This document shows, piece after piece, positions 1 to 64,000 of a stretch of DNA of 64,000 nucleotides. Made by a program: the position numbers and the translations under genes. The stretch is taken from IMG/VR virus record IMGVR_UViG_3300047666_001259, positions 41,909-105,908 of that record. One strand, written 5' to 3'. Every line of letters begins with the position of its first letter. Position 1 is the stretch's first letter. Source of the stretch: a virus. The notes under the pieces were generated by a model. It made no database searches. It saw only the letters and a program-made list of their open reading frames with translations, and was not told where the DNA came from.

Positions 1-2781
1 CAATAACCTTGTTCTCATGTGATAGGTCGGTATTGCGTTTTCGTCACCTCCCGTATGGTTTAAAGATACTATAGGGACTGAGAACCCTTCTGGCCCTTCG
101 GCTTTCAAGTTATTTCCCCCATTATAAAGAGTGATATTTTTCCAAACTAAACCGTATCTTGCTTTAGTGTATTTAAAGTCATCAAAATCAAATACTGCAT
201 TTGTCGGAAGGATTAACTCTAAGTGATTAAATGATCCAAATAAACCAAAAGGTATTGGGTATGATTGATTTGGGGTTAAAGTAATCATGCCCATAATATC
301 CACATCGACAACTCCTTTATTAGTGATTTCTAACGTCATAGCTTGCATGGTAAGCATATTACCCTCACTATCATTTGACCAGAACTTTCTACCTCCAGCG
401 CCTCCATCGTTTTTCGTCTGTGGTCTTAATCTATTTCCTGACTTACCTCTTTGAGCGTAAAACTTTCCGAACTTCAATTTTACAAACTGAGAAATTGGCA
501 CTGGGTCTGGTGAAACCAAGTTATAAGGAGATGGGTCTAATATTCTATAAATATCTAAAGAACCCTCTCTAATATTAGGGGAGTTTCCCATTTCTAAAGC
601 AATTCTTCTTCCATCTTCAAAATTTTCAAAACTAATTGAATTACTATAAGGAGCAACGGAAGTGTAGTAGCTAGTAGTAGCTTCGCTCTCTGAGACTGTT
701 AAGTTTGGTCTGTCAGTATCGTTTTCTAACATAGCCTCTGAACCTCCCCACCAAGGGTAACTAAACACTCTCGGCATACCTTCGGGTCTTAACCAATACC
801 CGTACCCACACTCAACTCTCTGATATTTCTCCCCATTTAAAACAGATGAGACACCATTATCAATCGGAAACAAAACATTTGGTTTATAACCGTTGGCATA
901 CATTTCATTCTGGTTAACTCCTTGTTCGTACTTATATAGATAATTTTGGGTCACTGTCTTAGAAAAATTGTTCTTAAACCAATTTAAACTAGCCCCAACA
1001 CCTCCATCATAAGAAACCCCATAGCCTCCCGTACCACCCAAGCCAGAATCTGAATTTTCATCACTAAAGTCAGCAAACTGCCTTCCAACTAGATCACCAT
1101 CTATATACTTTGGTCGTTCAATATATTTTTTACCTTCCTCACTAAGAAGGTTGAAGTCAGGATTCATTACCACAGGCACTTTTGGAATGCTATATTTTTC
1201 TGGATACAAAGGACTCCAAGGTTTTTCGTAAGGAAAGAACCCCTCAACACCAACTGATCCTGCGTTTGGTGTTGAGTAAGATGTATTGTTTCTGTTTAGA
1301 TTAAAATGATCTCTTGTTGCATACTCAACCTCATCGAGATGAGTTTTTTCTAACCCTGTATGTCTAAATACGGCATCCTTAGAAATGTATTGTTGCGATA
1401 TCTGATAACCAGCTAGCCAAACTCCTCTCTTGCCAGTTGGGTTTCCATTAGCATCAGTTCTAAACCCGTCAGGGTCATACATATTAGCTGGAATCTTAAA
1501 AGCATGATATCCTTTAGTTCTAAATTCAGCATTCTTTTTTCTTTGAGCAAACTCATTATACCAAAATATTCTTGAATCCTCATCACGGTCATACATGTTG
1601 TGGATTTCAACAATTTCTTTATTTTTGATTGGATAACCTTCTTGAGACATATCTCTAACTGAAAAAGTTAGTGGTGAATTATAGCCTTTAGCCTGTAATT
1701 CCTCAATAGCTTTTCCTTCAAAAGAAATTGGAGTTGTAAAAAAGGTAACCCATTTTCTTAAATCTAGATTCACATCAATATTTACTTCCGTATAACCTGT
1801 TTGAAATGAACCCCAGTTTGGAATAATATCTAACGGAATCTGACGGTAGAACAAACTAGGAATAGTATCTAAGTTTGGTTCGTCATTTACTGGGAATGGG
1901 AAATTGTTCAAAGCAATCTCATCCTTCGTTAGTCCTTGTTTAAATAAATCTACTTCAAACAACATTACTTGACTTCCTGTCGGAACATTGTTTAGAATGA
2001 ACTCCCCATTATCGTTGGTGTATGTGAAGTGTTTGTAGTGAGAAGGGATAGTGTCAAACTCGCTACCACTTCTTAGATATTCTGAATTGTCTTGATTAAA
2101 AGACTGAGGGTCAAAGTACTCGTCTGGACTTGAACCTTCTTTTAGGTTTAAAGTAATTCTGTCACCTTGAGAATCTAAAGCTCCGAGTCTTGGGAACTGA
2201 GTTGAAGGCACAAAAACACCAACTGGCACATTGGCTAGTGGAATCCTTATTTTATTCCCTATTTCGTCTCTAATTGGCTGTAAAGCATTAAGAGTCCCCA
2301 TTAGAGTCCCCGTGTCTGCCTCTTGATCAGGTAAGCTGTTGGTGAGATTATTGTAAACGTCAAGCGTATTTAAAAAATCTCTTGATCTAACAAGTTTTGT
2401 TGTAACAAATAAATCATCAATCTCTGCATCGTGAAAAAAGACAAACGACTTTGAGTCTCCCCCAAATCTTATGCTCATCTCTTCTAAAAAAGTTAATTTG
2501 AATGCATTTTTATCCTCCTCGTTAAAAACGAAATTATAAGCATTCGCATAACTATGTCCTGTGTAATATTGATCGAACTCAGTTGGTCGTACTAAATTAT
2601 TTTGAGAGTTTCTCAACCAAACCTCGTTTCCATCAAATTGATTTACGTATTGTGGAACACCCTGTTGATTCAACAGGACAATCGAAGGCACACTATCTTT
2701 CTCACCCAACGGTATTTTGGTGTCGAAAAACACTACTGTTGTTCCTGTGCGTGACTTTTTAAGTAAAATTTCCTCTTGCAT
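1..2781 (-). CDS. Giant virion structural protein, C-terminus cut by window edge
   Basis: The minus strand is open from an ATG at 2781 to the window edge, so at least 927 residues are visible and the end is missing. I translated it by hand and saw no stop. The N-terminus (MQEEILLKKSRTGTT) is followed by acidic, Asn- and Gly-rich sequence without signal peptide or membrane helix. Around residues 250-290 a stretch with NGEFILNNVPTG resembles the carboxypeptidase-regulatory or prealbumin-like beta-sandwich often found in Bacteroidota surface proteins. Its size, composition and position beside baseplate genes suggest a large baseplate or tail-periphery protein. I do not recognise the family; the virion role is inferred from context. 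Confidence 0.75.
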   Translation of the reverse strand, partial: MQEEILLKKSRTGTTVVFFDTKIPLGEKDSVPSIVLLNQQGVPQYVNQFDGNEVWLRNSQNNLVRPTEFDQYYTGHSYANAYNFVFNEEDKNAFKLTFLEEMSIRFGGDSKSFVFFHDAEIDDLFVTTKLVRSRDFLNTLDVYNNLTNSLPDQEADTGTLMGTLNALQPIRDEIGNKIRIPLANVPVGVFVPSTQFPRLGALDSQGDRITLNLKEGSSPDEYFDPQSFNQDNSEYLRSGSEFDTIPSHYKHFTYTNDNGEFILNNVPTGSQVMLFEVDLFKQGLTKDEIALNNFPFPVNDEPNLDTIPSLFYRQIPLDIIPNWGSFQTGYTEVNIDVNLDLRKWVTFFTTPISFEGKAIEELQAKGYNSPLTFSVRDMSQEGYPIKNKEIVEIHNMYDRDEDSRIFWYNEFAQRKKNAEFRTKGYHAFKIPANMYDPDGFRTDANGNPTGKRGVWLAGYQISQQYISKDAVFRHTGLEKTHLDEVEYATRDHFNLNRNNTSYSTPNAGSVGVEGFFPYEKPWSPLYPEKYSIPKVPVVMNPDFNLLSEEGKKYIERPKYIDGDLVGRQFADFSDENSDSGLGGTGGYGVSYDGGVGASLNWFKNNFSKTVTQNYLYKYEQGVNQNEMYANGYKPNVLFPIDNGVSSVLNGEKYQRVECGYGYWLRPEGMPRVFSYPWWGGSEAMLENDTDRPNLTVSESEATTSYYTSVAPYSNSISFENFEDGRRIALEMGNSPNIREGSLDIYRILDPSPYNLVSPDPVPISQFVKLKFGKFYAQRGKSGNRLRPQTKNDGGAGGRKFWSNDSEGNMLTMQAMTLEITNKGVVDVDIMGMITLTPNQSYPIPFGLFGSFNHLELILPTNAVFDFDDFKYTKARYGLVWKNITLYNGGNNLKAEGPEGFSVPIVSLNHTGGDENAIPTYHMRTRLL

Positions 2782-2800
2782 TTTGTACTTTGTCTTTGAT

Positions 2801-2807
2801 ATAAATA
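2801..2807 (-). promoter_or_regulatory. Putative late promoter box TATTTAT
   Basis: TATTTAT lies 19 nt upstream of the start at 2781. The same heptamer recurs at a similar distance before other minus-strand genes (11714, 16546, 18844, 57331) and before 6387 on the plus strand. It may be the box read by the phage late sigma factor; this is inference from recurrence. Confidence 0.4.
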
Positions 2808-2843
2808 ATACATGTTAAATTTCTGAAAGTAAAGAATTTTAAT

Positions 2844-2851
2844 TATCTTTG
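2844..2851 (+). promoter_or_regulatory. Bacteroidota-type -7 box TATCTTTG
   Basis: TATCTTTG matches the TAnnTTTG box of Bacteroidota housekeeping promoters. It lies 55 nt upstream of the start at 2907 and could drive the plus-strand trio 2907-3709. No clear TTG box sits at the usual upstream spacing. Confidence 0.5.
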
Positions 2852-2906
2852 ATTTATTATGAGAAGCTAGCGTATTAAAAAAACAAAAATTTGAAGAAAT
2901 ATCATA

Positions 2907-3086
2907 ATGGAACTATCAAAAATAAATAATGTAGTTTTTGAAAACATTGATTTCAATGACTACCCAGATTACTCAGATGCTTATATATTTAGTGCTGACT
3001 ATGACGGAAAACCAATGAGTAAAATAGAATTAGATTCACTTCCTAGCGAGTGGGTTTATGAACTGTTAATCAAACAATTAGACTAA
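2907..3086 (+). CDS. Small acidic hypothetical protein, 59 aa
   Basis: The ORF is complete from ATG to TAA and its stop is one base from the next ATG at 3088. It begins MELSKINNVVFENIDF and contains a DYPDYSDAYIFSADYDG stretch. This resembles small acidic proteins I have seen in many phage genomes, without known function. Translational coupling to 3088 and the promoter box at 2844 support it as a real gene. Confidence 0.65.
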   Translation: MELSKINNVVFENIDFNDYPDYSDAYIFSADYDGKPMSKIELDSLPSEWVYELLIKQLD

Positions 3087-3087
3087 A

Positions 3088-3516
3088 ATGGAATTAACAG
3101 AACAAGACAGGCAAGACCTTAAAGTAGAAATAGATCACATTTTTGACTCAGGAGCAAATAATATTCGTTTATCTGAAATGATGGATAGATTTATCTCTCA
3201 AAAAACAGGCTCTTTAGATGTAAATTGCTTGGGCGAAACTCAAGATATGGAGTACTTAGAGAAGAATCTCCTTGCCTCTTTAAAGAAATTACCGCATGAA
3301 ATAAAATATCCAGAAGTAGATGGATTTTATAAGCACTATAAAGGTGGGGTGTATAAATTCATGTCTATGTCTGAACATACAGAGACAGGAGAAAAATTAG
3401 TCATTTACCAATCTTTATTATTCGGAAGTATCTACGCTAGACCTTTAGAAATTTGGAATGAAAGTGTAAATGTTGGATCAGAAGTAGTGCCGAGGTTCAA
3501 AAAAATGACTACTTAA
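3088..3516 (+). CDS. DUF1653-domain protein
   Basis: A 142-residue protein. The C-terminal half (about residues 80-120) contains YKHYKGGVYKF, then LVIYQSLLFGSIYARP, the pattern of the DUF1653 family (a short beta domain, function unknown, common in phages and bacteria). The N-terminal 75 residues are helical and unmatched. It begins one base after the 59-aa gene, so the two are probably co-translated. Function unknown. Confidence 0.75.
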   Translation: MELTEQDRQDLKVEIDHIFDSGANNIRLSEMMDRFISQKTGSLDVNCLGETQDMEYLEKNLLASLKKLPHEIKYPEVDGFYKHYKGGVYKFMSMSEHTETGEKLVIYQSLLFGSIYARPLEIWNESVNVGSEVVPRFKKMTT

Positions 3517-3520
3517 AATT

Positions 3521-3709
3521 ATGAAATGCGAAAAACATAAGAAAGGCATGATTGTACTTCATGCTTTCTCAGAAGGTGAATGTATTATTTGTGATACTCA
3601 TATTGACACTGCCCACATTCCCTGCGATTTGGTTTGTCAAAAATGTAGTGAAGAAAAAAACTTATGCCATATTTGTGGTGAATCTACTGCTTGCCCTGAC
3701 AAGCAATAA
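3521..3709 (+). CDS. Cysteine-rich small protein, probable zinc binder
   Basis: A 62-residue protein with eight cysteines arranged as pairs: CIIC, CQKC, CHIC plus C3 and C58. This suggests a zinc-ribbon or treble-clef fold. Histidines near the N-terminus may also bind metal. It is third in the plus-strand trio starting at 2907. Its 3' end overlaps, tail to tail, the minus-strand gene at 3684 by 26 nt. Function unknown. Confidence 0.65.
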   Translation: MKCEKHKKGMIVLHAFSEGECIICDTHIDTAHIPCDLVCQKCSEEKNLCHICGESTACPDKQ

Positions 3710-4019
3710 CATCATCTAGCTCCTTCTTTATAGTTTCCATATATGATGCATCGAAAACATCATAAAAGAATCCTATCCTCATTGTGTGATAGGAGTTGTT
3801 TATAATATTTTTAAATTCTCTCTGATTATCTTGCTCATACCTTTGAAATGAATCCTTAGAATCTAGGACTTCAACAGGAAATCTATGAAAAAATAACTCA
3901 AAATGATCTCCACATTCTTCTTGTAATTCAACCATTTCATTATAAGTACAGTCCGTAGGCTTAACGGTAGAGCCTAAAGTCAAACAAAAAATCAACAGTA
4001 TAAAGATTGATAGCTTCAT
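3684..4019 (-). CDS. Secreted or envelope small protein with signal peptide
   Basis: A 111-residue protein beginning MKLSIFILLIFCLTLGS, a clear signal peptide with a hydrophobic core and no charged residue for 15 positions. The mature part is acidic with three cysteines. Its ATG overlaps the TAA of the gp6-like gene as TAATG, so it is probably translated with the baseplate operon. A lysis, periplasmic or superinfection role is possible but not shown. Confidence 0.65.
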   Translation of the reverse strand: MKLSIFILLIFCLTLGSTVKPTDCTYNEMVELQEECGDHFELFFHRFPVEVLDSKDSFQRYEQDNQREFKNIINNSYHTMRIGFFYDVFDASYMETIKKELDDVIACQGKQ

Positions 4020-5890
4020 TATAAAGAAGCTACACGGATTGAAACATCTTTTGCTACATCCATAATCTCGAACATCACCAAAGGTAAACCTCTTACTGAA
4101 TTGTCTAGTAAGTCAATCTCAGTAATATAACCCCCTGTTTCAGGAATCAATTGTGTGTTTGATCCAGCTTGTGGGTGAAGAGTTTCTGAATAACCACCAT
4201 CTTGCATGTTGAAGAACTTAATCTCGACAACGTTAATCACGCCCGGTACCTCTCGGAGGGTGTCTACAATTTGAGATACGTAAATATGCTCATTCATTTC
4301 CCATTTTTCTACATCAAAGAAATCGTTAATCTCTTTCACTGTAGCTTGCTTAATCTCTTTTGAATTAAAGTTATCTCCATCAATCAACAGATCAACATTT
4401 ATTCTAAGATTTATAATCTTTCCATCGTTGATCTCAACAAAGTCGTTTATCATTCTGTAACGAGAAATGTAATTAATCAAATTGTCTTTAATTCTATCGG
4501 TTGAAGGAGATACTAGTTTTCCATTTCCAGCTCTGGAAATGATATGCATGATTACCTTATTCTCATCAACTTCAGCTGCAATTCTAAATGGTGATCCGAA
4601 TTTTCCATCAATCTGATAGGCACGAGATGTGTAATCCCTGAGAGTAACACATCTCTCTTGAGCTGCGTGGTTAGCTGCTGTGTTGCTGACGATTTCTTCA
4701 ACAGAAGGCAATCCTCTACCCCCAAGAGCTGGAAATGGGTTACTTACTCTTGTTGAAGCTACGACTGCATCGTTAGTTCCTTGGTCGATTCCCGGGTTGG
4801 TTGAGTTGATATTACTAACCTCCTGTAAAACATTTGCCCCAACATTAGAAGTCAAACCCCCACCAGCTCTATACTTTACATAAACAGTACAATTTGCAGG
4901 TAATTTTTTTCCTAAAGCCTTATTATCTAGTACATCTCCAATATTGATCGCACTCTGAGGCTTGAAAGGATTTTCAACCCCAATCAATGAGTCCAAATAA
5001 TTCTCATAAGCATCATACGACTCTACGCCACCACCAAAAGTAATCCTACAAGAACCGTCTGCTAAAAATTCTTTCTCAAACCTTCTAGGAACTTCTTTCC
5101 AATATCCTTGGAAATTTCCATTTGCATCTTGAACATCTGATTGCTTAAAAAATAAATCATCAGTCGGAAGAAAGTCTACTTCATACCATTTAATCGAATC
5201 GTTGTTGAAATCTGAAAATGTTGGATTAGAATCCAACCCTAACTGCTCGTATATGATTATAGAATCTACATGAAGAACATTCTTATCAGGGATATTGAAT
5301 TTATAGAAAGGCTTATTGCCATCAGTAATTTCTCTTTTTATGATCTTAGTAACCCCTGCCTTAACCTTTTCTCTCTTTACGATTTGATATCTAAGAAGTT
5401 GTTGGTTCTGGTTTAAAACCTCATTAATAACTCTGTTTGGTATTCCGTCTTCCGAGAAGTCAGAAGAAAAATCTATATCTTCAAGAGTTTCAAAAACTTG
5501 ACCACCACCAGCAACCCTTAACCCTGAACGGTATATTGGTAAATATGAAGTGTCTGGCCCGTCAGAGGTAGCTGGTACATCAATGATTATATCAACAACT
5601 GTTACCGCAGGGCGTACACCCGGCACCCTATAACCTTTGGTTTTTGCCAACCTATAAGCATCAACTCTTTGACGAACTCCGTCTAAAAACAGTGAGTTGA
5701 ATTTTTTGTCCGCAAGGTGAGAAAGAAGATCACCAACATAGGCATTCAAGTCGAGTATTGCCATGCCCGGTGATGCTACATTGAAATCTTGCCACTCATC
5801 TGGATAAAAGGCTTTTAGATAATTCTCCAAATCTGTTCTAATGGAAGAAAAATTTCTACTTAAATAATTAACTTGTACTTGATCTGACAT
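4019..5890 (-). CDS. Baseplate wedge protein, T4 gp6-like
   Basis: 623 residues, close to T4 gp6 (660). The N-terminus has the family pattern: NYLSRNFSSIRTDLENYLKA, then the conserved segment around residues 38-60 (ASPGMAILDLNAYVGDLLSH) and DAYRLAKTKGY. The C-terminal half carries a J-domain-like segment (DLLIDGDNFNSKEIKQ, then VPGVINVVEIKFF). gp6 dimers link baseplate wedges and hold the tail in its pre-contraction state. It lies directly downstream of the gp25-like gene, as expected for a wedge operon. Confidence 0.9.
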   Translation of the reverse strand: MSDQVQVNYLSRNFSSIRTDLENYLKAFYPDEWQDFNVASPGMAILDLNAYVGDLLSHLADKKFNSLFLDGVRQRVDAYRLAKTKGYRVPGVRPAVTVVDIIIDVPATSDGPDTSYLPIYRSGLRVAGGGQVFETLEDIDFSSDFSEDGIPNRVINEVLNQNQQLLRYQIVKREKVKAGVTKIIKREITDGNKPFYKFNIPDKNVLHVDSIIIYEQLGLDSNPTFSDFNNDSIKWYEVDFLPTDDLFFKQSDVQDANGNFQGYWKEVPRRFEKEFLADGSCRITFGGGVESYDAYENYLDSLIGVENPFKPQSAINIGDVLDNKALGKKLPANCTVYVKYRAGGGLTSNVGANVLQEVSNINSTNPGIDQGTNDAVVASTRVSNPFPALGGRGLPSVEEIVSNTAANHAAQERCVTLRDYTSRAYQIDGKFGSPFRIAAEVDENKVIMHIISRAGNGKLVSPSTDRIKDNLINYISRYRMINDFVEINDGKIINLRINVDLLIDGDNFNSKEIKQATVKEINDFFDVEKWEMNEHIYVSQIVDTLREVPGVINVVEIKFFNMQDGGYSETLHPQAGSNTQLIPETGGYITEIDLLDNSVRGLPLVMFEIMDVAKDVSIRVASL

Positions 5891-5903
5891 CTTCTTTTGT
5901 TTT

Positions 5904-6293
5904 TTAAACTACTGGGTTTTGAAATTGGAATGACAAATTTATCTCGTCTTCCAGTGAATTGAATACAACTATGCTGTAAACAAATCTCACTTTCAAAACG
6001 TAAGTGTTTTCATCAAATTCAAAGATTAATTCTTCTAATTTAATTTCTGGAATTACATCCTCTATAACTTGCCTAACTTCGGCTTCTAGCATATCCTCAG
6101 TAATATCATCCCAAGGATCAAAAATATAGTTATAGAAAGGTGAATAAACGTTAGAGCGCATGGGACGCTGACCCGGTTTCGTAGTCATCAACGAAATCAA
6201 GTTTGTCTTAATCGCATCTCTGGTGGTTTTTGTGGTTTGAAACCTACCTCCTTGAGAAGAGTCATTAAACGGAAAAGCTATGCCTATATTCAT
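5904..6293 (-). CDS. Baseplate wedge protein, T4 gp25-like
   Basis: 129 residues from the chosen ATG at 6293, preceded by AAAGG at good distance; an upstream in-frame ATG at 6332 would add 13 unconserved residues. The sequence shows GIAFPF, then TTKTTRDAIKTNLISLMTT, PGQRPMR, then a C-terminal beta region ending in SFQFQNP, the pattern of the gp25/GpW family of contractile-tail baseplates (arm-forming wedge subunit; the 'lysozyme' family name does not imply activity). It lies 13 nt upstream of the gp6 gene. Confidence 0.9.
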   Translation of the reverse strand: MNIGIAFPFNDSSQGGRFQTTKTTRDAIKTNLISLMTTKPGQRPMRSNVYSPFYNYIFDPWDDITEDMLEAEVRQVIEDVIPEIKLEELIFEFDENTYVLKVRFVYSIVVFNSLEDEINLSFQFQNPVV

Positions 6294-6365
6294 TTTTATA
6301 CCTTTGTATTCATAATGTAAATAATGCAGCAAAAAAAATAAACTAATTAAATCTTTTTGCCACAG

Positions 6366-6372
6366 TATTTAT
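6366..6372 (+). promoter_or_regulatory. Putative late promoter box TATTTAT
   Basis: TATTTAT is 14 nt upstream of the structural gene at 6387, on its coding strand. This is the best-placed plus-strand copy of the motif seen before several virion-region genes. Confidence 0.4.
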
Positions 6373-6386
6373 AATAAAAGTTCACA

Positions 6387-7805
6387 ATGGGAATCTACAG
6401 AATATATCCTTCCTCATCAAACACTATTGCTAACGGTAGGTATGCTACATACAACTCTAGCCAGAATGCCGTAGCCAATTTGTGGTATGGAGGTGGAATG
6501 GGTGCAAACACCTCTTTCCGTCAAAATACTTACAGTAGATTTATGATGCAATTTGACCTATCTACTTTAATGCAAAATTTTGCAGACAAGACAATTGTTT
6601 CTGGAAGTGTATCTTCTTATAAATTAAAAATGACCAGTACTGTTGTAGGTGGTCGTGAATTAGAGAGGGAGGGAAGGATTGCAAAGTTAGATGCAGTTAT
6701 TGCTACGTCTTATGACCTTCTTGCTTTTCCGATCAATAAAGATTGGGATGAAGGTAGGGGTTATGATATTCTAGAATCTGAATTTGTATTTACCCAATAT
6801 GGTGTTCCTAGAATTACTGGTTACTCAAACTGGAATTCGGCAACGACCCTAACCGCTTGGGATGAAGATGGAATTTTTGAAGACCCATCAGCTTCTACAA
6901 TTAACAACGCTACTCAACATTTTGCTTTAGGAAACGAGGATATTAATATGGACGTTACAGACATAGTTAGCTCTTGGGTTGACGCATCGGCTGCAAACAA
7001 CGGTGTAGCGCTATCGTTTTTACGTCCCTACGAGCTTATAAGCTCCGATACACAGAGTTTCACGTCTTTCTTTACCCAACACACCAATACAGCTTTAAAG
7101 CCTCATATAGAGGTTAATTTCGATCAATTGATTGAAGATGATCGTTTGTATGTTTCTAATAATAGAACATCCAAGCTTTACCTCTACACTTTTAGTGGTG
7201 ATTCACCAGCAAACTATGTATCAATTGGGTCGGTTGATATCACCGACAACGCTGGAACTGTAATTTATTCTGGTTTACCTGTCAATCAAACTGAAAGAGG
7301 AGTTTATTATGTGGAAGTTCTAATGAGTGGAGCTACTAGAGGTCAGAAATATAAAGACGTATGGAATGACGTTGTATTTAATGCAGGAGTAGACTCAACA
7401 ACATTTACTCAAACATTTACAATTAAAGATAATTACTACCAAAGAACTCCTTCGGTAAATGATTATTCAGTTGATATTTATGGAATTGAAAATGGTCAGA
7501 AAATTGTAACGGGAGACAAAGTGAAAATCTTCTGCGATCTTAGGTCAAACTACCAATCTTTTAAAGCTCCTTCTAATCCATTTAGAATGTTTTATAGAAT
7601 TGTGATGAATTCACAAGTAGAGGTTGTGCCTTGGAGTCAAGTGAATAGAATCGTTACGGATAATTGTCTTTCTCACTATATTGATCTAGATACTATTTGG
7701 TTGCTTCACAACCAAAATTATAGAGTTGAATTTAAAATGCAAGAGTACGGAACCAACAGAAGGCTTCCTGAAACTCTTGAGTTTAAAGTAATTAACCCTT
7801 TTTAA
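6387..7805 (+). CDS. Virion surface protein with DNRLRE-like beta-sandwich
   Basis: 472 residues. Residues about 50-250 show the order seen in DNRLRE-type beta-sandwich domains: YSRFMMQFDLSTL, a central MDVTDIVSSWVDA, NGVALSF, and KPHIEVNF at the end. Such domains occur in secreted and phage tail-fibre proteins. The C-terminal half is further beta-rich sequence. It is the only plus-strand gene within the left virion block, divergent from gp25, with its own TATTTAT box. I infer a tail or fibre-associated protein. Confidence 0.7.
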   Translation: MGIYRIYPSSSNTIANGRYATYNSSQNAVANLWYGGGMGANTSFRQNTYSRFMMQFDLSTLMQNFADKTIVSGSVSSYKLKMTSTVVGGRELEREGRIAKLDAVIATSYDLLAFPINKDWDEGRGYDILESEFVFTQYGVPRITGYSNWNSATTLTAWDEDGIFEDPSASTINNATQHFALGNEDINMDVTDIVSSWVDASAANNGVALSFLRPYELISSDTQSFTSFFTQHTNTALKPHIEVNFDQLIEDDRLYVSNNRTSKLYLYTFSGDSPANYVSIGSVDITDNAGTVIYSGLPVNQTERGVYYVEVLMSGATRGQKYKDVWNDVVFNAGVDSTTFTQTFTIKDNYYQRTPSVNDYSVDIYGIENGQKIVTGDKVKIFCDLRSNYQSFKAPSNPFRMFYRIVMNSQVEVVPWSQVNRIVTDNCLSHYIDLDTIWLLHNQNYRVEFKMQEYGTNRRLPETLEFKVINPF

Positions 7806-8184
7806 TAGCGGCTCTAGGCTCAAGGTCTCCTTGTAACATTCTCCTAAGGGAGCTAACAATGTCTTCTTCAAATTGTTTTACGTAATCCTGCGCCTCATTG
7901 CAATAGCTGGAAATAATCTCATAATTTCTATAAGAACTATCTGATTCAATTCCCCACAATACTCTGATCCCAGTTTCTTTAGACAAAACTTGTAAATCCA
8001 TTATGTAAATTTTGTTGGAATCTTTTAGGCTTGATTTATCTAATTCTTCGAAGAAAGGAATCACCTCTTCCTCAACTTCTAAACAATCATTGTCGCTAAA
8101 AAAAACAAAGTTAACTTTATAGTTTTTTATTAAGCGCTTTATATCTCTTTTACTTGAATCCGTTATCTCGTAGTTCTGTTTCAT
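7792..8184 (-). CDS. Hypothetical acidic protein, 130 aa
   Basis: I chose ATG 8184 because AGGA lies 11 nt upstream; upstream in-frame ATGs would bury it in the 79-aa gene. Begins MKQNYEITDSSKRDIKRLI, with a predicted alpha/beta pattern (VNFVFF, NKIYIMDLQVL, GIRVLWGI). No recognised domain. It overlaps the 8150-8389 gene by 35 nt and meets the 6387 gene tail to tail with 14 nt overlap. Confidence 0.55.
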   Translation of the reverse strand: MKQNYEITDSSKRDIKRLIKNYKVNFVFFSDNDCLEVEEEVIPFFEELDKSSLKDSNKIYIMDLQVLSKETGIRVLWGIESDSSYRNYEIISSYCNEAQDYVKQFEEDIVSSLRRMLQGDLEPRAAIKKG

Positions 8185-8389
8185 TTGGGTATCCTGTTTT
8201 TTTGTAACACGTTGTACAATACTTGTAGACATTGTTGCTCTCCCCAAATTTAAGCATTTTTTCTGAATGATTACAATCATTTTGAAAAATAGTTAATTCT
8301 TCTTGAAGAATCGCCATCTGCTTTATAATTTCAGAACACCTTTCATGCCTGTTTACTTTTTGAACCTTAGGTTCGCTATTCTTTCTCAT
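8150..8389 (-). CDS. Small putative zinc-finger protein
   Basis: 79 residues. A basic N-terminus and a coiled stretch (EIIKQMAILQEELTIFQ) are followed by a C-terminal metal-site pattern: C-x-H, then Y-K-Y-C-x2-C and a TGYP turn. This is a recurrent phage small-protein design. Function unknown. Confidence 0.55.
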   Translation of the reverse strand: MRKNSEPKVQKVNRHERCSEIIKQMAILQEELTIFQNDCNHSEKMLKFGESNNVYKYCTTCYKKTGYPNETELRDNGFK

Positions 8390-8462
8390 GTGAGTCTAAA
8401 ATACTGTAATGATAAGTACATTATAGATTTTTCTAACTCTTATGTTTCCAAAAGGAAAGGTT

Positions 8463-9398
8463 TTAGTTTATTCTTACATAAGAAGAAATTATTCTCTGCA
8501 ATTCCCCATCAACAGTGTATCTTGAGAGCTGTTCTGATAGAGACGTTGGAGCTAATGGGCTTTGTGGAGTGTGAATATGAGTCAACAACAACCTGATCAT
8601 CAAATCAAGCAATTTAATCAACTCATCACCTTTAACGGAAGGGCTTAATGAGTTAGCTAAATCTCCAAAAGAACTTAAATTATCATTTTTCTCAAACTTC
8701 GCAATACTCTTGTCTCTAAATTTACCTAAATGAGAATATAGATTAATTACTGTTGATGTAAGGTCAGATTTCGAATAAGCTTTTAACTCAACATCTTCAT
8801 CAGTGTTTTCTTTTTGAGAAATACTAAGGAAAGCAGGTGTTTTGGTGTTTGGTTGTAAAGTTCCTTTTTCAAAAGCTCCCGCCACCAGTCTAACTTCTTT
8901 TGATTTCAGTATTACCCAAGCATCATCACGACCTTCTAATCCTACATCAAAACCTTTAGGGATATCTAAATTACTTAAATCTTTACTTGAAATCTGAGCT
9001 TTAGAATTTGTAGCTGTATCCTTATATATGTTCTTAGCACTAGAATAGGATTCAATCTTGTGTTGAAATTGAGAAGTGTGGACTGGCCCTGACCAGTATC
9101 TGATTCCCGTATTATTCTTTGGGTCTTCTAAAAATACAAAGACCATTTCACCTACTCTAGGTTTAGAATAAATAAAAGAACTCTTCAAAGGTACACACCA
9201 AGGAAGTTCATTGACATTCTTAGCCAAACGATCACGATCATCAATCCTTACTTTGATCCTACCTTGAGCCAAAGGGTCATCAACAAACTCTACTTTAGCA
9301 GGGTAGACGTTTCTAAAATTAGCATCACCCTTGCTTGAGTAGCTTTTTTGACCCTGAATATTCAGGTTATGTCGCATCTGCTCATCAAATCCACTCAT
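8463..9398 (-). CDS. Baseplate hub/spike OB-fold protein, gp5-like N-terminus
   Basis: 311 residues. About residues 30-105 fit the gp5/VgrG OB-fold: YPAKVEFVDDPLAQGRIKV, then LPWCVPL, KPRVGEMVFVFLED and GIRYWSGP. T4 gp5 sits at the tail tip and carries a lysozyme domain; no lysozyme domain or triple beta-helix is visible here, so the spike tip must be another protein. The C-terminal half is helical with HIHTPQSPLAP near residue 280. It overlaps the next gene's stop at 9398 by one base. Confidence 0.8.
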   Translation of the reverse strand: MSGFDEQMRHNLNIQGQKSYSSKGDANFRNVYPAKVEFVDDPLAQGRIKVRIDDRDRLAKNVNELPWCVPLKSSFIYSKPRVGEMVFVFLEDPKNNTGIRYWSGPVHTSQFQHKIESYSSAKNIYKDTATNSKAQISSKDLSNLDIPKGFDVGLEGRDDAWVILKSKEVRLVAGAFEKGTLQPNTKTPAFLSISQKENTDEDVELKAYSKSDLTSTVINLYSHLGKFRDKSIAKFEKNDNLSSFGDLANSLSPSVKGDELIKLLDLMIRLLLTHIHTPQSPLAPTSLSEQLSRYTVDGELQRIISSYVRIN

Positions 9399-9607
9399 TA
9401 CAATTGATTTATTAGTTCACTATGATTGTGACTTAGTTTATTTAAATCCTCAATACTCTTTACTACCGCTAAACGAATAATTTCCTTTTTTTCAATAGTT
9501 TCCTCTTTATCAAGGTCATCACACATCTCAAGGATTAAGTCCCTCAGAGATATAATTTCTTTTTCAACATTCTTTGCTGATTTTAATATTTTATCTTTTC
9601 CGATCAT
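9398..9607 (-). CDS. Small coiled-coil protein, 69 aa
   Basis: Highly charged, almost entirely helical by composition (KNVEKEIISLRDLILEM, then EKKEIIRLAVVKSIEDL). Overlaps both neighbours by one to four bases, so it belongs to the virion operon. Could be a small baseplate or assembly factor; nothing identifies it. Confidence 0.55.
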   Translation of the reverse strand: MIGKDKILKSAKNVEKEIISLRDLILEMCDDLDKEETIEKKEIIRLAVVKSIEDLNKLSHNHSELINQL

Positions 9608-10014
9608 CTTGCTATTCCAATTCCAGTGTGAGGTGCAATTGTGGCTCCAACTACTGAGATTGGCCCACCTGCATTAGCTCCGTTTGCATTTAACAAAGCT
9701 CCTTGATCTAATACTACATCAACTCTCATTTGACCTTGAAGGTGGTCAACAACTTCTTCGCACATCACTTTTACAAATGCCTCGAATACATTTGGTGTTC
9801 CGTCAGCAAGAACTCCTGTAGGGATTCCCGCTTCATCAAATCTTGAAACTATGGAAGAAGAAAGTAGTTGAGAGTTCAGCCCGGGTCTACCCTTTGCCAT
9901 CAATATCTGTCCAATAGAAAGTCTAGGGACAGGAATCCTATCCTCTTCCAACATGAACAAAAGAAAGTTTGCCACCTCCTCTGATTTATTTAATCCTTGA
10001 TCTATTTTTAACAT
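9604..10014 (-). CDS. Putative virion protein, 136 aa
   Basis: Helical first half, then a Gly/Ala-rich C-terminus (LLNANGANAGGPISVVG). A GIPTGVLADGTPN loop lies near residue 65. No recognised family. Tight overlap with 9398-9607 and the position between the hub-like protein and the 421-aa protein suggest a tail or baseplate component. Confidence 0.6.
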   Translation of the reverse strand: MLKIDQGLNKSEEVANFLLFMLEEDRIPVPRLSIGQILMAKGRPGLNSQLLSSSIVSRFDEAGIPTGVLADGTPNVFEAFVKVMCEEVVDHLQGQMRVDVVLDQGALLNANGANAGGPISVVGATIAPHTGIGIAR

Positions 10015-10023
10015 CTTGTTTTT

Positions 10024-11289
10024 TTAAGCGGTTGGTATTGGTACTATGGTTGCTAAAGTCGATGCAGCAGCGGCAAATTTTCTTGCTTTCTCTGCCGTTT
10101 CAGCAACGTCTCCCAGCATTCCAAACCTAGCCTTTATTTTTTCAGCCTTTCTTCTTTGTCTTTCTAAGAAAGTTCTAGCAAAATAGTTTGTCACTAATCT
10201 TTTGAAAACTTTGATTACTTCCAACAAGATAATTGCTAACAACCCTTTTAGTAGAAGGTTTAATATTCTTTCGGAGAATTCAGCTTTTTCTTGGTTGTCT
10301 GGGTCGTTTATAATAGAGCAGGGATCAGAAAGTAAACTATCCTTTGTTACATTAACTCCCGCAGGAGTTGATTGAATAGCGTCCATAATTGGATCAATAT
10401 AAGCGTAAATTATAGTAGAAAAATATCCAATCAACTTCTCTATTAATATTCTGAAGAAACTTTTACCAGCCTTATTAGCGTTCTGTTCGTTATTAATTCC
10501 TTGTGTTTGACTTTGAACGTAATTCACCATCACCTCCATACTTTGAGCTGGAGTCACAGCTTGACCTTCTATGGTTTCTGTTCCTCCTCCTTCAAAAATA
10601 AAAGATGGGTCTTCTGGTAATTTAATCTTTATTGTCTGACAATTTATCTCAAACTCTACTTGCCCAGCCTCTAATTGTCTTTTTAAAGCTATTCTATTGT
10701 ATTCTAAATCTTGATCCTTAACAATTGCTTTGTTTGATAAATCAAAATTCGAAGCAGCGCATACAGCTGCATTAATAAGCCTATCTCTTTCAGCAGCACT
10801 AGGATTTAAATATTCTCCCGCTGGTGAGTCCTTCCCTCCAAATATCATTAAAGCTAAATCTTTAGCCATCTGTTGCTTAAAAGTTTCTAGAAAATTAGTC
10901 GGCATCACAGCACTAAAATAAGCCATGTTTTGTGACTTAAAACTTGAGGCAGTTTCTGCGTCTATTGCACCTGATTGATTGATGTTTGGTAAAGAAATCC
11001 CCTTCTTAGAGAGAGTTTCTGCCAACCCATCTAGAACAGTATCTTCTAAAAAACTTGATCCAGCACCAAAAAGCCTATCAATAAAAACCAAAAACAATAC
11101 CTCAGGTTGAATACCCATACTCTCCATCACTTTGTTTAGATAATCAAACATAGAAACTTGTTGAAATTTCGGAATGTTTATCTGCTTAAACAAAGGAATG
11201 TTTAACAGGTTTTTCATCGAAGATATTTTCGATACAAGTTCTGACTGAGAACTTGTTAAAGGATTTTGGGCTGGTACGTTAAAAGCCAT
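10024..11289 (-). CDS. Putative virion protein with hydrophobic C-terminal helix
   Basis: 421 residues, Ala/Ser-rich and helical. Around residues 345-370 a long hydrophobic stretch (LLLKGLLAIILLEVIKVF) is followed by a strongly basic segment (LERQRRKAEKIKARF). It shares the 11289 boundary with the preceding gene (one-base overlap). The membrane-like helix could act in membrane contact or DNA passage during injection; that is speculation. Not recognised. Confidence 0.6.
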   Translation of the reverse strand: MAFNVPAQNPLTSSQSELVSKISSMKNLLNIPLFKQINIPKFQQVSMFDYLNKVMESMGIQPEVLFLVFIDRLFGAGSSFLEDTVLDGLAETLSKKGISLPNINQSGAIDAETASSFKSQNMAYFSAVMPTNFLETFKQQMAKDLALMIFGGKDSPAGEYLNPSAAERDRLINAAVCAASNFDLSNKAIVKDQDLEYNRIALKRQLEAGQVEFEINCQTIKIKLPEDPSFIFEGGGTETIEGQAVTPAQSMEVMVNYVQSQTQGINNEQNANKAGKSFFRILIEKLIGYFSTIIYAYIDPIMDAIQSTPAGVNVTKDSLLSDPCSIINDPDNQEKAEFSERILNLLLKGLLAIILLEVIKVFKRLVTNYFARTFLERQRRKAEKIKARFGMLGDVAETAEKARKFAAAASTLATIVPIPTA

Positions 11290-11714
11290 TATCTTTCTTT
11301 ATTGTTGTCGTTATCTATTTTTCTCTTTTCTTTCTTTGATCTCCTACCGTCTCTCATGTCTTTTGCCATTTCAGCAAAAAGCTCTCTCTCTTCAAGAGTG
11401 ACAGCAGAAGCTTGAGTCGATTCATCTAATTCGCTATATGCAATCTTCTGGATCGAATTTGCTATATCAATGATTGATGATGACGACTTCGAAGCAAGCT
11501 CTAAATAAGAGATTGCTGTCTTACCAAGCATGGCAATCATTTCTCCCTCATCCATTTCGTTTGCAGCCGCTCGGTACATATCCATTGATTCATTTCTTTC
11601 TTCCATTTTAAGCTTAATGGCATAGTTCATCAGTTCGGTATAAGAGTCTTTGGTAGTTTCGACTACAGGAGTCTTACTATTACTCTCTTCTGGTGTTAAA
11701 TTTTGATCTTCCAT
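11289..11714 (-). CDS. Hypothetical acidic helical protein, 141 aa
   Basis: Acidic N-terminus, central helices (YAIKLKMEERNESMDMYRAA) and a very basic tail (RRSKKEKRKID). First gene of a transcription unit by its preceding TATTTAT box at 11730. Resembles phage assembly chaperones in size and charge distribution, but no homology is claimed. Confidence 0.55.
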   Translation of the reverse strand: MEDQNLTPEESNSKTPVVETTKDSYTELMNYAIKLKMEERNESMDMYRAAANEMDEGEMIAMLGKTAISYLELASKSSSSIIDIANSIQKIAYSELDESTQASAVTLEERELFAEMAKDMRDGRRSKKEKRKIDNDNNKER

Positions 11715-11729
11715 ATCAATTTGTTTTTC

Positions 11730-11736
11730 ATAAATA
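11730..11736 (-). promoter_or_regulatory. Putative late promoter box TATTTAT
   Basis: TATTTAT lies 15 nt upstream of the start at 11714 in the short gap to the gene at 11749. Confidence 0.4.
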
Positions 11737-11748
11737 AAGCATTAAAAA

Positions 11749-12135
11749 TTATCTACTTTTAAGAAAATTAGTTTTCATCACAGCATATTTAAATTCTAAG
11801 CTTCTTGTGATGTTTAATAAAGCGGGTTTACTTGCCCTAACAGGAGTCTCTCGGATTAAATATTGGATGAAGTGTTTCCTTGAGTGAATAATCTCTTTCA
11901 ATTCAGAATATGGCATTTCATTAAAGTCTTCAATTAAACTAGCCACCGTCTGAAAAAAGAAATATTTCTCATCGTTATCTGTATTCAAATACATATCGCA
12001 ATCATGGTCTAACCCAGCTAGTATAAAATGATAAAAGCCAGCACAGTTCTGGTTATTGATCCCTGCGTGGCTTTTGTCATTAAATATAGTTCTGAGGAAA
12101 GAGTAAAAAATTGCTTGTCTTACTTCTAAATCCAT
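11749..12135 (-). CDS. Hypothetical protein, 128 aa
   Basis: Helical, aromatic-rich protein (YSFLRTIFNDKSH, YHFILAGLDHDCDMY). Its start overlaps the stop of the sigma-factor gene by one base, so it is likely translated with it. A role in late transcription is possible from this coupling only. Confidence 0.55.
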   Translation of the reverse strand: MDLEVRQAIFYSFLRTIFNDKSHAGINNQNCAGFYHFILAGLDHDCDMYLNTDNDEKYFFFQTVASLIEDFNEMPYSELKEIIHSRKHFIQYLIRETPVRASKPALLNITRSLEFKYAVMKTNFLKSR

Positions 12136-13010
12136 TATCCTTCTTCTTTCTTCTTTATAAATCCTTGTTTCTTAACTCGGTAGAAGGCTCTGATCCTAGT
12201 TAGAGAGTAAGTGATATCTTTTCTCTGTAACCCAGTTTCTTCCGCTATCTCTTTATAAATATCAACTTTATTATAAGCTCCAATTTTATGGTGTTCCGTT
12301 AGGATATACACTAGAGCTTTTGAAACTGTGATATCATTCTTTGTCCACTTACTCTCTTCACCTTTCTCAATTTCTTCTTCAAGAAGAGATTTTATGTAGT
12401 GAAAGAGTTGGAACATGATATCCATTTCTTCTAATGGCAATCCCTCCTCATCTAAGCTCTCCAGTCTCTTCGCATCCACTTCTGGTTTATGATCTTCATA
12501 ATCCAAAAGTCTAGACTTAGTTTCGTGGGTCTTCTTTATTTCATTCATACAATAGTTCTTCGCCATTGTCCCGAAATAAGAAAAAGATTTATGACCCTTG
12601 TAAGGATCAAAGTTTGCAAACTTGTCGTGTATGTGACCAAGACAGTCGTTGTGAGCTGTCCTTACGTCAATGTCATATCTGAAAAGTTTATATCTATAAA
12701 TGATATTCTCGACTAACCTGTTTAAAGGTTTTTCTAAATGCTTTATGTACAAGCGATTCTTCTTATCTTGTACTTCCTCGCTCATAGACCATTCAATCTT
12801 GTCTTGAAACTCCGCCAGAGTTCCATCTTCAATTGTTGAGTCATAAGTTTCTTTCCTGTTTTCTAAGTACTGTTTCATCTTAGCAGTTAAAAATCGAGTA
12901 TCCATTTCTAAGAACACTCTCACCGCCTCTTCTGTTTCAGCTGTCCAGTATATTTTCTTCTTCTTTTTTTCAGGTATTACATTAACTATTGGTGCTGTGT
13001 TACCTGTCAT
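12135..13010 (-). CDS. Late transcription sigma factor, T4 gp55-like / sigma-70 region 2
   Basis: 291 residues. Residues about 90-162 match sigma region 2: KPLNRLVENIIYRYKLF, AHNDCLGHIHDKFANFDPYK, then the region 2.2-2.3 signature SFSYFGTMAKNYCMNEIKK. The C-terminal part (about 205-285) has two helical stretches including KVDIYKEIAEETGLQRKDI that look like a helix-turn-helix for DNA contact. In T4-like phages this factor redirects host RNA polymerase to late promoters. Its neighbour at 13000 is a truncated copy. The TATTTAT motif is a candidate target. Confidence 0.8.
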   Translation of the reverse strand: MTGNTAPIVNVIPEKKKKKIYWTAETEEAVRVFLEMDTRFLTAKMKQYLENRKETYDSTIEDGTLAEFQDKIEWSMSEEVQDKKNRLYIKHLEKPLNRLVENIIYRYKLFRYDIDVRTAHNDCLGHIHDKFANFDPYKGHKSFSYFGTMAKNYCMNEIKKTHETKSRLLDYEDHKPEVDAKRLESLDEEGLPLEEMDIMFQLFHYIKSLLEEEIEKGEESKWTKNDITVSKALVYILTEHHKIGAYNKVDIYKEIAEETGLQRKDITYSLTRIRAFYRVKKQGFIKKKEEG

Positions 13011-13458
13011 TATATTTTTTATTTTTTTTAATCTTATAAATCTCGTTCATAACATAACTTTTTATTATTGTACTGTAGTAAGAGTAAGATTTATATCCTA
13101 TGTAGGGATTAAAATTTGTAAATTTTTCATATACATAACTTAAACAATCATTATGAGCTGTTATTATATCAATGCCATAATCGGATAGCATGTAACGATA
13201 AAAAATGTTTTCTATCATTTGATTTAAAGGTTTTTCTAATTGATTTTTGTACAATCTATTTTTCTTATCTTGCACTTCTTCACTCATTGACCATTCAATT
13301 TTCTTCTGATACGATGCTAAACTACCTTTAAGACACCTAGTTAAAAATTGAGTGTCCATCTCTAAAAACAACCTAACAGATTCTTCCGTTTCATCTGTCC
13401 AACATATGTTGTTATTTTCAGGCGGTGCAGTTTTTTTTCGCTCTGCGTTACCTCTCAT
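13000..13458 (-). CDS. Truncated tandem paralogue of the late sigma factor (region 2 only)
   Basis: 152 residues, strongly similar to the first 165 residues of the downstream sigma factor: both share WTxETEExVRxFLEMDT, KIEWSMSEEVQDKKNRLY, and xAHNDCL. It lacks about 17 residues after position 45 and everything after region 2, ending in a lysine-rich tail. Substitutions cluster in the promoter-melting segment (FNPYIGYKSYSYYSTI instead of FDPYKGHKSFSYFGTM). It overlaps the full-length gene by 11 nt. It could be a competing or alternative sigma, or a decaying duplicate; the intact frame argues for function. Confidence 0.75.
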   Translation of the reverse strand: MRGNAERKKTAPPENNNICWTDETEESVRLFLEMDTQFLTRCLKGSLASYQKKIEWSMSEEVQDKKNRLYKNQLEKPLNQMIENIFYRYMLSDYGIDIITAHNDCLSYVYEKFTNFNPYIGYKSYSYYSTIIKSYVMNEIYKIKKNKKYNDR

Positions 13459-13460
13459 TT

Positions 13461-14423
13461 TTACGCTGTTTGTTCGATTAATTCTACTCTGCTTAAATCG
13501 TCATCGAAGAATACATAATCATCTAGAGCTGCTTGCGTCCAGTGTTGAATCTCTCCTTGAGTAATTCCACCATTTTCAGGCTTCAATTGTGTAAGGTGAG
13601 AAGGAATTTTAGAAGATTTATGAGTAAATGTATCGGTAGCTGTGTGTCTCAGCAAATAACCTACTCTTGGGATATTCATCACCTGAATATCGTTGTATAC
13701 CATTCTCAAAAAGAATTCGTAATAGTTTGTTATTTTTAAACATCCTTTCATAGGATACATTAAACCATCTCTTTCCTCAATATTATCACTCTCCTCCACT
13801 AAAGATGACACTCGATAAAGTGCGCCTAAAGGGTGAATACAATTAAATCTACTCAATAACATATAGTCATAGTATCCTGCGGATTCAGCCATGTTGTCTG
13901 CCCAGCAGAATTCATTAATATATGAAGTAAATGATTCAGCGATCATATTCTTGATCAAAGGTAGGAAGATTCCAACTTTAGCGTTTTCTTCAGCATATTT
14001 CTCTGCTATTTCGTACCACTTAAGAGATACTTCATCTTCACATTCAACAACCGAGAAATAATCATACCCAGAATCTACCGCTAGTTGGAACGTCTTATTA
14101 AAGATGTCCGCAAAGCTATTAATCTCGATCTGCTCAATTGTGTGATTTACCTCTGTTCCATCGAAATATTCGATTTTCTTTTCAGTTTCTTTTCCATCCT
14201 CATCTTCTCCGTCTACGAAAACAGAAATAGTAGGCTTCTTAATAACTTCAGAAATTGTCTCTAACTCGTCATCTGCAAAACCTTCGTGTAGAAATACTAC
14301 ATCAATGGGTTTGTCTTGCATAGAAAGTCCGTATAGACACTTATTTAAAAGCTCAATTCTTAAGTCTTTGTTGAGGTATACCCCAACAAGTGTATTAGTT
14401 TGTTTTTGCGGCTTCAAGCTCAT
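13461..14423 (-). CDS. GT-A type glycosyltransferase-like protein
   Basis: 320 residues from ATG 14423 (GAAAG upstream); an earlier ATG at 14480 lies deep inside the previous gene. The N-terminus NTLVGVYLNKDLRIELLNKC and the DYFSVVECEDEVS segment, which takes the place of the metal-binding acidic motif, fit a GT2-like nucleotide-sugar fold. Late aromatic and histidine motifs are unassigned. It overlaps the GT4-like gene by 29 nt; together they may glycosylate virion protein or DNA. Confidence 0.6.
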   Translation of the reverse strand: MSLKPQKQTNTLVGVYLNKDLRIELLNKCLYGLSMQDKPIDVVFLHEGFADDELETISEVIKKPTISVFVDGEDEDGKETEKKIEYFDGTEVNHTIEQIEINSFADIFNKTFQLAVDSGYDYFSVVECEDEVSLKWYEIAEKYAEENAKVGIFLPLIKNMIAESFTSYINEFCWADNMAESAGYYDYMLLSRFNCIHPLGALYRVSSLVEESDNIEERDGLMYPMKGCLKITNYYEFFLRMVYNDIQVMNIPRVGYLLRHTATDTFTHKSSKIPSHLTQLKPENGGITQGEIQHWTQAALDDYVFFDDDLSRVELIEQTA

Positions 14424-15603
14424 GTGTTCTTTCAGTTTTATATTCTTTAATAATTTCAAAAATTCTTTCCTTCTCACCACTTACGGTATAATTCTTAAGA
14501 AGGTCTTCATAGTCAGATTGGATTTGTGGAACATCCATTTCTCCAGATAACCATTTTTCCAATGCTACACCTAAAAGTTCTACCATTTGGAATATTTCTC
14601 CGTTGTGCGCCCAGAATCCATTATTATCCTTCACATACTCTTTTGAGCCGAATGGGAACCATCCAACTACGTGAGTACCAGAAGCCATTGATTCTAGTGG
14701 TAATGTACCAAATCCAGCAATCTCATCTGTATACATACAGAAAGCGAATTCTGAAAGTCTTTCAGCAAACTCTTCACGCTTCAAACCTCCTAGCTCCACA
14801 AATCTCACCCATCTTAGGTGTGGGTTTACAGCACGGAACATTTTAATGATGTTCATTACTTTGAGATTAGTTTCTTGACCTCTTGGGGTCATGAAAGCCA
14901 CCATAGGCTTTTTCTTTGAGATTTCCTCTGGAAGTTGAAAGACTTCTCTATCGATCCCTTGACGAATCTTCTTGATGTTCATGCCCGGCATCGTGGTGTT
15001 GATAAACTCGGTAATAGCATCCGAAACAGAAACAACGTCTCTAATTCCGAAGTTTTGCCAGCTTTGACCATCCTGCATTCCAGTAAGGACATATGCCCAA
15101 CTTTGCGCTAACACAATTCTCTTACAAGAAACTTGTGCTGTCATTTGCATAATATTAGGGAATCCCTCAGGGATAAACATAAAGTCTTCCGACTGAACTT
15201 GAAGTGGCGTAGTTTCAAACGTAACTACCTTACCTTCCGAGTTGATCGTCTTTGCCTCTTTGTCTCCTAATGCTTTGAATTCTATTTTACTAATATCAAA
15301 ATCAACCCAATCAGCATTAAATGTATTAAAAATGTCTACTCTCTTTTTAGCTTTCACAGACTCTTGTTGTGATAAGTTAGGGTCGTGTTGTGGCTCATAC
15401 CACACCTTGATATCATATCTCTCAGATAAGTGAGATGCCAACCTTAAGAGAACGCCAACGCCACCACTAGGGGTAGGCATTGCAGGACAATAAAAATGTA
15501 CAGTGAATTTATCTCCTCTGATTCTTTCTACCACCTGATCGATTAGTTCGTTACGGCTAACCTCTTCTTTTTGGACTTCTTGCTCTTGAATTTCTTCTGC
15601 CAT
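14395..15603 (-). CDS. GT4-family glycosyltransferase (GT-B fold)
   Basis: 402 residues. After an acidic leader, residues about 33-60 contain FYCPAMPTPSGGVGVLLRL, the glycine loop of the N-terminal Rossmann domain. The C-terminal domain has AFMTPRGQETNLK, and EIAGFGTLPLESMASGTHVVG, the E-x7-E sugar-nucleotide motif of retaining GT4 enzymes. Acceptor unknown. It has its own host-type promoter box at 15629 and overlaps the next gene, forming a two-glycosyltransferase unit upstream of the sigma genes. Confidence 0.85.
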   Translation of the reverse strand: MAEEIQEQEVQKEEVSRNELIDQVVERIRGDKFTVHFYCPAMPTPSGGVGVLLRLASHLSERYDIKVWYEPQHDPNLSQQESVKAKKRVDIFNTFNADWVDFDISKIEFKALGDKEAKTINSEGKVVTFETTPLQVQSEDFMFIPEGFPNIMQMTAQVSCKRIVLAQSWAYVLTGMQDGQSWQNFGIRDVVSVSDAITEFINTTMPGMNIKKIRQGIDREVFQLPEEISKKKPMVAFMTPRGQETNLKVMNIIKMFRAVNPHLRWVRFVELGGLKREEFAERLSEFAFCMYTDEIAGFGTLPLESMASGTHVVGWFPFGSKEYVKDNNGFWAHNGEIFQMVELLGVALEKWLSGEMDVPQIQSDYEDLLKNYTVSGEKERIFEIIKEYKTERTHELEAAKTN

Positions 15604-15628
15604 AATTGTTTTATTTGGATTACTAAGT

Positions 15629-15636
15629 CAAACTTA
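15629..15636 (-). promoter_or_regulatory. Bacteroidota-type promoter, TAAGTTTG with upstream TTG
   Basis: On the minus strand TAAGTTTG lies 25 nt upstream of the glycosyltransferase start at 15603, with a TTG 20 nt further upstream, the spacing expected of Bacteroidota -33/-7 promoters. Confidence 0.6.
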
Positions 15637-15740
15637 GACAGCTAGGATTTAAAATTCAAGTTTTTTTTAAAAAAACTATTTAACCATGTTTTTTTTGATT
15701 TTCACGATCAATCTTCTTATTTTAATTAAAATTATACACA

Positions 15741-15956
15741 ATGGATTTAAATTCAGCAATTAAAGTACTTATCGACAGCACTCTTAAAGCTCAAGAAAGT
15801 GGGCTTTACTCTTGGTATGAATCAAGAGATATAGCTAACGCAGTTGACGCTATAGAAGAAATTTCTAGACAACAACAAGAAATATTAGCAGCTCAACACG
15901 TTAAAAAAGAAAACGAGCAACCAGCTATCCCGCCTGTTGCTCGTCCTCAAGAGTAA
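15741..15956 (+). CDS. Small hypothetical protein, 71 aa
   Basis: Isolated plus-strand gene in a divergent arrangement with the GT4 gene. Helical N-terminus (MDLNSAIKVLIDSTLKAQE), then a Gln/Glu-rich helix and a proline-rich tail. No recognised domain. Confidence 0.5.
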   Translation: MDLNSAIKVLIDSTLKAQESGLYSWYESRDIANAVDAIEEISRQQQEILAAQHVKKENEQPAIPPVARPQE

Positions 15957-15964
15957 GTTTGATT

Positions 15965-16546
15965 TTAAAGGATTCTATACTGAGAATCCCTTTTTAGAAT
16001 GAAGTCATTTTTCGTTTCAACGAAGAATGATTCTTTAATTGTGTCGTATATTACAGTTTCCTTGCTATCTTTACCTAGATCAATGTAAACTCCAACTACA
16101 TTATCCCAATCTGCATTCCAGTGGTTTTTTCCGTAGATTTCTTTGTATCCATTACCTTCTAAGATAGAATTAATCTCATCGAGAGAATCTCTCACGTCAC
16201 TCACCATCCCATTTCTAGCGGAAACCAGAATAGATTTCGTCTTGTTTGGGAATGACTCTAAAAGACCTTTTGAAAAGTCATCGTATTCAAATGTGCTTTC
16301 ATGCAATAACTTTTGTCTGTTGAATTCCATATCAACATGTTCAGTTAATGGCTTACCATTAACTGCTTTAACATTGTAAAGGATGCCATCATACTTTCCT
16401 TTCTCAAACGACCTTCTTTTAAACTTGATGGTTTTCTTAACTGTCTCGTCTTCTTTTCCTTCGTTAAGAATCTTAATTGTATTCAACGTCCTGCTTTCAC
16501 GAATTCCGATTAACTCCAAATTCCTCTTTTTTCCTGTTTGTTCCAT
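15965..16546 (-). CDS. Hypothetical protein, 193 aa
   Basis: Mixed alpha/beta protein with basic N-terminus (EQTGKKRNLELIGI). Contains NKTKSILVSARNGMVSDVR and WNADWDNVVGVYIDLG. No family recognised. A TATTTAT box lies 16 nt upstream. Confidence 0.6.
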   Translation of the reverse strand: MEQTGKKRNLELIGIRESRTLNTIKILNEGKEDETVKKTIKFKRRSFEKGKYDGILYNVKAVNGKPLTEHVDMEFNRQKLLHESTFEYDDFSKGLLESFPNKTKSILVSARNGMVSDVRDSLDEINSILEGNGYKEIYGKNHWNADWDNVVGVYIDLGKDSKETVIYDTIKESFFVETKNDFILKRDSQYRIL

Positions 16547-16562
16547 AACTTTTTCATTTCTA

Positions 16563-16569
16563 ATAAATA
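16563..16569 (-). promoter_or_regulatory. Putative late promoter box TATTTAT
   Basis: Exact motif 16 nt upstream of the start at 16546, immediately after the stop of the upstream gene at 16581. Confidence 0.4.
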
Positions 16570-16580
16570 GTTAAGGAAAT

Positions 16581-16853
16581 TTATTTTTTGCCACTTTTAA
16601 TGTTATCGAGATTGATATTCAACCCACTTAACATGCCGTTATCTTGCACTTTATCATTCTGGCTTCTAATCCCTTTCTTTTGATCAGTAAAGGCTGTTTC
16701 TAGTATTGTTTCTATGATCTCGGAAGAAACCCCTATTAATCTATTTTTCATTTGGTCTGCATCTAAACCCTCTTCGTTATTATGCCAGCTTGCTATCTTA
16801 AAATAAGTTAGCTTAACAAGCTCGTCCATGTCAATCTGTATTTCTTTCATCAT
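16581..16853 (-). CDS. Hypothetical protein, 90 aa
   Basis: Helical N-terminal half (IDMDELVKLTYFKIASWH), then a GLDADQMKNRLIG turn and a polar tail. Overlaps the end of the upstream gene by 23 nt. Not recognised. Confidence 0.5.
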   Translation of the reverse strand: MMKEIQIDMDELVKLTYFKIASWHNNEEGLDADQMKNRLIGVSSEIIETILETAFTDQKKGIRSQNDKVQDNGMLSGLNINLDNIKSGKK

Positions 16854-17250
16854 CTATCATTTTTAAACATTTATCTATTATACTACTTTTTATGTCATAC
16901 TCCAAATTAACAACACCACCCTCTCCTTCAATTTTCTTCTCAATTCTCCATTCAGCACCCTCTTTCTTAGTGTAGTGCTTCATGGTGGAATATTCGTTTC
17001 CTGATTCAATGATTTTCATCCAAGTATAATCTTTCGGAAGAAGTTGATATACAATCTGTTTTTTAGAAACCATAATACTTTCATACAGCTTCCCGTCTTT
17101 ATGCTTTTCTATTTCTAGGTAGTTTGCAAAGTTCACTCCCGTCATTTTGGGATTAAATACATATTTATAGGAGACACCATCTTCTGCCTCAGTCGTGAAG
17201 TTGTGAGTGGTTCCCATAAAATGAGAAGAGTGATAATTAGAAGTCTTCAT
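16831..17250 (-). CDS. Hypothetical protein, 139 aa
   Basis: I prefer ATG 17250 (MKTSNYHSSHFMG) over a TTG at 17265. Beta-rich with several tryptophan and lysine residues. The start is only 16 nt from the divergent GTG at 17267, so the two genes share a very short control region. Not recognised. Confidence 0.55.
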   Translation of the reverse strand: MKTSNYHSSHFMGTTHNFTTEAEDGVSYKYVFNPKMTGVNFANYLEIEKHKDGKLYESIMVSKKQIVYQLLPKDYTWMKIIESGNEYSTMKHYTKKEGAEWRIEKKIEGEGGVVNLEYDIKSSIIDKCLKMIDDERNTD

Positions 17251-17266
17251 ACTAAAAGATAACAAC

Positions 17267-18223
17267 GTGGCTAAGAAAAATCAAATAGAAGACCGAAAAC
17301 CTGTTTTAAGAGATGCCATGCTCTACTATTATTTAGAGTTTGAATCTGAAGTTTTAACTGGAGAAGATATCAAAAAACTTTTAAGTTATGCCGATTTAGA
17401 TAAGGTTCCAGATAGGGTCATCCTTCTAAATGATATCTACTCAGAAAACCTTGACTGGAACCAACTATCCAACGCAAAAATAGCTAGACTAATTTCTATG
17501 TTCATTGACCGTAAGGATGTCCAATTCATTCTGGATAAAGTCAATTTGAAAGAAAAAAAATTTAAGATCAGGGAAATCATTTGGTGTATAGCTAGAATGC
17601 CTGAACTTACAGAAAATACTTTTGGAATAGATTTAAAAAAACTCACAAAAAAAGATGCCTACACTCTATTGAGTCTTGGGCATGATTATTTTATTGACAG
17701 GATCGATATATCTCGATACAGGTTCAATCCAACAGAGATATATAAAATTGTCAGATCATATCTGTTCGACAGACCAATTATGGAAAAAGTTAAATCTAAT
17801 ACATTAGAAGGGTTTCACGTATCTCAAGTATTAATCAATACTGGGAGAGATAATCTTGATCTTATAAAATTAGAGAAACTCACCCCAAGTCATTGGGTAG
17901 AAGTTTTAGGGAAAAGGAAATTTTTATTTGATCTTTGTGATTTCAGTAAGTTTCTCGAAGAGGATGTAATCTTTGCTATTAAACTAGTATCAATATTTCC
18001 CGATTATCAACCTGCTCATAATTTCATTCTAAAAAAGAAAGACACTATTGGGGATAAAGGGTGGGGTATGTTGTTAGAGTTGTTTCCAACTAAATACATA
18101 GATCACTGCGATTACGGTAGCTTGTATGAAGGTACGTGGGTTAAAGTTGTAGACAAACATCCAGAGCTTCTATCTTATAGAGCTAAAGTGGTTAAGAAGG
18201 CTCCAGAACTTCCGATAATATAA
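17267..18223 (+). CDS. Hypothetical helical-repeat protein, 318 aa
   Basis: GTG start. The sequence is a string of amphipathic units of roughly 25-30 residues, each mixing leucine/isoleucine with a WNQLSNAKIARLIS- or LTPSHWVEVLGKRKF-like core, resembling helical-repeat scaffolds (pentapeptide-free, HEAT- or LRV-like). Such proteins usually bind protein or nucleic acid. No catalytic motif seen. Ends one base before the convergent gene at 18224. Confidence 0.6.
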   Translation: MAKKNQIEDRKPVLRDAMLYYYLEFESEVLTGEDIKKLLSYADLDKVPDRVILLNDIYSENLDWNQLSNAKIARLISMFIDRKDVQFILDKVNLKEKKFKIREIIWCIARMPELTENTFGIDLKKLTKKDAYTLLSLGHDYFIDRIDISRYRFNPTEIYKIVRSYLFDRPIMEKVKSNTLEGFHVSQVLINTGRDNLDLIKLEKLTPSHWVEVLGKRKFLFDLCDFSKFLEEDVIFAIKLVSIFPDYQPAHNFILKKKDTIGDKGWGMLLELFPTKYIDHCDYGSLYEGTWVKVVDKHPELLSYRAKVVKKAPELPII

Positions 18224-18844
18224 TTACTTCTCAGTTTCAATTATAGTAATCCCCATACTGTGAGGTGCTGGGTATTTTCCACCAAAATACGGAAACAATT
18301 TATATGTGAACCACTGGAGTAAACCAGTTGGGTTTTTATCAACTCTTTTTAACGCTCTTTCTCCATCAATATTTTTAGCTTTGAATTCATAATAGGTTTT
18401 GAAAGCATCTAAATCCAACTCCACCCACTCTTCAGGTAAACAATCGATTAATTTTTCGTACTTTCGCTCCCCGTTAACATAGCAGTAAGTGTGAATTTCT
18501 ATTTTTTGACCCATAGCTCTCCATCCAAATCTTGCGGAATTTTTATGGTGGTGACCAAAAGAGAATCCAAAAAGTTTATTGATTTGATCGTATTGATCAG
18601 GTAGAGTATAAAGGCATTCTTTATCAAATTTCACTTTGATATTTAAGTCTTTCATTTTAAAATAAAAGAAAACCCAAACCAACGCAGTCATAACTATAGA
18701 TGCCCAGCCGTAAATATTTTCAATGTTACTATTCAAGAATATTCCTGCGGTCAAAAAAATCATTCCAAGCGGATAAAGTAATTCCTGAAACTTCAGCCCT
18801 TTAAAAAAATGTTTACCTTGCTTAATATTGAATCTCTTTTCCAT
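18224..18844 (-). CDS. Membrane protein with two N-terminal helices
   Basis: 206 residues. Two hydrophobic segments at about 23-40 (LLYPLGMIFLTAGIFL) and 47-62 (ASIVMTALVWVFFYF), then a soluble C-terminal domain of about 140 residues with an FGHHHK histidine cluster. Topology would place the domain in the cytoplasm. Function unknown; a TATTTAT box lies 18 nt upstream. Confidence 0.6.
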   Translation of the reverse strand: MEKRFNIKQGKHFFKGLKFQELLYPLGMIFLTAGIFLNSNIENIYGWASIVMTALVWVFFYFKMKDLNIKVKFDKECLYTLPDQYDQINKLFGFSFGHHHKNSARFGWRAMGQKIEIHTYCYVNGERKYEKLIDCLPEEWVELDLDAFKTYYEFKAKNIDGERALKRVDKNPTGLLQWFTYKLFPYFGGKYPAPHSMGITIIETEK

Positions 18845-18862
18845 CGTTCTTTGAATTTGCTA

Positions 18863-18869
18863 ATAAATA
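18863..18869 (-). promoter_or_regulatory. Putative late promoter box TATTTAT
   Basis: Exact motif 18 nt upstream of the membrane-protein start at 18844, in the divergent gap before 18906. Confidence 0.4.
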
Positions 18870-18905
18870 TGTATATATTATCTTAACTTTTATTGAAAAA
18901 ACAAA

Positions 18906-20111
18906 ATGATAAATTTAGAATACTGTTTAATTGAAAATCAATACAGCAAAGACAAAGAAACTATTGTCTGCATTACACGTAAGGGGGAAATAGAACTAGA
19001 TAGGTCAATCACAGAAGATTTGAACTACAAGAGAGCGGTCTTGATTCTACAGAAATATGAATTCCTCGCATTAGAGAAATTATGGTTTGAATGTTACAAG
19101 AGTGATGGTTTAGATAAAGAGCAGCTTGCGAAAGACTTTTATGATATTGGGATTGATCAATCTGAAGATTTAAAAAACCACTTAAAGGATATGATTGAAC
19201 TTACTTTTGAACTAGAAAGCGACTCTCCTGTTAAAGATAATGGTGATCCTGAGTTTTTTGTACCAGACCAAAATAGTTACACAATTAATATTGACGATAA
19301 GTCAGTAGACACTACTGACTCAAATACGTTTAATTTCACAGATATTAACTTTACCGCTAACAATACAGAAAAAGCTAAGCCAACTTACCAAGCAAGCAGA
19401 AACAGTTTGATATCCTACAAAACTCCAGAGAACAAAGAAGTTGTCTCATTCTGTTTTTATCTTTTCTTAGATGCAAAGCTTTCTGTTAACGGAGAATACT
19501 ATTTCCTTTTTAGAGGAGATTTCTTTAATGAGATAGGAAGTGAATCATCCAACTTCATTAAGCCAATAAAATTAGACTTTAAAAGAATTGTGTATGACGT
19601 TAACGCTGTACAAAATAAAATTGTCTTTGAAAGCATAAAAACTTCACAAGAAATTATGGAAGACATTGATTGCCTGTTCTCCACTAAATACAAATTCTTT
19701 AAAGAGTTAAAAAATTCCAAAGGAAAAACTACAAAAGGAACGATGGATTTAGATTTCAACATTCTTGAGATCAAAGACTGTATTGATAAGGGTGCTAAAA
19801 TCGTTTTTGAGACATCAATGATGGACTTTCAGACACTTTGTGTGATAAGTGACCGAGTAGAAAAAGAAATCGAAGCAGAGTTATCTGATATGATGCCAGT
19901 AGTATTTTTACAAAAAGCTGTTGACGAACTACATGAGAAAATAAACACAAAAAGAGTAGAGGCAGCTACGGCAGAGGATTATGAAGACGCTTCCAAATAC
20001 AAAGAGCTTCTTGAAGCTGTAGAGGGAAAAAGAAATATGATTTACTCTTACCCTAGTAAAGACATGCCGATGGAAGATTACTTTGAGAAATTCAAGATAG
20101 GAAAATTCTAA
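18906..20111 (+). CDS. Hypothetical protein with UVR-like C-terminal motif
   Basis: 401 residues. Acidic helical N-terminus, a Ser/Thr/Asn-rich linker (about 115-170), a beta-rich middle and a C-terminal segment LHEKINTKRVEAATAEDYE-DASKYKELL (about 343-370), matching the charged helical hairpin of the UVR motif of UvrB/UvrC and ClpC partners. The motif mediates protein contacts. No nuclease or helicase domain is visible. Confidence 0.55.
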   Translation: MINLEYCLIENQYSKDKETIVCITRKGEIELDRSITEDLNYKRAVLILQKYEFLALEKLWFECYKSDGLDKEQLAKDFYDIGIDQSEDLKNHLKDMIELTFELESDSPVKDNGDPEFFVPDQNSYTINIDDKSVDTTDSNTFNFTDINFTANNTEKAKPTYQASRNSLISYKTPENKEVVSFCFYLFLDAKLSVNGEYYFLFRGDFFNEIGSESSNFIKPIKLDFKRIVYDVNAVQNKIVFESIKTSQEIMEDIDCLFSTKYKFFKELKNSKGKTTKGTMDLDFNILEIKDCIDKGAKIVFETSMMDFQTLCVISDRVEKEIEAELSDMMPVVFLQKAVDELHEKINTKRVEAATAEDYEDASKYKELLEAVEGKRNMIYSYPSKDMPMEDYFEKFKIGKF

Positions 20112-20140
20112 AATATGGCTTGTTATTAGAATATTTTTTC

Positions 20141-20148
20141 TATATTTG
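20141..20148 (+). promoter_or_regulatory. Bacteroidota-type promoter TATATTTG with TTG at 20120
   Basis: TATATTTG with TTG at 20120-20122, 18 nt apart, upstream of the MazG-like gene (start 20170). Likely early or middle promoter for the nucleotide-metabolism operon. Confidence 0.65.
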
Positions 20149-20169
20149 CTGTGACAAAAAAGCACAAGT

Positions 20170-21294
20170 ATGGATTACAAAGACTACAAGCCTTGGGTGC
20201 AAACCAAACTATCGCCCAAATTCCACTCAGACCCTGAAGATGATCGGGAGAGTGAATTGAGAACAGTTATTGAAGACTTCATTAAAGTCGGAAATCAACT
20301 AGATGTTCTTAAAAAGAACAAATTTTACGGAAGAGTTAAAGGTCATCCCAATCACGTAGAGTCAGGGGTTGAGGTTCGTCCCTCAGATTCTAATTTTATA
20401 AAAGAATCTGAAGATGAACAGCTTCTTCATGCTATTATCGGAATGGCAACTGAAACAGTAGAAATGCTGGAGGCGATCTATGCCTCAAAATGGAAAGGAG
20501 AAGAATTCGATACAGTGAATTTCTTTGAAGAAATGGGAGACCTTGAGTTTTACCGTAGCATTCCATTTAATAACCTCGATTGGACTGAGAAACAAGTCCG
20601 TGATACCAATTATTTCAAGTTAGAGAAAAGATATCCAGAGGGTTACACTGATAACAGTGCGAATAACCGTGATCTGGAATCAGAAAGAGAAATTCTCGAA
20701 AAAGGTTTGTCAGAAAAAGTCACCACAATTATCGATGAACCAGTAATTCTGGTTTTCTATCTCAATGTTGGTAATTTAGAAGAATGTGATGTGCAGGAAT
20801 CCATTGAAAAGATCAAGCATCAATTCCGTTTTAAAGATGAAAAATTTTTAAGTTTTTTTATTCCTGTGCGTAACCAAGATTCTAAGGTCGAATGTATCTA
20901 TCCTGTTCTCCTTGATGATACACAAAAATCAAAAGTCAAAAAAGCAATTCAGCGACTCGAAAAAGAAATACCTGAAATAAGCTATAAATTTATTTATGTT
21001 GCCTTAACAAGTTTTGATGCATTTCATGGAATAAAAGTTCCAGCAAGATTTGAAAATTTGATGAGGGAAATTGAATCCACTTATGACGAGATGATTGAAG
21101 GTGTGTTTACTGATTATGACGAGTACAGAAGTTTTGAAGTTGAATGCGCTTCGCAAGCAAGGCATGGTTCAAACGGAACAACTGAGTATGAATCTCTTAA
21201 AACAGATGATTTAACTGACCTTTTTGATGTAGAAAAAGAACAGATAATAAAACTTGAAAGTTATAAATTTCTAACCTTCAGTTATGATGTCTGA
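20170..21294 (+). CDS. MazG-like NTP pyrophosphohydrolase fused to a phage C-terminal domain
   Basis: 374 residues. Residues about 85-180 fit the all-alpha MazG-like fold: MATETVEMLEAIYASKWKG, NFFEEMGDLEFYRS (the EExxD metal ligands) and the NRDLESEREILEKGL tail. MazG enzymes hydrolyse NTPs or (in phages) may lower ppGpp or act on modified dNTPs. Residues about 190-374 are a separate domain with FFIPVRNQDSKVECIYPV; its last 90 residues resemble the next gene product. First gene of the unit running into thymidylate synthase. Confidence 0.8.
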   Translation: MDYKDYKPWVQTKLSPKFHSDPEDDRESELRTVIEDFIKVGNQLDVLKKNKFYGRVKGHPNHVESGVEVRPSDSNFIKESEDEQLLHAIIGMATETVEMLEAIYASKWKGEEFDTVNFFEEMGDLEFYRSIPFNNLDWTEKQVRDTNYFKLEKRYPEGYTDNSANNRDLESEREILEKGLSEKVTTIIDEPVILVFYLNVGNLEECDVQESIEKIKHQFRFKDEKFLSFFIPVRNQDSKVECIYPVLLDDTQKSKVKKAIQRLEKEIPEISYKFIYVALTSFDAFHGIKVPARFENLMREIESTYDEMIEGVFTDYDEYRSFEVECASQARHGSNGTTEYESLKTDDLTDLFDVEKEQIIKLESYKFLTFSYDV

Positions 21295-21691
21295 AAGAAA
21301 AATTATCGAAAAAGGTCTTATAAATGACGAGTATTTTTATCTATCTTTAATAGAGGTGGGGGCTAAAATTCCATTAAAATTTAAACCTTTAATGGAGGAA
21401 ATAAAAACTAACTTTAATGGAAGTTTTGAATATATATTTGATAATTATGAAGATTATCAAATACAAGTAGAAGTTTTCAAATCTAACAATGATATTGAGT
21501 CATACGAGACAATAGAATATGAAGATGATTATAATGCAATACTTTCTGATTTATGGAATATTTCAGAAAATAAATTATTAAAGCTCAAAAGTTATAAAGA
21601 ACTTAAAAAGAAAGATATTATTGAAAAGCTGAATGCAGCCAATGAAAGTAAAGATTTGCTTTCAACAATAAAACATCAAAAATTAAAGTAA
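21284..21691 (+). CDS. Hypothetical protein related to the MazG fusion's C-terminus
   Basis: 135 residues overlapping the previous gene by 11 nt. It shares an order of motifs with the C-terminal ~90 residues of that protein: KIPLKFKPLMEEI versus KVPARFENLMREI, an acidic Y-rich middle, and LLKLKSYKEL versus IIKLESYKFL. It looks like a tandem partial duplication kept as a stand-alone protein. Function unknown. Confidence 0.55.
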   Translation: MMSERKIIEKGLINDEYFYLSLIEVGAKIPLKFKPLMEEIKTNFNGSFEYIFDNYEDYQIQVEVFKSNNDIESYETIEYEDDYNAILSDLWNISENKLLKLKSYKELKKKDIIEKLNAANESKDLLSTIKHQKLK

Positions 21692-21695
21692 CAAC

Positions 21696-22805
21696 ATGAA
21701 CAATCTAGATAAACAATACCAAGACTTACTTCAAGATATTCTTGAAAACGGCACAAAAAAAGGAGATAGAACAGGAACAGGAACTATCTCAGTGTTCGGA
21801 AGACAAATTCGACACAACATGAAAGATGGGTTCCCTCTTTTGACTTCCAAGAAAATGGCAACCAAACAAATTATCACTGAACTTCTTTGGTTCTTACGTG
21901 GTGAGACAAATATTCAATCTCTAGTTCAAGATGGAAACTATATTTGGGTTGGTGATGCTTATAAGAAATACACCACGTACCACAATAACCATCCAACTAT
22001 CCACTCCAATAGATTTGAGATTCTTTCTAGAAAAGATTTCATCGAAAAAATCAAAACTGATAACGATTTTGCTAAACAATGGGGCGATTTAGGGCCAATC
22101 TACGGGAAACAGTGGAGAAAGTGGACTTCCACTTATTTTGATAAATACACCTCTCAAGACCCGAAAGATTTATCAGTTCACGTAGATCAAATTGCAGAGA
22201 TGATAGATAAGCTCAAAAACCGACCAGATGATCGAAGAAATATGGTTACTGCTTGGAATCCAGCTGAAGTAGATGCCGCAACACTTCCTCCATGTCATTA
22301 TGGTTTTCAAGTTTGGACAAGAGAACTCTCTATAAGTGAAAGAAATATGATCATGTACGATCACCCTGAGTTTGATGTAGGTGATGTTCCAATAGGAAAG
22401 CGAGAAGAGGAAGATAAAGAACATTATCTCAAAATGGATCACCAATTATGTGATGGGTATAATGTTCCAAGGCGAGGAATTTCACTTCTCTGGAATCAAA
22501 GGTCTTGTGATACTCCTTTAGGGATTCCGTTTAACATTGCTTCTTACGGAGCTTTGTTGCAAATATTAGCCCAAACAGTAAACATGGTTCCTGAGGAGTT
22601 GATTGGAAATCTTGGCGACACTCACATTTATTTGAACCAAGTAGATGCAGTAAAAGAACAGCTTAAAAGAGCTTCTCACAAACTACCTCAATTGGAAATT
22701 GAAATACCAAAAGGAATGACTGACCCTGCTGAGTTAAAGTATGAAAACTTCAAGTTATTAAATTATATATCAGAAGACAAAATTGCCTTCGAATTATCAA
22801 ATTAA
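21696..22805 (+). CDS. thyA: Thymidylate synthase
   Basis: 369 residues, about 100 more than E. coli ThyA. Catalytic Cys200 in LPPCHYGFQ, R24TGTGT phosphate loop, RS-x-D at 269-272, Asn280 in PFN and His310/Tyr312 (HIY) are all present. Asn280 predicts dUMP as substrate rather than dCMP. Two insertions lie at about 92-115 and 211-258. It converts dUMP and methylene-THF to dTMP and DHF; the DHF would be recycled by the DHFR encoded at 48905. Starts 4 nt after the previous stop. A dUMP hydroxymethylase role cannot be excluded by sequence alone. Confidence 0.9.
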   Translation: MNNLDKQYQDLLQDILENGTKKGDRTGTGTISVFGRQIRHNMKDGFPLLTSKKMATKQIITELLWFLRGETNIQSLVQDGNYIWVGDAYKKYTTYHNNHPTIHSNRFEILSRKDFIEKIKTDNDFAKQWGDLGPIYGKQWRKWTSTYFDKYTSQDPKDLSVHVDQIAEMIDKLKNRPDDRRNMVTAWNPAEVDAATLPPCHYGFQVWTRELSISERNMIMYDHPEFDVGDVPIGKREEEDKEHYLKMDHQLCDGYNVPRRGISLLWNQRSCDTPLGIPFNIASYGALLQILAQTVNMVPEELIGNLGDTHIYLNQVDAVKEQLKRASHKLPQLEIEIPKGMTDPAELKYENFKLLNYISEDKIAFELSN

Positions 22806-23123
22806 ATGAAAAAATACAAAGCATACCTAAAACAAAGCGGAGAAGGTTGTGATTACACAATTGGATGCGCTCAAACTGTGGTGGGATTTTTAGCAGAGAA
22901 CATGGAGTCAGCTCACCTTAGGCTTAAAGAGATTATTATGGATGAATACACTGGAGAGCGCCAGTTAGATTCAGCAAATATTTACGAAGTAACTGAGGAG
23001 GTGTCTGTAAATTTAGAAACACTCTATGCTGAGTATAATGAAATGCAAAGAGCTGCCGCTCAGGGTTATAAACTCCAGAAGGAAAGAGAAGAATACGAAC
23101 GACTAAAAAATAAATTTGAATAA
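22806..23123 (+). CDS. Hypothetical protein, 105 aa
   Basis: Begins directly after the thyA stop. A beta N-terminus (KAYLKQSGEGCDYTIGCAQ) reminiscent of small phage ferredoxin-like domains is followed by a charged coiled coil. No assignment. Co-transcribed with thyA and the glycosyltransferase genes. Confidence 0.55.
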   Translation: MKKYKAYLKQSGEGCDYTIGCAQTVVGFLAENMESAHLRLKEIIMDEYTGERQLDSANIYEVTEEVSVNLETLYAEYNEMQRAAAQGYKLQKEREEYERLKNKFE

Positions 23124-23353
23124 TGGCAAAAAAAGATGAATCATGGAAAGAGGAATGGAAAGACATGCCTGAATTCCACCAAGAAGATTTAACCTCTCAC
23201 AGAAAAGTTGTTATTCATTTTAGAAATGACGAGGATGTGGAAGAATTCGCAAATCTTATTGGTCAGAAATTAACTCCGAAACAAAAAAGCACTTGGTTTC
23301 CTCACATGGAGCCAAGAAGATATGCACACTTAAGATATACTGATGAATCCTAA
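23123..23353 (+). CDS. Small conserved partner of TET-associated glycosyltransferase
   Basis: 76 residues with WKEEWKDMPEFHQEDL, VVIHFRNDEDVEEFANLIGQ and STWFPHMEPRR. I recall this pattern in phage and prophage gene clusters beside TAGT-type glycosyltransferases and DNA-modification genes; it may be an accessory subunit. One-base overlap upstream and 11-nt overlap downstream with the TAGT gene. Confidence 0.55.
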   Translation: MAKKDESWKEEWKDMPEFHQEDLTSHRKVVIHFRNDEDVEEFANLIGQKLTPKQKSTWFPHMEPRRYAHLRYTDES

Positions 23354-24197
23354 ATATCCCATTTACATCCCATCCAAAGGAAGGTGGGAAACAAGGAAAA
23401 CAGTAAAGGCTCTTGAGGCAATTAATGTGCCTTACAGTATTGTTGTAGAACCTTTTGAGTATGATTTGTATTCGGCAGTTATTAATCCTGACAATATTCT
23501 GGTATTACCAGAAAATGACATGAAATTAATAGGGTCAAGAAACTGGATAAAAGCACACTCAATTGAAAAGGGTTTTAAAAGACACTGGCAACTTGATGAT
23601 AATATTGAACAGTTCAATAGGCTTAACCAAAATTTGCAAGTAAAGGTTTCTTCTGGAACAGTTTTTAGGTGTATTGAAGACTTTACCGATAGATATGAAA
23701 ACGTAGCTTATTCAGGTTTTCAATATGACCACTTCGCAAAAGCTAAAACAAAAATGTCGCCCTACATTTTAAACACAAGAATTTACTCTTGTACGCTAGT
23801 AAATAACAGCGTACCGTTTAAATGGAGGTCAATATACAATGACGACACAGATGTTTGCTTACAAGCTCTTAAAAGCGGTTGGTGTACAATATTATTTAAT
23901 GCTTTCCTACAATGTAAAGCAACAACGATGACCGTCAAGGGAGGAAACACGGAAGAGTTATACTTGATTGAAGATGGTCGAAAGAAGATGGCTCAAGCGT
24001 TAGTGGATTTACATCCAGATGTTGCGAGAGTAGCGTGGAGGTTTAATAGATGGCAACATGTTGTAGATTACAGTTCATTTAAGTCAAACAAACTAAATAA
24101 AAGAGAGGGTTTAGTAGTTCCCGACAGAGTGAATAACTACGGAATGGTCTTGAGAGATTTTGGAACTCCAAAGAACGTTCCTGAACAATATAAATAA
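23343..24197 (+). CDS. TET/JBP-associated-type glycosyltransferase (TAGT)
   Basis: 284 residues. The N-terminus shows the family pattern: YPIYIPSKGRWETRKT, IVVEPFEYDLY, NILVLPEND, SRNWIKAHSIEKGFKRHWQL followed by DDNI (the metal-binding acidic motif). A second acidic patch (YNDDTDVCLQAL) lies near residue 165. This GT-A-like family accompanies TET/JBP dioxygenases and other base-modification genes, and is proposed to glycosylate modified bases. No TET gene is in this window, but thyA and the dNMP kinase are adjacent. Confidence 0.75.
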   Translation: MNPKYPIYIPSKGRWETRKTVKALEAINVPYSIVVEPFEYDLYSAVINPDNILVLPENDMKLIGSRNWIKAHSIEKGFKRHWQLDDNIEQFNRLNQNLQVKVSSGTVFRCIEDFTDRYENVAYSGFQYDHFAKAKTKMSPYILNTRIYSCTLVNNSVPFKWRSIYNDDTDVCLQALKSGWCTILFNAFLQCKATTMTVKGGNTEELYLIEDGRKKMAQALVDLHPDVARVAWRFNRWQHVVDYSSFKSNKLNKREGLVVPDRVNNYGMVLRDFGTPKNVPEQYK

Positions 24198-24202
24198 AAA
24201 TA

Positions 24203-24334
24203 ATGAGACTAATTGACTACCTGCTGATAGCTGATATGAATTCTTTGAAATCTAAATATGAGATTATACTTTGGACAGGAGAAAAGGGAGCAGAACAATT
24301 TAAAACAAAAAACGATGAATTACGAAAAAATTAA
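24203..24334 (+). CDS. Possible small protein, 43 aa
   Basis: ATG-initiated frame filling the gap between the TAGT and dNMP kinase genes and overlapping the latter's start by 20 nt. It starts MRLIDYLLIADMNSL. Coding status uncertain; it could also be leader sequence. Confidence 0.3.
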   Translation: MRLIDYLLIADMNSLKSKYEIILWTGEKGAEQFKTKNDELRKN

Positions 24335-25646
24335 AGAAGGAATCGAAGTATTCGGGTTCTGTGGTAAAATTGGAACTGGCAAAAATTATATTGCCGAACA
24401 AATTTTCCAAAAGATGATGCCAGAAAAGCAGACAGCAGTTTTAGCGTTTGCAGATCAACTAAAAATTGATGGAATTGTAAAGCTTGGTTTGGAGCGTTAC
24501 AAATGTTTTGTTGAGAAAGATGAATTCACAAGAAAATCCCTTCAACGCATCGGAACAGAAGAGGGTAGAGATGTTTATGGAAAAGATTTATGGATCAACT
24601 ATATGAGAGAGTGGATCATGGTCAACGCTGAGCGTGGAGTTAAAAGATTTATCATTTCGGATGTTCGTTTCAAAAATGAGTTTGATCTAATAGCGGAAGA
24701 ATTTAATGGAATCAATATTAGAGTAAATGCTCCCGAAAGAAATAGAGAAAAATTGATCCAAGAAGCTAAGGGTGATGAGGAAAAACTAGCACTATTATCA
24801 GCTCATATCTCTGAAACTGATTTAGATGAAGGTAGAGATTTTGGTTACACAATCACTAACGACTATCAAGATAACGCTGTACTTCAAGTCAGAGAACTTA
24901 TAAAAGAAATTAAAGCAAAGGATAAAGAGGATTTAGTAGTATTTTGTGATGTTGATGACACAATCTGTAAATGCGGTATTTATTATGAAAGTATCATTAA
25001 TGAAGTTCGAGATTTGATCTGGAGTAACCTATCAATCAGGGTTGATAAAGAATTCTTTAATGACTCTTACAATTCTGCTTTTAAAAAGAGAGATGGAGGT
25101 TATTATAAAGTCTTCTTTGAGCTTACTAGATTTGCAAACTCACTAGCTGGAACTGTTGAGGAATTTAACATGCACATCAACCCTAAAAATTATGCAAGAA
25201 TTCATAAAAAAGCTTACGAATTAGGTATGAGTGTATTCGATGTAAATTATGAAGAAATACCAAATAGAATCAATGAGTTACGGGAGCTTCAAAAGAGTGC
25301 TAGAGTAGTTTTATTTACAATGGGTGATCATTTGGAGCAATCTAAAAAAATATGTCAGCTAGGCATACAAGATATTGAGTTTGAAATATTTGACTTCAAA
25401 GACGCAACGATATTTAGAAATTTAATGCATAAGTATCCAGCTCATAAGTACGCAATGATTGGGGACTCTCTCCAGAGAGATGTTCTTTCAGCAAAAGAGG
25501 CTGGTGTAGATTACCCTATTTTAATGTTGGCAAAGCCAAATCCTTTTGTAAATTATGACAAATCAGAAGAGGAAGGATACCATATTGTCAAAAGTATTGA
25601 GGAGGCTAAAGTCTTCATTGAGAGAGAAGTTCAGGTGTCTCAGTAA
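24315..25646 (+). CDS. Deoxynucleoside monophosphate kinase fused to HAD phosphatase
   Basis: 443 residues from ATG 24315; an ATG at 24258 in the same frame lacks support. Residues 11-200 resemble T4 gp1-type dNMP kinase: P-loop GKIGTGK (17-23), VLAFADQLK, FIISDVRFKNEFD. Residues 205-443 are a HAD domain: DVDDT motif I (D212, D214), VVLFTMGD motif II and MIGDSLQRD motif IV (GDS at 383-385). The kinase would phosphorylate dTMP, dGMP or a modified dNMP; the HAD part may dephosphorylate an unwanted nucleotide. I know of no standard fusion of these two. Confidence 0.8.
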   Translation: MNYEKIKEGIEVFGFCGKIGTGKNYIAEQIFQKMMPEKQTAVLAFADQLKIDGIVKLGLERYKCFVEKDEFTRKSLQRIGTEEGRDVYGKDLWINYMREWIMVNAERGVKRFIISDVRFKNEFDLIAEEFNGINIRVNAPERNREKLIQEAKGDEEKLALLSAHISETDLDEGRDFGYTITNDYQDNAVLQVRELIKEIKAKDKEDLVVFCDVDDTICKCGIYYESIINEVRDLIWSNLSIRVDKEFFNDSYNSAFKKRDGGYYKVFFELTRFANSLAGTVEEFNMHINPKNYARIHKKAYELGMSVFDVNYEEIPNRINELRELQKSARVVLFTMGDHLEQSKKICQLGIQDIEFEIFDFKDATIFRNLMHKYPAHKYAMIGDSLQRDVLSAKEAGVDYPILMLAKPNPFVNYDKSEEEGYHIVKSIEEAKVFIEREVQVSQ

Positions 25647-25670
25647 ATTTTTATCAACACTAGAGCTAAA

Positions 25671-26069
25671 ATGATAAATGAACCATATTTAAAAATACAT
25701 TTCTATAATAAACCAATAATGTTAGATAAAAAAAAGTTCTATGATTTGGGAGACAATCTTAATTCCAAAATTCATAGCCAAACCTTTTGTGAAGCAATTT
25801 CATTAGATAAGTTTGAGGGTTGGACAGAAGTAGGCAAAGTCTACAATCTTAAAGCGCAGGGTAAAGAATTTGGTGAGGCAAGAATTCTTGCTGTTCATGA
25901 ATGCGACAAGTCAGATGTGTACAGTAGGAGCTTACCTTCGATGTTGATGTCTTTAGCATCGGGAGAGAGCAGTACTAGATGGGCTGAAAAGCTTGAAGAC
26001 TTATCTCCTAAATTTTATTTTGTATTGTTTGAAAGAATAGTTCAGTTAGAACTAAATCTTAGTGACTAG
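25671..26069 (+). CDS. Hypothetical protein, possibly PUA/ASCH-like
   Basis: 132 residues. The segment WTEVGKVYNLKAQGKEFGE followed by ARILAVHECD resembles the beta core of ASCH/PUA-type domains, but conserved residues are too few to be sure. Overlaps tail to tail with the minus gene at 26059. Confidence 0.5.
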   Translation: MINEPYLKIHFYNKPIMLDKKKFYDLGDNLNSKIHSQTFCEAISLDKFEGWTEVGKVYNLKAQGKEFGEARILAVHECDKSDVYSRSLPSMLMSLASGESSTRWAEKLEDLSPKFYFVLFERIVQLELNLSD

Positions 26070-26478
26070 GATCAACGTCAGTTGGTGTTGGTAGAGAATC
26101 TAATTCAGGGGGAGAATAAGTGCTAGTAGGATTTGAAGTTGGAACGGGAACGGGTTGAAGAACAACTGTTCCTGTAGTTCTATCCAGAAGTAACTTAACA
26201 TCCCCCTTAATTTCCCACACATCATCTTCAATAGCTTCTGTGTCTTCAGATACTTCTTTTACTTCAAGAAGAACTTCTTGTTTCATTTTATTCAATCTCT
26301 CAATGTCCTTTTGTTGATTTTCATCAATTGCAGAGTTAAGATTTAAATAGAAATACACGAGCAATCCCATAATAATAGACGAGACAATTCCTAAGAACCA
26401 AAAAATAGTTTTAATATTTGTGGTTACAGTTGAATCTTCATTGAACTCCTTATTTCCTACTTTAAGTCTATTTCCCAT
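26059..26478 (-). CDS. Single-pass membrane protein with coiled coil
   Basis: 139 residues from ATG 26478, one base after the upstream stop; the longer frame starts inside that gene. One transmembrane helix (about 25-46, TIFWFLGIVSSIIMGLLVYF), a charged coiled coil (about 55-105) and a Pro/Thr/Ser-rich tail. The arrangement resembles spanin or envelope-anchored lysis accessory proteins; no motif proves it. Confidence 0.55.
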   Translation of the reverse strand: MGNRLKVGNKEFNEDSTVTTNIKTIFWFLGIVSSIIMGLLVYFYLNLNSAIDENQQKDIERLNKMKQEVLLEVKEVSEDTEAIEDDVWEIKGDVKLLLDRTTGTVVLQPVPVPTSNPTSTYSPPELDSLPTPTDVDPSH

Positions 26479-26479
26479 T

Positions 26480-26944
26480 TTAAAAAGATGTGCAGCTATC
26501 CCAAGTAATAAAATACTGTGTGTTTGGCTGTAAGTTATACAAACTAGACACCGCTCTAGTTTCAGCAAAGTTTATTAATAAATATCTATCTTGATAAATT
26601 ACTTGATCACCGTAAGGCGTAATTGCGTGAACTTTAAAGTTCGTTATGTAAGTAGCTGATCCCACACCACCTTTTCTGCTTTCGCCATAAATGTATAAAA
26701 CATTCCAATAATATCCTTGACTCCAAGTTGTGTTGCTAATAGCTGCTTTAAAATGAGAATTCCCATTCCAGTGGGCATTCCACTGAATTGAGTTCACATG
26801 CATCTTATTAACATAAGGAGTTGATTCAGAGTAAGATATCCCTATCTTTTCCTTTTCTGTTGAATCAAATGTTGAATTTGCAACAGCCGAAGGAAACAAA
26901 GTTAGAGATAAAATTAAAAACAAATATGTTAAGAGCTTTTTCAT
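26480..26944 (-). CDS. Secreted protein with signal peptide, 154 aa
   Basis: Signal peptide MKKLLTYLFLILSLTLFPSA with probable cleavage after AVA. The mature part is beta-rich with many aromatic residues and Asn/Thr repeats (NAHWNGNSHFKAAISN), like a small extracellular beta-sandwich. Its start overlaps the upstream gene's stop by four bases. Confidence 0.6.
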   Translation of the reverse strand: MKKLLTYLFLILSLTLFPSAVANSTFDSTEKEKIGISYSESTPYVNKMHVNSIQWNAHWNGNSHFKAAISNTTWSQGYYWNVLYIYGESRKGGVGSATYITNFKVHAITPYGDQVIYQDRYLLINFAETRAVSSLYNLQPNTQYFITWDSCTSF

Positions 26945-28494
26945 ATATCGTAAATATGTTCGTTTCCGTAATTTTTTGCATAATCTTTAATAAACACACC
27001 GGCTATAGAGTTTGCTTCATCCTCGATGTCCCCACCAATATCTTGTACTGGATCACCAATATTAAACAACCCAAGTTCTCTCTGCCTGTTGTGAACTAGC
27101 TCATGAGCAATACTTCTTAAGATATCTACCATAGCTCTACCTCCGCAGACAATGTAATTCTCATTATAGTAAGGAGAATAAGCTGCTGTAGTCATCCCAT
27201 CCTTTTTCTTATCCATTAAAATAACTTTAATAGGCTCTTTCATTTCAAGCTTGAATTGAACAAAGCACATGAAGTCTTGTATGGTCTCTAATTTTATAGG
27301 GGTCATTCCTCTAATTTCTCCCTCTATCGTAATCCAATTCTCATCGTCCTCGATATCCTTGGCTTCGTTTATTTTGTTTTTTGCTACCTTCTTTTTTTCT
27401 TTAGCCATTTCAGGATTGGTAGTAAAAGCAAAATCATCAACATCACCTTTTTTCATTTGCTTAGCAGCTTTTCCAGCTTCTCCCGAAGGCTCAATGTCTC
27501 CTGACTGCATTTGGTCAACAACATTGAAAAACTTTCTTTGCTTGTCCGATACAGCTTTCTCATCAATTGAGATGTAATCGTTAAAGGATTTTATCTTAAG
27601 ATCAGATAATGTGTCTAGATACCCTTTCTTTCTAAGGTATTTAAAAGCTAAATTTGCTGCACTCAGCTCTTCTTTATCAGTTTCAAGACCTTTAGAACGA
27701 GCATTCCATATTTTATCAGAGATTCTATCTACTAGTCCCCCGATTTTGTCAAACCCATTTGCTTTCTCAGCTTTTTCAATCATTCCAATAAAAGAAACCA
27801 CCTTCTTTTTAACATCTTCGACATCAATTTTAGAGTTGTTCTTTTCTGGTTTTGTGTTCCATGTATTTTTTACAAGAGAATACTCACCATTAGAGTGAGT
27901 TTTTTGTTCAGAGTCTTGAGCATACAATTCTATATCGTGTCCTTTAATGCGAACATCGTACTTAGAATTCCAAACAGTTTTCTTAGCATGAAGAAATTCA
28001 GATACTAAATCTTCATCATCATCGATCTTATCGTAATCAATCACAAGGTGAACATCAATATCGCTAGTTTCGTTGTAAGTATAATGAGCCATTGACCCAA
28101 CTATAACAACATCTCTAATAGGTGCTTTGATCTTTAAGAACTCATAAAAGTCTTTTGCAGCCGTAAGAAGGGCAGTGCGGACATCACTCTTGAGAGTTTG
28201 GTCTTTATCCCACAGAATATCACTCAAACCATCTTTAATCACCCCAGAGGCTTTAAAATCGATATCGTCAACATTGATCTCATCTAAAATTTCTCTGTAC
28301 CTGTGAGGGTAGAAGTATTTTTTAGATGGGCTATTTGGGTTTCTATGTGCGGCTGATTTCTTAGACGCAAGGGAAGTGTTACGGGGGGATTCTTGAGTTA
28401 AGTCCTCGTTTTCTGTCGAAAGAATAAACTTATCGTCAGCTCCATTCCTCTCGGAAATATTTTTCTTTTTGTAAGTTCTTGAACTTCTTGACAT
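26941..28494 (-). CDS. Nucleotidyltransferase-HExxH metallopeptidase-like fusion
   Basis: 517 residues. Residues about 125-155 show a polymerase-beta-type nucleotidyltransferase motif: GSMAHYTYNETSDIDVHL, i.e. GS followed by DID (145-147). Residues about 460-495 show HELVHNRQ (His464, Glu465, His468), with a downstream acidic helix EDEANSIAG that could supply a third zinc ligand. The Lys- and Ser-rich ends and middle linker suggest a large virion or injected protein. Whether both sites are active is unknown. First two residues of the frame overlap the neighbour's ATG. Confidence 0.6.
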   Translation of the reverse strand: MSRSSRTYKKKNISERNGADDKFILSTENEDLTQESPRNTSLASKKSAAHRNPNSPSKKYFYPHRYREILDEINVDDIDFKASGVIKDGLSDILWDKDQTLKSDVRTALLTAAKDFYEFLKIKAPIRDVVIVGSMAHYTYNETSDIDVHLVIDYDKIDDDEDLVSEFLHAKKTVWNSKYDVRIKGHDIELYAQDSEQKTHSNGEYSLVKNTWNTKPEKNNSKIDVEDVKKKVVSFIGMIEKAEKANGFDKIGGLVDRISDKIWNARSKGLETDKEELSAANLAFKYLRKKGYLDTLSDLKIKSFNDYISIDEKAVSDKQRKFFNVVDQMQSGDIEPSGEAGKAAKQMKKGDVDDFAFTTNPEMAKEKKKVAKNKINEAKDIEDDENWITIEGEIRGMTPIKLETIQDFMCFVQFKLEMKEPIKVILMDKKKDGMTTAAYSPYYNENYIVCGGRAMVDILRSIAHELVHNRQRELGLFNIGDPVQDIGGDIEDEANSIAGVFIKDYAKNYGNEHIYDI

Positions 28495-28506
28495 GTTCGA
28501 GGGGTT

Positions 28507-29214
28507 TTAAATTAATTTTTCAAAATCCTCGCTGCTGTATTCATACCAAGTTTCAAATAGTTGATTGAAAACATTCAAGGAATGTCCTGCTTTAGAGGCG
28601 TTCATTTGATTTGCTTCATCAAGCTTGTCAAAATCAAAATTAGCTTTCTTTACTAGGACACACTCTTCTTTGTCCATAATAACTACTAATCTGTCTTGAT
28701 TCTGCGGAAGACCCCACATTCTAGATTCTTTGATTCTACCTTTGTCTTCAGGGATTTCATAACCCATTAATCTTTTAAAGGTATCTTGCTCCTGTTCTTT
28801 CTTGTAGCTCTGCTTCTTTTGATCGTTGTAAACCTTCATAGCCTCATTGATCTTTGGGTTTCCTTTTTCCCAAGACTTCCCTTCTTGACCTGTAGGGACT
28901 TTAATTGTGGAGTCGGGGTTAAATGATGGGCAAATTGCTGGAATAGAGTTTCCTGATTTGTCGGTCATTCCCGGCAATAGAAGCTCATCCTCATCCTGAT
29001 GAAGCTTAGAATCATGCATCTCATTAATTGAAGTGAAAATACCTTTTTCCAAATCTTCTTTCATTTGATTCACATCAGCCATAAGAGAATCAATATCATA
29101 TTCCTCCCCTTCAGGAAGAATAATATTCTTCTCAACAGCATCAGCCTTTTGGTCAGAGGTTAAATCCCTGTTCAATTTCTCCAAAAGTTTTTCGAAACTT
29201 GTTTTATTTTTCAT
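28507..29214 (-). CDS. Hypothetical acidic protein, 235 aa
   Basis: Highly charged and mostly helical, with a compact middle (LLLPGMTDKSGNSIPAICPS) and a C-terminal helix (GHSLNVFNQLFETWY). Position immediately upstream of the nucleotidyltransferase fusion and a TATTTAT box 30 nt before its start suggest a late gene. Not recognised. Confidence 0.55.
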   Translation of the reverse strand: MKNKTSFEKLLEKLNRDLTSDQKADAVEKNIILPEGEEYDIDSLMADVNQMKEDLEKGIFTSINEMHDSKLHQDEDELLLPGMTDKSGNSIPAICPSFNPDSTIKVPTGQEGKSWEKGNPKINEAMKVYNDQKKQSYKKEQEQDTFKRLMGYEIPEDKGRIKESRMWGLPQNQDRLVVIMDKEECVLVKKANFDFDKLDEANQMNASKAGHSLNVFNQLFETWYEYSSEDFEKLI

Positions 29215-29244
29215 CGCAAAGTTGTAGATATATGTTCTCTGTTA

Positions 29245-29251
29245 ATAAATA
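29245..29251 (-). promoter_or_regulatory. Putative late promoter box TATTTAT
   Basis: Exact motif 30 nt upstream of the start at 29214, the widest spacing among the set. Confidence 0.3.
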
Positions 29252-29294
29252 CCTAAAAAAAACCCCTTATTTTAAGCTCTTTTAAAAAAATTAG

Positions 29295-29302
29295 TATCTT
29301 TG
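29295..29302 (+). promoter_or_regulatory. Bacteroidota-type -7 box TATCTTTG
   Basis: TATCTTTG lies 20 nt upstream of the plus-strand start at 29323. Only a T-rich region, not a clear TTG, is seen at -33. Confidence 0.55.
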
Positions 29303-29322
29303 TAAAGAACAAACTTAAAAAG

Positions 29323-29835
29323 ATGACAAAAGAAATTCAAGAAAATGCTCAAAAAGTAATCGATGCTGGAATAGCACACGATGGGCAGAGACCTACTATG
29401 TTTGACTCACTAGACTACGCTCTAGAGGGATATGTGATTCTGACTAATGGGGATTTTAGGTCTGTTTACAACAAACAGACCATTATCGAAACCCTCTCTA
29501 AAGAATATCAGGAAGATTGTGACCCTGAAGATGATCCGATGGAGATGGCGTATGAGTGGTTTTATTTCAATATTCTCGGAACAGGTCTTTCCGAAGGGAC
29601 TCCAGTATTTATGGAAGGGTTTTATGATGACCTATTTTCTGACCTAGAATTATCCGAAGACGAAGACCTCTTCATGAAGACAATAGTGGAGGATGGTGTT
29701 TGGTCTATTTTCGAATGTGGAGCTGAAAGTTTTGAGTATGATTACCTATTGGTTTTTGATGCTAAAAAAATGAAAGCCCTCGATATTTCTACCGAAGGCT
29801 TTCCAGATTGTAGTGCTTTTCTTCAAAGGTTATGA
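29323..29835 (+). CDS. Hypothetical acidic protein, 170 aa
   Basis: Very acidic (runs such as DCDPEDDPMEMAYEWF and DLELSEDEDLF), as in DNA-mimic or host-takeover proteins, but no homology is claimed. It is a lone plus-strand gene with a host-type promoter, so it is probably expressed early. Overlaps the convergent gene at 29830 by six bases. Confidence 0.6.
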   Translation: MTKEIQENAQKVIDAGIAHDGQRPTMFDSLDYALEGYVILTNGDFRSVYNKQTIIETLSKEYQEDCDPEDDPMEMAYEWFYFNILGTGLSEGTPVFMEGFYDDLFSDLELSEDEDLFMKTIVEDGVWSIFECGAESFEYDYLLVFDAKKMKALDISTEGFPDCSAFLQRL

Positions 29836-31377
29836 AAGTAACTCTGTAAACCTTTGAGCTTCAGCCTGAGCTAACCATTTACCCATTTCTGGGGTTCCAT
29901 TAGTAAGCCCTGCTGCTTCCGCATCCTTACCACCTAATTTAGGTAGATTGATGTAGTCCATAAAAGCTTCAATCATCTTTGGATCACCCATTCCTAACAG
30001 CCCAGCTTTTGCTATCTGCTCAAAAGAAGCAGACTGTTTGTCTCTCTTTGATTTAGCATTGTTTGGGTTTAGGGATTTTAGGTCAACCAAATAAGAGACC
30101 GCCTTAGCAAAATCCCCAGAGTACTTTGCAGCCATTAAAGCCTTGAAAAGCTTATTTGGGTTGTTGTTTCTAGCAATCGAAGCCAAAACAACAACCTGAT
30201 CGTGATCATTTACCAATTTCTCTTTAACATTAACGTTAATGTTAGGGAGAACCTGTGGCATCATTCCAAAATCCTCAAGCATATCCAAGTAGTTTTGGAC
30301 AGACTTAGCTTGTTGTATTCCCTTCAGAAACTCAGCCATAATAGCTTCAGCTGGCTGACCTCCGAGAGAATTGTTCTGACGGATAGAATCAGCAGTCGCT
30401 TGATCCAAAGGGTTACCAACACGAGCAGCAAACCTAATTGCCCTCATAACTCTAATTCTGTGTTCATCAAACCTTTGAGTAGGATCACCTACAGTTCTTA
30501 CAATTCCGTTCTTGATATCCTCGATACCACCAACGAAGTCAATGATTTCTTTAGAATCAATATCATAGTATAAGGCGTTGATCGTCAAATCACGTCTGTA
30601 AGCATCTTGGTCAATGGTTGAGTATGCAGTTTCAGGTTTAGTGTGATCATCTCCGATGTCAGTTCTAAACGTAGCAATCTCATACAATCCGATATCAGTA
30701 TTAGGAATATGATCAGGAGTGGCTACGTGGACTACGGGGAATGTAGCACCAGCTTCTTTGATTCCGTACCCACCAACTGCATTAAACATAGCCAAAATCT
30801 CTTGCGGCTTGGCATCAGTTGCTAGATCGTAATCTTTAGGTTGCACCTTATTTAAGGCATCTCTAACTGCCCCTCCAACAACATACAGTTCAAATCCAGA
30901 CTTCGTAAAAATCTGGTTAATCACCAACAGGTCATTCGGTAAAGATAGCTCAAAAGGCACTCTTATTTCGTTTTCTATTTTCTTCAAAGCTTGTTCCATT
31001 AAATCTATTTCTTCAATTGTTGCTTCCACCTCTCTTTCTTGTGGAAGAACCTTAATCCCTTTCTTCTCTAGGAAAGCAACTAAAGCTACCGTCAAAGGTA
31101 CGGAAATTACTCCACCCGCCAAAAGACCTAAAGCTTTTCCTACGTCACCAGTTTGCCTTTTAAGAAAAACCTTCTCTTGTTTAGTGACTTTTTGTCTTTT
31201 GAGGATTCTCATGAGAATCTCCATTGCTTGCTTAGTCTCTTGAGTTTCTCGTTTAATAACATCAGGGGCTTGTTTCTTAACATCCTTAGTTGTATCCCAA
31301 GCCTTATTGACTCCCTTTCTTATTTTCTGAAAAACATTCTCCTTAACGAGCTGTTTTAACTGTTCTTCTTCTTTCAT
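29830..31377 (-). CDS. Poly(A) polymerase / CCA-adding enzyme-like protein with LETM1-like N-terminus
   Basis: 515 residues. Residues about 155-300 are the class II nucleotidyltransferase head: LYVVGGAVRDALN, KDYDLATDA (metal-binding D182, D184), then DAYRRDLTINALYYD and FVGGIEDI. Residues about 300-340 (HRIRVMRAIRFAARVG) are the RNA-binding neck. Residues 45-112 form a separate module with a hydrophobic helix and LEKKGIKVLP that recalls LETM1-like segments found in phage virion proteins. It could repair tRNA 3' ends or tail RNA; packaging in the virion is possible. Located opposite the early gene at 31435. Confidence 0.75.
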   Translation of the reverse strand: MKEEEQLKQLVKENVFQKIRKGVNKAWDTTKDVKKQAPDVIKRETQETKQAMEILMRILKRQKVTKQEKVFLKRQTGDVGKALGLLAGGVISVPLTVALVAFLEKKGIKVLPQEREVEATIEEIDLMEQALKKIENEIRVPFELSLPNDLLVINQIFTKSGFELYVVGGAVRDALNKVQPKDYDLATDAKPQEILAMFNAVGGYGIKEAGATFPVVHVATPDHIPNTDIGLYEIATFRTDIGDDHTKPETAYSTIDQDAYRRDLTINALYYDIDSKEIIDFVGGIEDIKNGIVRTVGDPTQRFDEHRIRVMRAIRFAARVGNPLDQATADSIRQNNSLGGQPAEAIMAEFLKGIQQAKSVQNYLDMLEDFGMMPQVLPNINVNVKEKLVNDHDQVVVLASIARNNNPNKLFKALMAAKYSGDFAKAVSYLVDLKSLNPNNAKSKRDKQSASFEQIAKAGLLGMGDPKMIEAFMDYINLPKLGGKDAEAAGLTNGTPEMGKWLAQAEAQRFTELLS

Positions 31378-31422
31378 ACGTATAAATACTTTAAAGTATT
31401 CTTTGTTAAAACGAAAATTTTG

Positions 31423-31430
31423 TACATTTG
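31423..31430 (+). promoter_or_regulatory. Bacteroidota-type promoter TACATTTG, near-leaderless
   Basis: TACATTTG ends four bases before the ATG at 31435, with TTTG 17 nt upstream. Transcription would begin at or within the start codon. The box-to-start sequence TTTGTTGCATGATAGA is identical at the 44992 gene. Confidence 0.6.
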
Positions 31431-31434
31431 TTGC

Positions 31435-31593
31435 ATGATAGAAATATTAGAAAAAATTGTACCTTCGCAAACAGGCGACCCTCTCGGTCAAGTTATTGAT
31501 TTATTTGATGACCTTACGGATGGAGAAAGAGTCATAGTGATGGATGGGTTTAACCAAAGAACAGGAAAGAAGCTAGAAAATTCAGAAAAATAA
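31435..31593 (+). CDS. Small acidic protein, 52 aa
   Basis: Begins MIEILEKIVPSQTGDPLGQ; stop and next ATG share TAATG at 31593. The promoter is so close that the mRNA is probably leaderless. Not recognised. Confidence 0.6.
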   Translation: MIEILEKIVPSQTGDPLGQVIDLFDDLTDGERVIVMDGFNQRTGKKLENSEK

Positions 31594-31781
31594 TGGAAAG
31601 AGATTCGACAGAATACAAGTTAGCTGAGAAAATAGTGCAACTAGAAAAAGCTTTGAGGGTAGCAAACAGAGCTTTGGAGTTGAGTGGCTCTTACGGAGTC
31701 CACCCTGACATATCAGTTAGTTTTAGGGAAAGTCAGAAGTTCCACAAAAGAGTAAGAGAAGTAATAAAAGAAAACAAATGA
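31593..31781 (+). CDS. Small coiled-coil protein, 62 aa
   Basis: Helical throughout (EYKLAEKIVQLEKALRVANR). Coupled by TAATG to the previous gene and overlapping the next start by four bases (ATGA). Probably a regulatory or structural microprotein of the early operon 31435-33939. Confidence 0.55.
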   Translation: MERDSTEYKLAEKIVQLEKALRVANRALELSGSYGVHPDISVSFRESQKFHKRVREVIKENK

Positions 31782-32185
31782 AGAAAGATAAAGAACCATT
31801 ATTCCATTTAGAATTTGTTACAGAAGAAGATCAAAAAAAGAAAGATGCTGAAACAATTTCCAATCTCAAAGAGGAACAGAAGAGTGAGTTCGTTTTTGAA
31901 GGAGAATCTCTTTATTTAGATTATTCAGGTCACGCTTTTTTGAATGGATTCTTTAATAGTTACATTACCAAATCTAGCATAAGAGCTACACAATATCTTA
32001 GCGGATTCTGGAATATAAATGGTGATGGCTACAATTATGAAGATGGCAAATTTATAAAAATAGAATACCCTGAACAACCATCAGAGCCAATAGATTTCAA
32101 TAATATTAGTTTTCCGATAGTAAAAAATGTTGTTGCAAAACTAATTTCTGATGATTTAGTTTCAGAAACACCAAAACACGATTGA
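31778..32185 (+). CDS. Hypothetical protein, 135 aa
   Basis: Charged N-terminus, then an aromatic beta-rich core (GHAFLNGFFNSYITKSSIRA) and a helical end. No recognised domain. Part of the 31435 operon by ATGA overlap. Confidence 0.55.
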   Translation: MKKDKEPLFHLEFVTEEDQKKKDAETISNLKEEQKSEFVFEGESLYLDYSGHAFLNGFFNSYITKSSIRATQYLSGFWNINGDGYNYEDGKFIKIEYPEQPSEPIDFNNISFPIVKNVVAKLISDDLVSETPKHD

Positions 32186-32207
32186 TAATAAGCAAATTAA
32201 CAGGGTT

Positions 32208-32417
32208 ATGAATGTAAAAGAAAAAACCTTCAAAATGGTGGACTGGAATGATATATTACCTATAGTTCCTGAACACAGTTATTTATGGGACGTTGGAAAT
32301 GATTCCTTCACCATTTACTTTATTAATGATCCCAGTGAAGAAGATGATCCTATCTCTAAATTTCTTATTGAGAAATATGATAATATTAGTGTGGGGGATT
32401 CAATATTAATAGGATAG
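32208..32417 (+). CDS. Small acidic hypothetical protein, 69 aa
   Basis: Tryptophan- and aspartate-rich (MVDWNDILPIVPEHSYLWD). 22 nt after the previous stop and 6 nt before the deoxynucleotidase gene. Not recognised. Confidence 0.5.
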   Translation: MNVKEKTFKMVDWNDILPIVPEHSYLWDVGNDSFTIYFINDPSEEDDPISKFLIEKYDNISVGDSILIG

Positions 32418-32423
32418 AACAGA

Positions 32424-32858
32424 ATGACAAAGAAGAAAAAGAAAATAGTACAAATTGATCTTGACGGAGTTATGGTCGATTACATGGAGCAAAAGGAAAA
32501 CGGCTCTCTTCACCAAGATGAAAGAGGCTTCTTTTTGACAATGAGACCAATAGTTGGAGCTGTAGATGCTTATCACAGACTTCATTATAGTGAAGAATAT
32601 GAACCTTACATTCTTTCTACCGCACCTTGGAGCAACACTTGGTCTTGGATGGAAAAAAGAATCTGGGTCGAAACTTTTATTGGTGAGAAAGCTTTTAAGA
32701 AGCTCACTTTGACTCATAACAAAAACTTAGTCATAGGTGATTATTTAGTCGATGATAGACCTTTTAATGGTGCAGCTGAGTTTACGGGAGAATGGATTCA
32801 AATGGGTTCGGAGAAATTTCCAGACTGGGACGCAGTGTTAGAATATTTAGGAGTATGA
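32424..32858 (+). CDS. 5'(3')-deoxyribonucleotidase-like HAD protein
   Basis: 144 residues. HAD motif I is DLDGVMVDY (residues 12-20); STAPWSNTWSWMEKRIWVE is the NT5C-type cap/motif II region; THNKNLVIGDYLVDDR contains motifs III and IV. This is the pattern of mammalian dNT-1 and phage YorS-type enzymes, which dephosphorylate dUMP/dTMP or other dNMPs. It would tune the dNTP pool together with the MazG-like and kinase genes. Confidence 0.8.
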   Translation: MTKKKKKIVQIDLDGVMVDYMEQKENGSLHQDERGFFLTMRPIVGAVDAYHRLHYSEEYEPYILSTAPWSNTWSWMEKRIWVETFIGEKAFKKLTLTHNKNLVIGDYLVDDRPFNGAAEFTGEWIQMGSEKFPDWDAVLEYLGV

Positions 32859-33079
32859 GATACTTTAAAAGGAAATTCAAAACCACTCAAGGAGTTAGGT
32901 TAGCTATCTTCCTGAAGAGACCTTATGATTGGGTTAGATTAAAGCTAGAAGGACAATCTATACTTTCTCACAAGTATAGTTATTCTCTCATTGGTTTTGG
33001 GGAGTATCAAGGAAGATATAAGATAGTAAATTTAATCATTACTCAAGAGATGATTGATGATATAAAAAAAACAATTTGA
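32855..33079 (+). CDS. Small basic hypothetical protein, 74 aa
   Basis: ATG overlaps the deoxynucleotidase stop as ATGA. Begins MRYFKRKFKTTQGVRL; basic N-terminal half, beta middle (KYSYSLIGFGEYQG). Not recognised. Confidence 0.55.
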   Translation: MRYFKRKFKTTQGVRLAIFLKRPYDWVRLKLEGQSILSHKYSYSLIGFGEYQGRYKIVNLIITQEMIDDIKKTI

Positions 33080-33162
33080 AGAATCATTTTTAAAACTTGT
33101 CCATATAAGAAACTTATCAGTCGAGCAGAGAAAGCTCTAGAATTATAATAAAACCAAAAACA

Positions 33163-33372
33163 ATGAAAGAATTTAATACCATAGGAACTATTACATTTGA
33201 TTTCAGTATCGATGTTGAAGCCTTAACGGAAGAAGAAGCTGAAGCAAAAGCGTTGGAGATAGTTAAGAATTATTACCACCTAAGCGTTACTGGTGCATAT
33301 CATCAAAAAGATGAAATAAAAATCAAACACCTAGACACAGGAGTTTCTCGAAATATTCAGACGGAATTTTAA
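33163..33372 (+). CDS. Small hypothetical protein, 69 aa
   Basis: A beta-alpha-beta pattern (TIGTITFDFSIDVEA, EEEAEAKALEIVKNYY, then EIKIKHLD) like many small phage proteins of the same fold. Not recognised. A weak GAGC/GCTC hairpin precedes it. Confidence 0.5.
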   Translation: MKEFNTIGTITFDFSIDVEALTEEEAEAKALEIVKNYYHLSVTGAYHQKDEIKIKHLDTGVSRNIQTEF

Positions 33373-33432
33373 CAGAACGGCTTTGATTTGCAACAAATAA
33401 TTTTTTCTTGCGTTAAATAAAAAAAATTTAAC

Positions 33433-33939
33433 ATGCAAATAAAACTAAAAAGTAATAGTTTAAAGAATCTTTCATTTATCTTTGATGCTCTTGGAACGTT
33501 AAATTTATCTTACGAAGATGAAGTAAGTATCAACCAGCATTTAAATTCAATAAAAATTGATATCCACCATCTTCAATATAAAGGAGAATTTGATGGTGAT
33601 AAATTTATAGATTTTATTGATCGAGTTAAGTTTGTTAATAATCTAGAAATCAAACACCCTAACTGCTTAGCTGAGAGGATATTTGCTTTAGATATATTAA
33701 AATCAAACGGTGTTGATTTATCTCAACCAAAAATAGGTGAATACGAGGTGGTTAAAAAAAAGTCGAGCGAGAGATTTTTTCAAAAATCCTCTGGTAATAT
33801 TAGTAGTGTTTTTAGTTTTGTAAACCTTGTTGGTGACAAATTAATTTTCAGTTCTATCACTATAAATAAGTTTAGTTCATTTGAGATAATAAGTAAAATT
33901 TTAATTGATAAGGTTGAAAATTATAAAACTCAAAACTAA
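33433..33939 (+). CDS. Hypothetical protein, 168 aa
   Basis: Lysine- and serine-rich alpha/beta protein (IKLKSNSLKNLSFIFDAL; YKGEFDGDKFIDFIDRV). Sits just before the NAD operon. A repeated GATTTGCAACAAA occurs on both sides of the gene (33384 and 33953) and may be regulatory. Not recognised. Confidence 0.5.
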   Translation: MQIKLKSNSLKNLSFIFDALGTLNLSYEDEVSINQHLNSIKIDIHHLQYKGEFDGDKFIDFIDRVKFVNNLEIKHPNCLAERIFALDILKSNGVDLSQPKIGEYEVVKKKSSERFFQKSSGNISSVFSFVNLVGDKLIFSSITINKFSSFEIISKILIDKVENYKTQN

Positions 33940-34007
33940 TTCTTTGCGAAACGATTTGCAACAAAACGATAAATAATACGTTAAAGAGGAAACAAACAAG
34001 TAAATAT

Positions 34008-35282
34008 ATGACTCACAAGGAGCTAACAAACATCGAAGGAAGGTATACGCAGTCAACTATTGATGACGATTTATATAAGCTGAACATGCAGTACGCAGCC
34101 TTTGTTCTTTTTCCAAGAGCTAAAGTTCAATATAAGTACATCCTTCGATCTGATGTTAAATTCCCAAAAGGATTCGGAGCCGTCCTGAGAGACATCATCC
34201 ACCAATATTCTGGACTTACTGCTCCAGAAGGTGCAGAAGAGTTTCTTAATAGAAGATGTGGGTATTTACCTCCTACTTTTATAAACTTCTTATTGAATTT
34301 CCGTTTCAACCCTTCTGAGGTTGGAATTATTCAACATAAAGATGGATCAATTGAAATTGATATCGAAGGATACTTTTTCTCAGCTATTAGATGGGAAGTA
34401 ACTTTGATGGCAACAATATCTGAGCTTTACTTCCTAATGACGGGAGAGGCTGATAAGATTGATATCGAAAGAATGAACAATTCTGGAGAAAAAGCAAGTC
34501 ATCTTAGATTGCATGCAATCAAGTTTGCTGAATTTGGAACTCGAAGAAGATTCTCTTATAAAAACCAACTTCATACAGTTAAAGAATTGAAGAGAACTGG
34601 TTGGGACAGTTTTATCGGAACATCTAATGTTCACATCGCCATGATGGAAGATTTAACTCCAATTGGAACTCAAGGTCATGAGTGGTTCATGTTTCACCTA
34701 GCCATGTATGGTGCTAGAATGGCAAATGTCATGGGAATGAGAAATTGGGCTGATGTCTTTAATGGAGACAACGGAATTATCCTTCCTGACACATTTACTA
34801 CTGATGAATTCTTAAAAGTATTTGACAAAAGAATGTCTAAGCTTTATGATGGATCAAGATGGGATTCTGGAAGCTATAAGGATTTCACCGACAAATTCGT
34901 TGAACATTACAAAAAATTCAAAATAGATCACACTTCTAAACAATATGTTTACAGTGATGGGATTAACTCTTTACAAAAGTGTTATGATATCGTAAGCTAC
35001 GGAAATAAAGTTCACGATATTCCTAGATCAAACTTACCTTTAGGTATCGGAACTTGGTTTACCAACGACTTTGAAGGAATCACTCCTTTGAATCAAGTAA
35101 TCAAAATGTGGGCAGCACAACCAATCGAAGACGGAAGGTGGATTGATGTTTGTAAAATTTCTGACTCTTTCGGTAAAGTTACTGGAGAGAAAGAAGAAGC
35201 GGACTTGACTATGAAGGTGCTTGGGGTTAATTTAGAAGACCTTCAGAAAAAGAGTGAAGAAGCAGAAGTGTCAGAAGTATAA
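34008..35282 (+). CDS. pncB: Nicotinate phosphoribosyltransferase (PncB)
   Basis: 424 residues. Characteristic segments: DDDLYKLNMQYAAFVLFP near the N-terminus, AEFGTRRRFSYKNQL (about 175-190), GTSNVHIAMMEDLTPIGTQG then HEW, whose histidine is the phosphorylated catalytic residue, and WDSGSYKDF (PRPP-contacting region). The enzyme makes NaMN from nicotinic acid and PRPP with ATP hydrolysis, the first Preiss-Handler step. The Preiss-Handler assignment (not NAMPT) rests on EFGTRRR and PIGTxxHEW. First gene of the NAD operon. Confidence 0.85.
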   Translation: MTHKELTNIEGRYTQSTIDDDLYKLNMQYAAFVLFPRAKVQYKYILRSDVKFPKGFGAVLRDIIHQYSGLTAPEGAEEFLNRRCGYLPPTFINFLLNFRFNPSEVGIIQHKDGSIEIDIEGYFFSAIRWEVTLMATISELYFLMTGEADKIDIERMNNSGEKASHLRLHAIKFAEFGTRRRFSYKNQLHTVKELKRTGWDSFIGTSNVHIAMMEDLTPIGTQGHEWFMFHLAMYGARMANVMGMRNWADVFNGDNGIILPDTFTTDEFLKVFDKRMSKLYDGSRWDSGSYKDFTDKFVEHYKKFKIDHTSKQYVYSDGINSLQKCYDIVSYGNKVHDIPRSNLPLGIGTWFTNDFEGITPLNQVIKMWAAQPIEDGRWIDVCKISDSFGKVTGEKEEADLTMKVLGVNLEDLQKKSEEAEVSEV

Positions 35283-35692
35283 TGGAAAAAATGGGAAGCA
35301 AATTAACACATAGATTTACAGTATTTCCTCAAGACACCAACAATCTCCAAACTTTATTTGGAGGAAAATTGATGGCTGAGATGGATTTAGCAGCAGCAAC
35401 TCTTTGTAGAAAGCTTTTGATAACATCTGAAGCAGAAGGAGCGGTTACTGCATCTTTCTCTAGGATTGATTTTACAGCACCTGCTCATGTGGATGACTTA
35501 ATCGAAATCAAAGCTGAGTTAAAGATGATTGGAAAATCTTCATTGAGGATACGGTTGGTGGCTTCAAAAGAAGACCCAGACGGAAAGGTAATAAAAATTG
35601 GGAGTTCTAACGCAACTTTTGTATCTTTGAAAGAAGGGAAATCTTTTCCTCATGGAATTAACTGGAACAATGTATGTTCCGAATACTTTTAA
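35282..35692 (+). CDS. Hotdog-fold acyl-CoA thioesterase-like protein
   Basis: 136 residues. The pattern NNLQTLFGGKLMAEMDLAAA, TASFSRIDFTAPAHVDDLIE and IGKSSLRIRLVASKE matches single-domain YciA/acyl-CoA-hydrolase-type hotdog proteins; the catalytic Asp near position 40 (EMD) is present. It overlaps the pncB stop by one base and precedes nadD by 3 nt, so it is fully embedded in the NAD operon. A CoA-ester substrate is predicted from the family; its tie to NAD metabolism is unexplained. Confidence 0.75.
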   Translation: MEKMGSKLTHRFTVFPQDTNNLQTLFGGKLMAEMDLAAATLCRKLLITSEAEGAVTASFSRIDFTAPAHVDDLIEIKAELKMIGKSSLRIRLVASKEDPDGKVIKIGSSNATFVSLKEGKSFPHGINWNNVCSEYF

Positions 35693-35695
35693 AAT

Positions 35696-36334
35696 ATGAT
35701 TACAATAGGTTTATATTTCGGATCATTTAACCCGCTCACGAGAGCGCACTACAAAATTGCAGAACATTCTTTGACTCATTTGGATGAAGTTTGGTTTGTG
35801 GTTTCTCCCGCCAATCCTGATAAGGAAGCAACTGGAGAGTTAGAAGATGCTAGTCATAGGCTTGAAATGGTTAAAAGAACAGTGGATTTCTATAATGAAA
35901 ACAAGAAATCTGTAAACCTATTTGCTTCTGATGTAGAGTTTCATCTTCCTAACCCATCTTGGACTGATTCTTCAATTAAGAAGATTAAAGAAGAGCTTCT
36001 TAGAGATCGAGGTTTGAATGAGGGTGAATATGATCTTCGAATCATTTGTGGTCGTGACACTCACTACAGAATTCAAACTTGGAAGAACAAAGATTACATT
36101 ATTGACAACTGTAGTTTCTTGGTTTATGACCGTGCTGGAGTTGATTCAGTAGAAGACGAAGCTCTTCATCTAAAGAGTTATTATGTTAATGATCTTGGCA
36201 TCCTTCCAATATCTTCTACAATAGTCCGAGAGACTATTCATAAAGGAGGAGAAATATTTAATCTCGTCCCAGATGTCGTTGACTGTTACATTAGAGAGAA
36301 CGGCTTGTATCCTTACAAAACTAAGAAACGATGA
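35696..36334 (+). CDS. nadD: Nicotinate mononucleotide adenylyltransferase (NadD-like)
   Basis: 212 residues. Nucleotidyltransferase motifs: GLYFGSFNPLTRAHYKIAE (GSFxP and TxxH form of the first motif), ICGRDTHYRIQTW (substrate pocket) and LPISSTIVRETI (ISSTxVR). It adenylates NaMN to NaAD. The T in place of the first His of HxGH is a known variant. Between the thioesterase and an 87-aa gene, with four-base overlap to the latter. Confidence 0.85.
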   Translation: MITIGLYFGSFNPLTRAHYKIAEHSLTHLDEVWFVVSPANPDKEATGELEDASHRLEMVKRTVDFYNENKKSVNLFASDVEFHLPNPSWTDSSIKKIKEELLRDRGLNEGEYDLRIICGRDTHYRIQTWKNKDYIIDNCSFLVYDRAGVDSVEDEALHLKSYYVNDLGILPISSTIVRETIHKGGEIFNLVPDVVDCYIRENGLYPYKTKKR

Positions 36335-36594
36335 TCCCAATAGATATAGAACATGAACTCTATTATGATCGTGGCAAGCCTGAGTTAAGAGAGAGAACTC
36401 GTAATAGATTAATTAAGATGAAAGAGGTTGGGATGGAAGCATACCATAACTATCAATTCGGTTATGAAGGTGTGATGTCAGGTCTTTGGATTGAAAGAGT
36501 TTGGGGCTTTAGTGAAGAGAGATGGAATAAATACATGAAATGGGCAACGGACTTAATTAAAGAGAAAACAGATGAAGCTACTAAGGTGTCCTAA
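36331..36594 (+). CDS. Small hypothetical protein in NAD operon, 87 aa
   Basis: Charged, helical protein (RTRNRLIKMKEVGMEAYH; WGFSEERWNKYMKWATDL). Its ATG overlaps the nadD stop and its end overlaps the NadE fusion by 23 nt. Could be a stabilising partner of the operon enzymes; unsupported by homology. Confidence 0.55.
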   Translation: MIPIDIEHELYYDRGKPELRERTRNRLIKMKEVGMEAYHNYQFGYEGVMSGLWIERVWGFSEERWNKYMKWATDLIKEKTDEATKVS

Positions 36595-37930
36595 TTGTAA
36601 TGACGTTATCCGTTTAGTTCATATTGAATGGAGAACTTGTGAGTGTGGAGGTTGTGGAGGTCAATATAATAAAGACCTCATGAGCGCAACCATCGGAGGG
36701 AAATGCGATGTAATTGGGCTATCAAATTTATTCTTCAACGAAGACTTTAGAAAAAAGACTTGGGAAGAAAAAGTGGAATTCAGAAAAGAAATTAACCATT
36801 ACCCCGCTGAGATTTGGTTCGGAGAGATGCAAGGCGACAATCAGATCATTCGTATTGAAGACCCTAAAGGTGGGAGAATTGAAATGGATGTAGAGTTTGA
36901 CCCAGAGAGTGAAACTACTAAATCAATCATCACAGACAAAAGAAATTATTTTGTTAACCTTGCTGACGATACAAAGCCGAAAGAATTAATTATTCATAAT
37001 AAAATGGTTCCGTCTTTTAGAGATGCTGAAATGAGATTGGGAGGAAAGTCTTCCGCTGTTGAAGCCATAACAGATAGAACAAAAGAACAAAAGAACAATA
37101 ACATGGAGACAATCAATTACGAAGAAGTAGCAACCCATATTACCAAGTGGTTGAAAAATTACAGCGTAAAAGCTGGGGCTAAAGGATATGTTCTTGGTAT
37201 TTCAGGAGGAGTGGATTCAGCGGTAGTTTCTACTTTGTGTGCCAGAACTGGACTGCCTCTAACTTGTTTGGAAATGCCGATCCACCAAAACGAAGAACAT
37301 GACACTCGTGCTGCAAGACATATTGATTGGCTTGAAGAAAATTTTGATTACGTAACAAGAGAAAGAGTTGATTTGACAGCAACTTTCGATTTGTTCATGA
37401 ACTCAAACAGTATTATTCAAGGTGGGGACATGTCCGCTGTTCGGCTAGCAGGAGCCAACGCCAGAAGTAGACTTAGAATGGTTCAGCTTTACTTAATAGC
37501 TTCAATCAAGAATATGTTGGTCTGCGGTACGGGAAACAAGGTTGAAGATTTTGGTGTAGGATTCTATACTAAGTACGGTGATGGAGGAGTTGATGTAAGT
37601 CCAATTGCAGACCTTTTAAAGACAGAAGTTTGGGGATTGGCAAAACACCTTGGAATAAACGAAGAAATCGTTTCTGCCATACCTTCAGATGGTTTGTGGG
37701 GAGATACTAGATCAGATGAAGATCAGATTGGAGCCTCTTACCCAGAGCTTGAATGGGCAATGGCTTATATCGATAAAAATTACACTGACATTTCAATGGG
37801 GGTTCATCCTTACAATGATGTTACGGAAAGACAAATGGAAGTAATTGACATTTATAGAGGATTCAATTCTCGAAACCAACACAAGATGGTAGAGATTCCC
37901 GTTTGCGATGTTTCTAAATTTAGAAATTAA
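36572..37930 (+). CDS. nadE: Zinc-ribbon fused to NH3-dependent NAD synthetase (NadE)
   Basis: 452 residues. Residues 1-45 carry CPNCN and CECGGCGG, a zinc-ribbon pattern followed by an unknown 110-residue domain resembling stand-alone phage proteins. Residues about 178-452 are an NAD synthetase of usual length (275): the ATP loop SGGVDSAV (about 211), CGTGNKVEDFGVGFYTKYGD and VSPIADLLKTEVW. It amidates NaAD to NAD+ with ammonia; no glutaminase domain is present. An in-frame ATG at 37103 (residue 178) could also produce NadE alone. Last step of the Preiss-Handler route. Confidence 0.85.
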   Translation: MKLLRCPNCNDVIRLVHIEWRTCECGGCGGQYNKDLMSATIGGKCDVIGLSNLFFNEDFRKKTWEEKVEFRKEINHYPAEIWFGEMQGDNQIIRIEDPKGGRIEMDVEFDPESETTKSIITDKRNYFVNLADDTKPKELIIHNKMVPSFRDAEMRLGGKSSAVEAITDRTKEQKNNNMETINYEEVATHITKWLKNYSVKAGAKGYVLGISGGVDSAVVSTLCARTGLPLTCLEMPIHQNEEHDTRAARHIDWLEENFDYVTRERVDLTATFDLFMNSNSIIQGGDMSAVRLAGANARSRLRMVQLYLIASIKNMLVCGTGNKVEDFGVGFYTKYGDGGVDVSPIADLLKTEVWGLAKHLGINEEIVSAIPSDGLWGDTRSDEDQIGASYPELEWAMAYIDKNYTDISMGVHPYNDVTERQMEVIDIYRGFNSRNQHKMVEIPVCDVSKFRN

Positions 37931-37948
37931 TAACATTTAAATCGAATT

Positions 37949-38260
37949 ATGAAAAAAGAAAATTTAATAGAACAATATAAAGAAATATCGAAAACATATT
38001 CATCTTTTGAAGATTGTTATAATCTTGTAACAGAAACTAATAATGTAGAAATATGTAAATTTTGTTTAGATTCTGATGGTATTTGGAAAAGACTTGAATT
38101 ACAATGGATGTTGGAATTTTTTCAAACCAACGAAGAATATGAAAAATGTGAAGTTTTGAAAAAATTAATAGAAGAACATTTTATTGCTGATGAATATAAA
38201 CAAAATGAGTTGAATAGTAAATTAGATGAATATGTTTCTTATATAAATAACGGTAGTTAG
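37949..38260 (+). CDS. Hypothetical acidic helical protein, 103 aa
   Basis: Asn- and Glu-rich, AT-rich at codon third positions compared with the NAD operon just upstream (MKKENLIEQYKEISKTYSSF). It lies at the entrance to the cassette-like segment and may belong to it. No domain recognised. Stop followed closely by GTTAGTAA. Confidence 0.55.
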   Translation: MKKENLIEQYKEISKTYSSFEDCYNLVTETNNVEICKFCLDSDGIWKRLELQWMLEFFQTNEEYEKCEVLKKLIEEHFIADEYKQNELNSKLDEYVSYINNGS

Positions 38261-38313
38261 TAATCCTATATAAGAATAGTAATAAAGGACGTGGAACTGC
38301 CGCTAATGAAATA

Positions 38314-38475
38314 ATGAGTGGTTATGCGTTGTATAATAACAACTGTGCTGAACCCACTTGGTTACTTACTGAGTTTAATTATTTAAAAGAAACAACAAAT
38401 ATTAAATTCAAAAAATACTTTGGATATAAATTAACTGAAGAAGAAAGCGTTGTGTTTTGCTATGAAAATGATTGA
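38314..38475 (+). CDS. Possible truncated gene, 53 aa from internal ATG
   Basis: An open frame continues upstream of the ATG to about 38260 without a start codon (GRGTAANEIMSGYALYNNN), suggesting a gene that has lost its 5' end. It ends within the first arm of a large inverted repeat. I treat it as a fragment of a former cassette gene; the alternative is a start at a rare codon. Confidence 0.35.
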   Translation: MSGYALYNNNCAEPTWLLTEFNYLKETTNIKFKKYFGYKLTEEESVVFCYEND

Positions 38476-38576
38476 TATAATGAGTGAGACACTAAGGAGT
38501 GCAAAGGGAGTGCCTAATGGCTCTTTTCGGTGTGCCGATGACGAATGTATGTTATCCCCCTCTCATTCATTATATC
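38474..38576 (+). repeat. Inverted repeat, 16-bp arms, one mismatch
   Basis: Arms GATATAATGAGTGAGA (38474-38489) and TCTCATTCATTATATC (38561-38576) are reverse complements except for one position, separated by 71 nt. Followed by TTGTTATTGTG, similar to the 3' core of neighbouring attC-like sites. May be the first, degenerate recombination site of the array or an extended hairpin. Confidence 0.5.
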
Positions 38577-38662
38577 TTTTGTTATTGTGCGTTTTAATAC
38601 ACTCTAACGGTTTGTGTATGGGTATTTTTTGCCCGATTTAATAATAACTAAAATTTAATAAA

Positions 38663-38785
38663 ATGACTGAGGAAATTAAGCAATTACTGATTGACTGTGC
38701 AAACTTTATCCAACCGTATGATGATGGAGGAAACGAAGCTGAAAGGTTAATGATAAGACTTGATGAAGCACTAAAGCAAGGGTAA
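38663..38785 (+). CDS. Cassette ORF, 40-aa protein
   Basis: ATG to TAA, beginning MTEEIKQLLIDCANFIQ and ending ALKQG. Just upstream GTGTATGGGTA (38615 region) is nearly the reverse complement of TACCTATACAC after the ORF. This is the first unit of the array in which the front and back ends look paired. Function unknown. Confidence 0.5.
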   Translation: MTEEIKQLLIDCANFIQPYDDGGNEAERLMIRLDEALKQG

Positions 38786-38886
38786 TAATTACCTATACAC
38801 GTTGTTGTATGTCTTTTTTAATTGCATACAATATGTTGTATGTGCCGTTATGAGGCACGAGCAATGAATTTTAAACCTTGTTAGGC
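38786..38886 (+). repeat. attC-like site, composite
   Basis: Contains stem TTGTATG...CATACAA (near 38803 and 38825), a second hairpin GTGCCGTTATGAGGCAC and ends with the core GTTAGGC (38880-38886). It looks like two attC halves in series, perhaps with an empty cassette between them. Confidence 0.5.
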
Positions 38887-38897
38887 ACTTTACGATA

Positions 38898-39089
38898 ATG
38901 GATAAGATGGAATCATTCACGTACAAAGGCTTCAAGGTAGACCCAACTTGTTATAACTATGGTTTTGAATGTATAGTTCAAGACGAAGCACCAAAGCTAT
39001 TTGGTATGTCTATAAATGGCATCAAGTTAGAGATTGACGAATGGATTAAAAAAGAAAAAAGGGAAGGGGAAAACTTAGAGTACCTATAA
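38898..39089 (+). CDS. Cassette ORF, 63-aa protein
   Basis: Begins MDKMESFTYKGFKVDPTC. A small beta-alpha protein with three cysteines or so and a charged C-terminal helix (GIKLEIDEWIKKEKREGEN). First of two ORFs in one unit, so this unit may be a fusion of two cassettes. Not recognised. Confidence 0.55.
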   Translation: MDKMESFTYKGFKVDPTCYNYGFECIVQDEAPKLFGMSINGIKLEIDEWIKKEKREGENLEYL

Positions 39090-39106
39090 AATTAAAGACA
39101 AATAAA

Positions 39107-39412
39107 ATGAACGAATCAAAAGAAATGATGGGGGAGCAATGTTTAACCGAAAAACAAACATTAAAAACCTCTTTAGAAAAATTAAACCAAAGAAACTATG
39201 AACTGAATGATATTGCGTCATTAAGTTCTCTATTAGTAGAAAAATTCTTTAACCCTAATAACGAGCCTAGAGATAATCAAGGTTCTGATAGAGAAAAAGA
39301 AAGACAGCCTGATAATATAGTTGAAGTTTTTGACGAGGTATCTAAAAAGCTTGGTAATAACATAAACACTATTGGGAGCAATTTGCAAAGAATATTGGCA
39401 ATAATGGAATAA
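39107..39412 (+). CDS. Cassette ORF, 101-aa coiled-coil protein
   Basis: Charged helical protein: EKQTLKTSLEKLNQRNYEL, a polar linker rich in Asp/Arg, then a C-terminal helix ending LQRILAIME. The stop codon runs directly into the attC-like site (ACCAAC). The layout resembles small phage coiled-coil proteins, but the function is unknown. Confidence 0.55.
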   Translation: MNESKEMMGEQCLTEKQTLKTSLEKLNQRNYELNDIASLSSLLVEKFFNPNNEPRDNQGSDREKERQPDNIVEVFDEVSKKLGNNINTIGSNLQRILAIME

Positions 39413-39496
39413 CCAACTTGTGAGCGTGGGCTTTTTCTTATTAGCAGAATGTTTGATTTGAAACTGAATTTAGCCCATGACTTACAACGTTTAGGC
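39411..39496 (+). repeat. attC-like site
   Basis: Starts ACCAAC and ends AAC followed by GTTTAGGC (39489-39496). Arms GTGAGCGTGGGCT (39420-39432) and AGCCCATGACTTAC (39472-39485) pair with interior mismatches, as in attC bulged stems. Confidence 0.65.
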
Positions 39497-39530
39497 TAAG
39501 GTTAGTAGCCTTTAATACTAACCATTAAAT

Positions 39531-39575
39531 TATAACAAGACCTATTGAGGCTATTAATTTTAGCCATTGTTAGGC
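39531..39575 (+). repeat. Short attC-like site
   Basis: TATAAC at 39531, stem GGCTA...TAGCC, core GTTAGGC (39569-39575). The preceding 70 nt carry another small inverted repeat (GGTTAGTA/TACTAACC) but no ORF, so an empty or decayed cassette lies between this and the previous site. Confidence 0.45.
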
Positions 39576-39585
39576 ATAGTTTATT

Positions 39586-39789
39586 ATGGAAGCAAGAGAA
39601 TTTTACGACAAAAGAATTAACGAAGAACCGACTATTGGAAGCGTACAGTTAATGGAAGAATATGCAAAACATATTATTGAAATTAACTTTTGTGATGGCT
39701 CTCCTATTGAATTTAACAAACTATCGGTTGAGCAACTAAAAACAATTCACAAAAATATAAATAAGTGTGTCGATTGGGTTAACTCCTAA
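39586..39789 (+). CDS. Cassette ORF, 67-aa protein
   Basis: Begins MEAREFYDKRINEEPTIG, 11 nt after the core GTTAGGC. Helical, acidic, with a C-terminal EQLKTIHKNINKCVDW. The front core and the back GCCTAAC (39794) are exact complements for seven bases. Not recognised. Confidence 0.6.
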   Translation: MEAREFYDKRINEEPTIGSVQLMEEYAKHIIEINFCDGSPIEFNKLSVEQLKTIHKNINKCVDWVNS

Positions 39790-39793
39790 TTGT

Positions 39794-39924
39794 GCCTAAC
39801 GGAATTGTATAAGGTTTCGTTACGTAGATTAAATAATAAATTAACAAATAAAAACTGAATTGTGATTAAGCAAGAAAATAATAAACAAACAGAAATTAGT
39901 AATGAACTTTATACGGTGTTATGC
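39794..39924 (+). repeat. attC-like site, 131 nt
   Basis: Best example of the array: GCCTAAC (39794-39800, RYYYAAC) at the left, GTTATGC (39918-39924, GTTRRRY-like) at the right, and arms GTATAAGGTTTCGTTAC (39807-39823) and GTAATGAACTTTATAC (39899-39914) pairing with few mismatches and small bulges. The loop is about 75 nt. Confidence 0.7.
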
Positions 39925-39933
39925 CCCGTTAAT

Positions 39934-40200
39934 TTGTTTAGGTACTTCCTTCGCAAGCAATACAAAGACGTTGAAATTAGTAACGAAGAATGCGATGAAT
40001 TAAACACAGACTTTCACAAACACTTAACAAGCCTAAAGTTAAGCGAAAAGCAAAAGGAAAACATAATGCCTAAAAGTGAAATAGATGTAATAATGAACTC
40101 TGAACACCCATTAAGAATGGATGGATTTAGCCCTGCTTATGTTTTTCATTTTGGTGAATATATAAAAAGTAGAGCAGTCGCATTGGCTAATGGGGCATAG
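39934..40200 (+). CDS. Cassette ORF, about 88-aa protein, TTG start
   Basis: The frame extends upstream to a GTG at 39862, but that part lies inside the attC-like site, so I place the start at TTG 39934, the first in-frame initiator within the cassette. The product is helical and charged (QYKDVEISNEECDELN; HLTSLKLSEKQKENI), ending in a FHFGEYIKSRAVALAN segment. Not recognised. Confidence 0.55.
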   Translation: MFRYFLRKQYKDVEISNEECDELNTDFHKHLTSLKLSEKQKENIMPKSEIDVIMNSEHPLRMDGFSPAYVFHFGEYIKSRAVALANGA

Positions 40201-40212
40201 CTGTTGTTATCG
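40192..40212 (+). repeat. Collapsed attC-like junction
   Basis: GGGGCATAGC (complement of GTTATGCCCC at the front of the same unit, 9/10) abuts GTTATCG (40206), the front of the next unit. The stem normally between the two cores is absent, suggesting deletion between cores. Confidence 0.5.
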
Positions 40213-40265
40213 GCAGTTTAATTGAAAAATATCAAAAAGTTCGCAATAAAAATCAGGAGCAATTT

Positions 40266-40394
40266 ATGACTCAATTTGGAAATGAATATTCTATATCAAA
40301 CGCACTTTTATTGGAAGAAAGAGATTGTTGCGACAGATTTATAGAAGATTTGAAAAAACTGCCGATAACGGCTGATGATAAACAATCGTTTTAA
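40266..40394 (+). CDS. Cassette ORF, 42-aa protein
   Basis: Begins MTQFGNEYSISNALLLEE and ends in the attC-like site, whose sequence encodes its last residues. The open frame continues upstream to the core without another ATG. The unit has a perfect 14-nt complementary pair at its ends. Not recognised. Confidence 0.5.
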   Translation: MTQFGNEYSISNALLLEERDCCDRFIEDLKKLPITADDKQSF

Positions 40395-40417
40395 TGTTGT
40401 TTATCATTTGTTATGTG
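40364..40417 (+). repeat. attC-like site, 54 nt
   Basis: GATAACG (40364-40370) and GTTATGTG (40410-40417) flank a hairpin with perfect arms TGATAAACAA (40376-40385) and TTGTTTATCA (40397-40406) and an 11-nt loop. Short, compact form similar to short attC sites. Confidence 0.7.
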
Positions 40418-40525
40418 TAGGTGTGGTTAATTAAGGTAGAATGTTTAATCGGAGAACTGAACAAAAATTTTAAAAGAAAAAGAAGGGTTGATTTTAAAAT
40501 TTGAATATTTATATATAAACATATT

Positions 40526-41044
40526 ATGAGTGAAGATATGAGAAAAATGATTGATAAAGCTAAGAACTTTAATCAGTTTTTAAATGAAAACGAAAATTTA
40601 ATGAACCAAATATTAGATAAAATTAGTTCTAATGGTATAACATCATTAAATACTGGTGAATTAAAATATTTGAAACAATATTCTTCTGGACAAATAAATC
40701 CAGATTTAGAAAAAGCACTTCAAGTTGAAAGTGGTTTTGTTTTTGTTTCAAAAAATATACCACTGTTAAGATTTGAATATAATTTCACCGAAGAATCAGA
40801 TGAAGAATATCAAAAAATGCTACACAAAGGAACCGTTTATATTGACGGATTAGAATTTGATGGAGATATTTATTGTGATGAAAATGGAAAATATGAAGCA
40901 TTCGATTTTCACACATATCAATCCAATGATGATGGCACAACTGACCAAATAGAAGATTTAGCTTACTATGATGATGAGTTAGATGGTAAGATAGAAAAAT
41001 TCTTTAAAAATGAAGTTTCTCCTTACTTAACCTATTCATTTTAA
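40526..41044 (+). CDS. Cassette ORF, 172-aa protein
   Basis: The largest ORF of the array. Helical N-terminus (MIDKAKNFNQFLNENENLM), a segment LNTGELKYLKQYSSGQ that resembles a helix-turn-helix-like surface, and an acidic beta-rich C-terminal half with IYCDENGKYEAFDFH. A 108-nt leader precedes it with TTG and TATTTATA elements that may form its own promoter. It lies in a unit with 11/12-matching ends. Function unknown. Confidence 0.6.
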   Translation: MSEDMRKMIDKAKNFNQFLNENENLMNQILDKISSNGITSLNTGELKYLKQYSSGQINPDLEKALQVESGFVFVSKNIPLLRFEYNFTEESDEEYQKMLHKGTVYIDGLEFDGDIYCDENGKYEAFDFHTYQSNDDGTTDQIEDLAYYDDELDGKIEKFFKNEVSPYLTYSF

Positions 41045-41093
41045 AAAGTTGGCGGGATTTTTCTTTTAAAATTTTCAACCGAAATGTTGATTA

Positions 41094-41133
41094 GAACGAT
41101 AAACGGAACGATAAACGGAACGATAAACGGAAC
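41094..41133 (+). repeat. 12-bp tandem repeat, 3.3 copies
   Basis: Unit GAACGATAAACG repeated three times plus GAAC, between the end of the 172-aa ORF and the following attC-like site. Possibly replication slippage or binding-site array. Confidence 0.8.
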
Positions 41134-41138
41134 ACTTA

Positions 41139-41237
41139 CACATAACGTTAAGTATATGGTTTTGTAAGCCATAGCAGAAATTTACAAATTAAAAACGAAT
41201 ATTAATTAGGCTTATAAACTATATACATTGTTGTGTG
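41139..41237 (+). repeat. attC-like site, 99 nt
   Basis: CACATAACG at 41139 and GTTGTGTG at 41230-41237 frame arms GTATATGGTTTTGTAAGCC (41152-41170) and GGCTTATAAACTATATAC (41209-41226), which pair along nearly the whole length with two or three bulges. Confidence 0.7.
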
Positions 41238-41270
41238 TAATACGGGATTTAAGCCACAAACTTTATAAAA

Positions 41271-41453
41271 ATGCAAAGAAAGATAAATTGCAAACACAAC
41301 AACATGGGTGCTTGGTGTACCAACAAGGATATAAAACGCTCATTGTTTGGTATAGGTGCAAGATGTTGTACTGAATTTAATGACAAAAAATGTGATTTAA
41401 AAGAAATTAGAACAAGGAAAGGCAAGCCGCCACCAAGACCAACGAAAGCGTAG
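41271..41453 (+). CDS. Cassette ORF, Cys-rich zinc-binding-like protein
   Basis: 60 residues with CKHNNMGAWC, then GIGARCC and FNDKKCDLK; five cysteines and a histidine suggest a zinc site. A proline- and arginine-rich tail (RKGKPPPRPTKA) follows. I recall similar small Cys-rich proteins in Bacteroidota. Ends in the 13-nt complementary back end of its unit. Confidence 0.6.
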   Translation: MQRKINCKHNNMGAWCTNKDIKRSLFGIGARCCTEFNDKKCDLKEIRTRKGKPPPRPTKA

Positions 41454-41490
41454 TATTACACACAATGTTATGGATATGGATTGATTTTTA
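41453..41490 (+). repeat. Partial attC-like site
   Basis: GTATTACACACAA (41453-41465) is the exact complement of the unit's front end at 41231-41243, followed by GTTATGGATATGG resembling the left stem of the 41139 site. No right-hand stem or core was found before the next ORF, so the site looks truncated. Confidence 0.5.
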
Positions 41491-41512
41491 ACGGATAAAT
41501 AAACACAGAATT

Positions 41513-41851
41513 ATGAATATAGACGAAGAAAATAAAGCAAAAGAATTTTACATTAAGAGTGCTATAAATGGCATTCATACACCACGAACTAATATGGTTG
41601 AGATAAACTATTTAGATATGCTAAAGCTAATGCACTCTTACAGCCAAGAGGTAGTTAAAAATTTATCTATATCTGGTGTTAAGAACTGGGTGGCGGTTAA
41701 AGACTCTATGCCCGAAAATTGCGACCAAGTTTTTGTAAAGTATGAAAATGGCAAATATGGAATAAATGAATGGTGGAAAAGTGATGATTGCTGGAAATAC
41801 CAATTTGATAATATGATAGTAAAAGAATGGTGTAAGCCACCTTGTTCTTAA
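41513..41851 (+). CDS. Cassette ORF, DUF551-domain protein
   Basis: 112 residues. The C-terminal half has the DUF551 pattern: WVAVKDSMPENCDQVFVKYE, KYGINEWWKSD and a final EWCKPP. DUF551 is a small domain of unknown function frequent in phage and mobile genes. The stop codon is part of TTCTTAACG, the start of the next attC-like site. Confidence 0.75.
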   Translation: MNIDEENKAKEFYIKSAINGIHTPRTNMVEINYLDMLKLMHSYSQEVVKNLSISGVKNWVAVKDSMPENCDQVFVKYENGKYGINEWWKSDDCWKYQFDNMIVKEWCKPPCS

Positions 41852-41915
41852 CGTCTCGTATATGGTGTCGGAATTTTATTTTTCTTAAAATTATGCATTA
41901 TATACTTTGTTACCA
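41845..41915 (+). repeat. attC-like site, 71 nt
   Basis: TTCTTAACG at left, GTTACCA (41909-41915) at right; GTATATGGTG pairs with CATTATATAC in between. The left stem shares GTATATGG with the 41139 site. Confidence 0.6.
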
Positions 41916-41951
41916 ATAGTACGGATTTTAATAACTAAATTTAATATGAAA

Positions 41952-42006
41952 ACAATAACTTCAATTATAGCACTAGCTAAGGCATTTTTTATATTGCTTG
42001 TTAGGC
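41952..42006 (+). repeat. Short attC-like site
   Basis: CAATAAC near 41952 and core GTTAGGC (42000-42006), with a short AAGGCA...TTGCTT stem between. No ORF lies between this and the previous site apart from read-through, so a decayed or empty cassette. Confidence 0.4.
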
Positions 42007-42032
42007 GTAGTGCTTCTTTACCGCAAGTCTTA

Positions 42033-42227
42033 ATGACTAAAAATGATTTTGAATTAGTTTTAAACCACTATCTACTAAATTATTGGGATATAAAACATGA
42101 AAATATTGATGGATTTGAACATTTAACAATTCAAAATCATTTACCATTTTATAAAAAAAGGTTTGAAGAAATGAAAAAAGTAATTGATGAACGCAAGATT
42201 ATTCGTGTGATGGTGCATTACACCTAA
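42033..42227 (+). CDS. Cassette ORF, 64-aa protein
   Basis: I start at ATG 42033 (MTKNDFELVLNHYLLNYWD). A longer frame with upstream starts at 41907 or 41946 reads through an attC-like site, giving a spurious hydrophobic leader. The protein is helical and Lys-rich with HEHLT-like and RFEEMKKVIDERK segments. Ends fit the unit: front GTTAGGCGTAGTGC, back GCATTACACCTAAC (12/14). Confidence 0.55.
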   Translation: MTKNDFELVLNHYLLNYWDIKHENIDGFEHLTIQNHLPFYKKRFEEMKKVIDERKIIRVMVHYT

Positions 42228-42274
42228 CACTGGAATAGATTGCGTTTCAATGCAACTCTATGGAATGTTAAAGC
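42222..42274 (+). repeat. attC-like site, last of the array
   Basis: ACCTAAC (42222-42228, perfect RYYYAAC) and GTTAAAGC (42267-42274). Arms ATAGATTGC (42235-42243) and GCAACTCTAT (42252-42261) pair with a small bulge. Followed by AGCAC...GTGCT and then the phage gene at 42308. Confidence 0.65.
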
Positions 42275-42307
42275 ACGTTTTAATGTGCTAAATTTTAAAT
42301 TCATAAA

Positions 42308-42592
42308 ATGAAAGATTTGAAACCAAATTTTAAATCAGTTAGAGAACTCTGTGAAGAGTTCGGAGTTCAGGTAGAGCTTTCTTTCGGGAAGAAATTTAGA
42401 GCTATCGTGAGCAATGATGAAGAAATTCATGTGTTACAAAACGGATGGGATAAAAATCTAATTGAAGAAATCTCAGCCTTATCTGCTGAGATGTGGAAAA
42501 GAGAAGAAAAAAGATATAAGGAGATTTCTGATAGGCTTAAAAACTTAGACCCTGAAATCTTTCCAGACAACTTATTTGAAGATAAAGAATAA
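42308..42592 (+). CDS. Hypothetical protein, 94 aa
   Basis: First phage-type gene after the array. Alpha/beta, KSVRELCEEFGVQVELSFGK then charged helices. Shares a one-base overlap with the next gene, so it belongs to the 42308-44090 operon. Not recognised. Confidence 0.55.
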   Translation: MKDLKPNFKSVRELCEEFGVQVELSFGKKFRAIVSNDEEIHVLQNGWDKNLIEEISALSAEMWKREEKRYKEISDRLKNLDPEIFPDNLFEDKE

Positions 42593-42792
42593 TGGTAAGA
42601 AGGAGCGATATTTGGTTTTTTGGAGTAATTGCATTTGCGATGTTCCTAATAATATATGATGTAGTTACGCAGACATTTCAACCTTGGCATAACTACTGGA
42701 TGATTCTCCTGATACCTTATGTTCCTATTAAGATTTTTTATTCAAAATCAAAGCTGTTCAGATGGCTTAATACAGATATATGGAAAAGTTAA
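42592..42792 (+). CDS. Small membrane protein, two helices, 66 aa
   Basis: Hydrophobic segments about 9-24 (FFGVIAFAMFLIIYDV) and 34-49 (YWMILLIPYVPIKIFY). No signal peptide. Overlaps both neighbours. Function unknown; could be a lysis or superinfection-type inner-membrane protein. Confidence 0.6.
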   Translation: MVRRSDIWFFGVIAFAMFLIIYDVVTQTFQPWHNYWMILLIPYVPIKIFYSKSKLFRWLNTDIWKS

Positions 42793-43244
42793 AAGCAGCA
42801 ATCGAACTTAAGAGTAAGTATAACCAAATGGAGCTTGAAGAAGTGGCTGAAGAGTTCTCTAGATTCTCTGGTCAAAAAATTCCTCAGAAAGCTATTGAGG
42901 ATTTTAGATTTGTTGGTCTAAACAATGTAGACTTTTTAACATCTGATTGGCTAAACCGATACAGCTTGAAAAATCTTTTTCAATACGAGGTTAAGAAAGA
43001 AAAGAATAAAATACCAAACCCAGAAGATGGTGAATTCCTAATCATGAGAATCATGCACACTTCTGATAAACAATTCCAAAAAGGAATGAATGTTTATGTG
43101 CTAAATAACGAAACTGAAGGAAACTGGGTTTCCCGACATTGTGATACAGGTTATTTAACAATTCCAAAAAAGTTTAGGCATATGGAGGTTAAAGTCTTTG
43201 AATATAACGATGACAATTGGTATTTAACAGGACTTAAATCTTGA
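42780..43244 (+). CDS. Hypothetical protein, 154 aa
   Basis: Helical N-terminus (MEKLKAAIELKSKYNQMEL), then a beta domain (DGEFLIMRIMHTSDKQFQ; NWVSRHCDTGYLTIP). No recognised family. Overlaps the upstream gene by 13 nt. Confidence 0.55.
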   Translation: MEKLKAAIELKSKYNQMELEEVAEEFSRFSGQKIPQKAIEDFRFVGLNNVDFLTSDWLNRYSLKNLFQYEVKKEKNKIPNPEDGEFLIMRIMHTSDKQFQKGMNVYVLNNETEGNWVSRHCDTGYLTIPKKFRHMEVKVFEYNDDNWYLTGLKS

Positions 43245-43282
43245 GTTTCTCATTTGTTTTTATTAATTTAAAAATAAAACAA

Positions 43283-43672
43283 ATGGAAAACTCAGAATTT
43301 TCACTTTCAGGAGGCAATGATACAATCGGATTAGATTCAATCGGAACTGGTGATGGTGTTATAACAATCACAAACGGAACCACAACAAGTTGGGTTCAAC
43401 TTGAGCCTCAGCCTCAGTATGTTGATCAAGAGATATTGGAATATAATGTTTCGGAAAACAGAAAAAATATAGAAATTATTGTCAAGCAAAAACAGGCTTG
43501 GGGACAGACCTACATAGGAACTACTCCAAACTTTTCTGTTGATGAAAGAATTTTAAAAAGAATCTATAAAGTTAGAAATGGGAAGTTGAAGCTATTTAAA
43601 GAAGAAGTAGGAGAGGTTATACCTCCTCAACACATTCCAGAAAGTTATAGGTTCAATGAAGAGAAGAAGTGA
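43283..43672 (+). CDS. Hypothetical protein, 129 aa
   Basis: I start at ATG 43283 (MENSEFSLSGGNDTIG); the longer frame uses TTG at 43241. The N-terminal half is Gly/Ser/Thr-rich, the C-terminal half beta-rich and basic. Overlaps the next gene by 17 nt. Not recognised. Confidence 0.5.
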   Translation: MENSEFSLSGGNDTIGLDSIGTGDGVITITNGTTTSWVQLEPQPQYVDQEILEYNVSENRKNIEIIVKQKQAWGQTYIGTTPNFSVDERILKRIYKVRNGKLKLFKEEVGEVIPPQHIPESYRFNEEKK

Positions 43673-44090
43673 TAAGTCAGTGTTAACGAAAGCCTTCGCA
43701 ATAGCGAAAAGAAATGGCTTTGATGTAAATCCTGCCATATTCACTGACGCTAGAACTGACAGTTGGTTGATTTCAGACCAAAAAAATTACTACAACCTTA
43801 TTTTTGATCACAGATTTGCTAGAGCTTTGTTCGGCAAAGAATTAGTGACGATTGATCCTTACGGTGAAGAATTTGAAGAAGATGAAAAAGAATTCTATCA
43901 AATAGATTTAGTCAAGACAGTAACAGCAGGGAATTTCCCGCTAGCTGGACTAGTTTATATCGAGGATGGTGTCGAAATCCCTCATTGGCAATATCACTTA
44001 AGTCACATGGCTCTATCTGAAGACCCAGTGGATTACTTAAGGATTTACCTGAAAGACTTCGACAGACTCACCAAGAAAATTGAGAAGTAA
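43656..44090 (+). CDS. Hypothetical protein, 144 aa
   Basis: Alpha/beta protein with SDKSVLTKAFAIAKRNGFD, LFGKELVTIDPYGE and IPHWQYHLSHMALSEDP. This last cluster of His and acidic residues could bind metal but no family is recognised. Ends 2 nt before the convergent gene. Confidence 0.55.
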   Translation: MKRRSDKSVLTKAFAIAKRNGFDVNPAIFTDARTDSWLISDQKNYYNLIFDHRFARALFGKELVTIDPYGEEFEEDEKEFYQIDLVKTVTAGNFPLAGLVYIEDGVEIPHWQYHLSHMALSEDPVDYLRIYLKDFDRLTKKIEK

Positions 44091-44092
44091 TA

Positions 44093-44992
44093 TTAACTCA
44101 TTGTAATAGGGGCGATATTTTTGTTAAATTTGTCCCAAAGCTTCTCAATCAACTCACTTTTTGTAACCTCAGTGTTTCCTTTTTTCTTAAGAGTAATCAC
44201 CTCACAACCAGTTAACCCGTATCTGTTTCCGCTTTTGTAAGGATTTTTTCCTACACTCAAATTGTAATCAAAATAAAACAAATCTTCCCCCTCATCGTCA
44301 AGGTTTTTTTCCACTCTATCTGATATATCATAGCATATCACTTCTGGAACAAAGTAATTCCCTTTTCCATCAGTTACGAATTCATTGTGAGGAATAGATT
44401 CAATTTCTTTAATGTATTCAGTGAAGACTTCTTTGGCTGACTTAAATTTATAGTCCTCATCTTCTATAAAATCAACATTGTAATCTCTGGACTCTATATT
44501 TCCTTCTTCGTTGAATTCTATAAAACAACATCCGTATCCAATTGTTGTTTCAAATTCAAAACGGTCACAACCATCGTAAGAGCTATATCTTTCAGACAAG
44601 TAATGAATGTTATCCAATCTACCCTCTTGATTTTCTCCAAGCCTTCTTATCTTTCTTACAAACTCACCCTGCTTGCTAGGGATTCCTTCTGAGTGAAACC
44701 TATTGAAGTATTGACAAACATCAAACTTCTTGTTGATCAAATAGATTTTTGTCTTTTGCTTTAACTCTTCAATTTCTTCTTTCGGAATAACCACTGAATT
44801 ACCATCAGGGTCTTGACATAAAACTTCTTTACCACTCAAGTCCTGAATGACTTTCAAATTGATGTGATGCCTATAATTAAATGTTTCTGGAGTCTCAATA
44901 GCCTTAATTTGCTCCACTAATGCTGGGTCGAGATTTTTGTAAACACTATGAGCGTCTGAATCTTCTTTTATCTTTTCTAATAGTTCTATCAT
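44093..44992 (-). CDS. Hypothetical protein, 299 aa, leaderless start
   Basis: I choose ATG 44992 (MIELLEKIKEDSDAHSV), four bases after a TATATTTG box, rather than a codon at 45007 inside the box. Acidic alpha/beta protein with ETPETFNYRHHINLK, a Cys-rich GCDRFEFETTIGYGCC segment and a C-terminal EKLWDKFNKNIAP. Not recognised. Divergent from HD-Pnk. Confidence 0.6.
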   Translation of the reverse strand: MIELLEKIKEDSDAHSVYKNLDPALVEQIKAIETPETFNYRHHINLKVIQDLSGKEVLCQDPDGNSVVIPKEEIEELKQKTKIYLINKKFDVCQYFNRFHSEGIPSKQGEFVRKIRRLGENQEGRLDNIHYLSERYSSYDGCDRFEFETTIGYGCCFIEFNEEGNIESRDYNVDFIEDEDYKFKSAKEVFTEYIKEIESIPHNEFVTDGKGNYFVPEVICYDISDRVEKNLDDEGEDLFYFDYNLSVGKNPYKSGNRYGLTGCEVITLKKKGNTEVTKSELIEKLWDKFNKNIAPITMS

Positions 44993-44996
44993 GCAA

Positions 44997-45004
44997 CAAA
45001 TATA
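44997..45004 (-). promoter_or_regulatory. Bacteroidota-type -7 box TATATTTG, near-leaderless
   Basis: On the minus strand TATATTTG ends four bases before ATG 44992, through TTTGTTGCATGATAGA, the same junction as at 31435. Confidence 0.6.
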
Positions 45005-45029
45005 CAAAATTTACGTTAAGTATAGTATT

Positions 45030-46184
45030 ATGTGGAAATGTTTTGGTTATACGGAAAAAGTAGAAGATTTAGACTGGCAAGCAATTACCAATAAGTTTGA
45101 ATGGATTAGGGATATGATAGGTGTCCCTCAAGACCCCGTGTTCCATGCTGAAGGTGACGTTTGGACGCACACACGCATGGTTACGGAAGAAGTTATATCT
45201 CATCCAGACTTTCTAAAATTAGACTTACAAACCAGACACATCATGTTTACATCTGCTTTGTTGCATGATGTCGAAAAGAGATCAACCACTCAGGAAGAGT
45301 TTAACGAAGAGTTAGGTAGAATCCAGATCGTTGCACCATCTCATGCTAAAAAAGGTGAATACACCGCCCGTCAAGTTCTCTACCGTGATCTTGACTGCCC
45401 TTTTGATGTCAGGGAAAAGATTTGCAGAATCGTAAGATATCATGGACTCCCTATTTTCGCAATAGAAAAAGATAATCCACAAAAATCTGTTATTCAAACT
45501 TCCCTCTACGGAATAAATCACTTATTGCGTATTTTTTCTGAATGTGATATGAGAGGAAGGGTGTGCGGTGATTTTGAGTCTCAAATGTATCGCATTGAAT
45601 TGTTCGAAGAGCTTTGTAAAGAGAACAACTGTTTTGATAAACCTTATGAGTTTGAGTCAGACTTATCTAGATTTATCTTCTTCAAAAAGAGCCAATCCTC
45701 TCCAGATTATGTTCCTTTCAATAACATTGAAATGACAGTTCACTTGATGTGTGGAATACCTGCTTCGGGGAAAGACCACTTTATCAAGAATAACCTGCCT
45801 GATCTCCCAATGATATCGCTAGATGATATCCGAGAGGAGCTTGGATTTAAAGCTGGAACAGGAACTGGTCAAGCTATTCAGGAGGCTAAAGAACGTGCGA
45901 AGCAATACTTGAGAGTTGGTCAAGATTTTGTTTGGAACGGAACAAACATCACAAGAGAAACTAGAATGCAGTTGATTGATTTGTTTACTTCATATAAAAT
46001 ACACCCCGCCAGAGTGGTGATTCAGTATGTGGAAACTGCATCAAATCAGCAGGTTGTGCAAAATAAAGACAGAAAAGCTGTTGTTCCCTCGAAAATTATT
46101 GCTAAATTTGTAAGAAATCTTGAAGTGCCTGATTTGTCAGAAGCACATCAGCTCAATTACAATTTAAACTATGGCAGTAACTAA
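45030..46184 (+). CDS. HD-Pnk-like RNA/DNA end-healing enzyme
   Basis: 384 residues from ATG 45030. N-terminal HD phosphohydrolase domain: His47 in HTRMV, His79-Asp80 in LLHD, further histidines at 105 and 138. C-terminal P-loop kinase: GIPASGKD (242-249), SLDDIRE (Asp265 region), FVWNGTNITRETR. The two-domain order matches Runella slithyformis HD-Pnk, in which the HD part removes 2',3'-phosphates and the kinase adds a 5'-phosphate. It would heal tRNA cleaved by host anticodon nucleases, or DNA ends. An RNA ligase is not seen in the window. Confidence 0.85.
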   Translation: MWKCFGYTEKVEDLDWQAITNKFEWIRDMIGVPQDPVFHAEGDVWTHTRMVTEEVISHPDFLKLDLQTRHIMFTSALLHDVEKRSTTQEEFNEELGRIQIVAPSHAKKGEYTARQVLYRDLDCPFDVREKICRIVRYHGLPIFAIEKDNPQKSVIQTSLYGINHLLRIFSECDMRGRVCGDFESQMYRIELFEELCKENNCFDKPYEFESDLSRFIFFKKSQSSPDYVPFNNIEMTVHLMCGIPASGKDHFIKNNLPDLPMISLDDIREELGFKAGTGTGQAIQEAKERAKQYLRVGQDFVWNGTNITRETRMQLIDLFTSYKIHPARVVIQYVETASNQQVVQNKDRKAVVPSKIIAKFVRNLEVPDLSEAHQLNYNLNYGSN

Positions 46185-47079
46185 AAAAAGACCAGCAAGA
46201 AAACCTCGATCATTCAAGAAAACGTTTTCACCATATAAAGCCCTCAAGGTTGATGAACAACACTTAGAGCTTGAAGGTAAAATAATCCCAATTAACGGCA
46301 TCACCTTTCAACAGAGTGGAGATATCCTAAGTGAAATCCCTCACCCAAAAGCAGAAGGAGCAACTCTGACCACTCACAGCAACTCTGCTTTAGAAAGATA
46401 TAGTCCCAATAACATCGATTGTGTTCAGTTTTGGCAAAATGCCACTAGAGACTTCCCAATCAATGCAATCGCAGGTAGTCAATGTATGAGTGTGAAAGAC
46501 ATTGATGACAACCATAAACAGTTGATTCATCACGAGTATTTCAAAAACTTTGTCGGAACTCTAAAAAAAGAAGAAAAGGTTTTAGAGATCGGAGTAGGAT
46601 ATGGCTCTCTTTATAAAGCTCTTCTAGCTGAAGATAGAATTAAAAAGGAAGATTGGAATTTTTTGGATGTAGTGAAGTTAATCGATTTCGAACACCCAAA
46701 CTTCTACTTAGGAAATGGATGGGACATTCCAAGAAAAAATGGAATTCCAGAAAAGTTTGATGTAGTGGTTAGTCATAACTGCTTCCAGCACTTATCTCAT
46801 GACCAAAGAGTTTCTTATTTGATTGACATCTTTGATCGATTAAAGTCTGGCGGCAGACTTCATTTCAACGCATTTGTATTTGATGATCAAGATCACTCGA
46901 ACATTGAGTTCTTTACAGGAGTGAGTGAAGATGGTTATCCTTTGAGTTTTTTCTTTGGTCAATACACTAAATGCATGCCTTTCACAGATAGTTGCAAACT
47001 CCTTGCGGAGATAGGTTTTAAGGTTGTAGAATTTGACACTGACCACAACAGCGGATTCTTCCATTGTATTAAACCTTGA
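46171..47079 (+). CDS. Class I SAM-dependent methyltransferase
   Basis: 302 residues. A basic, flexible N-terminus (KKRPARKPRSFKKTF), then a Rossmann methyltransferase: motif I VLEIGVGYGSLYKALL (about 132), motif IV FDVVVSHNCFQHLS and post-motif LKSGGRLHFNAFVF. Overlaps HD-Pnk by 14 nt. Substrate unknown; the coupling suggests RNA modification or sugar methylation. Not like known DNA methylases (no DPPY). Confidence 0.75.
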   Translation: MAVTKKRPARKPRSFKKTFSPYKALKVDEQHLELEGKIIPINGITFQQSGDILSEIPHPKAEGATLTTHSNSALERYSPNNIDCVQFWQNATRDFPINAIAGSQCMSVKDIDDNHKQLIHHEYFKNFVGTLKKEEKVLEIGVGYGSLYKALLAEDRIKKEDWNFLDVVKLIDFEHPNFYLGNGWDIPRKNGIPEKFDVVVSHNCFQHLSHDQRVSYLIDIFDRLKSGGRLHFNAFVFDDQDHSNIEFFTGVSEDGYPLSFFFGQYTKCMPFTDSCKLLAEIGFKVVEFDTDHNSGFFHCIKP

Positions 47080-47109
47080 TATTTTAGAAAAATTCTTTTA
47101 TATTCCTTT

Positions 47110-47265
47110 ATGGAAGCAAAAGTAATTTCTGAAATAAAAAAAGCTTTAAACTATTTAAAAGAGAATCAGTCGCAAATTTCAGAGGATGTTTCTGAATTTG
47201 AGGACTCGATTCTCTTTGCGTTTAAAGAATTAAAGAAAATAGAGCATGAACAACCAAAACAATAG
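47110..47265 (+). CDS. Small charged protein, 51 aa
   Basis: Begins MEAKVISEIKKALNYLKE; wholly helical and acidic. Overlaps the next start by 20 nt. Short, but the composition and coupling favour a real gene. Confidence 0.5.
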   Translation: MEAKVISEIKKALNYLKENQSQISEDVSEFEDSILFAFKELKKIEHEQPKQ

Positions 47266-47695
47266 ACCACTGCTGCAACAATGGGCAGGAGGGATTGATT
47301 TTAAGACGATCCTTATCATCATCTTAGGGTTGCTGGTGGCGTTTATATTTCTTTTTAATTCTGGATGGCAACAAAATACTGGTTATTCTGATGATCAAGT
47401 TGATCAGTTAAAAGCTATCTTTGAAGAAAGAATAACTGACTTAGAAGAAGAAAACAGTCAACTAACCGATTCTATAGTAGTGTACACCGAAGTTGCCAGA
47501 CAACTCAGAGAATCTATTACTGATAGAGAAGGCGTAATAGATGGGCTTCAGGAAATAATCGATAAAGAGCAAAAGAAGATTGATGATCTACTTGCACAAA
47601 GAGAAGAGATAAGAGAAGAAATAAAGAGCTTGGACGATAAAGGGTTGGAAGATTGGTGGATAGAATATTTCAAGAGTAAAGAAGAAAAAGAATGA
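47246..47695 (+). CDS. Single-pass membrane protein with long coiled coil
   Basis: 149 residues. TM segment about 19-38 (KTILIIILGLLVAFIFLF), then a coiled coil to the C-terminus (QLKAIFEERITDLEEE; IDGLQEIIDKEQKK). Resembles an inner-membrane spanin subunit in layout. Overlaps the next gene by four bases, which encodes a secreted partner. Confidence 0.6.
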   Translation: MNNQNNRPLLQQWAGGIDFKTILIIILGLLVAFIFLFNSGWQQNTGYSDDQVDQLKAIFEERITDLEEENSQLTDSIVVYTEVARQLRESITDREGVIDGLQEIIDKEQKKIDDLLAQREEIREEIKSLDDKGLEDWWIEYFKSKEEKE

Positions 47696-48354
47696 AGAGA
47701 CTAATACTAATATCATCTTTGTTGTTTCTATTTTTAGGAACAGGATTCTCTCAGCATAGCTCAGACTTTCTAGCAGAAAGAATTGGCTTTGCCGAGCAAG
47801 ATTCCGTTGATAGAATTACGAGACAAGCGACTGTGGTTTACAGTTCAACTAAAGATACAATAGACTTTCCAGATCAAGTAAACGAGTTTCCTCCGATAGA
47901 GGCAGAGACTGATTCGACTGGATATGTTTTTTTTAATTTTAACAAACCTTATCCGTACTTCAAGTATATTAACGGAACCAATGTTCTTTTGATGACTTCT
48001 ATACAAAGTAGACAAATAGCTAGTGATATCTCAGATTATTCAATTATGGATTCAATCATTGTTTCATATGAATTTAAAAATGCTCACTACCTTAATTTGA
48101 TTGAACAAAAAGATTTCACTATCCTTGATTTAGAAGGAATAATCACACAAAAAAATAGTACAATAGATGCTCACGACTCTATGTTGGCTAACAAAGACGC
48201 TATCATAGATGAAAAAGATACAGAGATCAGATTACTAAATGATGACATAGAACTCAAGAACAAAGCTCTTAAGAAGCAAAAATGGCTTATTGGTGGAAGT
48301 TTAGGAATAGCTATTGCTGTACCTGTAGCTGTCTTGATTTTTGGAAACAAATAA
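47692..48354 (+). CDS. Envelope protein: signal peptide, coiled coil, C-terminal helix
   Basis: 220 residues. Signal peptide MKRLILISSLLFLFLGTGFS; central beta region; coiled coil (TIDAHDSMLANKDAIIDE); C-terminal hydrophobic helix (LIGGSLGIAIAVPVAVLIF). With the previous gene it could form a spanin-like envelope pair, or a host-envelope exclusion system. Inferred from topology only. Confidence 0.6.
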   Translation: MKRLILISSLLFLFLGTGFSQHSSDFLAERIGFAEQDSVDRITRQATVVYSSTKDTIDFPDQVNEFPPIEAETDSTGYVFFNFNKPYPYFKYINGTNVLLMTSIQSRQIASDISDYSIMDSIIVSYEFKNAHYLNLIEQKDFTILDLEGIITQKNSTIDAHDSMLANKDAIIDEKDTEIRLLNDDIELKNKALKKQKWLIGGSLGIAIAVPVAVLIFGNK

Positions 48355-48360
48355 AAAATA

Positions 48361-48921
48361 ATGGAAGAAAACAATAACATAGAAACTCAATCGGAAGAAA
48401 ATAATCTTCTATCTGAGACTCAGGCGCAAAAAAACAACCAGTTGGTTACGCAGTTAAAAGATGCCTTGTTAATTAATCAAGTTTTAGCCTCATCGGTTGA
48501 AATTCTTGGTGAAGCTCATTTGACAAAAAATGAGAAATACGAAATGATTAGAAACCTGAATGAAGCCTCAACAATTAGTGAGGTTCAAACTCGTGCCAAT
48601 ATCATTAGAGAACAATTTGGAATTCAATCTCAGTCTCAAAACTTTAGAGATATTCAAGAGGACGATAGCTTTTGGTCATCTAGCTTTAGAAATGAGCTAG
48701 ACAATTACTATGATCTTCATAAAGGGGTTAATGTAAAAATGACTCTAGCAGAAAGTTTGATTGAAGTTGAAAAATACTTCAAACTTCTTACGGAGTACGG
48801 TAAATCTAACGAGACCAATGTTCAAAGCATTACTGATAGAATTCTTGAACAAGAACCTAAAGCTAGAACTGGACTCGAAAGACTTAAAGGGCTAAACGTC
48901 TCGATTAACACCATTCAATAA
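48361..48921 (+). CDS. Hypothetical helical protein, 186 aa
   Basis: Acidic N-terminus (EENNNIETQSEENNLL), then helical segments (TQLKDALLINQVLASSVEIL; VEKYFKLLTEYGKSN). No domain. Seven nt after the envelope gene. Overlaps the convergent Adk-DHFR end by 17 nt. Confidence 0.55.
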   Translation: MEENNNIETQSEENNLLSETQAQKNNQLVTQLKDALLINQVLASSVEILGEAHLTKNEKYEMIRNLNEASTISEVQTRANIIREQFGIQSQSQNFRDIQEDDSFWSSSFRNELDNYYDLHKGVNVKMTLAESLIEVEKYFKLLTEYGKSNETNVQSITDRILEQEPKARTGLERLKGLNVSINTIQ

Positions 48922-50032
48922 AAGAGAAAGCATAATCGTGCTTTTCATCTTTTTCATGTTTTATTGGATCACCTGCTTTCAGCTTGAATTTATTCAGGTC
49001 TGGAAAAAAACTGTCTGCCTCAAATTCTCCTTCTACTTGAGTTTTATAAACTTTACTGATCAATCCCTTATCTAGGAATTCTGAGTATATTTGAGAGCCA
49101 CCACAGACCATAATCTCGTTCTGATCATTGTTCTCTGTCCAGTCAATCGATTTAGCTACTGCTTCTTCAATCGTGTGAACTACAGTTACGTTGTCCTTAG
49201 AACCTTTGTACATCCCACTTTTATCAAGGGCATCAATAGCTACTTGGTAATTTAGGTCTCTAGTAACAACAAAAATGTGTCTCTTTGGTAAATCGAGTCT
49301 CCCAAGAGATTCATAGGTCTTTCTTCCCATAACCAAAGCCTTCCCTATAGTGTTATCTTGGAAATACTTGAAATCATCAGGAAGATGCCATAAAAGCTTG
49401 TTGTCGCTACCAATCTCGTTATTCATCCCAGTAGCCACAATTGCAGAGAAGTTCGGCTCAAAGCCCATTGCTTTACGCACACGAGCATACTGCTGCTCAA
49501 TTGTGCCTGAAGCATCAATCTCAATAACTTTTCCTTTTCCAGCAAAATAATCCAGAATAGGTTTTGTTTCGTCTTCGTATTTTTTAAGTCTTCTTTTGAA
49601 GGTATCTTCCGTATCGTCCTCACGACCTAGCTCTTTAGCTCTGATGTTCATTCTCTCAATGAGAGTAACGTTATCAGTTTTGAAGTGAACAAGAGCTTCG
49701 AATGGCTCTCTACGGTTAAACATATATGAAGCAATATCTTTTGCTTGAGCAATAGTTCTAGGGTAGCCATCTAAAAGAAACCCTGCATCTACGTGTGGGT
49801 ATTCCATAATGAAATGATTCTTCACCATTTCGCTTATAATTTTGTCTGGCAGAAAAGTTCCTTTGTCTACTCCAATCAATTTAGCGTACTCGCCAATTTT
49901 AGTTCCCCTCTCCATTTCCTTTCGGATCATATCTCCAGTAGATAAGTGTTTGAAATTTTGTCTCTCCGCAAGTAGGTTGCAAATTGTTCCTTTTCCTGTG
50001 CAAGGAGCGCCAAAAATTAAGTAATTCTTCAT
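48905..50032 (-). CDS. Adenylate kinase-dihydrofolate reductase fusion
   Basis: 375 residues. Residues 1-190 are an adenylate kinase of short-LID type: GAPCTGKGT (8-16), STGDMIRKEM, LLDGYPRT (87-93) and ERMNIRAKELGREDD. Residues about 195-375 are DHFR: FSAIVATGMNNEIGSDNKLL, WHLPDDFKYF with the active-site acid at about 220, KALVMGRKTYESLG and IMVCGGSQIY. Together with thyA the DHFR completes the thymidylate cycle; the kinase makes ADP from AMP. I know of no such fusion as standard. Driven by a minus TATATTTG box at 50052. Confidence 0.9.
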   Translation of the reverse strand: MKNYLIFGAPCTGKGTICNLLAERQNFKHLSTGDMIRKEMERGTKIGEYAKLIGVDKGTFLPDKIISEMVKNHFIMEYPHVDAGFLLDGYPRTIAQAKDIASYMFNRREPFEALVHFKTDNVTLIERMNIRAKELGREDDTEDTFKRRLKKYEDETKPILDYFAGKGKVIEIDASGTIEQQYARVRKAMGFEPNFSAIVATGMNNEIGSDNKLLWHLPDDFKYFQDNTIGKALVMGRKTYESLGRLDLPKRHIFVVTRDLNYQVAIDALDKSGMYKGSKDNVTVVHTIEEAVAKSIDWTENNDQNEIMVCGGSQIYSEFLDKGLISKVYKTQVEGEFEADSFFPDLNKFKLKAGDPIKHEKDEKHDYAFSFIEWC

Positions 50033-50051
50033 TATCGAATGTTTGTTTTAG

Positions 50052-50059
50052 CAAATATA
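50052..50059 (-). promoter_or_regulatory. Bacteroidota-type -7 box TATATTTG
   Basis: On the minus strand, 19 nt upstream of ATG 50032. A plus-strand TATATTCG at 50072, one base off consensus, faces the 50085 gene. Confidence 0.55.
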
Positions 50060-50084
50060 GACATAAAGTTGTATATTCGCAAAT

Positions 50085-50270
50085 ATGGAAAAGATAGAGG
50101 ACATAGTTATCGGTCAAGCAATGGGCGATATATTCGATTATTTAAGAAAAAAACACCCTGATAAAGATGTGTTCGAATTCAAGATTGGAAGAGTAAGAGG
50201 TCATGCAGAAAATTCGCTAGACTTAACGATTACAGACTTCGATTATAAAAATATAGACGAGGGTTGTTGA
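50085..50270 (+). CDS. Small hypothetical protein, 61 aa
   Basis: Begins MEKIEDIVIGQAMGDIF; charged alpha/beta (KDVFEFKIGRVRGHAENSL). Divergent from the Adk-DHFR gene and followed by the metalloprotease-like gene. Not recognised. Confidence 0.5.
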   Translation: MEKIEDIVIGQAMGDIFDYLRKKHPDKDVFEFKIGRVRGHAENSLDLTITDFDYKNIDEGC

Positions 50271-50302
50271 AACAAGTTTCTTTTTTTTACGTTTAACTTA
50301 AT

Positions 50303-51007
50303 ATGTACAAGAAAAAACAGAGCGTTAAGAAGACTTACTCCAATTACACTATCGAGTGTACTTACGAGAGATTTAACGGAACGTATATCAACCAATACCA
50401 CATCACTTACTCTGGAGTTCATCTTCCGAGAGAAACAAAACTTAAAGAAGAGTTTCTTTATTTAGAAGAGTCATGGTGGAACATTCCAGACAATACCAGA
50501 GATACTCAAAAACAAAAAGTATATGATGCCGAAAAAGTAGCTTGGGCAAAAATAGGGAAGACAAAATTTAAAGATCACATGCAAGCCTCTAGGTTTATTG
50601 CAAAGGTGATCTCAAATAAATGGTTTGTTGACAATTTTCATATTCGAAAGATGTCAATGAGACACGATCACAGAAACCACGTTTCAGCCAGAGGTGGAGG
50701 TAAATACAATTGGCACTCTAGAGATGGGAAGATCATTATTCCTGACTGGGCATTATCAGATTATGTTATTCTACATGAGATTGCTCATTGTTGCCAGCAG
50801 TTTAGACCCGGGCATGGGAGAAACTTCTGCTTCATATACCTTCAGCTAGTAAGAAAGTTTGTCGGCAAAGAAGCAGCCGAAGAACTTGAGCTTCAATTCA
50901 AAAAGAACGGAGTACAATATTGGATTTACGGTACAAGAGAACCGCACATTCAAGAAAATTTAGAAACACTCATGAACAAAAGAAATGAAAGCTACTGTCC
51001 TTTTTAA
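50303..51007 (+). CDS. SprT-like or minimal zinc-metallopeptidase-like protein
   Basis: 234 residues. VILHEIAHCCQQFRPG followed by HGRNF gives HExxH plus a later His (HEIAH, then H at +14), consistent with a zincin that takes its third ligand from HG-x-x-F. N-terminal 120 residues are basic and aromatic, possibly RNA- or DNA-binding. Similar HEIAH...HGxxF proteins are annotated as putative metallohydrolases. Substrate unknown. Confidence 0.7.
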   Translation: MYKKKQSVKKTYSNYTIECTYERFNGTYINQYHITYSGVHLPRETKLKEEFLYLEESWWNIPDNTRDTQKQKVYDAEKVAWAKIGKTKFKDHMQASRFIAKVISNKWFVDNFHIRKMSMRHDHRNHVSARGGGKYNWHSRDGKIIIPDWALSDYVILHEIAHCCQQFRPGHGRNFCFIYLQLVRKFVGKEAAEELELQFKKNGVQYWIYGTREPHIQENLETLMNKRNESYCPF

Positions 51008-51726
51008 AGTTCGTGAGGCATTATCTTTCTGATCCTGAAAGTTAAATCCCAATAAGGATTGAGGTCTTCAGTCTTATATTGCTTGTTCAGTCTTTCTAAT
51101 TGAATAAAGACCACTTTACTGAGTACTTCAACCCCAGAAGATGAGGTAAAGACTATAACCACTTTCTTTTCATCAAAACCATCACCAATTCTTTCAAATG
51201 ATCTCTTAATAAAGTGATTCATTTTAGTGTGAGCGCCCATCTCTTCTTCATTGATATTAATGATTTTTAATTTTTTATCAAACAGCTGATCGAAGTTCTT
51301 CTCATTGAACTTTCCAGCAATCGCTTCATCTTGATAAAGCATTGATCCCTTTATTCCGAATATTTTCTCTTCCTCTGGAAAGTGAATGTAGACCGTCTCG
51401 ACTGAATCTTTCTTATAGACATCAAAACCCAATGCTTTAAGCTTGTCGATCATATCGGAAGCCTCACTTACCTCGAAGTCACTAATTTTGGACTCTATCT
51501 CAAAAAGACTGCTCTTTAGTTTCTTTAAACCCTCTTTCCCTTCCTGAAGGTTTTCCTTCATTATTTCAATATCAGTCTCATAACAAGAGATTTCGTGTTC
51601 TTCTCTTTGAATTTTTTTAACCAATTCATCTTTCTCTATTCTTAGATTAAAAAGATTTGGAGACTGCAACTCCTCTTTTACTACTGTTTCGTTTGTGAAA
51701 TTACAAACTGTATATCCTGTACCCAT
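51004..51726 (-). CDS. Coiled-coil hypothetical protein, 240 aa
   Basis: N-terminal beta (GTGYTVCNFTNETV), long coiled coil about 30-80 (RIEKDELVKKIQREEHEI), then an alpha/beta C-terminal domain (VVIVFTSSSGVEVLSKVVF). No family recognised. Tail-to-tail overlap with 50303 by 4 nt. Confidence 0.6.
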   Translation of the reverse strand: MGTGYTVCNFTNETVVKEELQSPNLFNLRIEKDELVKKIQREEHEISCYETDIEIMKENLQEGKEGLKKLKSSLFEIESKISDFEVSEASDMIDKLKALGFDVYKKDSVETVYIHFPEEEKIFGIKGSMLYQDEAIAGKFNEKNFDQLFDKKLKIININEEEMGAHTKMNHFIKRSFERIGDGFDEKKVVIVFTSSSGVEVLSKVVFIQLERLNKQYKTEDLNPYWDLTFRIRKIMPHEL

Positions 51727-51940
51727 TACTATGTGTTTTATACAATATATGAATAAATTAATTGAAATTCAAGAAAAAAAAGTTGTCAACAAATATATAA
51801 TGAATCTATAGAAACACAAGTCTAACGGCAATGAAACCTCGATAAAAACTCCTCCCTATTATATTGATCTTTTTCTTTATATTGCTATTTTACCAAACAA
51901 CAAATAAGAAGCTATTTATTTTCAAAGAACATAAATTGTT

Positions 51941-52825
51941 ATGAGAAAACTACTTACTATCCACTTAGTCTGCTGCGCTCTTTTATTCTCAGTCTTTATA
52001 AGCTGTAAAAAAGAGGTCATCGAACCAGACGCTCCACAAATAGAAAATGTTATAAGAACAACTGAGATGCCTACTCAAGAAGAGTTTGACAAAAAAGTTG
52101 ATTGTGTATACCAGATGTTACAAAACACTGGTAACGAAGAAATAATGGCTATTGAGTATCAAGTAGTTCATAATACAATGAAAGAAGCATATAAGAATAA
52201 AAGAAAGGTATGTTATGACACAATAGACCTTCTTGGTTTGCTTGCGGAATACGGAATAACTACTCCAGATTATATTCCTGTTTGGAACAGCCACTTTCAA
52301 GATGCAAATTGCACTGTTGCACAATGGCAATATTTCGCTAAAGAAAGAGGAGAAGATGGAACGGCAGAGAATACAGACTTAATTCCTGATCAAGTTATAT
52401 GGACTGTTTCTGGAACTGATGTTGATGCTACCGCTACAGAAGGAACTTTGAAATTTGTTACATATACCACTAATTTAGAAGGAGATACTATTCCTAACAC
52501 AAATTGCCCGGGTACGTTTCAACCACCCTGTAATGGCGCTCATCCAGTAGATGTTACAGCTACAGTGGGGATCGCTGTATATCAGAGGTCTAATATTAGC
52601 TACGGACATGTAAATAACGTTCCTGTTGGAATAGCCCCACCTTGTACTGAGTATTCAAGTGCTGATATCACGAATTCTTCAACATTCGACTTTGACTGTT
52701 TTTGTCCAATCGTATTTGATGAGTTTGAGTTCTTAATCGATGATGGTCTAGTGTGGGATTTGAATGGGGATCATTCTGTTAATTCAGCTGATCTTCTAAT
52801 TTTATTGGCAGCTTACGGTTGTTAA
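51941..52825 (+). CDS. Lipoprotein with dockerin-like C-terminal half-repeat
   Basis: 294 residues. Signal peptide and lipobox: MRKLLTIHLVCCALLFSVF, then ISCKK (Cys at about 22). The mature part has Cys-rich beta segments. The last residues DLNGDHSVNSADLLILLAAY match one dockerin type I/EF-hand-like calcium loop. 214 nt of upstream non-coding sequence (51727-51940) hold no clear promoter. A phage lipoprotein suggests a surface change of the infected cell, e.g. superinfection exclusion; not proven. Confidence 0.7.
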   Translation: MRKLLTIHLVCCALLFSVFISCKKEVIEPDAPQIENVIRTTEMPTQEEFDKKVDCVYQMLQNTGNEEIMAIEYQVVHNTMKEAYKNKRKVCYDTIDLLGLLAEYGITTPDYIPVWNSHFQDANCTVAQWQYFAKERGEDGTAENTDLIPDQVIWTVSGTDVDATATEGTLKFVTYTTNLEGDTIPNTNCPGTFQPPCNGAHPVDVTATVGIAVYQRSNISYGHVNNVPVGIAPPCTEYSSADITNSSTFDFDCFCPIVFDEFEFLIDDGLVWDLNGDHSVNSADLLILLAAYGC

Positions 52826-53196
52826 TCCTCTTCTTTTACTAAAACAAATTCTGGACTCACACTATAGATGAGATTTTTATATTGAAAATCTTTCGTAAGG
52901 TACACATGAATAGAGTCGCCTTCTTGGATACAACCCCAAGAATGAAGGTAACTGTCTTGAGTAATGTGGTGTCTGTAATTTTCATACTCCAAAAACAAAT
53001 CATCCCTACCATTACGTTCATTTTTTTGAACACAAATAGTTGCAGCTAAGACTTTTTCATCTCCTCTCGGATCGCATTTGGTTAGAATGACCGCAAATAT
53101 CCCAAAGAACATAACAGTCCAAAGGAAACCTCGGATTCTCAAGCCCATTAGAAGGACTAGAAATAATAGCAAGAAAAATAAAGTAGTTACACTCAT
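52822..53196 (-). CDS. Small membrane-anchored protein, 124 aa
   Basis: Two hydrophobic segments at the N-terminus (MSVTTLFFLLLFLVLLMG; GFLWTVMFFGIFAVIL), then an outside beta domain (KVLAATICVQKNERN). Convergent with the lipoprotein gene. Not recognised. Confidence 0.55.
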   Translation of the reverse strand: MSVTTLFFLLLFLVLLMGLRIRGFLWTVMFFGIFAVILTKCDPRGDEKVLAATICVQKNERNGRDDLFLEYENYRHHITQDSYLHSWGCIQEGDSIHVYLTKDFQYKNLIYSVSPEFVLVKEED

Positions 53197-53215
53197 AAAG
53201 TGTTAACGAAAAAAA

Positions 53216-53809
53216 TTAATCATTGTTACCATCGTAACCTCTTAATTTTCTCATCTTAAGATAGAATGGAGAAGTTTTCTTAGCAATACTAAGTTTCTCC
53301 TCGTCATTTGCATCATAGAACTCTAAGCTATTAAAGTTGGAGTCTGGCGCTTTAGAATAAATTATATTACTTAGAAAGTTCTTGTCGGTACTAGTCTGAA
53401 AGTCACTCCATTCTGGATTCTCTTTCTTTTTAATATCGTCTCGTTTAAAAAACTTACTCCAAACACCATATGCTTCATCAGTAGTGTTCCCAGTTCGATC
53501 AGGCATTAACCCTTTAGGGAAAACGTCCATCATTGCAATCTCGTACATTGATGCTCCGAAGTTAGGAGAAGCTGCCACACCTGTTACTTCGTAGTCTCCA
53601 GAATTAGTTTGAAAAATCTCTATGTTTCCAACAACTTTATCTGTTACAAAATCAAACAGATTATAAGAGGTGCGTCCACCAGACTTTTCTACTACAACTT
53701 TCATTGATTCGGCAAATTCGCCTATACCAATTCTAGCTTCAGGTAGAACTTCTTGTTCGCATTTGCAAATATGCTCTTGAATTTTGTTTCTTATCTTGTC
53801 TCTTAGCAT
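53216..53809 (-). CDS. Hypothetical protein, acetyltransferase-like fold suggested
   Basis: 197 residues. VVGNIEIFQTNSGDYEVTGV, ASPNFGASMYEIAMMDV and MPDRTGNTTDEAYGVWSKFF recall the core of GNAT-like domains found in phage virion proteins (a position-dependent loss of the acetyl-CoA loop cannot be excluded). Active-site residues are not obvious. Upstream box is TATTTAGA, one change from the TATTTAT motif. Confidence 0.5.
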   Translation of the reverse strand: MLRDKIRNKIQEHICKCEQEVLPEARIGIGEFAESMKVVVEKSGGRTSYNLFDFVTDKVVGNIEIFQTNSGDYEVTGVAASPNFGASMYEIAMMDVFPKGLMPDRTGNTTDEAYGVWSKFFKRDDIKKKENPEWSDFQTSTDKNFLSNIIYSKAPDSNFNSLEFYDANDEEKLSIAKKTSPFYLKMRKLRGYDGNND

Positions 53810-53870
53810 TGTAATAACTTTCTTTCTCTAAATAGTGAAACATTTATGTATTTTTTACGTTACACAAATT

Positions 53871-54521
53871 ATGGAACAAGATACATTTACAGAGATTGAA
53901 GAGAAATATATCAACCGACCATTTGAAGAAGAGCATATGTCTTTTGAAGATTTTCAAAAAATAGACGATATTCGAGAGAAAACAAAGGTTAGTAACAAAA
54001 CTCACAAAGAAAGACTTGAAAGAGCAAACTCTTTCCGAGAGCTTCAGAAAGGTGACCGTGTTTACTTCACTTATAAGTATGAAAATAAGTCCTATAATTT
54101 TATCGGAACAATTACTTCGATAAAAGGAAAAAATCGATACTCTCAAGAATTTGAAGTTGAGAACCAGATTGGTAGATTCAAAGGTCTTAATAGATTAGAT
54201 AACGGAATCAGGTTTCGTGCAAATTTAGATTATTCTCACGTAGAAATTCCTATTGCACTTAAAGAGGTTCCTACAAAGAAGCTTCTTAATCAGTTTAGAA
54301 TGTCTAGGAACTCCGAGTTTCGATGCTATGGGTATTATGATAGCTATTACTATGGGGGAGAAGTAGAGACCCTTAATGAGGCTCTAACTGAATTGGAGGA
54401 CACAAAATTTCTTGTAGTAAAAGGTGTGTATGCAACAATTCTTCAAATGAGAGCTGAGCTTTCCACTAGAGAGCATGTTCTTTCTAAATTTGAAAAGAAA
54501 ATTCAAAGACAACTCAAATGA
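53871..54521 (+). CDS. Hypothetical protein, 216 aa
   Basis: I start at ATG 53871 (MEQDTFTEIEEKYIN). Acidic helices, then a KOW/SH3-like barrel segment (LQKGDRVYFTYKYENKS; FIGTITSIKGKN) and a C-terminal coiled coil. First of a run of overlapping plus genes to 56190. Function unknown. Confidence 0.55.
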   Translation: MEQDTFTEIEEKYINRPFEEEHMSFEDFQKIDDIREKTKVSNKTHKERLERANSFRELQKGDRVYFTYKYENKSYNFIGTITSIKGKNRYSQEFEVENQIGRFKGLNRLDNGIRFRANLDYSHVEIPIALKEVPTKKLLNQFRMSRNSEFRCYGYYDSYYYGGEVETLNEALTELEDTKFLVVKGVYATILQMRAELSTREHVLSKFEKKIQRQLK

Positions 54522-54766
54522 TATCAGATTTCATCACAAATATGACTTTACTCCAGTATTTGGGGATAGCAGTTTTAACGTTTTTGTCTACTATGCTTAT
54601 TGGATATGAGCTTCACTTCAGTCGTGTTTTTAGAAACGAACTATATGATGATCTGAATTTCTGGAATATTATCCTTACTGCCTTCTTTTCTTTAATATGG
54701 ATAGTAACAATTCCTATCTTTTTTATAGTAGTATTAATTTTCAACGCAACAAAACTTTTCAAATAA
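54518..54766 (+). CDS. Small membrane protein, two helices, 82 aa
   Basis: Hydrophobic segments about 11-27 (YLGIAVLTFLSTMLIGY) and 52-74 (FSLIWIVTIPIFFIVVLIF). ATGA overlap with the previous stop. Not recognised. Confidence 0.6.
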   Translation: MISDFITNMTLLQYLGIAVLTFLSTMLIGYELHFSRVFRNELYDDLNFWNIILTAFFSLIWIVTIPIFFIVVLIFNATKLFK

Positions 54767-55206
54767 TGAATTACTTACCAATTGAAGTTATTTTATTAAT
54801 TTCTATTTGCTTTCTTCTTTTAAGCGTTTTGCTCAAAGATAAGATTCAAAAAGCATTCCACCCAGCTATTCTTTACTTTCTAGGAGTAGCTCTCCTTCTA
54901 TTTTCTGTCGGAGCTTATTTCTTTACAGAGGACGAATGTACTTATGAATTTGTCGGAACTTACCCTATTGAATTCTCTCAAGGTGGGAATATAAATTACT
55001 TTTTTGATTATGATGGAAATCTATATGATGCTGAAGCAGTTGTGGAAAATTTTTCTAGTTCCAGTAAAAAAGTGTATATTTACTCTTCAGAAGAAGATAA
55101 ATCTTCTTTAAGAAGTGTTTTTCAAGCCGAAAGGCGATTGGAATTTCGATCCGCTGAAGACAAGTATATATTGAGAATAAACAGAGATAAAGAAGTGAGA
55201 GAATGA
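54766..55206 (+). CDS. Membrane protein, 146 aa
   Basis: ATG 54766 overlaps the previous stop as TAATG; a longer frame begins inside that gene. Two N-terminal helices (LPIEVILLISICFLLLSVLL; ILYFLGVALLLFSVGAYFF), then a soluble domain. Belongs to a three-membrane-protein run (54518-55457). Confidence 0.6.
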   Translation: MNYLPIEVILLISICFLLLSVLLKDKIQKAFHPAILYFLGVALLLFSVGAYFFTEDECTYEFVGTYPIEFSQGGNINYFFDYDGNLYDAEAVVENFSSSSKKVYIYSSEEDKSSLRSVFQAERRLEFRSAEDKYILRINRDKEVRE

Positions 55207-55457
55207 TGTGTTACCTTGTTTTTGCAATTTTGATTTTTATTGCATTTCCGTTAATATCTTACGGATCAGTTAAGTTTTTTGACTGGAGAGAATTTGGGCT
55301 TTTTGAGAAGGATAGATGGGATTCCAACAAGATCACTTACGTTGGCGGTGATTCCTCAGTAGCTTGGCTTATAGGCTCTTTTGCTTGGGGTATTGTTTTA
55401 ATCTTAAGCTCTGTGGTTCTTATAGTCACAGAAGGCGCAAAACTCTTAAAAAGATAA
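55203..55457 (+). CDS. Small membrane protein, 84 aa
   Basis: N- and C-terminal hydrophobic helices (CYLVFAILIFIAFPLISY; LIGSFAWGIVLILSSVVLIV) around a polar loop. ATGA overlap upstream and 2 nt gap downstream. Not recognised. Confidence 0.6.
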   Translation: MMCYLVFAILIFIAFPLISYGSVKFFDWREFGLFEKDRWDSNKITYVGGDSSVAWLIGSFAWGIVLILSSVVLIVTEGAKLLKR

Positions 55458-55459
55458 AC

Positions 55460-55843
55460 ATGAAAAAATTAGCAACACTAATACTGGGGATGTTCTTGGT
55501 TCTAGGAACCGCATTCGCCCAAACGGAAGAGGACTTCTATTCTCTATTTTTAGAGAAAGGCTACGATCTGGAAGAAAGAATACTAATCTCAATCGCTGAA
55601 CAATTCCAAACAGATGATAAAGCCACCTTCACACAAGACAGTACTTATTATGTGGTAACCATAGGGGGAGACCTTCTATGCGAAACTCATTTTAATGATG
55701 CTGAAGAGGTTGCGTTCACTCAGCATGATGTTGACTCTAACTTTTCTTACTTCTCATCTGGATATTACTATATCGTATTTTTAGACAAAATGAAAATGTA
55801 TAAACTATGTCCTATATCCAGAGCTTTAAAGGGAGAGAAGTAA
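55460..55843 (+). CDS. Secreted protein with signal peptide, 127 aa
   Basis: ATG 55460 begins MKKLATLILGMFLVLGTAFA, cleavage after AFA likely; longer frame starts inside the previous gene. Mature part acidic, with YYVVTIGGDLLCETHF. Probably exported with the membrane proteins before it. Function unknown. Confidence 0.6.
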   Translation: MKKLATLILGMFLVLGTAFAQTEEDFYSLFLEKGYDLEERILISIAEQFQTDDKATFTQDSTYYVVTIGGDLLCETHFNDAEEVAFTQHDVDSNFSYFSSGYYYIVFLDKMKMYKLCPISRALKGEK

Positions 55844-56190
55844 ATCTTAATCTTCCCGTAAAAATATATCGATGCCTTAACAGAAAAGGTGTAGTGTTTT
55901 CTGTTCAGCAGAAAGGTAAAGTAGTTGGTCACACTAGCGATTTTACTCTAGTGAATGCTGTGTTTAAAGTCTCCAAATCAGGACAGAAAAGAGCAAGAGA
56001 ATCACAAACTCGAAATGTTCATGCATTTGTTGTGGGAAATGTAGTTGAAAATTTTATAGGAGAACAAAAAAAAGGGAGAGTAAAATACAATCCCTTTTTA
56101 AATGATTTTTTCTATATAGAAAGCTCGGAAGACATTATTGAAAAAGCTGATAGATTACACTTCTCTAATGAAGGTCTATTTGTGATTTAA
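55807..56190 (+). CDS. Conserved phage hypothetical protein, 127 aa
   Basis: VKIYRCLNRKGVVFSVQQKG, KVVGHTSDFTLVNAVFKVSKSG and RNVHAFVVGNVV form a pattern I have seen in many phage genomes, always of unknown role. 37-nt overlap with the upstream gene. Basic, beta-rich. Confidence 0.6.
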   Translation: MSYIQSFKGREVNLNLPVKIYRCLNRKGVVFSVQQKGKVVGHTSDFTLVNAVFKVSKSGQKRARESQTRNVHAFVVGNVVENFIGEQKKGRVKYNPFLNDFFYIESSEDIIEKADRLHFSNEGLFVI

Positions 56191-56495
56191 GCTCCTCCCC
56201 AGAATGCAGCCCAAAGTGCAAGCGCAGCAATGATGGTTCCAAGAATCGTAGCAATAGTGTTATTCCTAGTCATACGTTTGTTGAATTCAATTTCTTTCAC
56301 TTCAGCAGTGTTCTTCATAATACCTACCTCTTTTTCAAGAGCCTCAATGTCTTGTTCTAGTTCTAAATTTAGAGTCTTAATCTCAATTAAGTTTTCTCCC
56401 ATAGTTCTAAACTCCCTATAAAGATGCTTTAAAAGCTCTTTCTCAGTCCATACATCTGGATTAATCAGTTGGTCTTTTTCGTTTTTTTCTGACAT
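56187..56495 (-). CDS. Coiled-coil protein with C-terminal membrane helix, 102 aa
   Basis: N-terminal helices and coiled coil (EIKTLNLELEQDIEALEKE), then a hydrophobic tail (TIATILGTIIAALALWAAFW). Tail-anchored topology resembles holin-like or antiholin proteins, without further evidence. Lies downstream of the PAS pair. Confidence 0.55.
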   Translation of the reverse strand: MSEKNEKDQLINPDVWTEKELLKHLYREFRTMGENLIEIKTLNLELEQDIEALEKEVGIMKNTAEVKEIEFNKRMTRNNTIATILGTIIAALALWAAFWGGA

Positions 56496-56505
56496 CTTTC
56501 TTTGT

Positions 56506-56913
56506 TTATTCGCTTACTGGCAAAGCAGTAGCTAACCAATAATCTTTTTCTTTACTTTCAGAAGAGGAAATCCATCTCATCTTCTGATAACTTCCATCTT
56601 TTTTGATGTATCTGTTAGTTATCATTTCTCCTTTCTTAGGCTTGCCTTCCACCTCTCTGTTATAAATATCTAAAGTTCTTTTTACATCGTCTGGATGAAT
56701 AAAAGTTGCGAAAGGAACAGCGCATAATTCTTCTTTAGTGAAACCAAGTATTTTTGCCCATGATTTATTGACATACAGGAACTTACCCTCTCTGCCGATA
56801 ACCACATTCATGGTCTTACTATTTTCAAAAAAATCTTTATAAGTTTGCGACTTATCGAATATTTTGTCTACGAGATCATAAAATGCATCTCTATTGTTTA
56901 AATTAACCATCAT
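56506..56913 (-). CDS. Stand-alone PAS-domain protein (second of pair)
   Basis: 135 residues forming one PAS fold: MNVVIGREGKFLYVNKSWAK, ILGFTKEELCAVPFATFIHP, DDVKRTLDIYN, then NRYIKKDGSYQKMRWISS. Close in sequence and length to the upstream protein at 56903. No kinase, GGDEF or DNA-binding domain is attached. Phage PAS proteins could sense a ligand or redox state; cofactor unknown. Confidence 0.8.
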   Translation of the reverse strand: MMVNLNNRDAFYDLVDKIFDKSQTYKDFFENSKTMNVVIGREGKFLYVNKSWAKILGFTKEELCAVPFATFIHPDDVKRTLDIYNREVEGKPKKGEMITNRYIKKDGSYQKMRWISSSESKEKDYWLATALPVSE

Positions 56914-57331
56914 AACCCTTGACTATTCTTTCATTTTTATCTAAAGGAAGACAAACAGCCATAATATGCTTGTTCTCATCTATTGTAGCGCTAATCCAAC
57001 TTACCCTTTGGTAGTCGCCATCTAGCTTTCTAAACCTACAACAAAACCCTTTTGAGAGGACTCCTGATTTGCATTCCTTAATTTTGTTAAACATTTTCTG
57101 AGTTTTATCTATATCATCTGGATGAATATAAACCAAAAATGGGATAGCACACAATTCCTCTTCCGAGAAACCAGTTAACTCAGCCCATCTGCTATTTACA
57201 TAGGAGAATTTACCCTCTGTATTCATAACCATATTAAGAGTTTGACTCTCGTAGAAAAAATCAGCATAAGCCTCCCTCTCTTTGTAAACCAAATCTAATA
57301 CAGTTTCTAATTTATTTTTGTCTTCTAACAT
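56903..57331 (-). CDS. Stand-alone PAS-domain protein (first of pair)
   Basis: 142 residues, one PAS fold: LNMVMNTEGKFSYVNSRWA, ELTGFSEEELCAIPFLVYIH, PDDIDKTQKMFN and RFRKLDGDYQRVSWIS. A tandem paralogue of 56506, overlapping it by 11 nt. A TATTTAT box lies 15 nt upstream. A CRFRKL loop and Cys residues differ between the two. Confidence 0.8.
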   Translation of the reverse strand: MLEDKNKLETVLDLVYKEREAYADFFYESQTLNMVMNTEGKFSYVNSRWAELTGFSEEELCAIPFLVYIHPDDIDKTQKMFNKIKECKSGVLSKGFCCRFRKLDGDYQRVSWISATIDENKHIMAVCLPLDKNERIVKGYDG

Positions 57332-57346
57332 GTAAAGCGCTTTGAT

Positions 57347-57353
57347 ATAAATA
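57347..57353 (-). promoter_or_regulatory. Putative late promoter box TATTTAT
   Basis: Exact motif 15 nt upstream of the PAS gene start at 57331. Confidence 0.4.
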
Positions 57354-57397
57354 GTAAATAAAAACCTCTGTTTTTGAAACCCTTCATTATTTTTGCT

Positions 57398-57405
57398 TAT
57401 CTTTG
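57398..57405 (+). promoter_or_regulatory. Bacteroidota-type promoter TATCTTTG with TTTG at 57373
   Basis: TATCTTTG with TTTG 21 nt upstream (57373-57376), ahead of ATG 57420. One of the clearest host-type promoters in the window. Confidence 0.65.
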
Positions 57406-57419
57406 AAAAAAAACAAACA

Positions 57420-57689
57420 ATGGCAAAACAAGAAATGGTAGATGTTTTTGATGCTCAAGAACTCGCAGTTAATATTCTAGGACTAGATGAAAATCTAGAA
57501 TATGATGATGTAGAAGAAGCTTTTATGAAAAAATTCCACACCGATCTAGATCATTTCGCATACCTTCTAGGTTATTTAGTTCCCATGATTGATGTTGGAA
57601 CCTCAGAGTTAACTGGCAATTCTTATAAAGGGTTCTCAATTGATTTGGGCGGTGATGACCGCATGTTCATCGTTAAAACTGAGGTTTAA
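57420..57689 (+). CDS. Hypothetical protein, 89 aa
   Basis: ATG 57420 (MAKQEMVDVFDAQELAV). Helical and acidic with a small beta end (GFSIDLGGDDRMFIVK). One-base overlap with the phosphoribosyltransferase start. Not recognised; promoter directly upstream. Confidence 0.6.
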   Translation: MAKQEMVDVFDAQELAVNILGLDENLEYDDVEEAFMKKFHTDLDHFAYLLGYLVPMIDVGTSELTGNSYKGFSIDLGGDDRMFIVKTEV

Positions 57690-58084
57690 TGAATCTATTC
57701 CAACTCCAAAAGACCACACTTAACTCTGGCAAGGTTTCAGAGTTCAAGATAGAATGCGATGCGTTAACCGATGAAGATTGGAATTGTATCGCTTTTCTTT
57801 TAGCAGAAAAATTACCCAACTTCAAAAGAACAATAGGTGCGCCTAAGGGCGGTAATATATTGGCTGAAAAAATGGCAGAATATGCTACCGATAAAGATTC
57901 TCTTCCCACGTTAATTTGTGATGATGTGTTGACAACTGGTGGTTCTATGAGACGTTTTAAGACTATATTAGAGACTACTGAGAGCTATGGGGGCGCAAGA
58001 TATACTGGCGATAAATTCATTGGAGCAGTGGCGTTCCTGAGAGGAAAATGCCCACAATGGATAACTCCTTTACTAAGGATGTAA
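57689..58084 (+). CDS. Phosphoribosyltransferase-like protein
   Basis: 131 residues. TLICDDVLTTGGSMRRFK (about 71-88) contains the PRPP-binding motif of type I phosphoribosyltransferases (two acidic residues plus TTGGS). The rest is short compared with orotate or hypoxanthine enzymes, and the hood region is reduced. Could salvage a base for the dNTP or NAD supply. The substrate cannot be assigned. Confidence 0.75.
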   Translation: MNLFQLQKTTLNSGKVSEFKIECDALTDEDWNCIAFLLAEKLPNFKRTIGAPKGGNILAEKMAEYATDKDSLPTLICDDVLTTGGSMRRFKTILETTESYGGARYTGDKFIGAVAFLRGKCPQWITPLLRM

Positions 58085-58113
58085 CATTTTTAAATTAATC
58101 ACGTTAGAGAATT

Positions 58114-58494
58114 ATGAATATCATTAATATCAATGGCAAAACTATCCACACTAATGGCTCTAGTATTTCCATAAACAATAACCAATTATACATTGATGGA
58201 AAACTTCAGGATCAAGGAGATGTAAAAGTCTTTAATATTACTGTTGAAGGAGATGTTGGCTCAATATCAGGAGGATTCTCCGACATTACAGTAGGTGGAA
58301 ACGTTACTGGTAACATTAATAATGGCTCAGGAGATGTTGAGTGCAACAATGTTGGTGGCTCAATAGCAACAGGCTCAGGAGATGTCGATTGCAAAAACGT
58401 AGGAACAAACATCAAAACAGGATCAGGTAGCGTCAAGTGTGGAGCGGTTGCTGGAGATGTTAAGACAGGATCAGGAAAAATAGTACATAAATAA
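58114..58494 (+). CDS. Beta-repeat phage protein (GSGDV repeats)
   Basis: 126 residues with short repeats in the C-terminal half: NGSGDVECNNVGGSI, TGSGDVDCKNVGTNI, TGSGSVKCGAVAGDV. Each unit about 16 residues with a cysteine, the pattern of a beta-solenoid often seen in phage small proteins and in DUF4097-like domains. Signal peptide absent. Function unknown. Confidence 0.65.
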   Translation: MNIININGKTIHTNGSSISINNNQLYIDGKLQDQGDVKVFNITVEGDVGSISGGFSDITVGGNVTGNINNGSGDVECNNVGGSIATGSGDVDCKNVGTNIKTGSGSVKCGAVAGDVKTGSGKIVHK

Positions 58495-58498
58495 AACT

Positions 58499-59620
58499 AT
58501 GAGAAAACCCCGTTGGATAATTCAAGATAATCTCATTTCTGAGAATGATCGAAATGAACTACAAGAAGTCCTAGACTCTCTAGGGATACCTCATGTTGAG
58601 GTAGTTGTACTTCCGTTCTCGGAAGACCTTCCTGAATTCCCAATAGATGCCGAACACGAAAACATCTATTATGGATCGACCACGTTTATGAACAACCTCT
58701 ACAAGCAACTTAAGCCAATAGGTCTTTTCTATAACCACGAAACTTTCTCCATGAAAAATTACATGGAGAAATGGGGTGAGCATATGTTTAATCACGGTGC
58801 AGAATTTACTACAATTTCCCAATTCATCAGAAACACTGAAGATGATGATAAAACTAAAATCTTTATCAGACCAGACGGAGATGGAAAAGAGTTTGACGGG
58901 ACTGTGGGTAGCGCCAGAAGTGCCAAGCTCATGCTGAAAAATTTGCTTCACAACGACCCAAAAGTTGATAGTTGGTTTGAAATCATGGTAGGTGAAGCTT
59001 ATGCAATTAAACGAGAGTGGAGGATTTATATGGTTAACGGAGAAGCTGTCTCAGCGTCTCAGTATCGAAACAACCATACCCTCTCGAAGAACTCTGAAGT
59101 TTCTTACGAAATAAAGAAATTTGCTGAAGAAAGAGCAAAGGAGTACCAACCTCACGAAGTCTTTGCAATGGATATTTGTGAAGCCTTAGATGATGGTGAA
59201 TTAAAACTCTATATCCTAGAATGCGGGTGTATGAATTCGGTTGGATTCTACCACTGTGACAAGCAAGGGTATATAGAAGGGGTGACCAACTATATTGTCT
59301 CGAAACAAATTCCAGATCACACTCTTCTAATCAATGGTGAAGCTCACCCTTGGTCAGAAGAAATAGAAGTTATAGATGAGAGTGAGTTCGGAATGAACAT
59401 CACCATATGCTTCGACTGGTCTTATAGAAAAAGGCAGGTTGAAACAAGACATAACTGCACTGAGCTACATCACCTCTACCATAAAGAGAGAAGGGATTGG
59501 TTTCACCAACTTGATTCTGCTTTTGAAAGTGATATTCACGGAACAGGAGGAACGAAGAGTATGAATAAACTCAAATGGATCAAAGCGGAAAAAGCTTTAA
59601 TCTTACATAAAGAGTACTAA
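58499..59620 (+). CDS. ATP-grasp (R2K clade) ligase-like protein
   Basis: 373 residues. IFIRPDGDGKEFDGTV, IKREWRIYMVNGEAVSA, YRNN and YILECGCMNSVGFYHCD match the ATP-grasp catalytic elements of the R2K clade, found in phages and peptide-tagging systems. The C-terminal 100 residues (about 275-373) form an extra domain with a His-rich HHLYHKERRDW stretch. It could ligate an amino acid or peptide to a protein or small molecule. Last gene before a bidirectional terminator. Confidence 0.75.
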   Translation: MRKPRWIIQDNLISENDRNELQEVLDSLGIPHVEVVVLPFSEDLPEFPIDAEHENIYYGSTTFMNNLYKQLKPIGLFYNHETFSMKNYMEKWGEHMFNHGAEFTTISQFIRNTEDDDKTKIFIRPDGDGKEFDGTVGSARSAKLMLKNLLHNDPKVDSWFEIMVGEAYAIKREWRIYMVNGEAVSASQYRNNHTLSKNSEVSYEIKKFAEERAKEYQPHEVFAMDICEALDDGELKLYILECGCMNSVGFYHCDKQGYIEGVTNYIVSKQIPDHTLLINGEAHPWSEEIEVIDESEFGMNITICFDWSYRKRQVETRHNCTELHHLYHKERRDWFHQLDSAFESDIHGTGGTKSMNKLKWIKAEKALILHKEY

Positions 59621-59642
59621 TTGTAAAATTCCGTCTAGACAT

Positions 59643-59678
59643 AAAAAAGCCAGTACATTCTCAGTACTGGCTTTTTTT
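59643..59678. terminator. Bidirectional Rho-independent terminator
   Basis: Stem GCCAGTAC/GTACTGGC (8 bp, extended by A/T runs of 6-7 on each side), 7-nt loop, T-run on both strands. Lies between the ATP-grasp stop and the minus operon end at 59680, so it can serve both. Confidence 0.9.
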
Positions 59679-59679
59679 G

Positions 59680-60006
59680 TTAACACATTTTTTTCAATTT
59701 CATCAATCTTCCTTTAGTGTTTAATTCTTTTCTTTTTAGAACCTTCCCTCCAATCGGAAGAACCACCACTAAGTTATCTGATTTTGCATAATAAGTATGA
59801 TACCTCTTTCCTCTTATAGAGCAACGAATATTCATAATCCCATTAATAACTGAGACCTCTACCGCTTTCATACCATTCAACCTACTCTGACTATCTTGAG
59901 TTTGCATCCAAGCCGATGCTTTCATAAAATATTCACCAACCTGAAGATTTTCAGCTTTGATTAATTTAGTGTGACCAGAAGAAGTTTTTCTTTTTAATAA
60001 TTTCAT
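59680..60006 (-). CDS. Small basic protein with SH3-like domain, 108 aa
   Basis: Begins MKLLKRKTSSGHTKLIKAEN, then LQVGEYFMKASAW and a beta-rich domain with RCSIRGKRYHTYY and a closing VVVLPIGGK. The same layout (basic N-terminus, L-x2-G-x-x segment, beta domain) occurs in the 60719 and 61069 products. Last gene of the operon; a TATTTTTG box lies upstream in the 60007-60125 gap. Confidence 0.6.
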   Translation of the reverse strand: MKLLKRKTSSGHTKLIKAENLQVGEYFMKASAWMQTQDSQSRLNGMKAVEVSVINGIMNIRCSIRGKRYHTYYAKSDNLVVVLPIGGKVLKRKELNTKGRLMKLKKMC

Positions 60007-60125
60007 GATTTCATGAGTTCGTTAACAACTATCCAATTCGCAAAAATATATCCCTGATGTAAAAAAATTACACCCTATAGCTTGGCTTTTAAACGATCCA
60101 ATAGAAGCTCAGAGAACTCTTTGTC

Positions 60126-60233
60126 CTAATGAGTGATGAAAGTTCTCCTACCGTTCTCATTTCGCTTATCAGCTTGCATTTTTTTACAAGAACCTTTAAG
60201 ATGATCTATTTTCTTTTGCTTTAATTTTTTCAT
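60126..60233 (-). CDS. Microprotein, 35 aa, MK-rich family
   Basis: ATG 60233 overlaps the previous stop as ATGA. Sequence begins MKKLKQKKIDHLKGSCKKMQ. Corresponds to only the basic N-terminus of the family. Too short to judge alone, but paralogy and coupling support it. Confidence 0.55.
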   Translation of the reverse strand: MKKLKQKKIDHLKGSCKKMQADKRNENGRRTFITH

Positions 60234-60439
60234 TCTAACCCAATTATATTATATTCGTTTTCTAGAAGAAACGCCTTTTCCATCCGTTCCATCCGAGTAA
60301 ACACTTCAGCCCATGCTTTTTTATTAGATTCGGCATGTTGTATAACCCCAGTCAACACCAAACACTTATCAGCCCTCATTTTTTTAGAGGGAGAACTTTT
60401 TAAATGACCCATGCTTTTTCTTCTTCTAAGTGTTTTCAT
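60230..60439 (-). CDS. Microprotein, 69 aa, MK-rich family
   Basis: Begins MKTLRRRKSMGHLKSSPSKK, with ADKCLVL and a helical C-terminus (AWAEVFTRMERMEKAFLL). Shares SxGHLKxxPSKKMRADK with the 60446 product. Confidence 0.6.
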   Translation of the reverse strand: MKTLRRRKSMGHLKSSPSKKMRADKCLVLTGVIQHAESNKKAWAEVFTRMERMEKAFLLENEYNIIGLE

Positions 60440-60445
60440 ACCCTT

Positions 60446-60571
60446 CTATCCTGTATGCCATTTAACTCCACCACCTCTTCTAGTTATTTTGAATTTATTA
60501 TCAGCCCTCATTTTTTTAGAAGGAGGTCTTTTTAAATGACCTATACTCTTTTTATCTCTAAGTGTTTTCAT
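60446..60571 (-). CDS. Microprotein, 41 aa, MK-rich family
   Basis: Begins MKTLRDKKSIGHLKRPPSKK; ends with a Gly/Arg-rich stretch. Almost identical in the first 24 positions to the 60230 product, so a recent duplicate. Confidence 0.55.
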   Translation of the reverse strand: MKTLRDKKSIGHLKRPPSKKMRADNKFKITRRGGGVKWHTG

Positions 60572-60572
60572 A

Positions 60573-60722
60573 TCAAAATTCTAAGTCATCAATAGTTTTA
60601 AAAGTGTCAAACCTAAGATCAAGGTAAAACAGCTCAACGATAGGTGAAAGCTTCTGGTTTCTAATCTTTTTGCAAGAACCCTTAAAGTGATCAATTTTCT
60701 TTATTCCCTTCCGAGTCTTCAT
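60573..60722 (-). CDS. Microprotein, 49 aa, MK-rich family
   Basis: Begins MKTRKGIKKIDHFKGSCKKI, similar to the 60126 product's KKIDHLKGSCKKM, then a hydrophobic/acidic C-terminus (ELFYLDLRFDTFKTI). Overlaps the 60719 stop by four bases. Confidence 0.55.
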   Translation of the reverse strand: MKTRKGIKKIDHFKGSCKKIRNQKLSPIVELFYLDLRFDTFKTIDDLEF

Positions 60723-61072
60723 ATCATCTTCTTTATTATTTTCCTCTTCTTTTCAACCTGAAACACTTCATCCTCAAGTATTAAATGGACTCCTACTACC
60801 ACCTTTTTCTTTTTCTTTATTGGAGGTGCATCATTTATATCACTCAAAAAACTTTCAGGATTCCTAGTTCTTGAGAGTTCACATAAAACAATGTTAAAGA
60901 TACGCTTAAATGTCATTTCGTCTATCGATCTTAGTTCAATAGAAGTAACCACAAACCTTCTGTCATACTCTTGAAACTCATCGCCAACAATCACATCTCC
61001 TCGCTGTAAATCAGCAGCCAACTTAGTCGATACCTTCTTTTGCTTTAGGCTTTTCCCGTTGATTAATTTCAT
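60719..61072 (-). CDS. Small basic protein with beta domain, 117 aa
   Basis: Begins MKLINGKSLKQKKVSTKLAA, then DLQRGDVIVGDEFQEYDRRF, VVTSIELR and a Lys-rich C-terminus. Same overall order as the 59680 and 61069 products. Overlaps both neighbours by four bases. Confidence 0.6.
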   Translation of the reverse strand: MKLINGKSLKQKKVSTKLAADLQRGDVIVGDEFQEYDRRFVVTSIELRSIDEMTFKRIFNIVLCELSRTRNPESFLSDINDAPPIKKKKKVVVGVHLILEDEVFQVEKKRKIIKKMI

Positions 61073-61383
61073 CTATATTTGGTTGTTATTAATTTCTTCT
61101 TCTCTACCAAAACAGGCATTAAAATATCAAATGGCAAAATAACAACCGAATTCTTTCCTAATTTTCTCTCGCTATTTTTTGTCCCCCTATTATATAATTT
61201 ATAGACTTTTACCAAAAAAAACCACGTTGCACTTCTATTTAAACCATCATCTACACCTAAAACAACAAACCTACCATCTGATCTATCAATCACATGACCA
61301 CGCTCTAATTTTTGAGGCATCAGGGTTTGAAGTTTTTTATTTCTCCCTTCTGGACGCTTTACTAACTTCCCTAAATCTTTCAT
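61069..61383 (-). CDS. Small basic protein with beta domain, 104 aa
   Basis: ATG 61383 overlaps the upstream stop as ATGA; a longer frame starts at 61434. Begins MKDLGKLVKRPEGRNKKL, then LERGHVIDRSDGRFVVLGVD and a beta-rich part ending NSVVILPFD. Same module as the 60719 product. Confidence 0.6.
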   Translation of the reverse strand: MKDLGKLVKRPEGRNKKLQTLMPQKLERGHVIDRSDGRFVVLGVDDGLNRSATWFFLVKVYKLYNRGTKNSERKLGKNSVVILPFDILMPVLVEKKKLITTKYR

Positions 61384-61979
61384 TTGATCTTTATCATTGT
61401 GTACCTTCCGTCCTTTAAGGTAATGTAGATACAATCCTTCTTCTCAATCGAATATATCGTGTAGTTGGAATCGTTCAGTCTTCCTTCGTAAGAAATTCTC
61501 TCCCCCTTAAACTCGTCAACCCCACCCAATCTCTCATCCGTAGCTGAAATAAACGCTACTGACTGATCTAAGATTGGAATAAAATGTTCTGGCACAATTA
61601 AATTCAAATCTGCCTTGCTGTTCCCGATATCCTTAATCATCTCCTGATTCACCTGATGAATCAACAACCAAAAAGCTCTCCGTCTAGATGCGTCATCTTT
61701 TTCAGAATCAACAAAATCATACATTCCTAGAATTGTTTTTTCACTGACCTCTTCTGACTCGTTCTGCTCTCCCGTGATCTCCTGAGATGAAAATGAAGAC
61801 TCACCCATCCCACTAGTTCTTACAATAAGTTCCAAATCGAAAAGTAAACCCTCTTGAATCTTGTTTGCTTTTCCCGATCTCACCACATCACTTACAGTCT
61901 CTTCAACCAATTTTTTAATGTGGTCACTATAACCAGAATATTCTGATTTATACTTTTTGATATCGATCTTAAATCCCAT
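61380..61979 (-). CDS. Hypothetical protein, 199 aa, first of microprotein operon
   Basis: Charged helical N-terminus (YKSEYSGYSDHIKKLVEE), alpha/beta middle, C-terminal beta (RISYEGRLNDSNYTIYSIE). Start preceded by a minus-strand TATTTTTG box with TTG 20 nt upstream. Drives the operon of small proteins downstream. Not recognised. Confidence 0.6.
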   Translation of the reverse strand: MGFKIDIKKYKSEYSGYSDHIKKLVEETVSDVVRSGKANKIQEGLLFDLELIVRTSGMGESSFSSQEITGEQNESEEVSEKTILGMYDFVDSEKDDASRRRAFWLLIHQVNQEMIKDIGNSKADLNLIVPEHFIPILDQSVAFISATDERLGGVDEFKGERISYEGRLNDSNYTIYSIEKKDCIYITLKDGRYTMIKIK

Positions 61980-62049
61980 TGTGTCTAGTTTTATCTACAA
62001 AAATAGAAAAAATTCCTCATAAAATCAATTTTCTCATTGCAATACTTTT

Positions 62050-62175
62050 TTGCATATTTGCTTTGTACTTAAAAAACCGAGTATAGCTCTGTTTGCTACA
62101 GGATTAGCTTTTTCAAACACAGATGAGATCAACCAATTAAAAGAAGAGGTCAAAAGTTTGAAGAAAAATTCTTAA
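62050..62175 (+). CDS. Possible microprotein, 41 aa, TTG start
   Basis: Frame with SIALFATGLAFSNTDEINQL, then EEVKSLKK and stop. No ATG; TTG 62050 is the only reasonable start. The hydrophobic then helical layout is plausible, but a CATATTTG box overlaps the start region, so a later non-ATG start is possible. Confidence 0.3.
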   Translation: MHICFVLKKPSIALFATGLAFSNTDEINQLKEEVKSLKKNS

Positions 62176-62263
62176 AATAAGTCTCGGCAAATTTTTTTTT
62201 TGACACCCTAAGATTTAACCCAACCTTTTTGTAACAAATCAAAGATAATCACGTTATATAATC

Positions 62264-62590
62264 ATGGATACAATGGATCAAATAAAAAGAGACTACGAAT
62301 TAGGTCTCCCAGTTCTAACGAAAATTTTTGAACTAAAAAAAGATAAACTTATCCCCCTTATAAAGAAGGTTTGCCAAGGAGTAATCTCGGAACACTACAA
62401 CCACCTCTTTGAGCCAAAAAATGTCAGAGTCACCAAAAAAACAGTAGACGATGAAGTCTCTGAAATTAGAATTGAATTCTATGACGCTCTCTTAATCAGC
62501 CCTATGGGTATTCATCTCTCTCCCGAAAATGGAGCAAACAAAAAAATTATTGCATTTAACGAAACTTTTACCCTAGAAAATCTAATCTAG
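62264..62590 (+). CDS. Hypothetical protein, 108 aa
   Basis: ATG 62264 (MDTMDQIKRDYELGLPVL). Helical N-terminus, then beta C-terminus (LISPMGIHLSPENGAN). Not recognised. Ends before a terminator. Confidence 0.55.
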   Translation: MDTMDQIKRDYELGLPVLTKIFELKKDKLIPLIKKVCQGVISEHYNHLFEPKNVRVTKKTVDDEVSEIRIEFYDALLISPMGIHLSPENGANKKIIAFNETFTLENLI

Positions 62591-62653
62591 TCTTTATCTT
62601 AAAAAATTTAATCTAACCTTTTCCGACACAACACACACATGTTTTAGGAAAAC

Positions 62654-62690
62654 AAAAAAAAGGAGAGCTGTTATGGCTCTCCTTTTTTTT
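62654..62690. terminator. Bidirectional Rho-independent terminator
   Basis: Stem GGAGAGC/GCTCTCC with 7-nt loop and A/T runs of seven or more on both sides. Located between the 62264 gene and the minus gene ending at 62709. Confidence 0.85.
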
Positions 62691-62708
62691 ATATAATAGG
62701 TAAATGAA

Positions 62709-63020
62709 TTACCACTCGATCTCCCACTTTCTATCAGTCTGCTCATCTACAGTGATTGTAGAAAAATTTCCTAGAGTCGAAACTGCTTGGATATTCGCTT
62801 GAATGATTACAGTGTTTGTAGTTGATGCTGTCAATATAGAATTACTAGGAACTACAACCTGTGAGAAGTTTGAAATTGTCTGATTTGACTCTACTTGATT
62901 AATATCTGCTAAGTCACCCAAAACAATACTCTTGTAAGCGCCAACGAAAACTCTCTTTGGCATTCCGCTTGCCTTGTAATGGAACCAAGCGTTTGTTGGT
63001 CTGTTGTTTGTTACTTTCAT
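62709..63020 (-). CDS. Small virion-type protein, 103 aa
   Basis: Begins MKVTNNRPTNAWFHYKASGM, then beta-rich, Thr/Asn-rich sequence. Follows the 63087 repeat protein on the same strand. Its composition (no charge-rich helix) fits a small structural protein. Not recognised. Confidence 0.55.
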   Translation of the reverse strand: MKVTNNRPTNAWFHYKASGMPKRVFVGAYKSIVLGDLADINQVESNQTISNFSQVVVPSNSILTASTTNTVIIQANIQAVSTLGNFSTITVDEQTDRKWEIEW

Positions 63021-63086
63021 GTTATAAAGTATTTAAAGGTTAATGCTAATTAATATCTTAAACTTTTTTCAAACCTACTCGTTTGC

Positions 63087-64000
63087 TTAAACAATTCTTG
63101 TTATACTTCCACTTGTAATGCTGTAAGTGTTTCCGTTGTAGGTATAGTCACCATTAGACAAAGCTGTAGATAATCCAGAGTCTGTATAAACATTCAAGCC
63201 AGTCTGAAGCGAAGAGCCTCCCACTACATAAACTGTAGTGTTGACTCTACCTTGCGCCCAAGCGTAAGAGTCAAAAGCTGCTCCGACTGCATTAATATTT
63301 CCAGCAGCTGTAATCCTACCAGTAGTAAATGTTATGTATTTCCAAGGATCAGTCTGAAATACTGTTCTTGAAACAGAAACTGGAGAGAACCCTTGATCGT
63401 CACTGTAAAAGTAAGTTGCATCAGATAAGTCATATACATCCTCTCCAACCTCGTTGTAGAATGTATAAGATGTTCCTGAAGAGCCTGATAAGTAATAAGT
63501 GTCTGATTCCATTGCGTAATTTGAAGAAGACTGCCTAATACCGCTATTAAAGGTTATCTTTTGATTGGTGTCGGAAGCAGGTACGTCATATTTAAGGGTG
63601 GCACTTATGTTGTAAACAGTGGTTAAGGCTTCGTCTTGGTAGATGGTCGCACTCGGTTGTGATAGACTGACTCCATCCGCCACATAAACAGTATAAACCG
63701 TAGTTCCGATCTCATTAGTTAAAGTGTAACTATCAGCTCCAGCAGACCCGTTAATATGAGAAATAAGACCATTTGTAATCGTAATCGTATCCTCAGCATA
63801 CTTGTAATCTCCATTATATCTCGATGCCAATTGAGTAGGAGTTCTAGAGGTATTAAAAATCGTCCTTCCAATAATAGCTAAGTCACCCAAACTGTTTACA
63901 GAAAAAGCATGCTTCTGACCATCTTTTACCATCAAAAAGCCTTGCTTGTCAGAGTTGATCTCCACAACCTTTCTCTGCCACCTAGCAGTATCAGTTACAG
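63087..64000 (-). CDS. Repeat-containing structural protein, N-terminus beyond window
   Basis: The frame is open to the right edge (QRKVVEINSDKQG precedes an internal GTG). At least 304 residues. Beta-rich repeats recur: VYVADGVSLSQPSATIYQD, VYVVGGSSLQTGLNVYTD and YLSGSSGTSYTFYNEVGE, then NGDYTYNGNTYSITSGSITR. Such modules occur in tail-fibre or capsid-decoration proteins of Bacteroidota phages. Receptor binding or surface display is inferred. Confidence 0.65.
   Translation of the reverse strand, partial: VTDTARWQRKVVEINSDKQGFLMVKDGQKHAFSVNSLGDLAIIGRTIFNTSRTPTQLASRYNGDYKYAEDTITITNGLISHINGSAGADSYTLTNEIGTTVYTVYVADGVSLSQPSATIYQDEALTTVYNISATLKYDVPASDTNQKITFNSGIRQSSSNYAMESDTYYLSGSSGTSYTFYNEVGEDVYDLSDATYFYSDDQGFSPVSVSRTVFQTDPWKYITFTTGRITAAGNINAVGAAFDSYAWAQGRVNTTVYVVGGSSLQTGLNVYTDSGLSTALSNGDYTYNGNTYSITSGSITRIV

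Follow-up and report, generated by a model that had tools for sequence, protein, structure and literature searches.

Depletion of NAD+ is widespread among bacterial defences, and the NADases that carry it out release nicotinamide, not nicotinate. The published answers of phages to it use nicotinamide or ADP-ribose directly. In NARP1 a phage-encoded set of two enzymes (Adps and Namat) regenerates NAD+ and was shown to counter NADase defence. In being a phage-encoded means of NAD+ regeneration NARP1 resembles the operon described here, from which it differs in that its enzymes use ADP-ribose and nicotinamide directly and include no PncB, NadD or NadE; the operon proteins, for their part, matched families other than Adps and Namat in the profile searches. 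The NARP2 or KVP40-type pair NadV and NadM, like this operon, reaches NAD+ by a phosphoribosyltransferase and an adenylyltransferase, but it takes nicotinamide via NMN, with no nicotinate involved and the NadE step unneeded. Iyer and colleagues (PMC7824862), who described the nicotinamide route, put forward NAD+ synthesis as a means by which jumbo phages withstand NADases, and the amidating salvage of the NARP2 or KVP40 type has likewise been proposed there as a counter to these enzymes; for the amidating route the idea is already published.

In Xanthomonas phage X1 genes named pncB, nadM, nadD and nadE have been reported, with the suggestion that they counter NAD+ depletion (PMC13384950). Since the NAD+ region of X1 itself encodes a nicotinamide phosphoribosyltransferase, an adenylyltransferase and NadE, and since X1 gave no match in the PncB search of phages, it appears to combine the amidating route with NadE. 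For Rheinheimera phage Barba19A, pncB and prs have been reported. No published account of a PncA-PncB-NadD-NadE set in phages was found in a literature search outside which most subscription papers lay, and the operon described below is real, well-formed and part of a recurrent variant of phage NAD+ synthesis that is apparently undescribed. The first-pass annotation had set its route apart from the ADPR-based NARP1 and the nicotinamide-based NARP2, which the family assignments bear out.

The operon and its enzymes

The window, i.e. the whole stretch of 64,000 nucleotides that was analysed, is positions 41909-105908 of a 105,908-base IMG/VR record. Because no terminase was found with phrog_2 in the recovered 106-kb record, which stops where the window ends, the record is taken to be a partial, incomplete tailed-phage contig. 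Positions 34008-37930 of the window hold five packed plus-strand genes, neighbours of which overlap or sit 3 bases apart:

34008-35282, + strand: PncB, nicotinate phosphoribosyltransferase (TIGR01514 above cut-off; PDB relatives; core motifs)
35282-35692, + strand: YciA-like hotdog acyl-CoA thioesterase (Pfam 4HBT, 5e-12), between PncB and NadD
35696-36334, + strand: NadD, nicotinate-mononucleotide adenylyltransferase (TIGR00482, 2e-29; motifs)
36331-36594, + strand: 87-aa protein (phrog_33482, 5e-21), between NadD and NadE
36572-37102, + strand: N-terminal extension in frame with NadE, with a CxxC...CxC zinc-ribbon-like start
37103-37930, + strand: NadE core, NH3-dependent NAD+ synthetase (TIGR00552 above cut-off; intact motifs)

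These coordinates and family matches confirm the earlier statement that PncB, NadD and NadE are consecutive with two small genes between them. The full three-step Preiss-Handler route that had been claimed is likewise present by family assignment, as a nicotinate phosphoribosyltransferase, an NaMN adenylyltransferase (slightly below its curated cut-off) and an NAD+ synthetase, and the locus is probably an operon with which the phage salvages NAD+ by the deamidating (Preiss-Handler) route. Judging from families and intact motifs, PncB would join nicotinic acid and PRPP to form NaMN, NadD would adenylate NaMN to NaAD, and NadE would convert NaAD, ammonia and ATP to NAD+. Promoter scans gave no signal above chance.

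The assignment of PncB is carried by a TIGR01514 score of 309.5 bits (cut-off 269.6), a match to Pfam NAPRTase (2e-40) and solved relatives in the PDB that are all NAPRTases, the best of which (2im5, 8e-77) we take to be the NAPRT of P. gingivalis. The NAMPT family phrog_448, by comparison, scores only 43 bits, so that the enzyme is of the NAPRTase type and not the nicotinamide phosphoribosyltransferase (NadV/NAMPT) that marks NARP2. Across 81 aligned phage PncBs H224, which is the GxHEW histidine, is invariant, and D21, Y23, K24, R179, R180, D261, D286 and S287 have few exceptions or none; the clearest departure of the window PncB in the motifs checked is S289, a position held by D in 62 of the 81 and by S in four.

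NadD scores 103 bits with TIGR00482, just below the cut-off of 112.5, and its highest-ranking models are those for NaMN adenylyltransferases; both nucleotidyltransferase motifs, (H/T)xxH and ISSTxxR, are present, and the best structural matches are solved NadD enzymes. The NadE reading frame (36572-37930) scores 161 bits with TIGR00552 (cut-off 63.7) and has intact P-loop SGGVDSA and GDG...D.xPI...K motifs. As it has no glutaminase domain, NadE should use ammonia. Its closest structure is 3fiu, which we take to be Francisella NadE, and this, together with the NadM-like adenylyltransferase of another phage (Phosso, see below), would favour a different order of reactions, in which NadE, as an NMN synthetase, would convert NaMN to NMN before the adenylyltransferase turns this into NAD+. 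The adenylyltransferase of the window is of the NadD type (TIGR00482), and NadD enzymes usually prefer NaMN, which argues against that order; we consider it unlikely here, even though Francisella NadE is reported to act first on NaMN. The order in which NadD precedes NadE is preferred.

The gene content given by the first-pass annotation stands, with the correction that the NadE reading frame is longer than NadE proper; the TIGR00552 match begins only at about residue 176. In the sibling contig L005 the first 177 codons form a separate reading frame with a stop just before NadE. Alignment of the two DNAs shows an extra copy of AACAAAAG in the window, an 8-bp tandem duplication, and this second copy removes the upstream stop, thereby joining the frames. 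NadE proper thus probably starts at 37103, and the in-frame fusion may be expressed or may be an assembly slip. The N-terminal extension had no family match in the profile searches of the operon proteins (including Pfam, PHROG and TIGRFAM) and no relative in the scan of IMG/VR viral contigs.

Neither the thioesterase nor the 87-aa gene has an obvious role in making NAD+, which counts against the operon reading. The thioesterase has an invariant Asp35 and structural relatives that are acyl-CoA hydrolases; its position between PncB and NadD is common to the window, L005, L007, L008 and L010 (the last three being more distant loci), but it is also present in phages without NAD genes. Its candidacy as a dedicated component of NAD+ synthesis was rejected as unproven, 30 of 33 thioesterase loci being without PncB, PncA, NadD and Nudix, with NadE present in only one of these 30. 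The 87-aa protein is probably accessory.

Recurrence and origin of the phage genes

A scan with a single protein returned one close relative, L005, which has the same gene order minus the 87-aa gene and is 88-91% identical to the window in PncB, thioesterase and NadD. With NadE as the bait, the order PncB, homing-endonuclease-like ORF, thioesterase, Nudix, NadD, NadE was found in L007 and L008, and PncB, thioesterase, NadD, NadE in L010, the PncBs of the three being 44-46% identical to that of the window. The three-enzyme core thus recurs in distant IMG/VR phages.

A PncB-alignment scan of IMG/VR gave 130 relatives, of which 80 were kept, and these together with two further loci collapsed at 90% identity to 67 distinct phage PncB loci. 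Within 8 kb of the 67 PncBs, NadE was found at 47, a PncA-like gene at 33, Nudix at 22 and NadD at 17. The control consisted of the 69 NadE loci of the earlier scan minus the two PncB loci among them (L061, L062); with the same profiles PncA, NadD and Nudix were found in none of these 67, the profiles having been trained on PncB loci, which they might favour, while still recognising canonical nicotinamidases. The [WF]PxHC motif is present in 27 of the 33 PncA candidates, many of which also have DWH and GLATDYCV, and two of three IMG/VR candidates tested (L115, L152) exceeded the nicotinamidase cut-off, with L087 falling slightly short. Only a few of the Nudix proteins are clearly like ADP-ribose pyrophosphatases, among which that of L093 exceeds the YffH/AdpP cut-off. 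A search of 25 such PncB records for terminase genes was positive in 11, and five terminase-bearing records (L016, L104, L111, L114, L118) have PncA, PncB, NadD and NadE together.

Isolated phages help settle that such loci are phage. In Sinorhizobium phage Phosso (PV764938, 469 kb), on which no paper was found, NadE, PncB and an adenylyltransferase are clustered as in this operon, along with a MutT-like Nudix and a PncA-matching hydrolase; unlike the window, Phosso has a NadM-like adenylyltransferase and more interspersed genes. Agrobacterium phage Atu_ph07 encodes PncB near a gene annotated as ADP-ribose pyrophosphatase and another that is PncA-like. The presence of the operon in one phage, as first annotated, is borne out, but this phage is not alone in it, the same enzymes occurring in many large phages. 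What emerges has the look of a deamidating module for NAD+ salvage that recurs in phages, standing beside the amidating routes NadV/NadM, NARP1 and NARP2.

Several further genes were seen in these neighbourhoods. A PRPP synthetase upstream of many PncB loci was considered and rejected, the ORF checked being a radical-SAM protein. Near PncA-PncB clusters such a protein is encoded repeatedly (9 of 121 neighbours have the Pfam match), with the copy in L089 (6687-7610) confirmed and similar ORFs in L087, L091, L094, L099, L102 and L104. In the huge-phage contig LR756501 an ORF that by eye is PnuC-like (nicotinamide riboside transporter) lies near PncB and NadE (L212, 11762-12331). CAKLQH020000008.1 (L210), filed as Acinetobacter phage MD-2021a, has a bacterial-looking chromosome around pncB.

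With regard to origin, the genes might be a recent chance capture from a host (a moron), or the contig a bacterial fragment mislabelled as viral. Mislabelling does occur, as the bacterial-looking INPHARED record of MD-2021a indicates, but the operon shares its contig with baseplate wedge genes, and the PncB sequences speak against either explanation. A maximum-likelihood tree places the window PncB, strongly supported, in a group with those of L005 and L086, and the ten bacterial sequences fall elsewhere. A scan of genomes for close relatives of PncB gave one bacterial relative, Blattabacterium, and the comparison was widened to its class (149 genomes), of which only nine have a PncB relative, at 44% identity or less. 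The E. coli-type PncB, NadD and NadE of the Preiss-Handler route in bacteria are of the same families and have the same motifs as the phage ones; unlike in the phage operon, no NadD, NadE or Nudix gene was found beside pncB at the loci of the sampled class (mostly about 1.5 kb on each side), and an adjacent PncA was found at only one, distant, bacterial pncB. Recent capture or mislabelling is thus highly improbable, and phage PncB looks like an old phage lineage.

Possible roles in counter-defence or metabolic supply

The likely benefit of the operon would be that the NAD+ pool is kept up in infection, including after defence NADases have cut NAD+; the nicotinate would have to be supplied by the medium, by the host or by host PncA acting on nicotinamide. 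It is plausible, if only by inference, that the operon may counter NADase defence. No isochorismatase/PncA or Nudix gene was found in the recovered 106-kb record, itself partial, and restoration of NAD+ after NADase action would therefore depend on nicotinic acid or on a nicotinamidase of the host; the nicotinamide set free by Thoeris or DSR, the defences named in the first-pass annotation, would be usable only via host PncA. An E. coli-type nicotinamidase model exceeded its cut-off in 13 of the 149 sampled-class genomes, a count that may miss other nicotinamidases and in a class that may not be that of the host. Neither a macro domain nor an NAD+-dependent ligase was found in this record, which therefore offers no local link to NAD+ conflict, and macro and NADAR domains were absent from the 25 commonest Pfam families of the neighbourhood survey.

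The pairing, within one phage, of PncA with a Nudix ADP-ribose pyrophosphatase was found in many relatives and not in this partial record. In such relatives Nudix could turn ADP-ribose into AMP and ribose-5-phosphate, a PRPP precursor, so that phages with their own PncA and Nudix could recycle both products of NADase cleavage. This leads to a reading of the loci as a module directed specifically at counter-defence, in effect a third route of the NARP kind regenerating NAD+ from both cleavage products, which has the enrichment of PncA and Nudix at phage PncB loci, the L093 Nudix and the precedents of NARP1, NARP2 and the jumbo-phage proposal (PMC7824862) in its favour; with PncA and Nudix missing from this record and few Nudix proteins clearly like ADP-ribose pyrophosphatases, we put it at somewhat below an even chance. 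The same somewhat-less-than-even standing is given to general metabolic supply, in which the operon would raise NAD(P) for the nucleotide synthesis and redox needs of a large phage, with no specific role in defence. That view is already published for jumbo phages, many phages, cyanophages among them, have NadE alone, and this phage has two enzymes that need NADPH, an adenylate kinase-dihydrofolate reductase fusion and, as identified by eye, a thymidylate synthase; supply alone, however, leaves unexplained why PncA and an ADP-ribose-type Nudix, which recycle NAD+ breakdown products, travel with PncB.

More tentatively still, large phages may share a third NAD+ reconstitution pathway, in which PncA and PncB-NadD-NadE rebuild NAD+ from nicotinamide while Nudix converts ADP-ribose to ribose-5-phosphate for PRPP, both NADase products being recycled, and of which this operon would be a shortened member leaning on host nicotinamidase. 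A recurrent deamidating route, if true, would mean that phages can also draw on nicotinic acid, and how well they fare would be linked to the nicotinamidase of the host or to the supply of the vitamin; Phosso on S. meliloti is an isolated phage in which it is testable.

The phage record and other genes

The baseplate wedge genes on the contig of the operon are T4-like (phrog_219, phrog_261) and mark the phage as contractile-tailed. The nearest matches of the baseplate protein, Flavobacterium phage immuto and a Microcystis phage, are 27-30% identical, and the host is perhaps one of the Bacteroidota.

The fusion mentioned above is a single protein (48905-50032, minus strand) matching Pfam ADK (7e-39) and DHFR_1 (4e-41). 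A TET-associated glycosyltransferase domain (TAGT, 2e-43) at 23343-24197 (plus strand) suggests DNA base hypermodification in this phage, and an ATP-grasp protein of the R2K clade is encoded at 58499-59620 (plus strand). The window has an intact gene for tRNA nucleotidyltransferase (29830-31377), which in L005 (2819-5237, minus strand) is in two halves with a GIY-YIG-like ORF (3720-4328) between them. Two opposite-strand ORFs of the window, 31420-31593 and 44093-45007, begin with the near-identical peptide (M/L)YICCMIE(I/L)LEKI.

Follow-up and report, generated by a model that had tools for sequence, protein, structure and literature searches.

The 64,000-nucleotide stretch of viral DNA analyzed here (the window) carries an integron-type cassette array without an integrase. 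The reading that we favor, with a probability of roughly 70%, is that the array belongs to a Bacteroidota phage and is built of mobile units, each a hairpin together with the gene downstream of it, on which a host recombinase works in trans. A marine member of the Flavobacteriaceae is the most likely host. The array extends over positions 38450..42300 (+ strand; the left edge is uncertain) and consists of short ORFs, all on the + strand, with imperfect hairpins between them; the original prediction had already described such one-strand ORFs, and they were seen at 38.6-42.28 kb. No match to a tyrosine integrase (PF00589) was found anywhere in the 105,908-base (105.9 kb) record that contains the window, a record that may be incomplete, and the earlier claim that no integrase accompanies the array thus holds over more than the window. 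The array is accordingly a CALIN (two or more clustered attC sites, no integrase) and not a complete integron, for which an IntI gene would stand beside it.

The array lies directly 3' of what we take to be an NAD+ synthetase gene, and the region immediately upstream (window 34008-37930) presumably encodes an NAD+ salvage set (NAMPT-like protein, NMN adenylyltransferase and NAD+ synthetase), these genes having been identified by sequence recognition. A possible degenerate site was noted at the left edge of the array (38536-38587), and just left of the array a 16-base inverted repeat, GATATAATGAGTGAGA...TCTCATTCATTATATC, surrounds about 75 bases (window 38474-38580). This repeat had no match in Rfam, nor did an Rfam scan over the window return any family; a plasmid search with the array as query gave no match, and the search for relatives of the flanking genes matched none for the 154-aa and 397-aa proteins. 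The closest relative (L001) stops within NadE, just before the position of the array, and a further sequence (L398) is the same phage as the window's (100%); gain and loss of units were for this reason compared in the phages P12002L and P12002S and not at the window locus.

Reading from the left, a 40-aa ORF in the first unit (38663..38785) is followed by hairpin S1 (38795..38841), which folds, is a weak model match (12.1 bits) and has CAC in place of AAC in R'', and by a partial attC (38851..38884) whose 34 bp recur unchanged in Maribacter phage Panino and a viral contig of 388 kb, the identity stopping at the GTTA core. Two ORFs of no family, of 63 aa (38898..39089) and 101 aa (39107..39412), precede hairpin S3 (39482..39575; 28.1 bits, E 2.5e-4), which resembles a hairpin of Cellulophaga phage phi17:1 (blastn 80%). 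A 67-aa ORF (39586..39789) then leads to the long-loop hairpin S4 (39794..39924), an exact match to the attC pattern used on bacterial genomes, of a class common to Flavobacteriaceae chromosomes and phages PTm1 and JQ. The frame of a 112-aa ORF (39862..40200) opens within the S4 loop, and at its end lies the degenerate site S5 (40195..40212), in which the back end abuts the next front without a hairpin arm. The best site, S6 (40363..40416; CGTTTTAATG loop; 54.7 bits, E 5.3e-11; folding z -4.7), is succeeded by a 172-aa ORF with a DUF6576 segment (40526..41044; PF20216, Pfam E 5.4e-7), hairpin S7 (41140..41236; 28.8 bits), a 60-aa Cys-rich ORF of no family (41271..41453) and the half site S8 (41455..41480), made up of R'' and L'' only. 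A cassette front (GTTAAGAAC, 41678) falls within the next ORF, of 112 aa (41513..41851; weak PHROG 924 match, E 9e-4), and beyond hairpin S9 (41846..41915; 28.9 bits) another ORF (41947..42227) starts within a hairpin region and crosses the R' core at 42000. The last hairpin, S11 (42222..42273; 9.3 bits, with a fold and the front/back pair 42000/42228), is followed by GTTAAAGCACGTTTTAATGTGC. All of these features are on the + strand, and S1, S4 and S11 have weak model scores or were read by eye.

A hairpin after each back end, as the original prediction had it, is present in most units, but the sites at about 38850, 40200, 41460 and 41990 are degenerate or truncated. Of the two proteins that it singled out, the DUF551 protein was not borne out, as Pfam gave no DUF551 match, and the Cys-rich protein exists as the 60-aa ORF, with no Pfam match. 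Frames that open in the attC loop and cross the R' core were seen at window 39862-40200 and 41947-42227 and at 832-1032 of another phage locus (L087); in the frames beginning at 39862, 41947 and L087 832, the cassette protein may owe its N-terminus and its start codon to the attC site.

The sites were scored with a covariance model of our own (R1), not with the published IntegronFinder or HattCI models. R1 was built from 12 sites, with zero window sequence, taken from Tenacibaculum phages PTm1 and JQ, Cellulophaga phage phi17:1 and two uncultured large phages, all collected by blastn. Against the 64 kb window it gave four matches (best E 5e-11), all on the + strand within the array and no others, and against 1.3 Mb of other phage DNA it gave a single off-array match (L009); the integron-like character claimed for the array is thereby upheld. 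A loose hairpin scanner of our own had as many matches outside the array as inside, and the covariance model was substituted for it. The R''-L''...L'-R' architecture with its AAC/GTT core is carried by these four independent matches and by covariation of the arms (0.64 vs 0.20 in shuffles), which is strong in the inner arms. In the R arms, the three outer pairs mostly fail to pair in place, as is expected if R'' and R' come from different units.

The complementary unit ends of the original prediction were recovered as eight front/back pairs (38611/38803, 39569/39800, ~39918/40204, 40206/40369, 40410/41146, 41230/41466, 41678/41852 and 42000/42228). The true pairing of fronts and backs as reverse complements reaches 75 of 96 identities, a total that includes one pair out of register, and it is the sole arrangement to do so among 40,320 permutations. 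The number of front/back repeats alone (29 vs 22.8 in shuffles) is not significant in AT-rich DNA; what counts is their position beside hairpins. Terminal repeats of transposons were rejected as an explanation because a single composite hairpin, with covarying arms, is common to adjoining units; terminators were rejected because host and phage conserve the hairpins on opposite strands.

Outside the window, the genome of this phage contains another, better-preserved array of about eight units (record 32,360-34,690; locus L390 12,220-14,690). One gene of this array (55 aa, MAKTREQKRIENADKVC...) has copies of 93-96% amino acid identity in three other viral contigs, of which one is 388 kb long and two are identical there, and a fourth contig has one of 71%. 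Compared with the 93-96% copies, the DNA is homologous as far as the unit edges, beginning about 40 bases ahead of the ATG and stopping about 5 beyond the stop codon. Relatives differing by whole units, which the original prediction had named as support, were found in the sister Polaribacter phages P12002L and P12002S. These are 99.7% identical up to GGCTAACG, where P12002S has three extra units that close at the next AACG. Then follows one stretch common to both, which ends exactly at TTACAACG, and from there each phage has a hairpin and gene of its own. Compared with P12002L, P12002S thus has three additional units and one that is replaced. DNA methyltransferase genes were observed as repeated cargo of phage cassette units, in JQ (L083) and P12002S (L396).

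Turnover of this kind might come from homologous or replication-slip recombination between similar hairpins alone, with no site-specific recombinase acting on phage DNA, and we regard this explanation as unlikely. The compensating changes in the arms and the unit-specific R boxes point to site-specific events, and so do the sharp AAC breaks between hairpins that are unlike in sequence. A 66.8-kb viral contig (G036), moreover, has a 274-aa IntI/XerA-like recombinase of its own (L387 9049-9873) directly after five attC-type sites, although the phage studied here and most other attC-bearing records have none. The junction of the large P12002S/L deletion agrees with such recombination, since it lies inside the hairpin, a few bases in, in the spacer/L'' arm and not exactly at AA|C; homologous recombination may have contributed to this deletion and fits its junction equally well.

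The attC pattern, representing one site class, was found in at least 119 stretches across 84,980 bacterial and archaeal species, and nearly all of the matches listed were titled Flavobacteriaceae or other Bacteroidota. A tyrosine recombinase was present in all 35 genomes examined, mostly of 375-420 aa and in some genomes of 270-290 aa. When aligned to IntI1, the flavobacterial recombinases share the core and the IYTHV...SPLD end, with a gap at IntI1 ~200-245. Their best integron-integrase matches omit model positions 180-239 (the TIGR02249 match skips these positions and scores below the 265-bit cut-off), and the IntI-specific additional domain near patch III is not present. Scores against NCBIfam NF040815 (220-bit cut-off) were 235 and 226 bits, just above the cut-off, and 203 bits, just below it; we name these enzymes XerA/IntI-like, not IntI, because they stand at NF040815 and below the IntI cut-off. 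In a recombinase tree, which has long branches and no XerA rows, they may group with IntI against XerC/D (100/99).

Sites were found in 15 of the 20 20-kb regions around the XerA/IntI-like recombinase and in none of 20 control regions around XerC/D-type recombinases from the same families, and in each of the five site-free regions the contig breaks off close to where the recombinase gene ends (3'). Flavobacterial assemblies (G018, G009, G031, G032, G028, G011 and many others) repeatedly stop shortly after this gene on its 3' side, as if arrays had defeated short-read assembly. In host regions checked by hand the geometry is constant: in gene direction, the recombinase comes first and is followed by genes with a site after each. 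Among 81 Flavobacteriaceae genomes, 59 have the recombinase, and the pattern occurred in 24 of these 59 vs 2 of the 22 without it, an association that genome size confounds; the reversed-pattern control gave 0/81. Host arrays obey the front/back rule as well, 106 of 198 adjacent site pairs matching at 6-7 of 7 bases vs 5.8 expected.

The site is asymmetric (AAC, 5-6 bases, stem, 3 bases, GTT). When all sites are set in this orientation, the genes on both sides were minus at 102 host sites and both plus at 1, whereas at phage sites they were both plus at 31 and both minus at 0; the sites of P12002L have the same polarity as those of the window phage. The oriented strand was the better fold in 142 of 146 host sites and 39 of 42 phage sites. 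Canonical integrons recombine via the stably folding bottom strand, and by this rule the fold and polarity counts indicate that host arrays conform and phage arrays invert. Homology between viral contigs set in at the AAC, spanned the hairpin and continued into the gene downstream of it in 15 pairs, which amount to about four independent events, and took the opposite direction in 0; the hairpin thus tracks the downstream gene (15:0) and is not a standard attC at the 3' end of its cassette gene. Break-point counts in bacteria showed no clear preference (5 vs 2), and the 34-bp site common to the window and Panino breaks at GTTA, not at AAC. The leftmost gene of the window array lacks a clear hairpin, which taken alone favors standard polarity, but this argument was given no weight because the left edge of the array is degenerate. 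The diagnostic attC cassette layout of the original prediction is therefore right as to the sites, but the hairpin goes with the downstream gene, opposite to host cassettes.

Somewhat less probable still than recombination between hairpins alone is that the array is an ordinary CALIN: the phage would have taken up part of an integron from a host chromosome, and its cassettes, of the standard form (hairpin 3' of the gene), would now be static or decaying. Phage CALINs are known, and 5 of 6 phage attCs tested were functional with IntI1 (PMC9892861); the degenerate window sites and the hairpin that follows the last gene of the array would also fit. Yet the polarity of phage genes relative to the hairpin is opposite to that of host arrays (0:31 vs 102:1), units are common to several phages, and the 23-base core of the Panino-shared hairpin was absent, in an exact search, from the scanned bacterial genomes. 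It is very improbable that the hairpins are not DNA recombination sites but RNA elements, serving translation control or termination from the 5' leaders of phage genes. In phages they do stand ahead of genes, on the coding strand, and the frames of some ORFs begin in the loop (39862, 41947; L087 832). Host arrays, however, have the same hairpins, of the same asymmetry, on the non-coding strand, where 142/146 fold better, and there the hairpins obey the front/back unit rule.

Taken together, the hairpins with compensating changes, their presence beside the recombinase in Flavobacteriaceae chromosomes, the unit rule, the sharing of units by unrelated phages, their turnover between sister phages and the opposite polarity of host and phage may be considered established as far as sequence can do so, and phages probably trade a separate cassette pool of reversed polarity via a host recombinase in trans. 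Under our favored reading, cutting of the mobile phage unit (hairpin plus downstream gene) would take place in the arm with the long spacer, at its AA|C core, and the best-folding strand would be coding in phages but non-coding in hosts. In an infected cell, the host recombinase would work in trans on the coding strand of phage DNA in its folded form, and further deletions would arise by homologous recombination from hairpin to hairpin. In keeping with an enzyme supplied in trans, no tyrosine recombinase is present in three complete site-bearing phages (JQ, phi17:1 and PTm1). As a guess at the inverted polarity, the coding strand could be the one exposed under heavy phage transcription. More tentatively, and at somewhat less than even odds, Bacteroidota would hold a widespread integron class using an IntI-like recombinase without the IntI domain, and phages would keep a parallel pool of reversed polarity (hairpin first, gene second), exchanged among unrelated phages, jumbo phages included, with the borrowed host enzyme. 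Integrons are known mainly from Proteobacteria, and the IntI-specific domain is held to be essential. If the arrays are driven by the flavobacterial recombinase, a major marine family possesses an integron class of its own, current tools log these arrays at best as CALINs, and the IntI-specific domain is not essential. The reversed polarity would mean that phages run a gene exchange of their own on borrowed host machinery, a possible route for lytic phages to swap small genes, DNA methyltransferases included.

Qi et al. 2023 describe 17 CALINs in phages, P12002L included, with sites active in an IntI1 assay (PMC9892861). The cassette cluster of a lytic phage that the original prediction considered unusual is thus real, but its kind was already published. 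The CALINs of virulent phages in that work resemble the window array in their attC-type sites, short cassettes, lack of an integrase and lytic phage; the window phage differs in having two arrays and units common to other phages, and arrays in Flavobacteriaceae, a recombinase of the host and a reversed polarity of the genes are not mentioned in the text consulted. IntegronFinder 2.0 reported almost no integrons in Bacteroidetes, with a complete one only in Salinibacter ruber (PMC9024848), and the openly licensed literature yielded no account of the flavobacterial system, of a recombinase without the patch or of the phage polarity. What goes beyond published phage CALINs is the presence of the hairpins beside a recombinase in host chromosomes, their opposite polarity there, and the movement of the hairpin with the downstream gene. 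Canonical integrons (IntI, attI and attC: class 1, Vibrio, Shewanella) likewise have R''-L''...L'-R' hairpins, a GTTRRRY-type core and the front/back rule. In contrast to them, the phage array lacks IntI and has the gene on the other side of the site, and the flavobacterial host recombinase lacks the IntI-specific domain; the spacers are 5-6/3 nt here vs about 3/3 in Vibrio and Shewanella phage-borne arrays. The closest named family is NF040815 (recomb_XerA_Arch, 'site-specific tyrosine recombinase/integron integrase'), near whose cut-off the flavobacterial recombinases score, but most of them have an N-terminal extension of ~100 aa and adjoin attC-type arrays.
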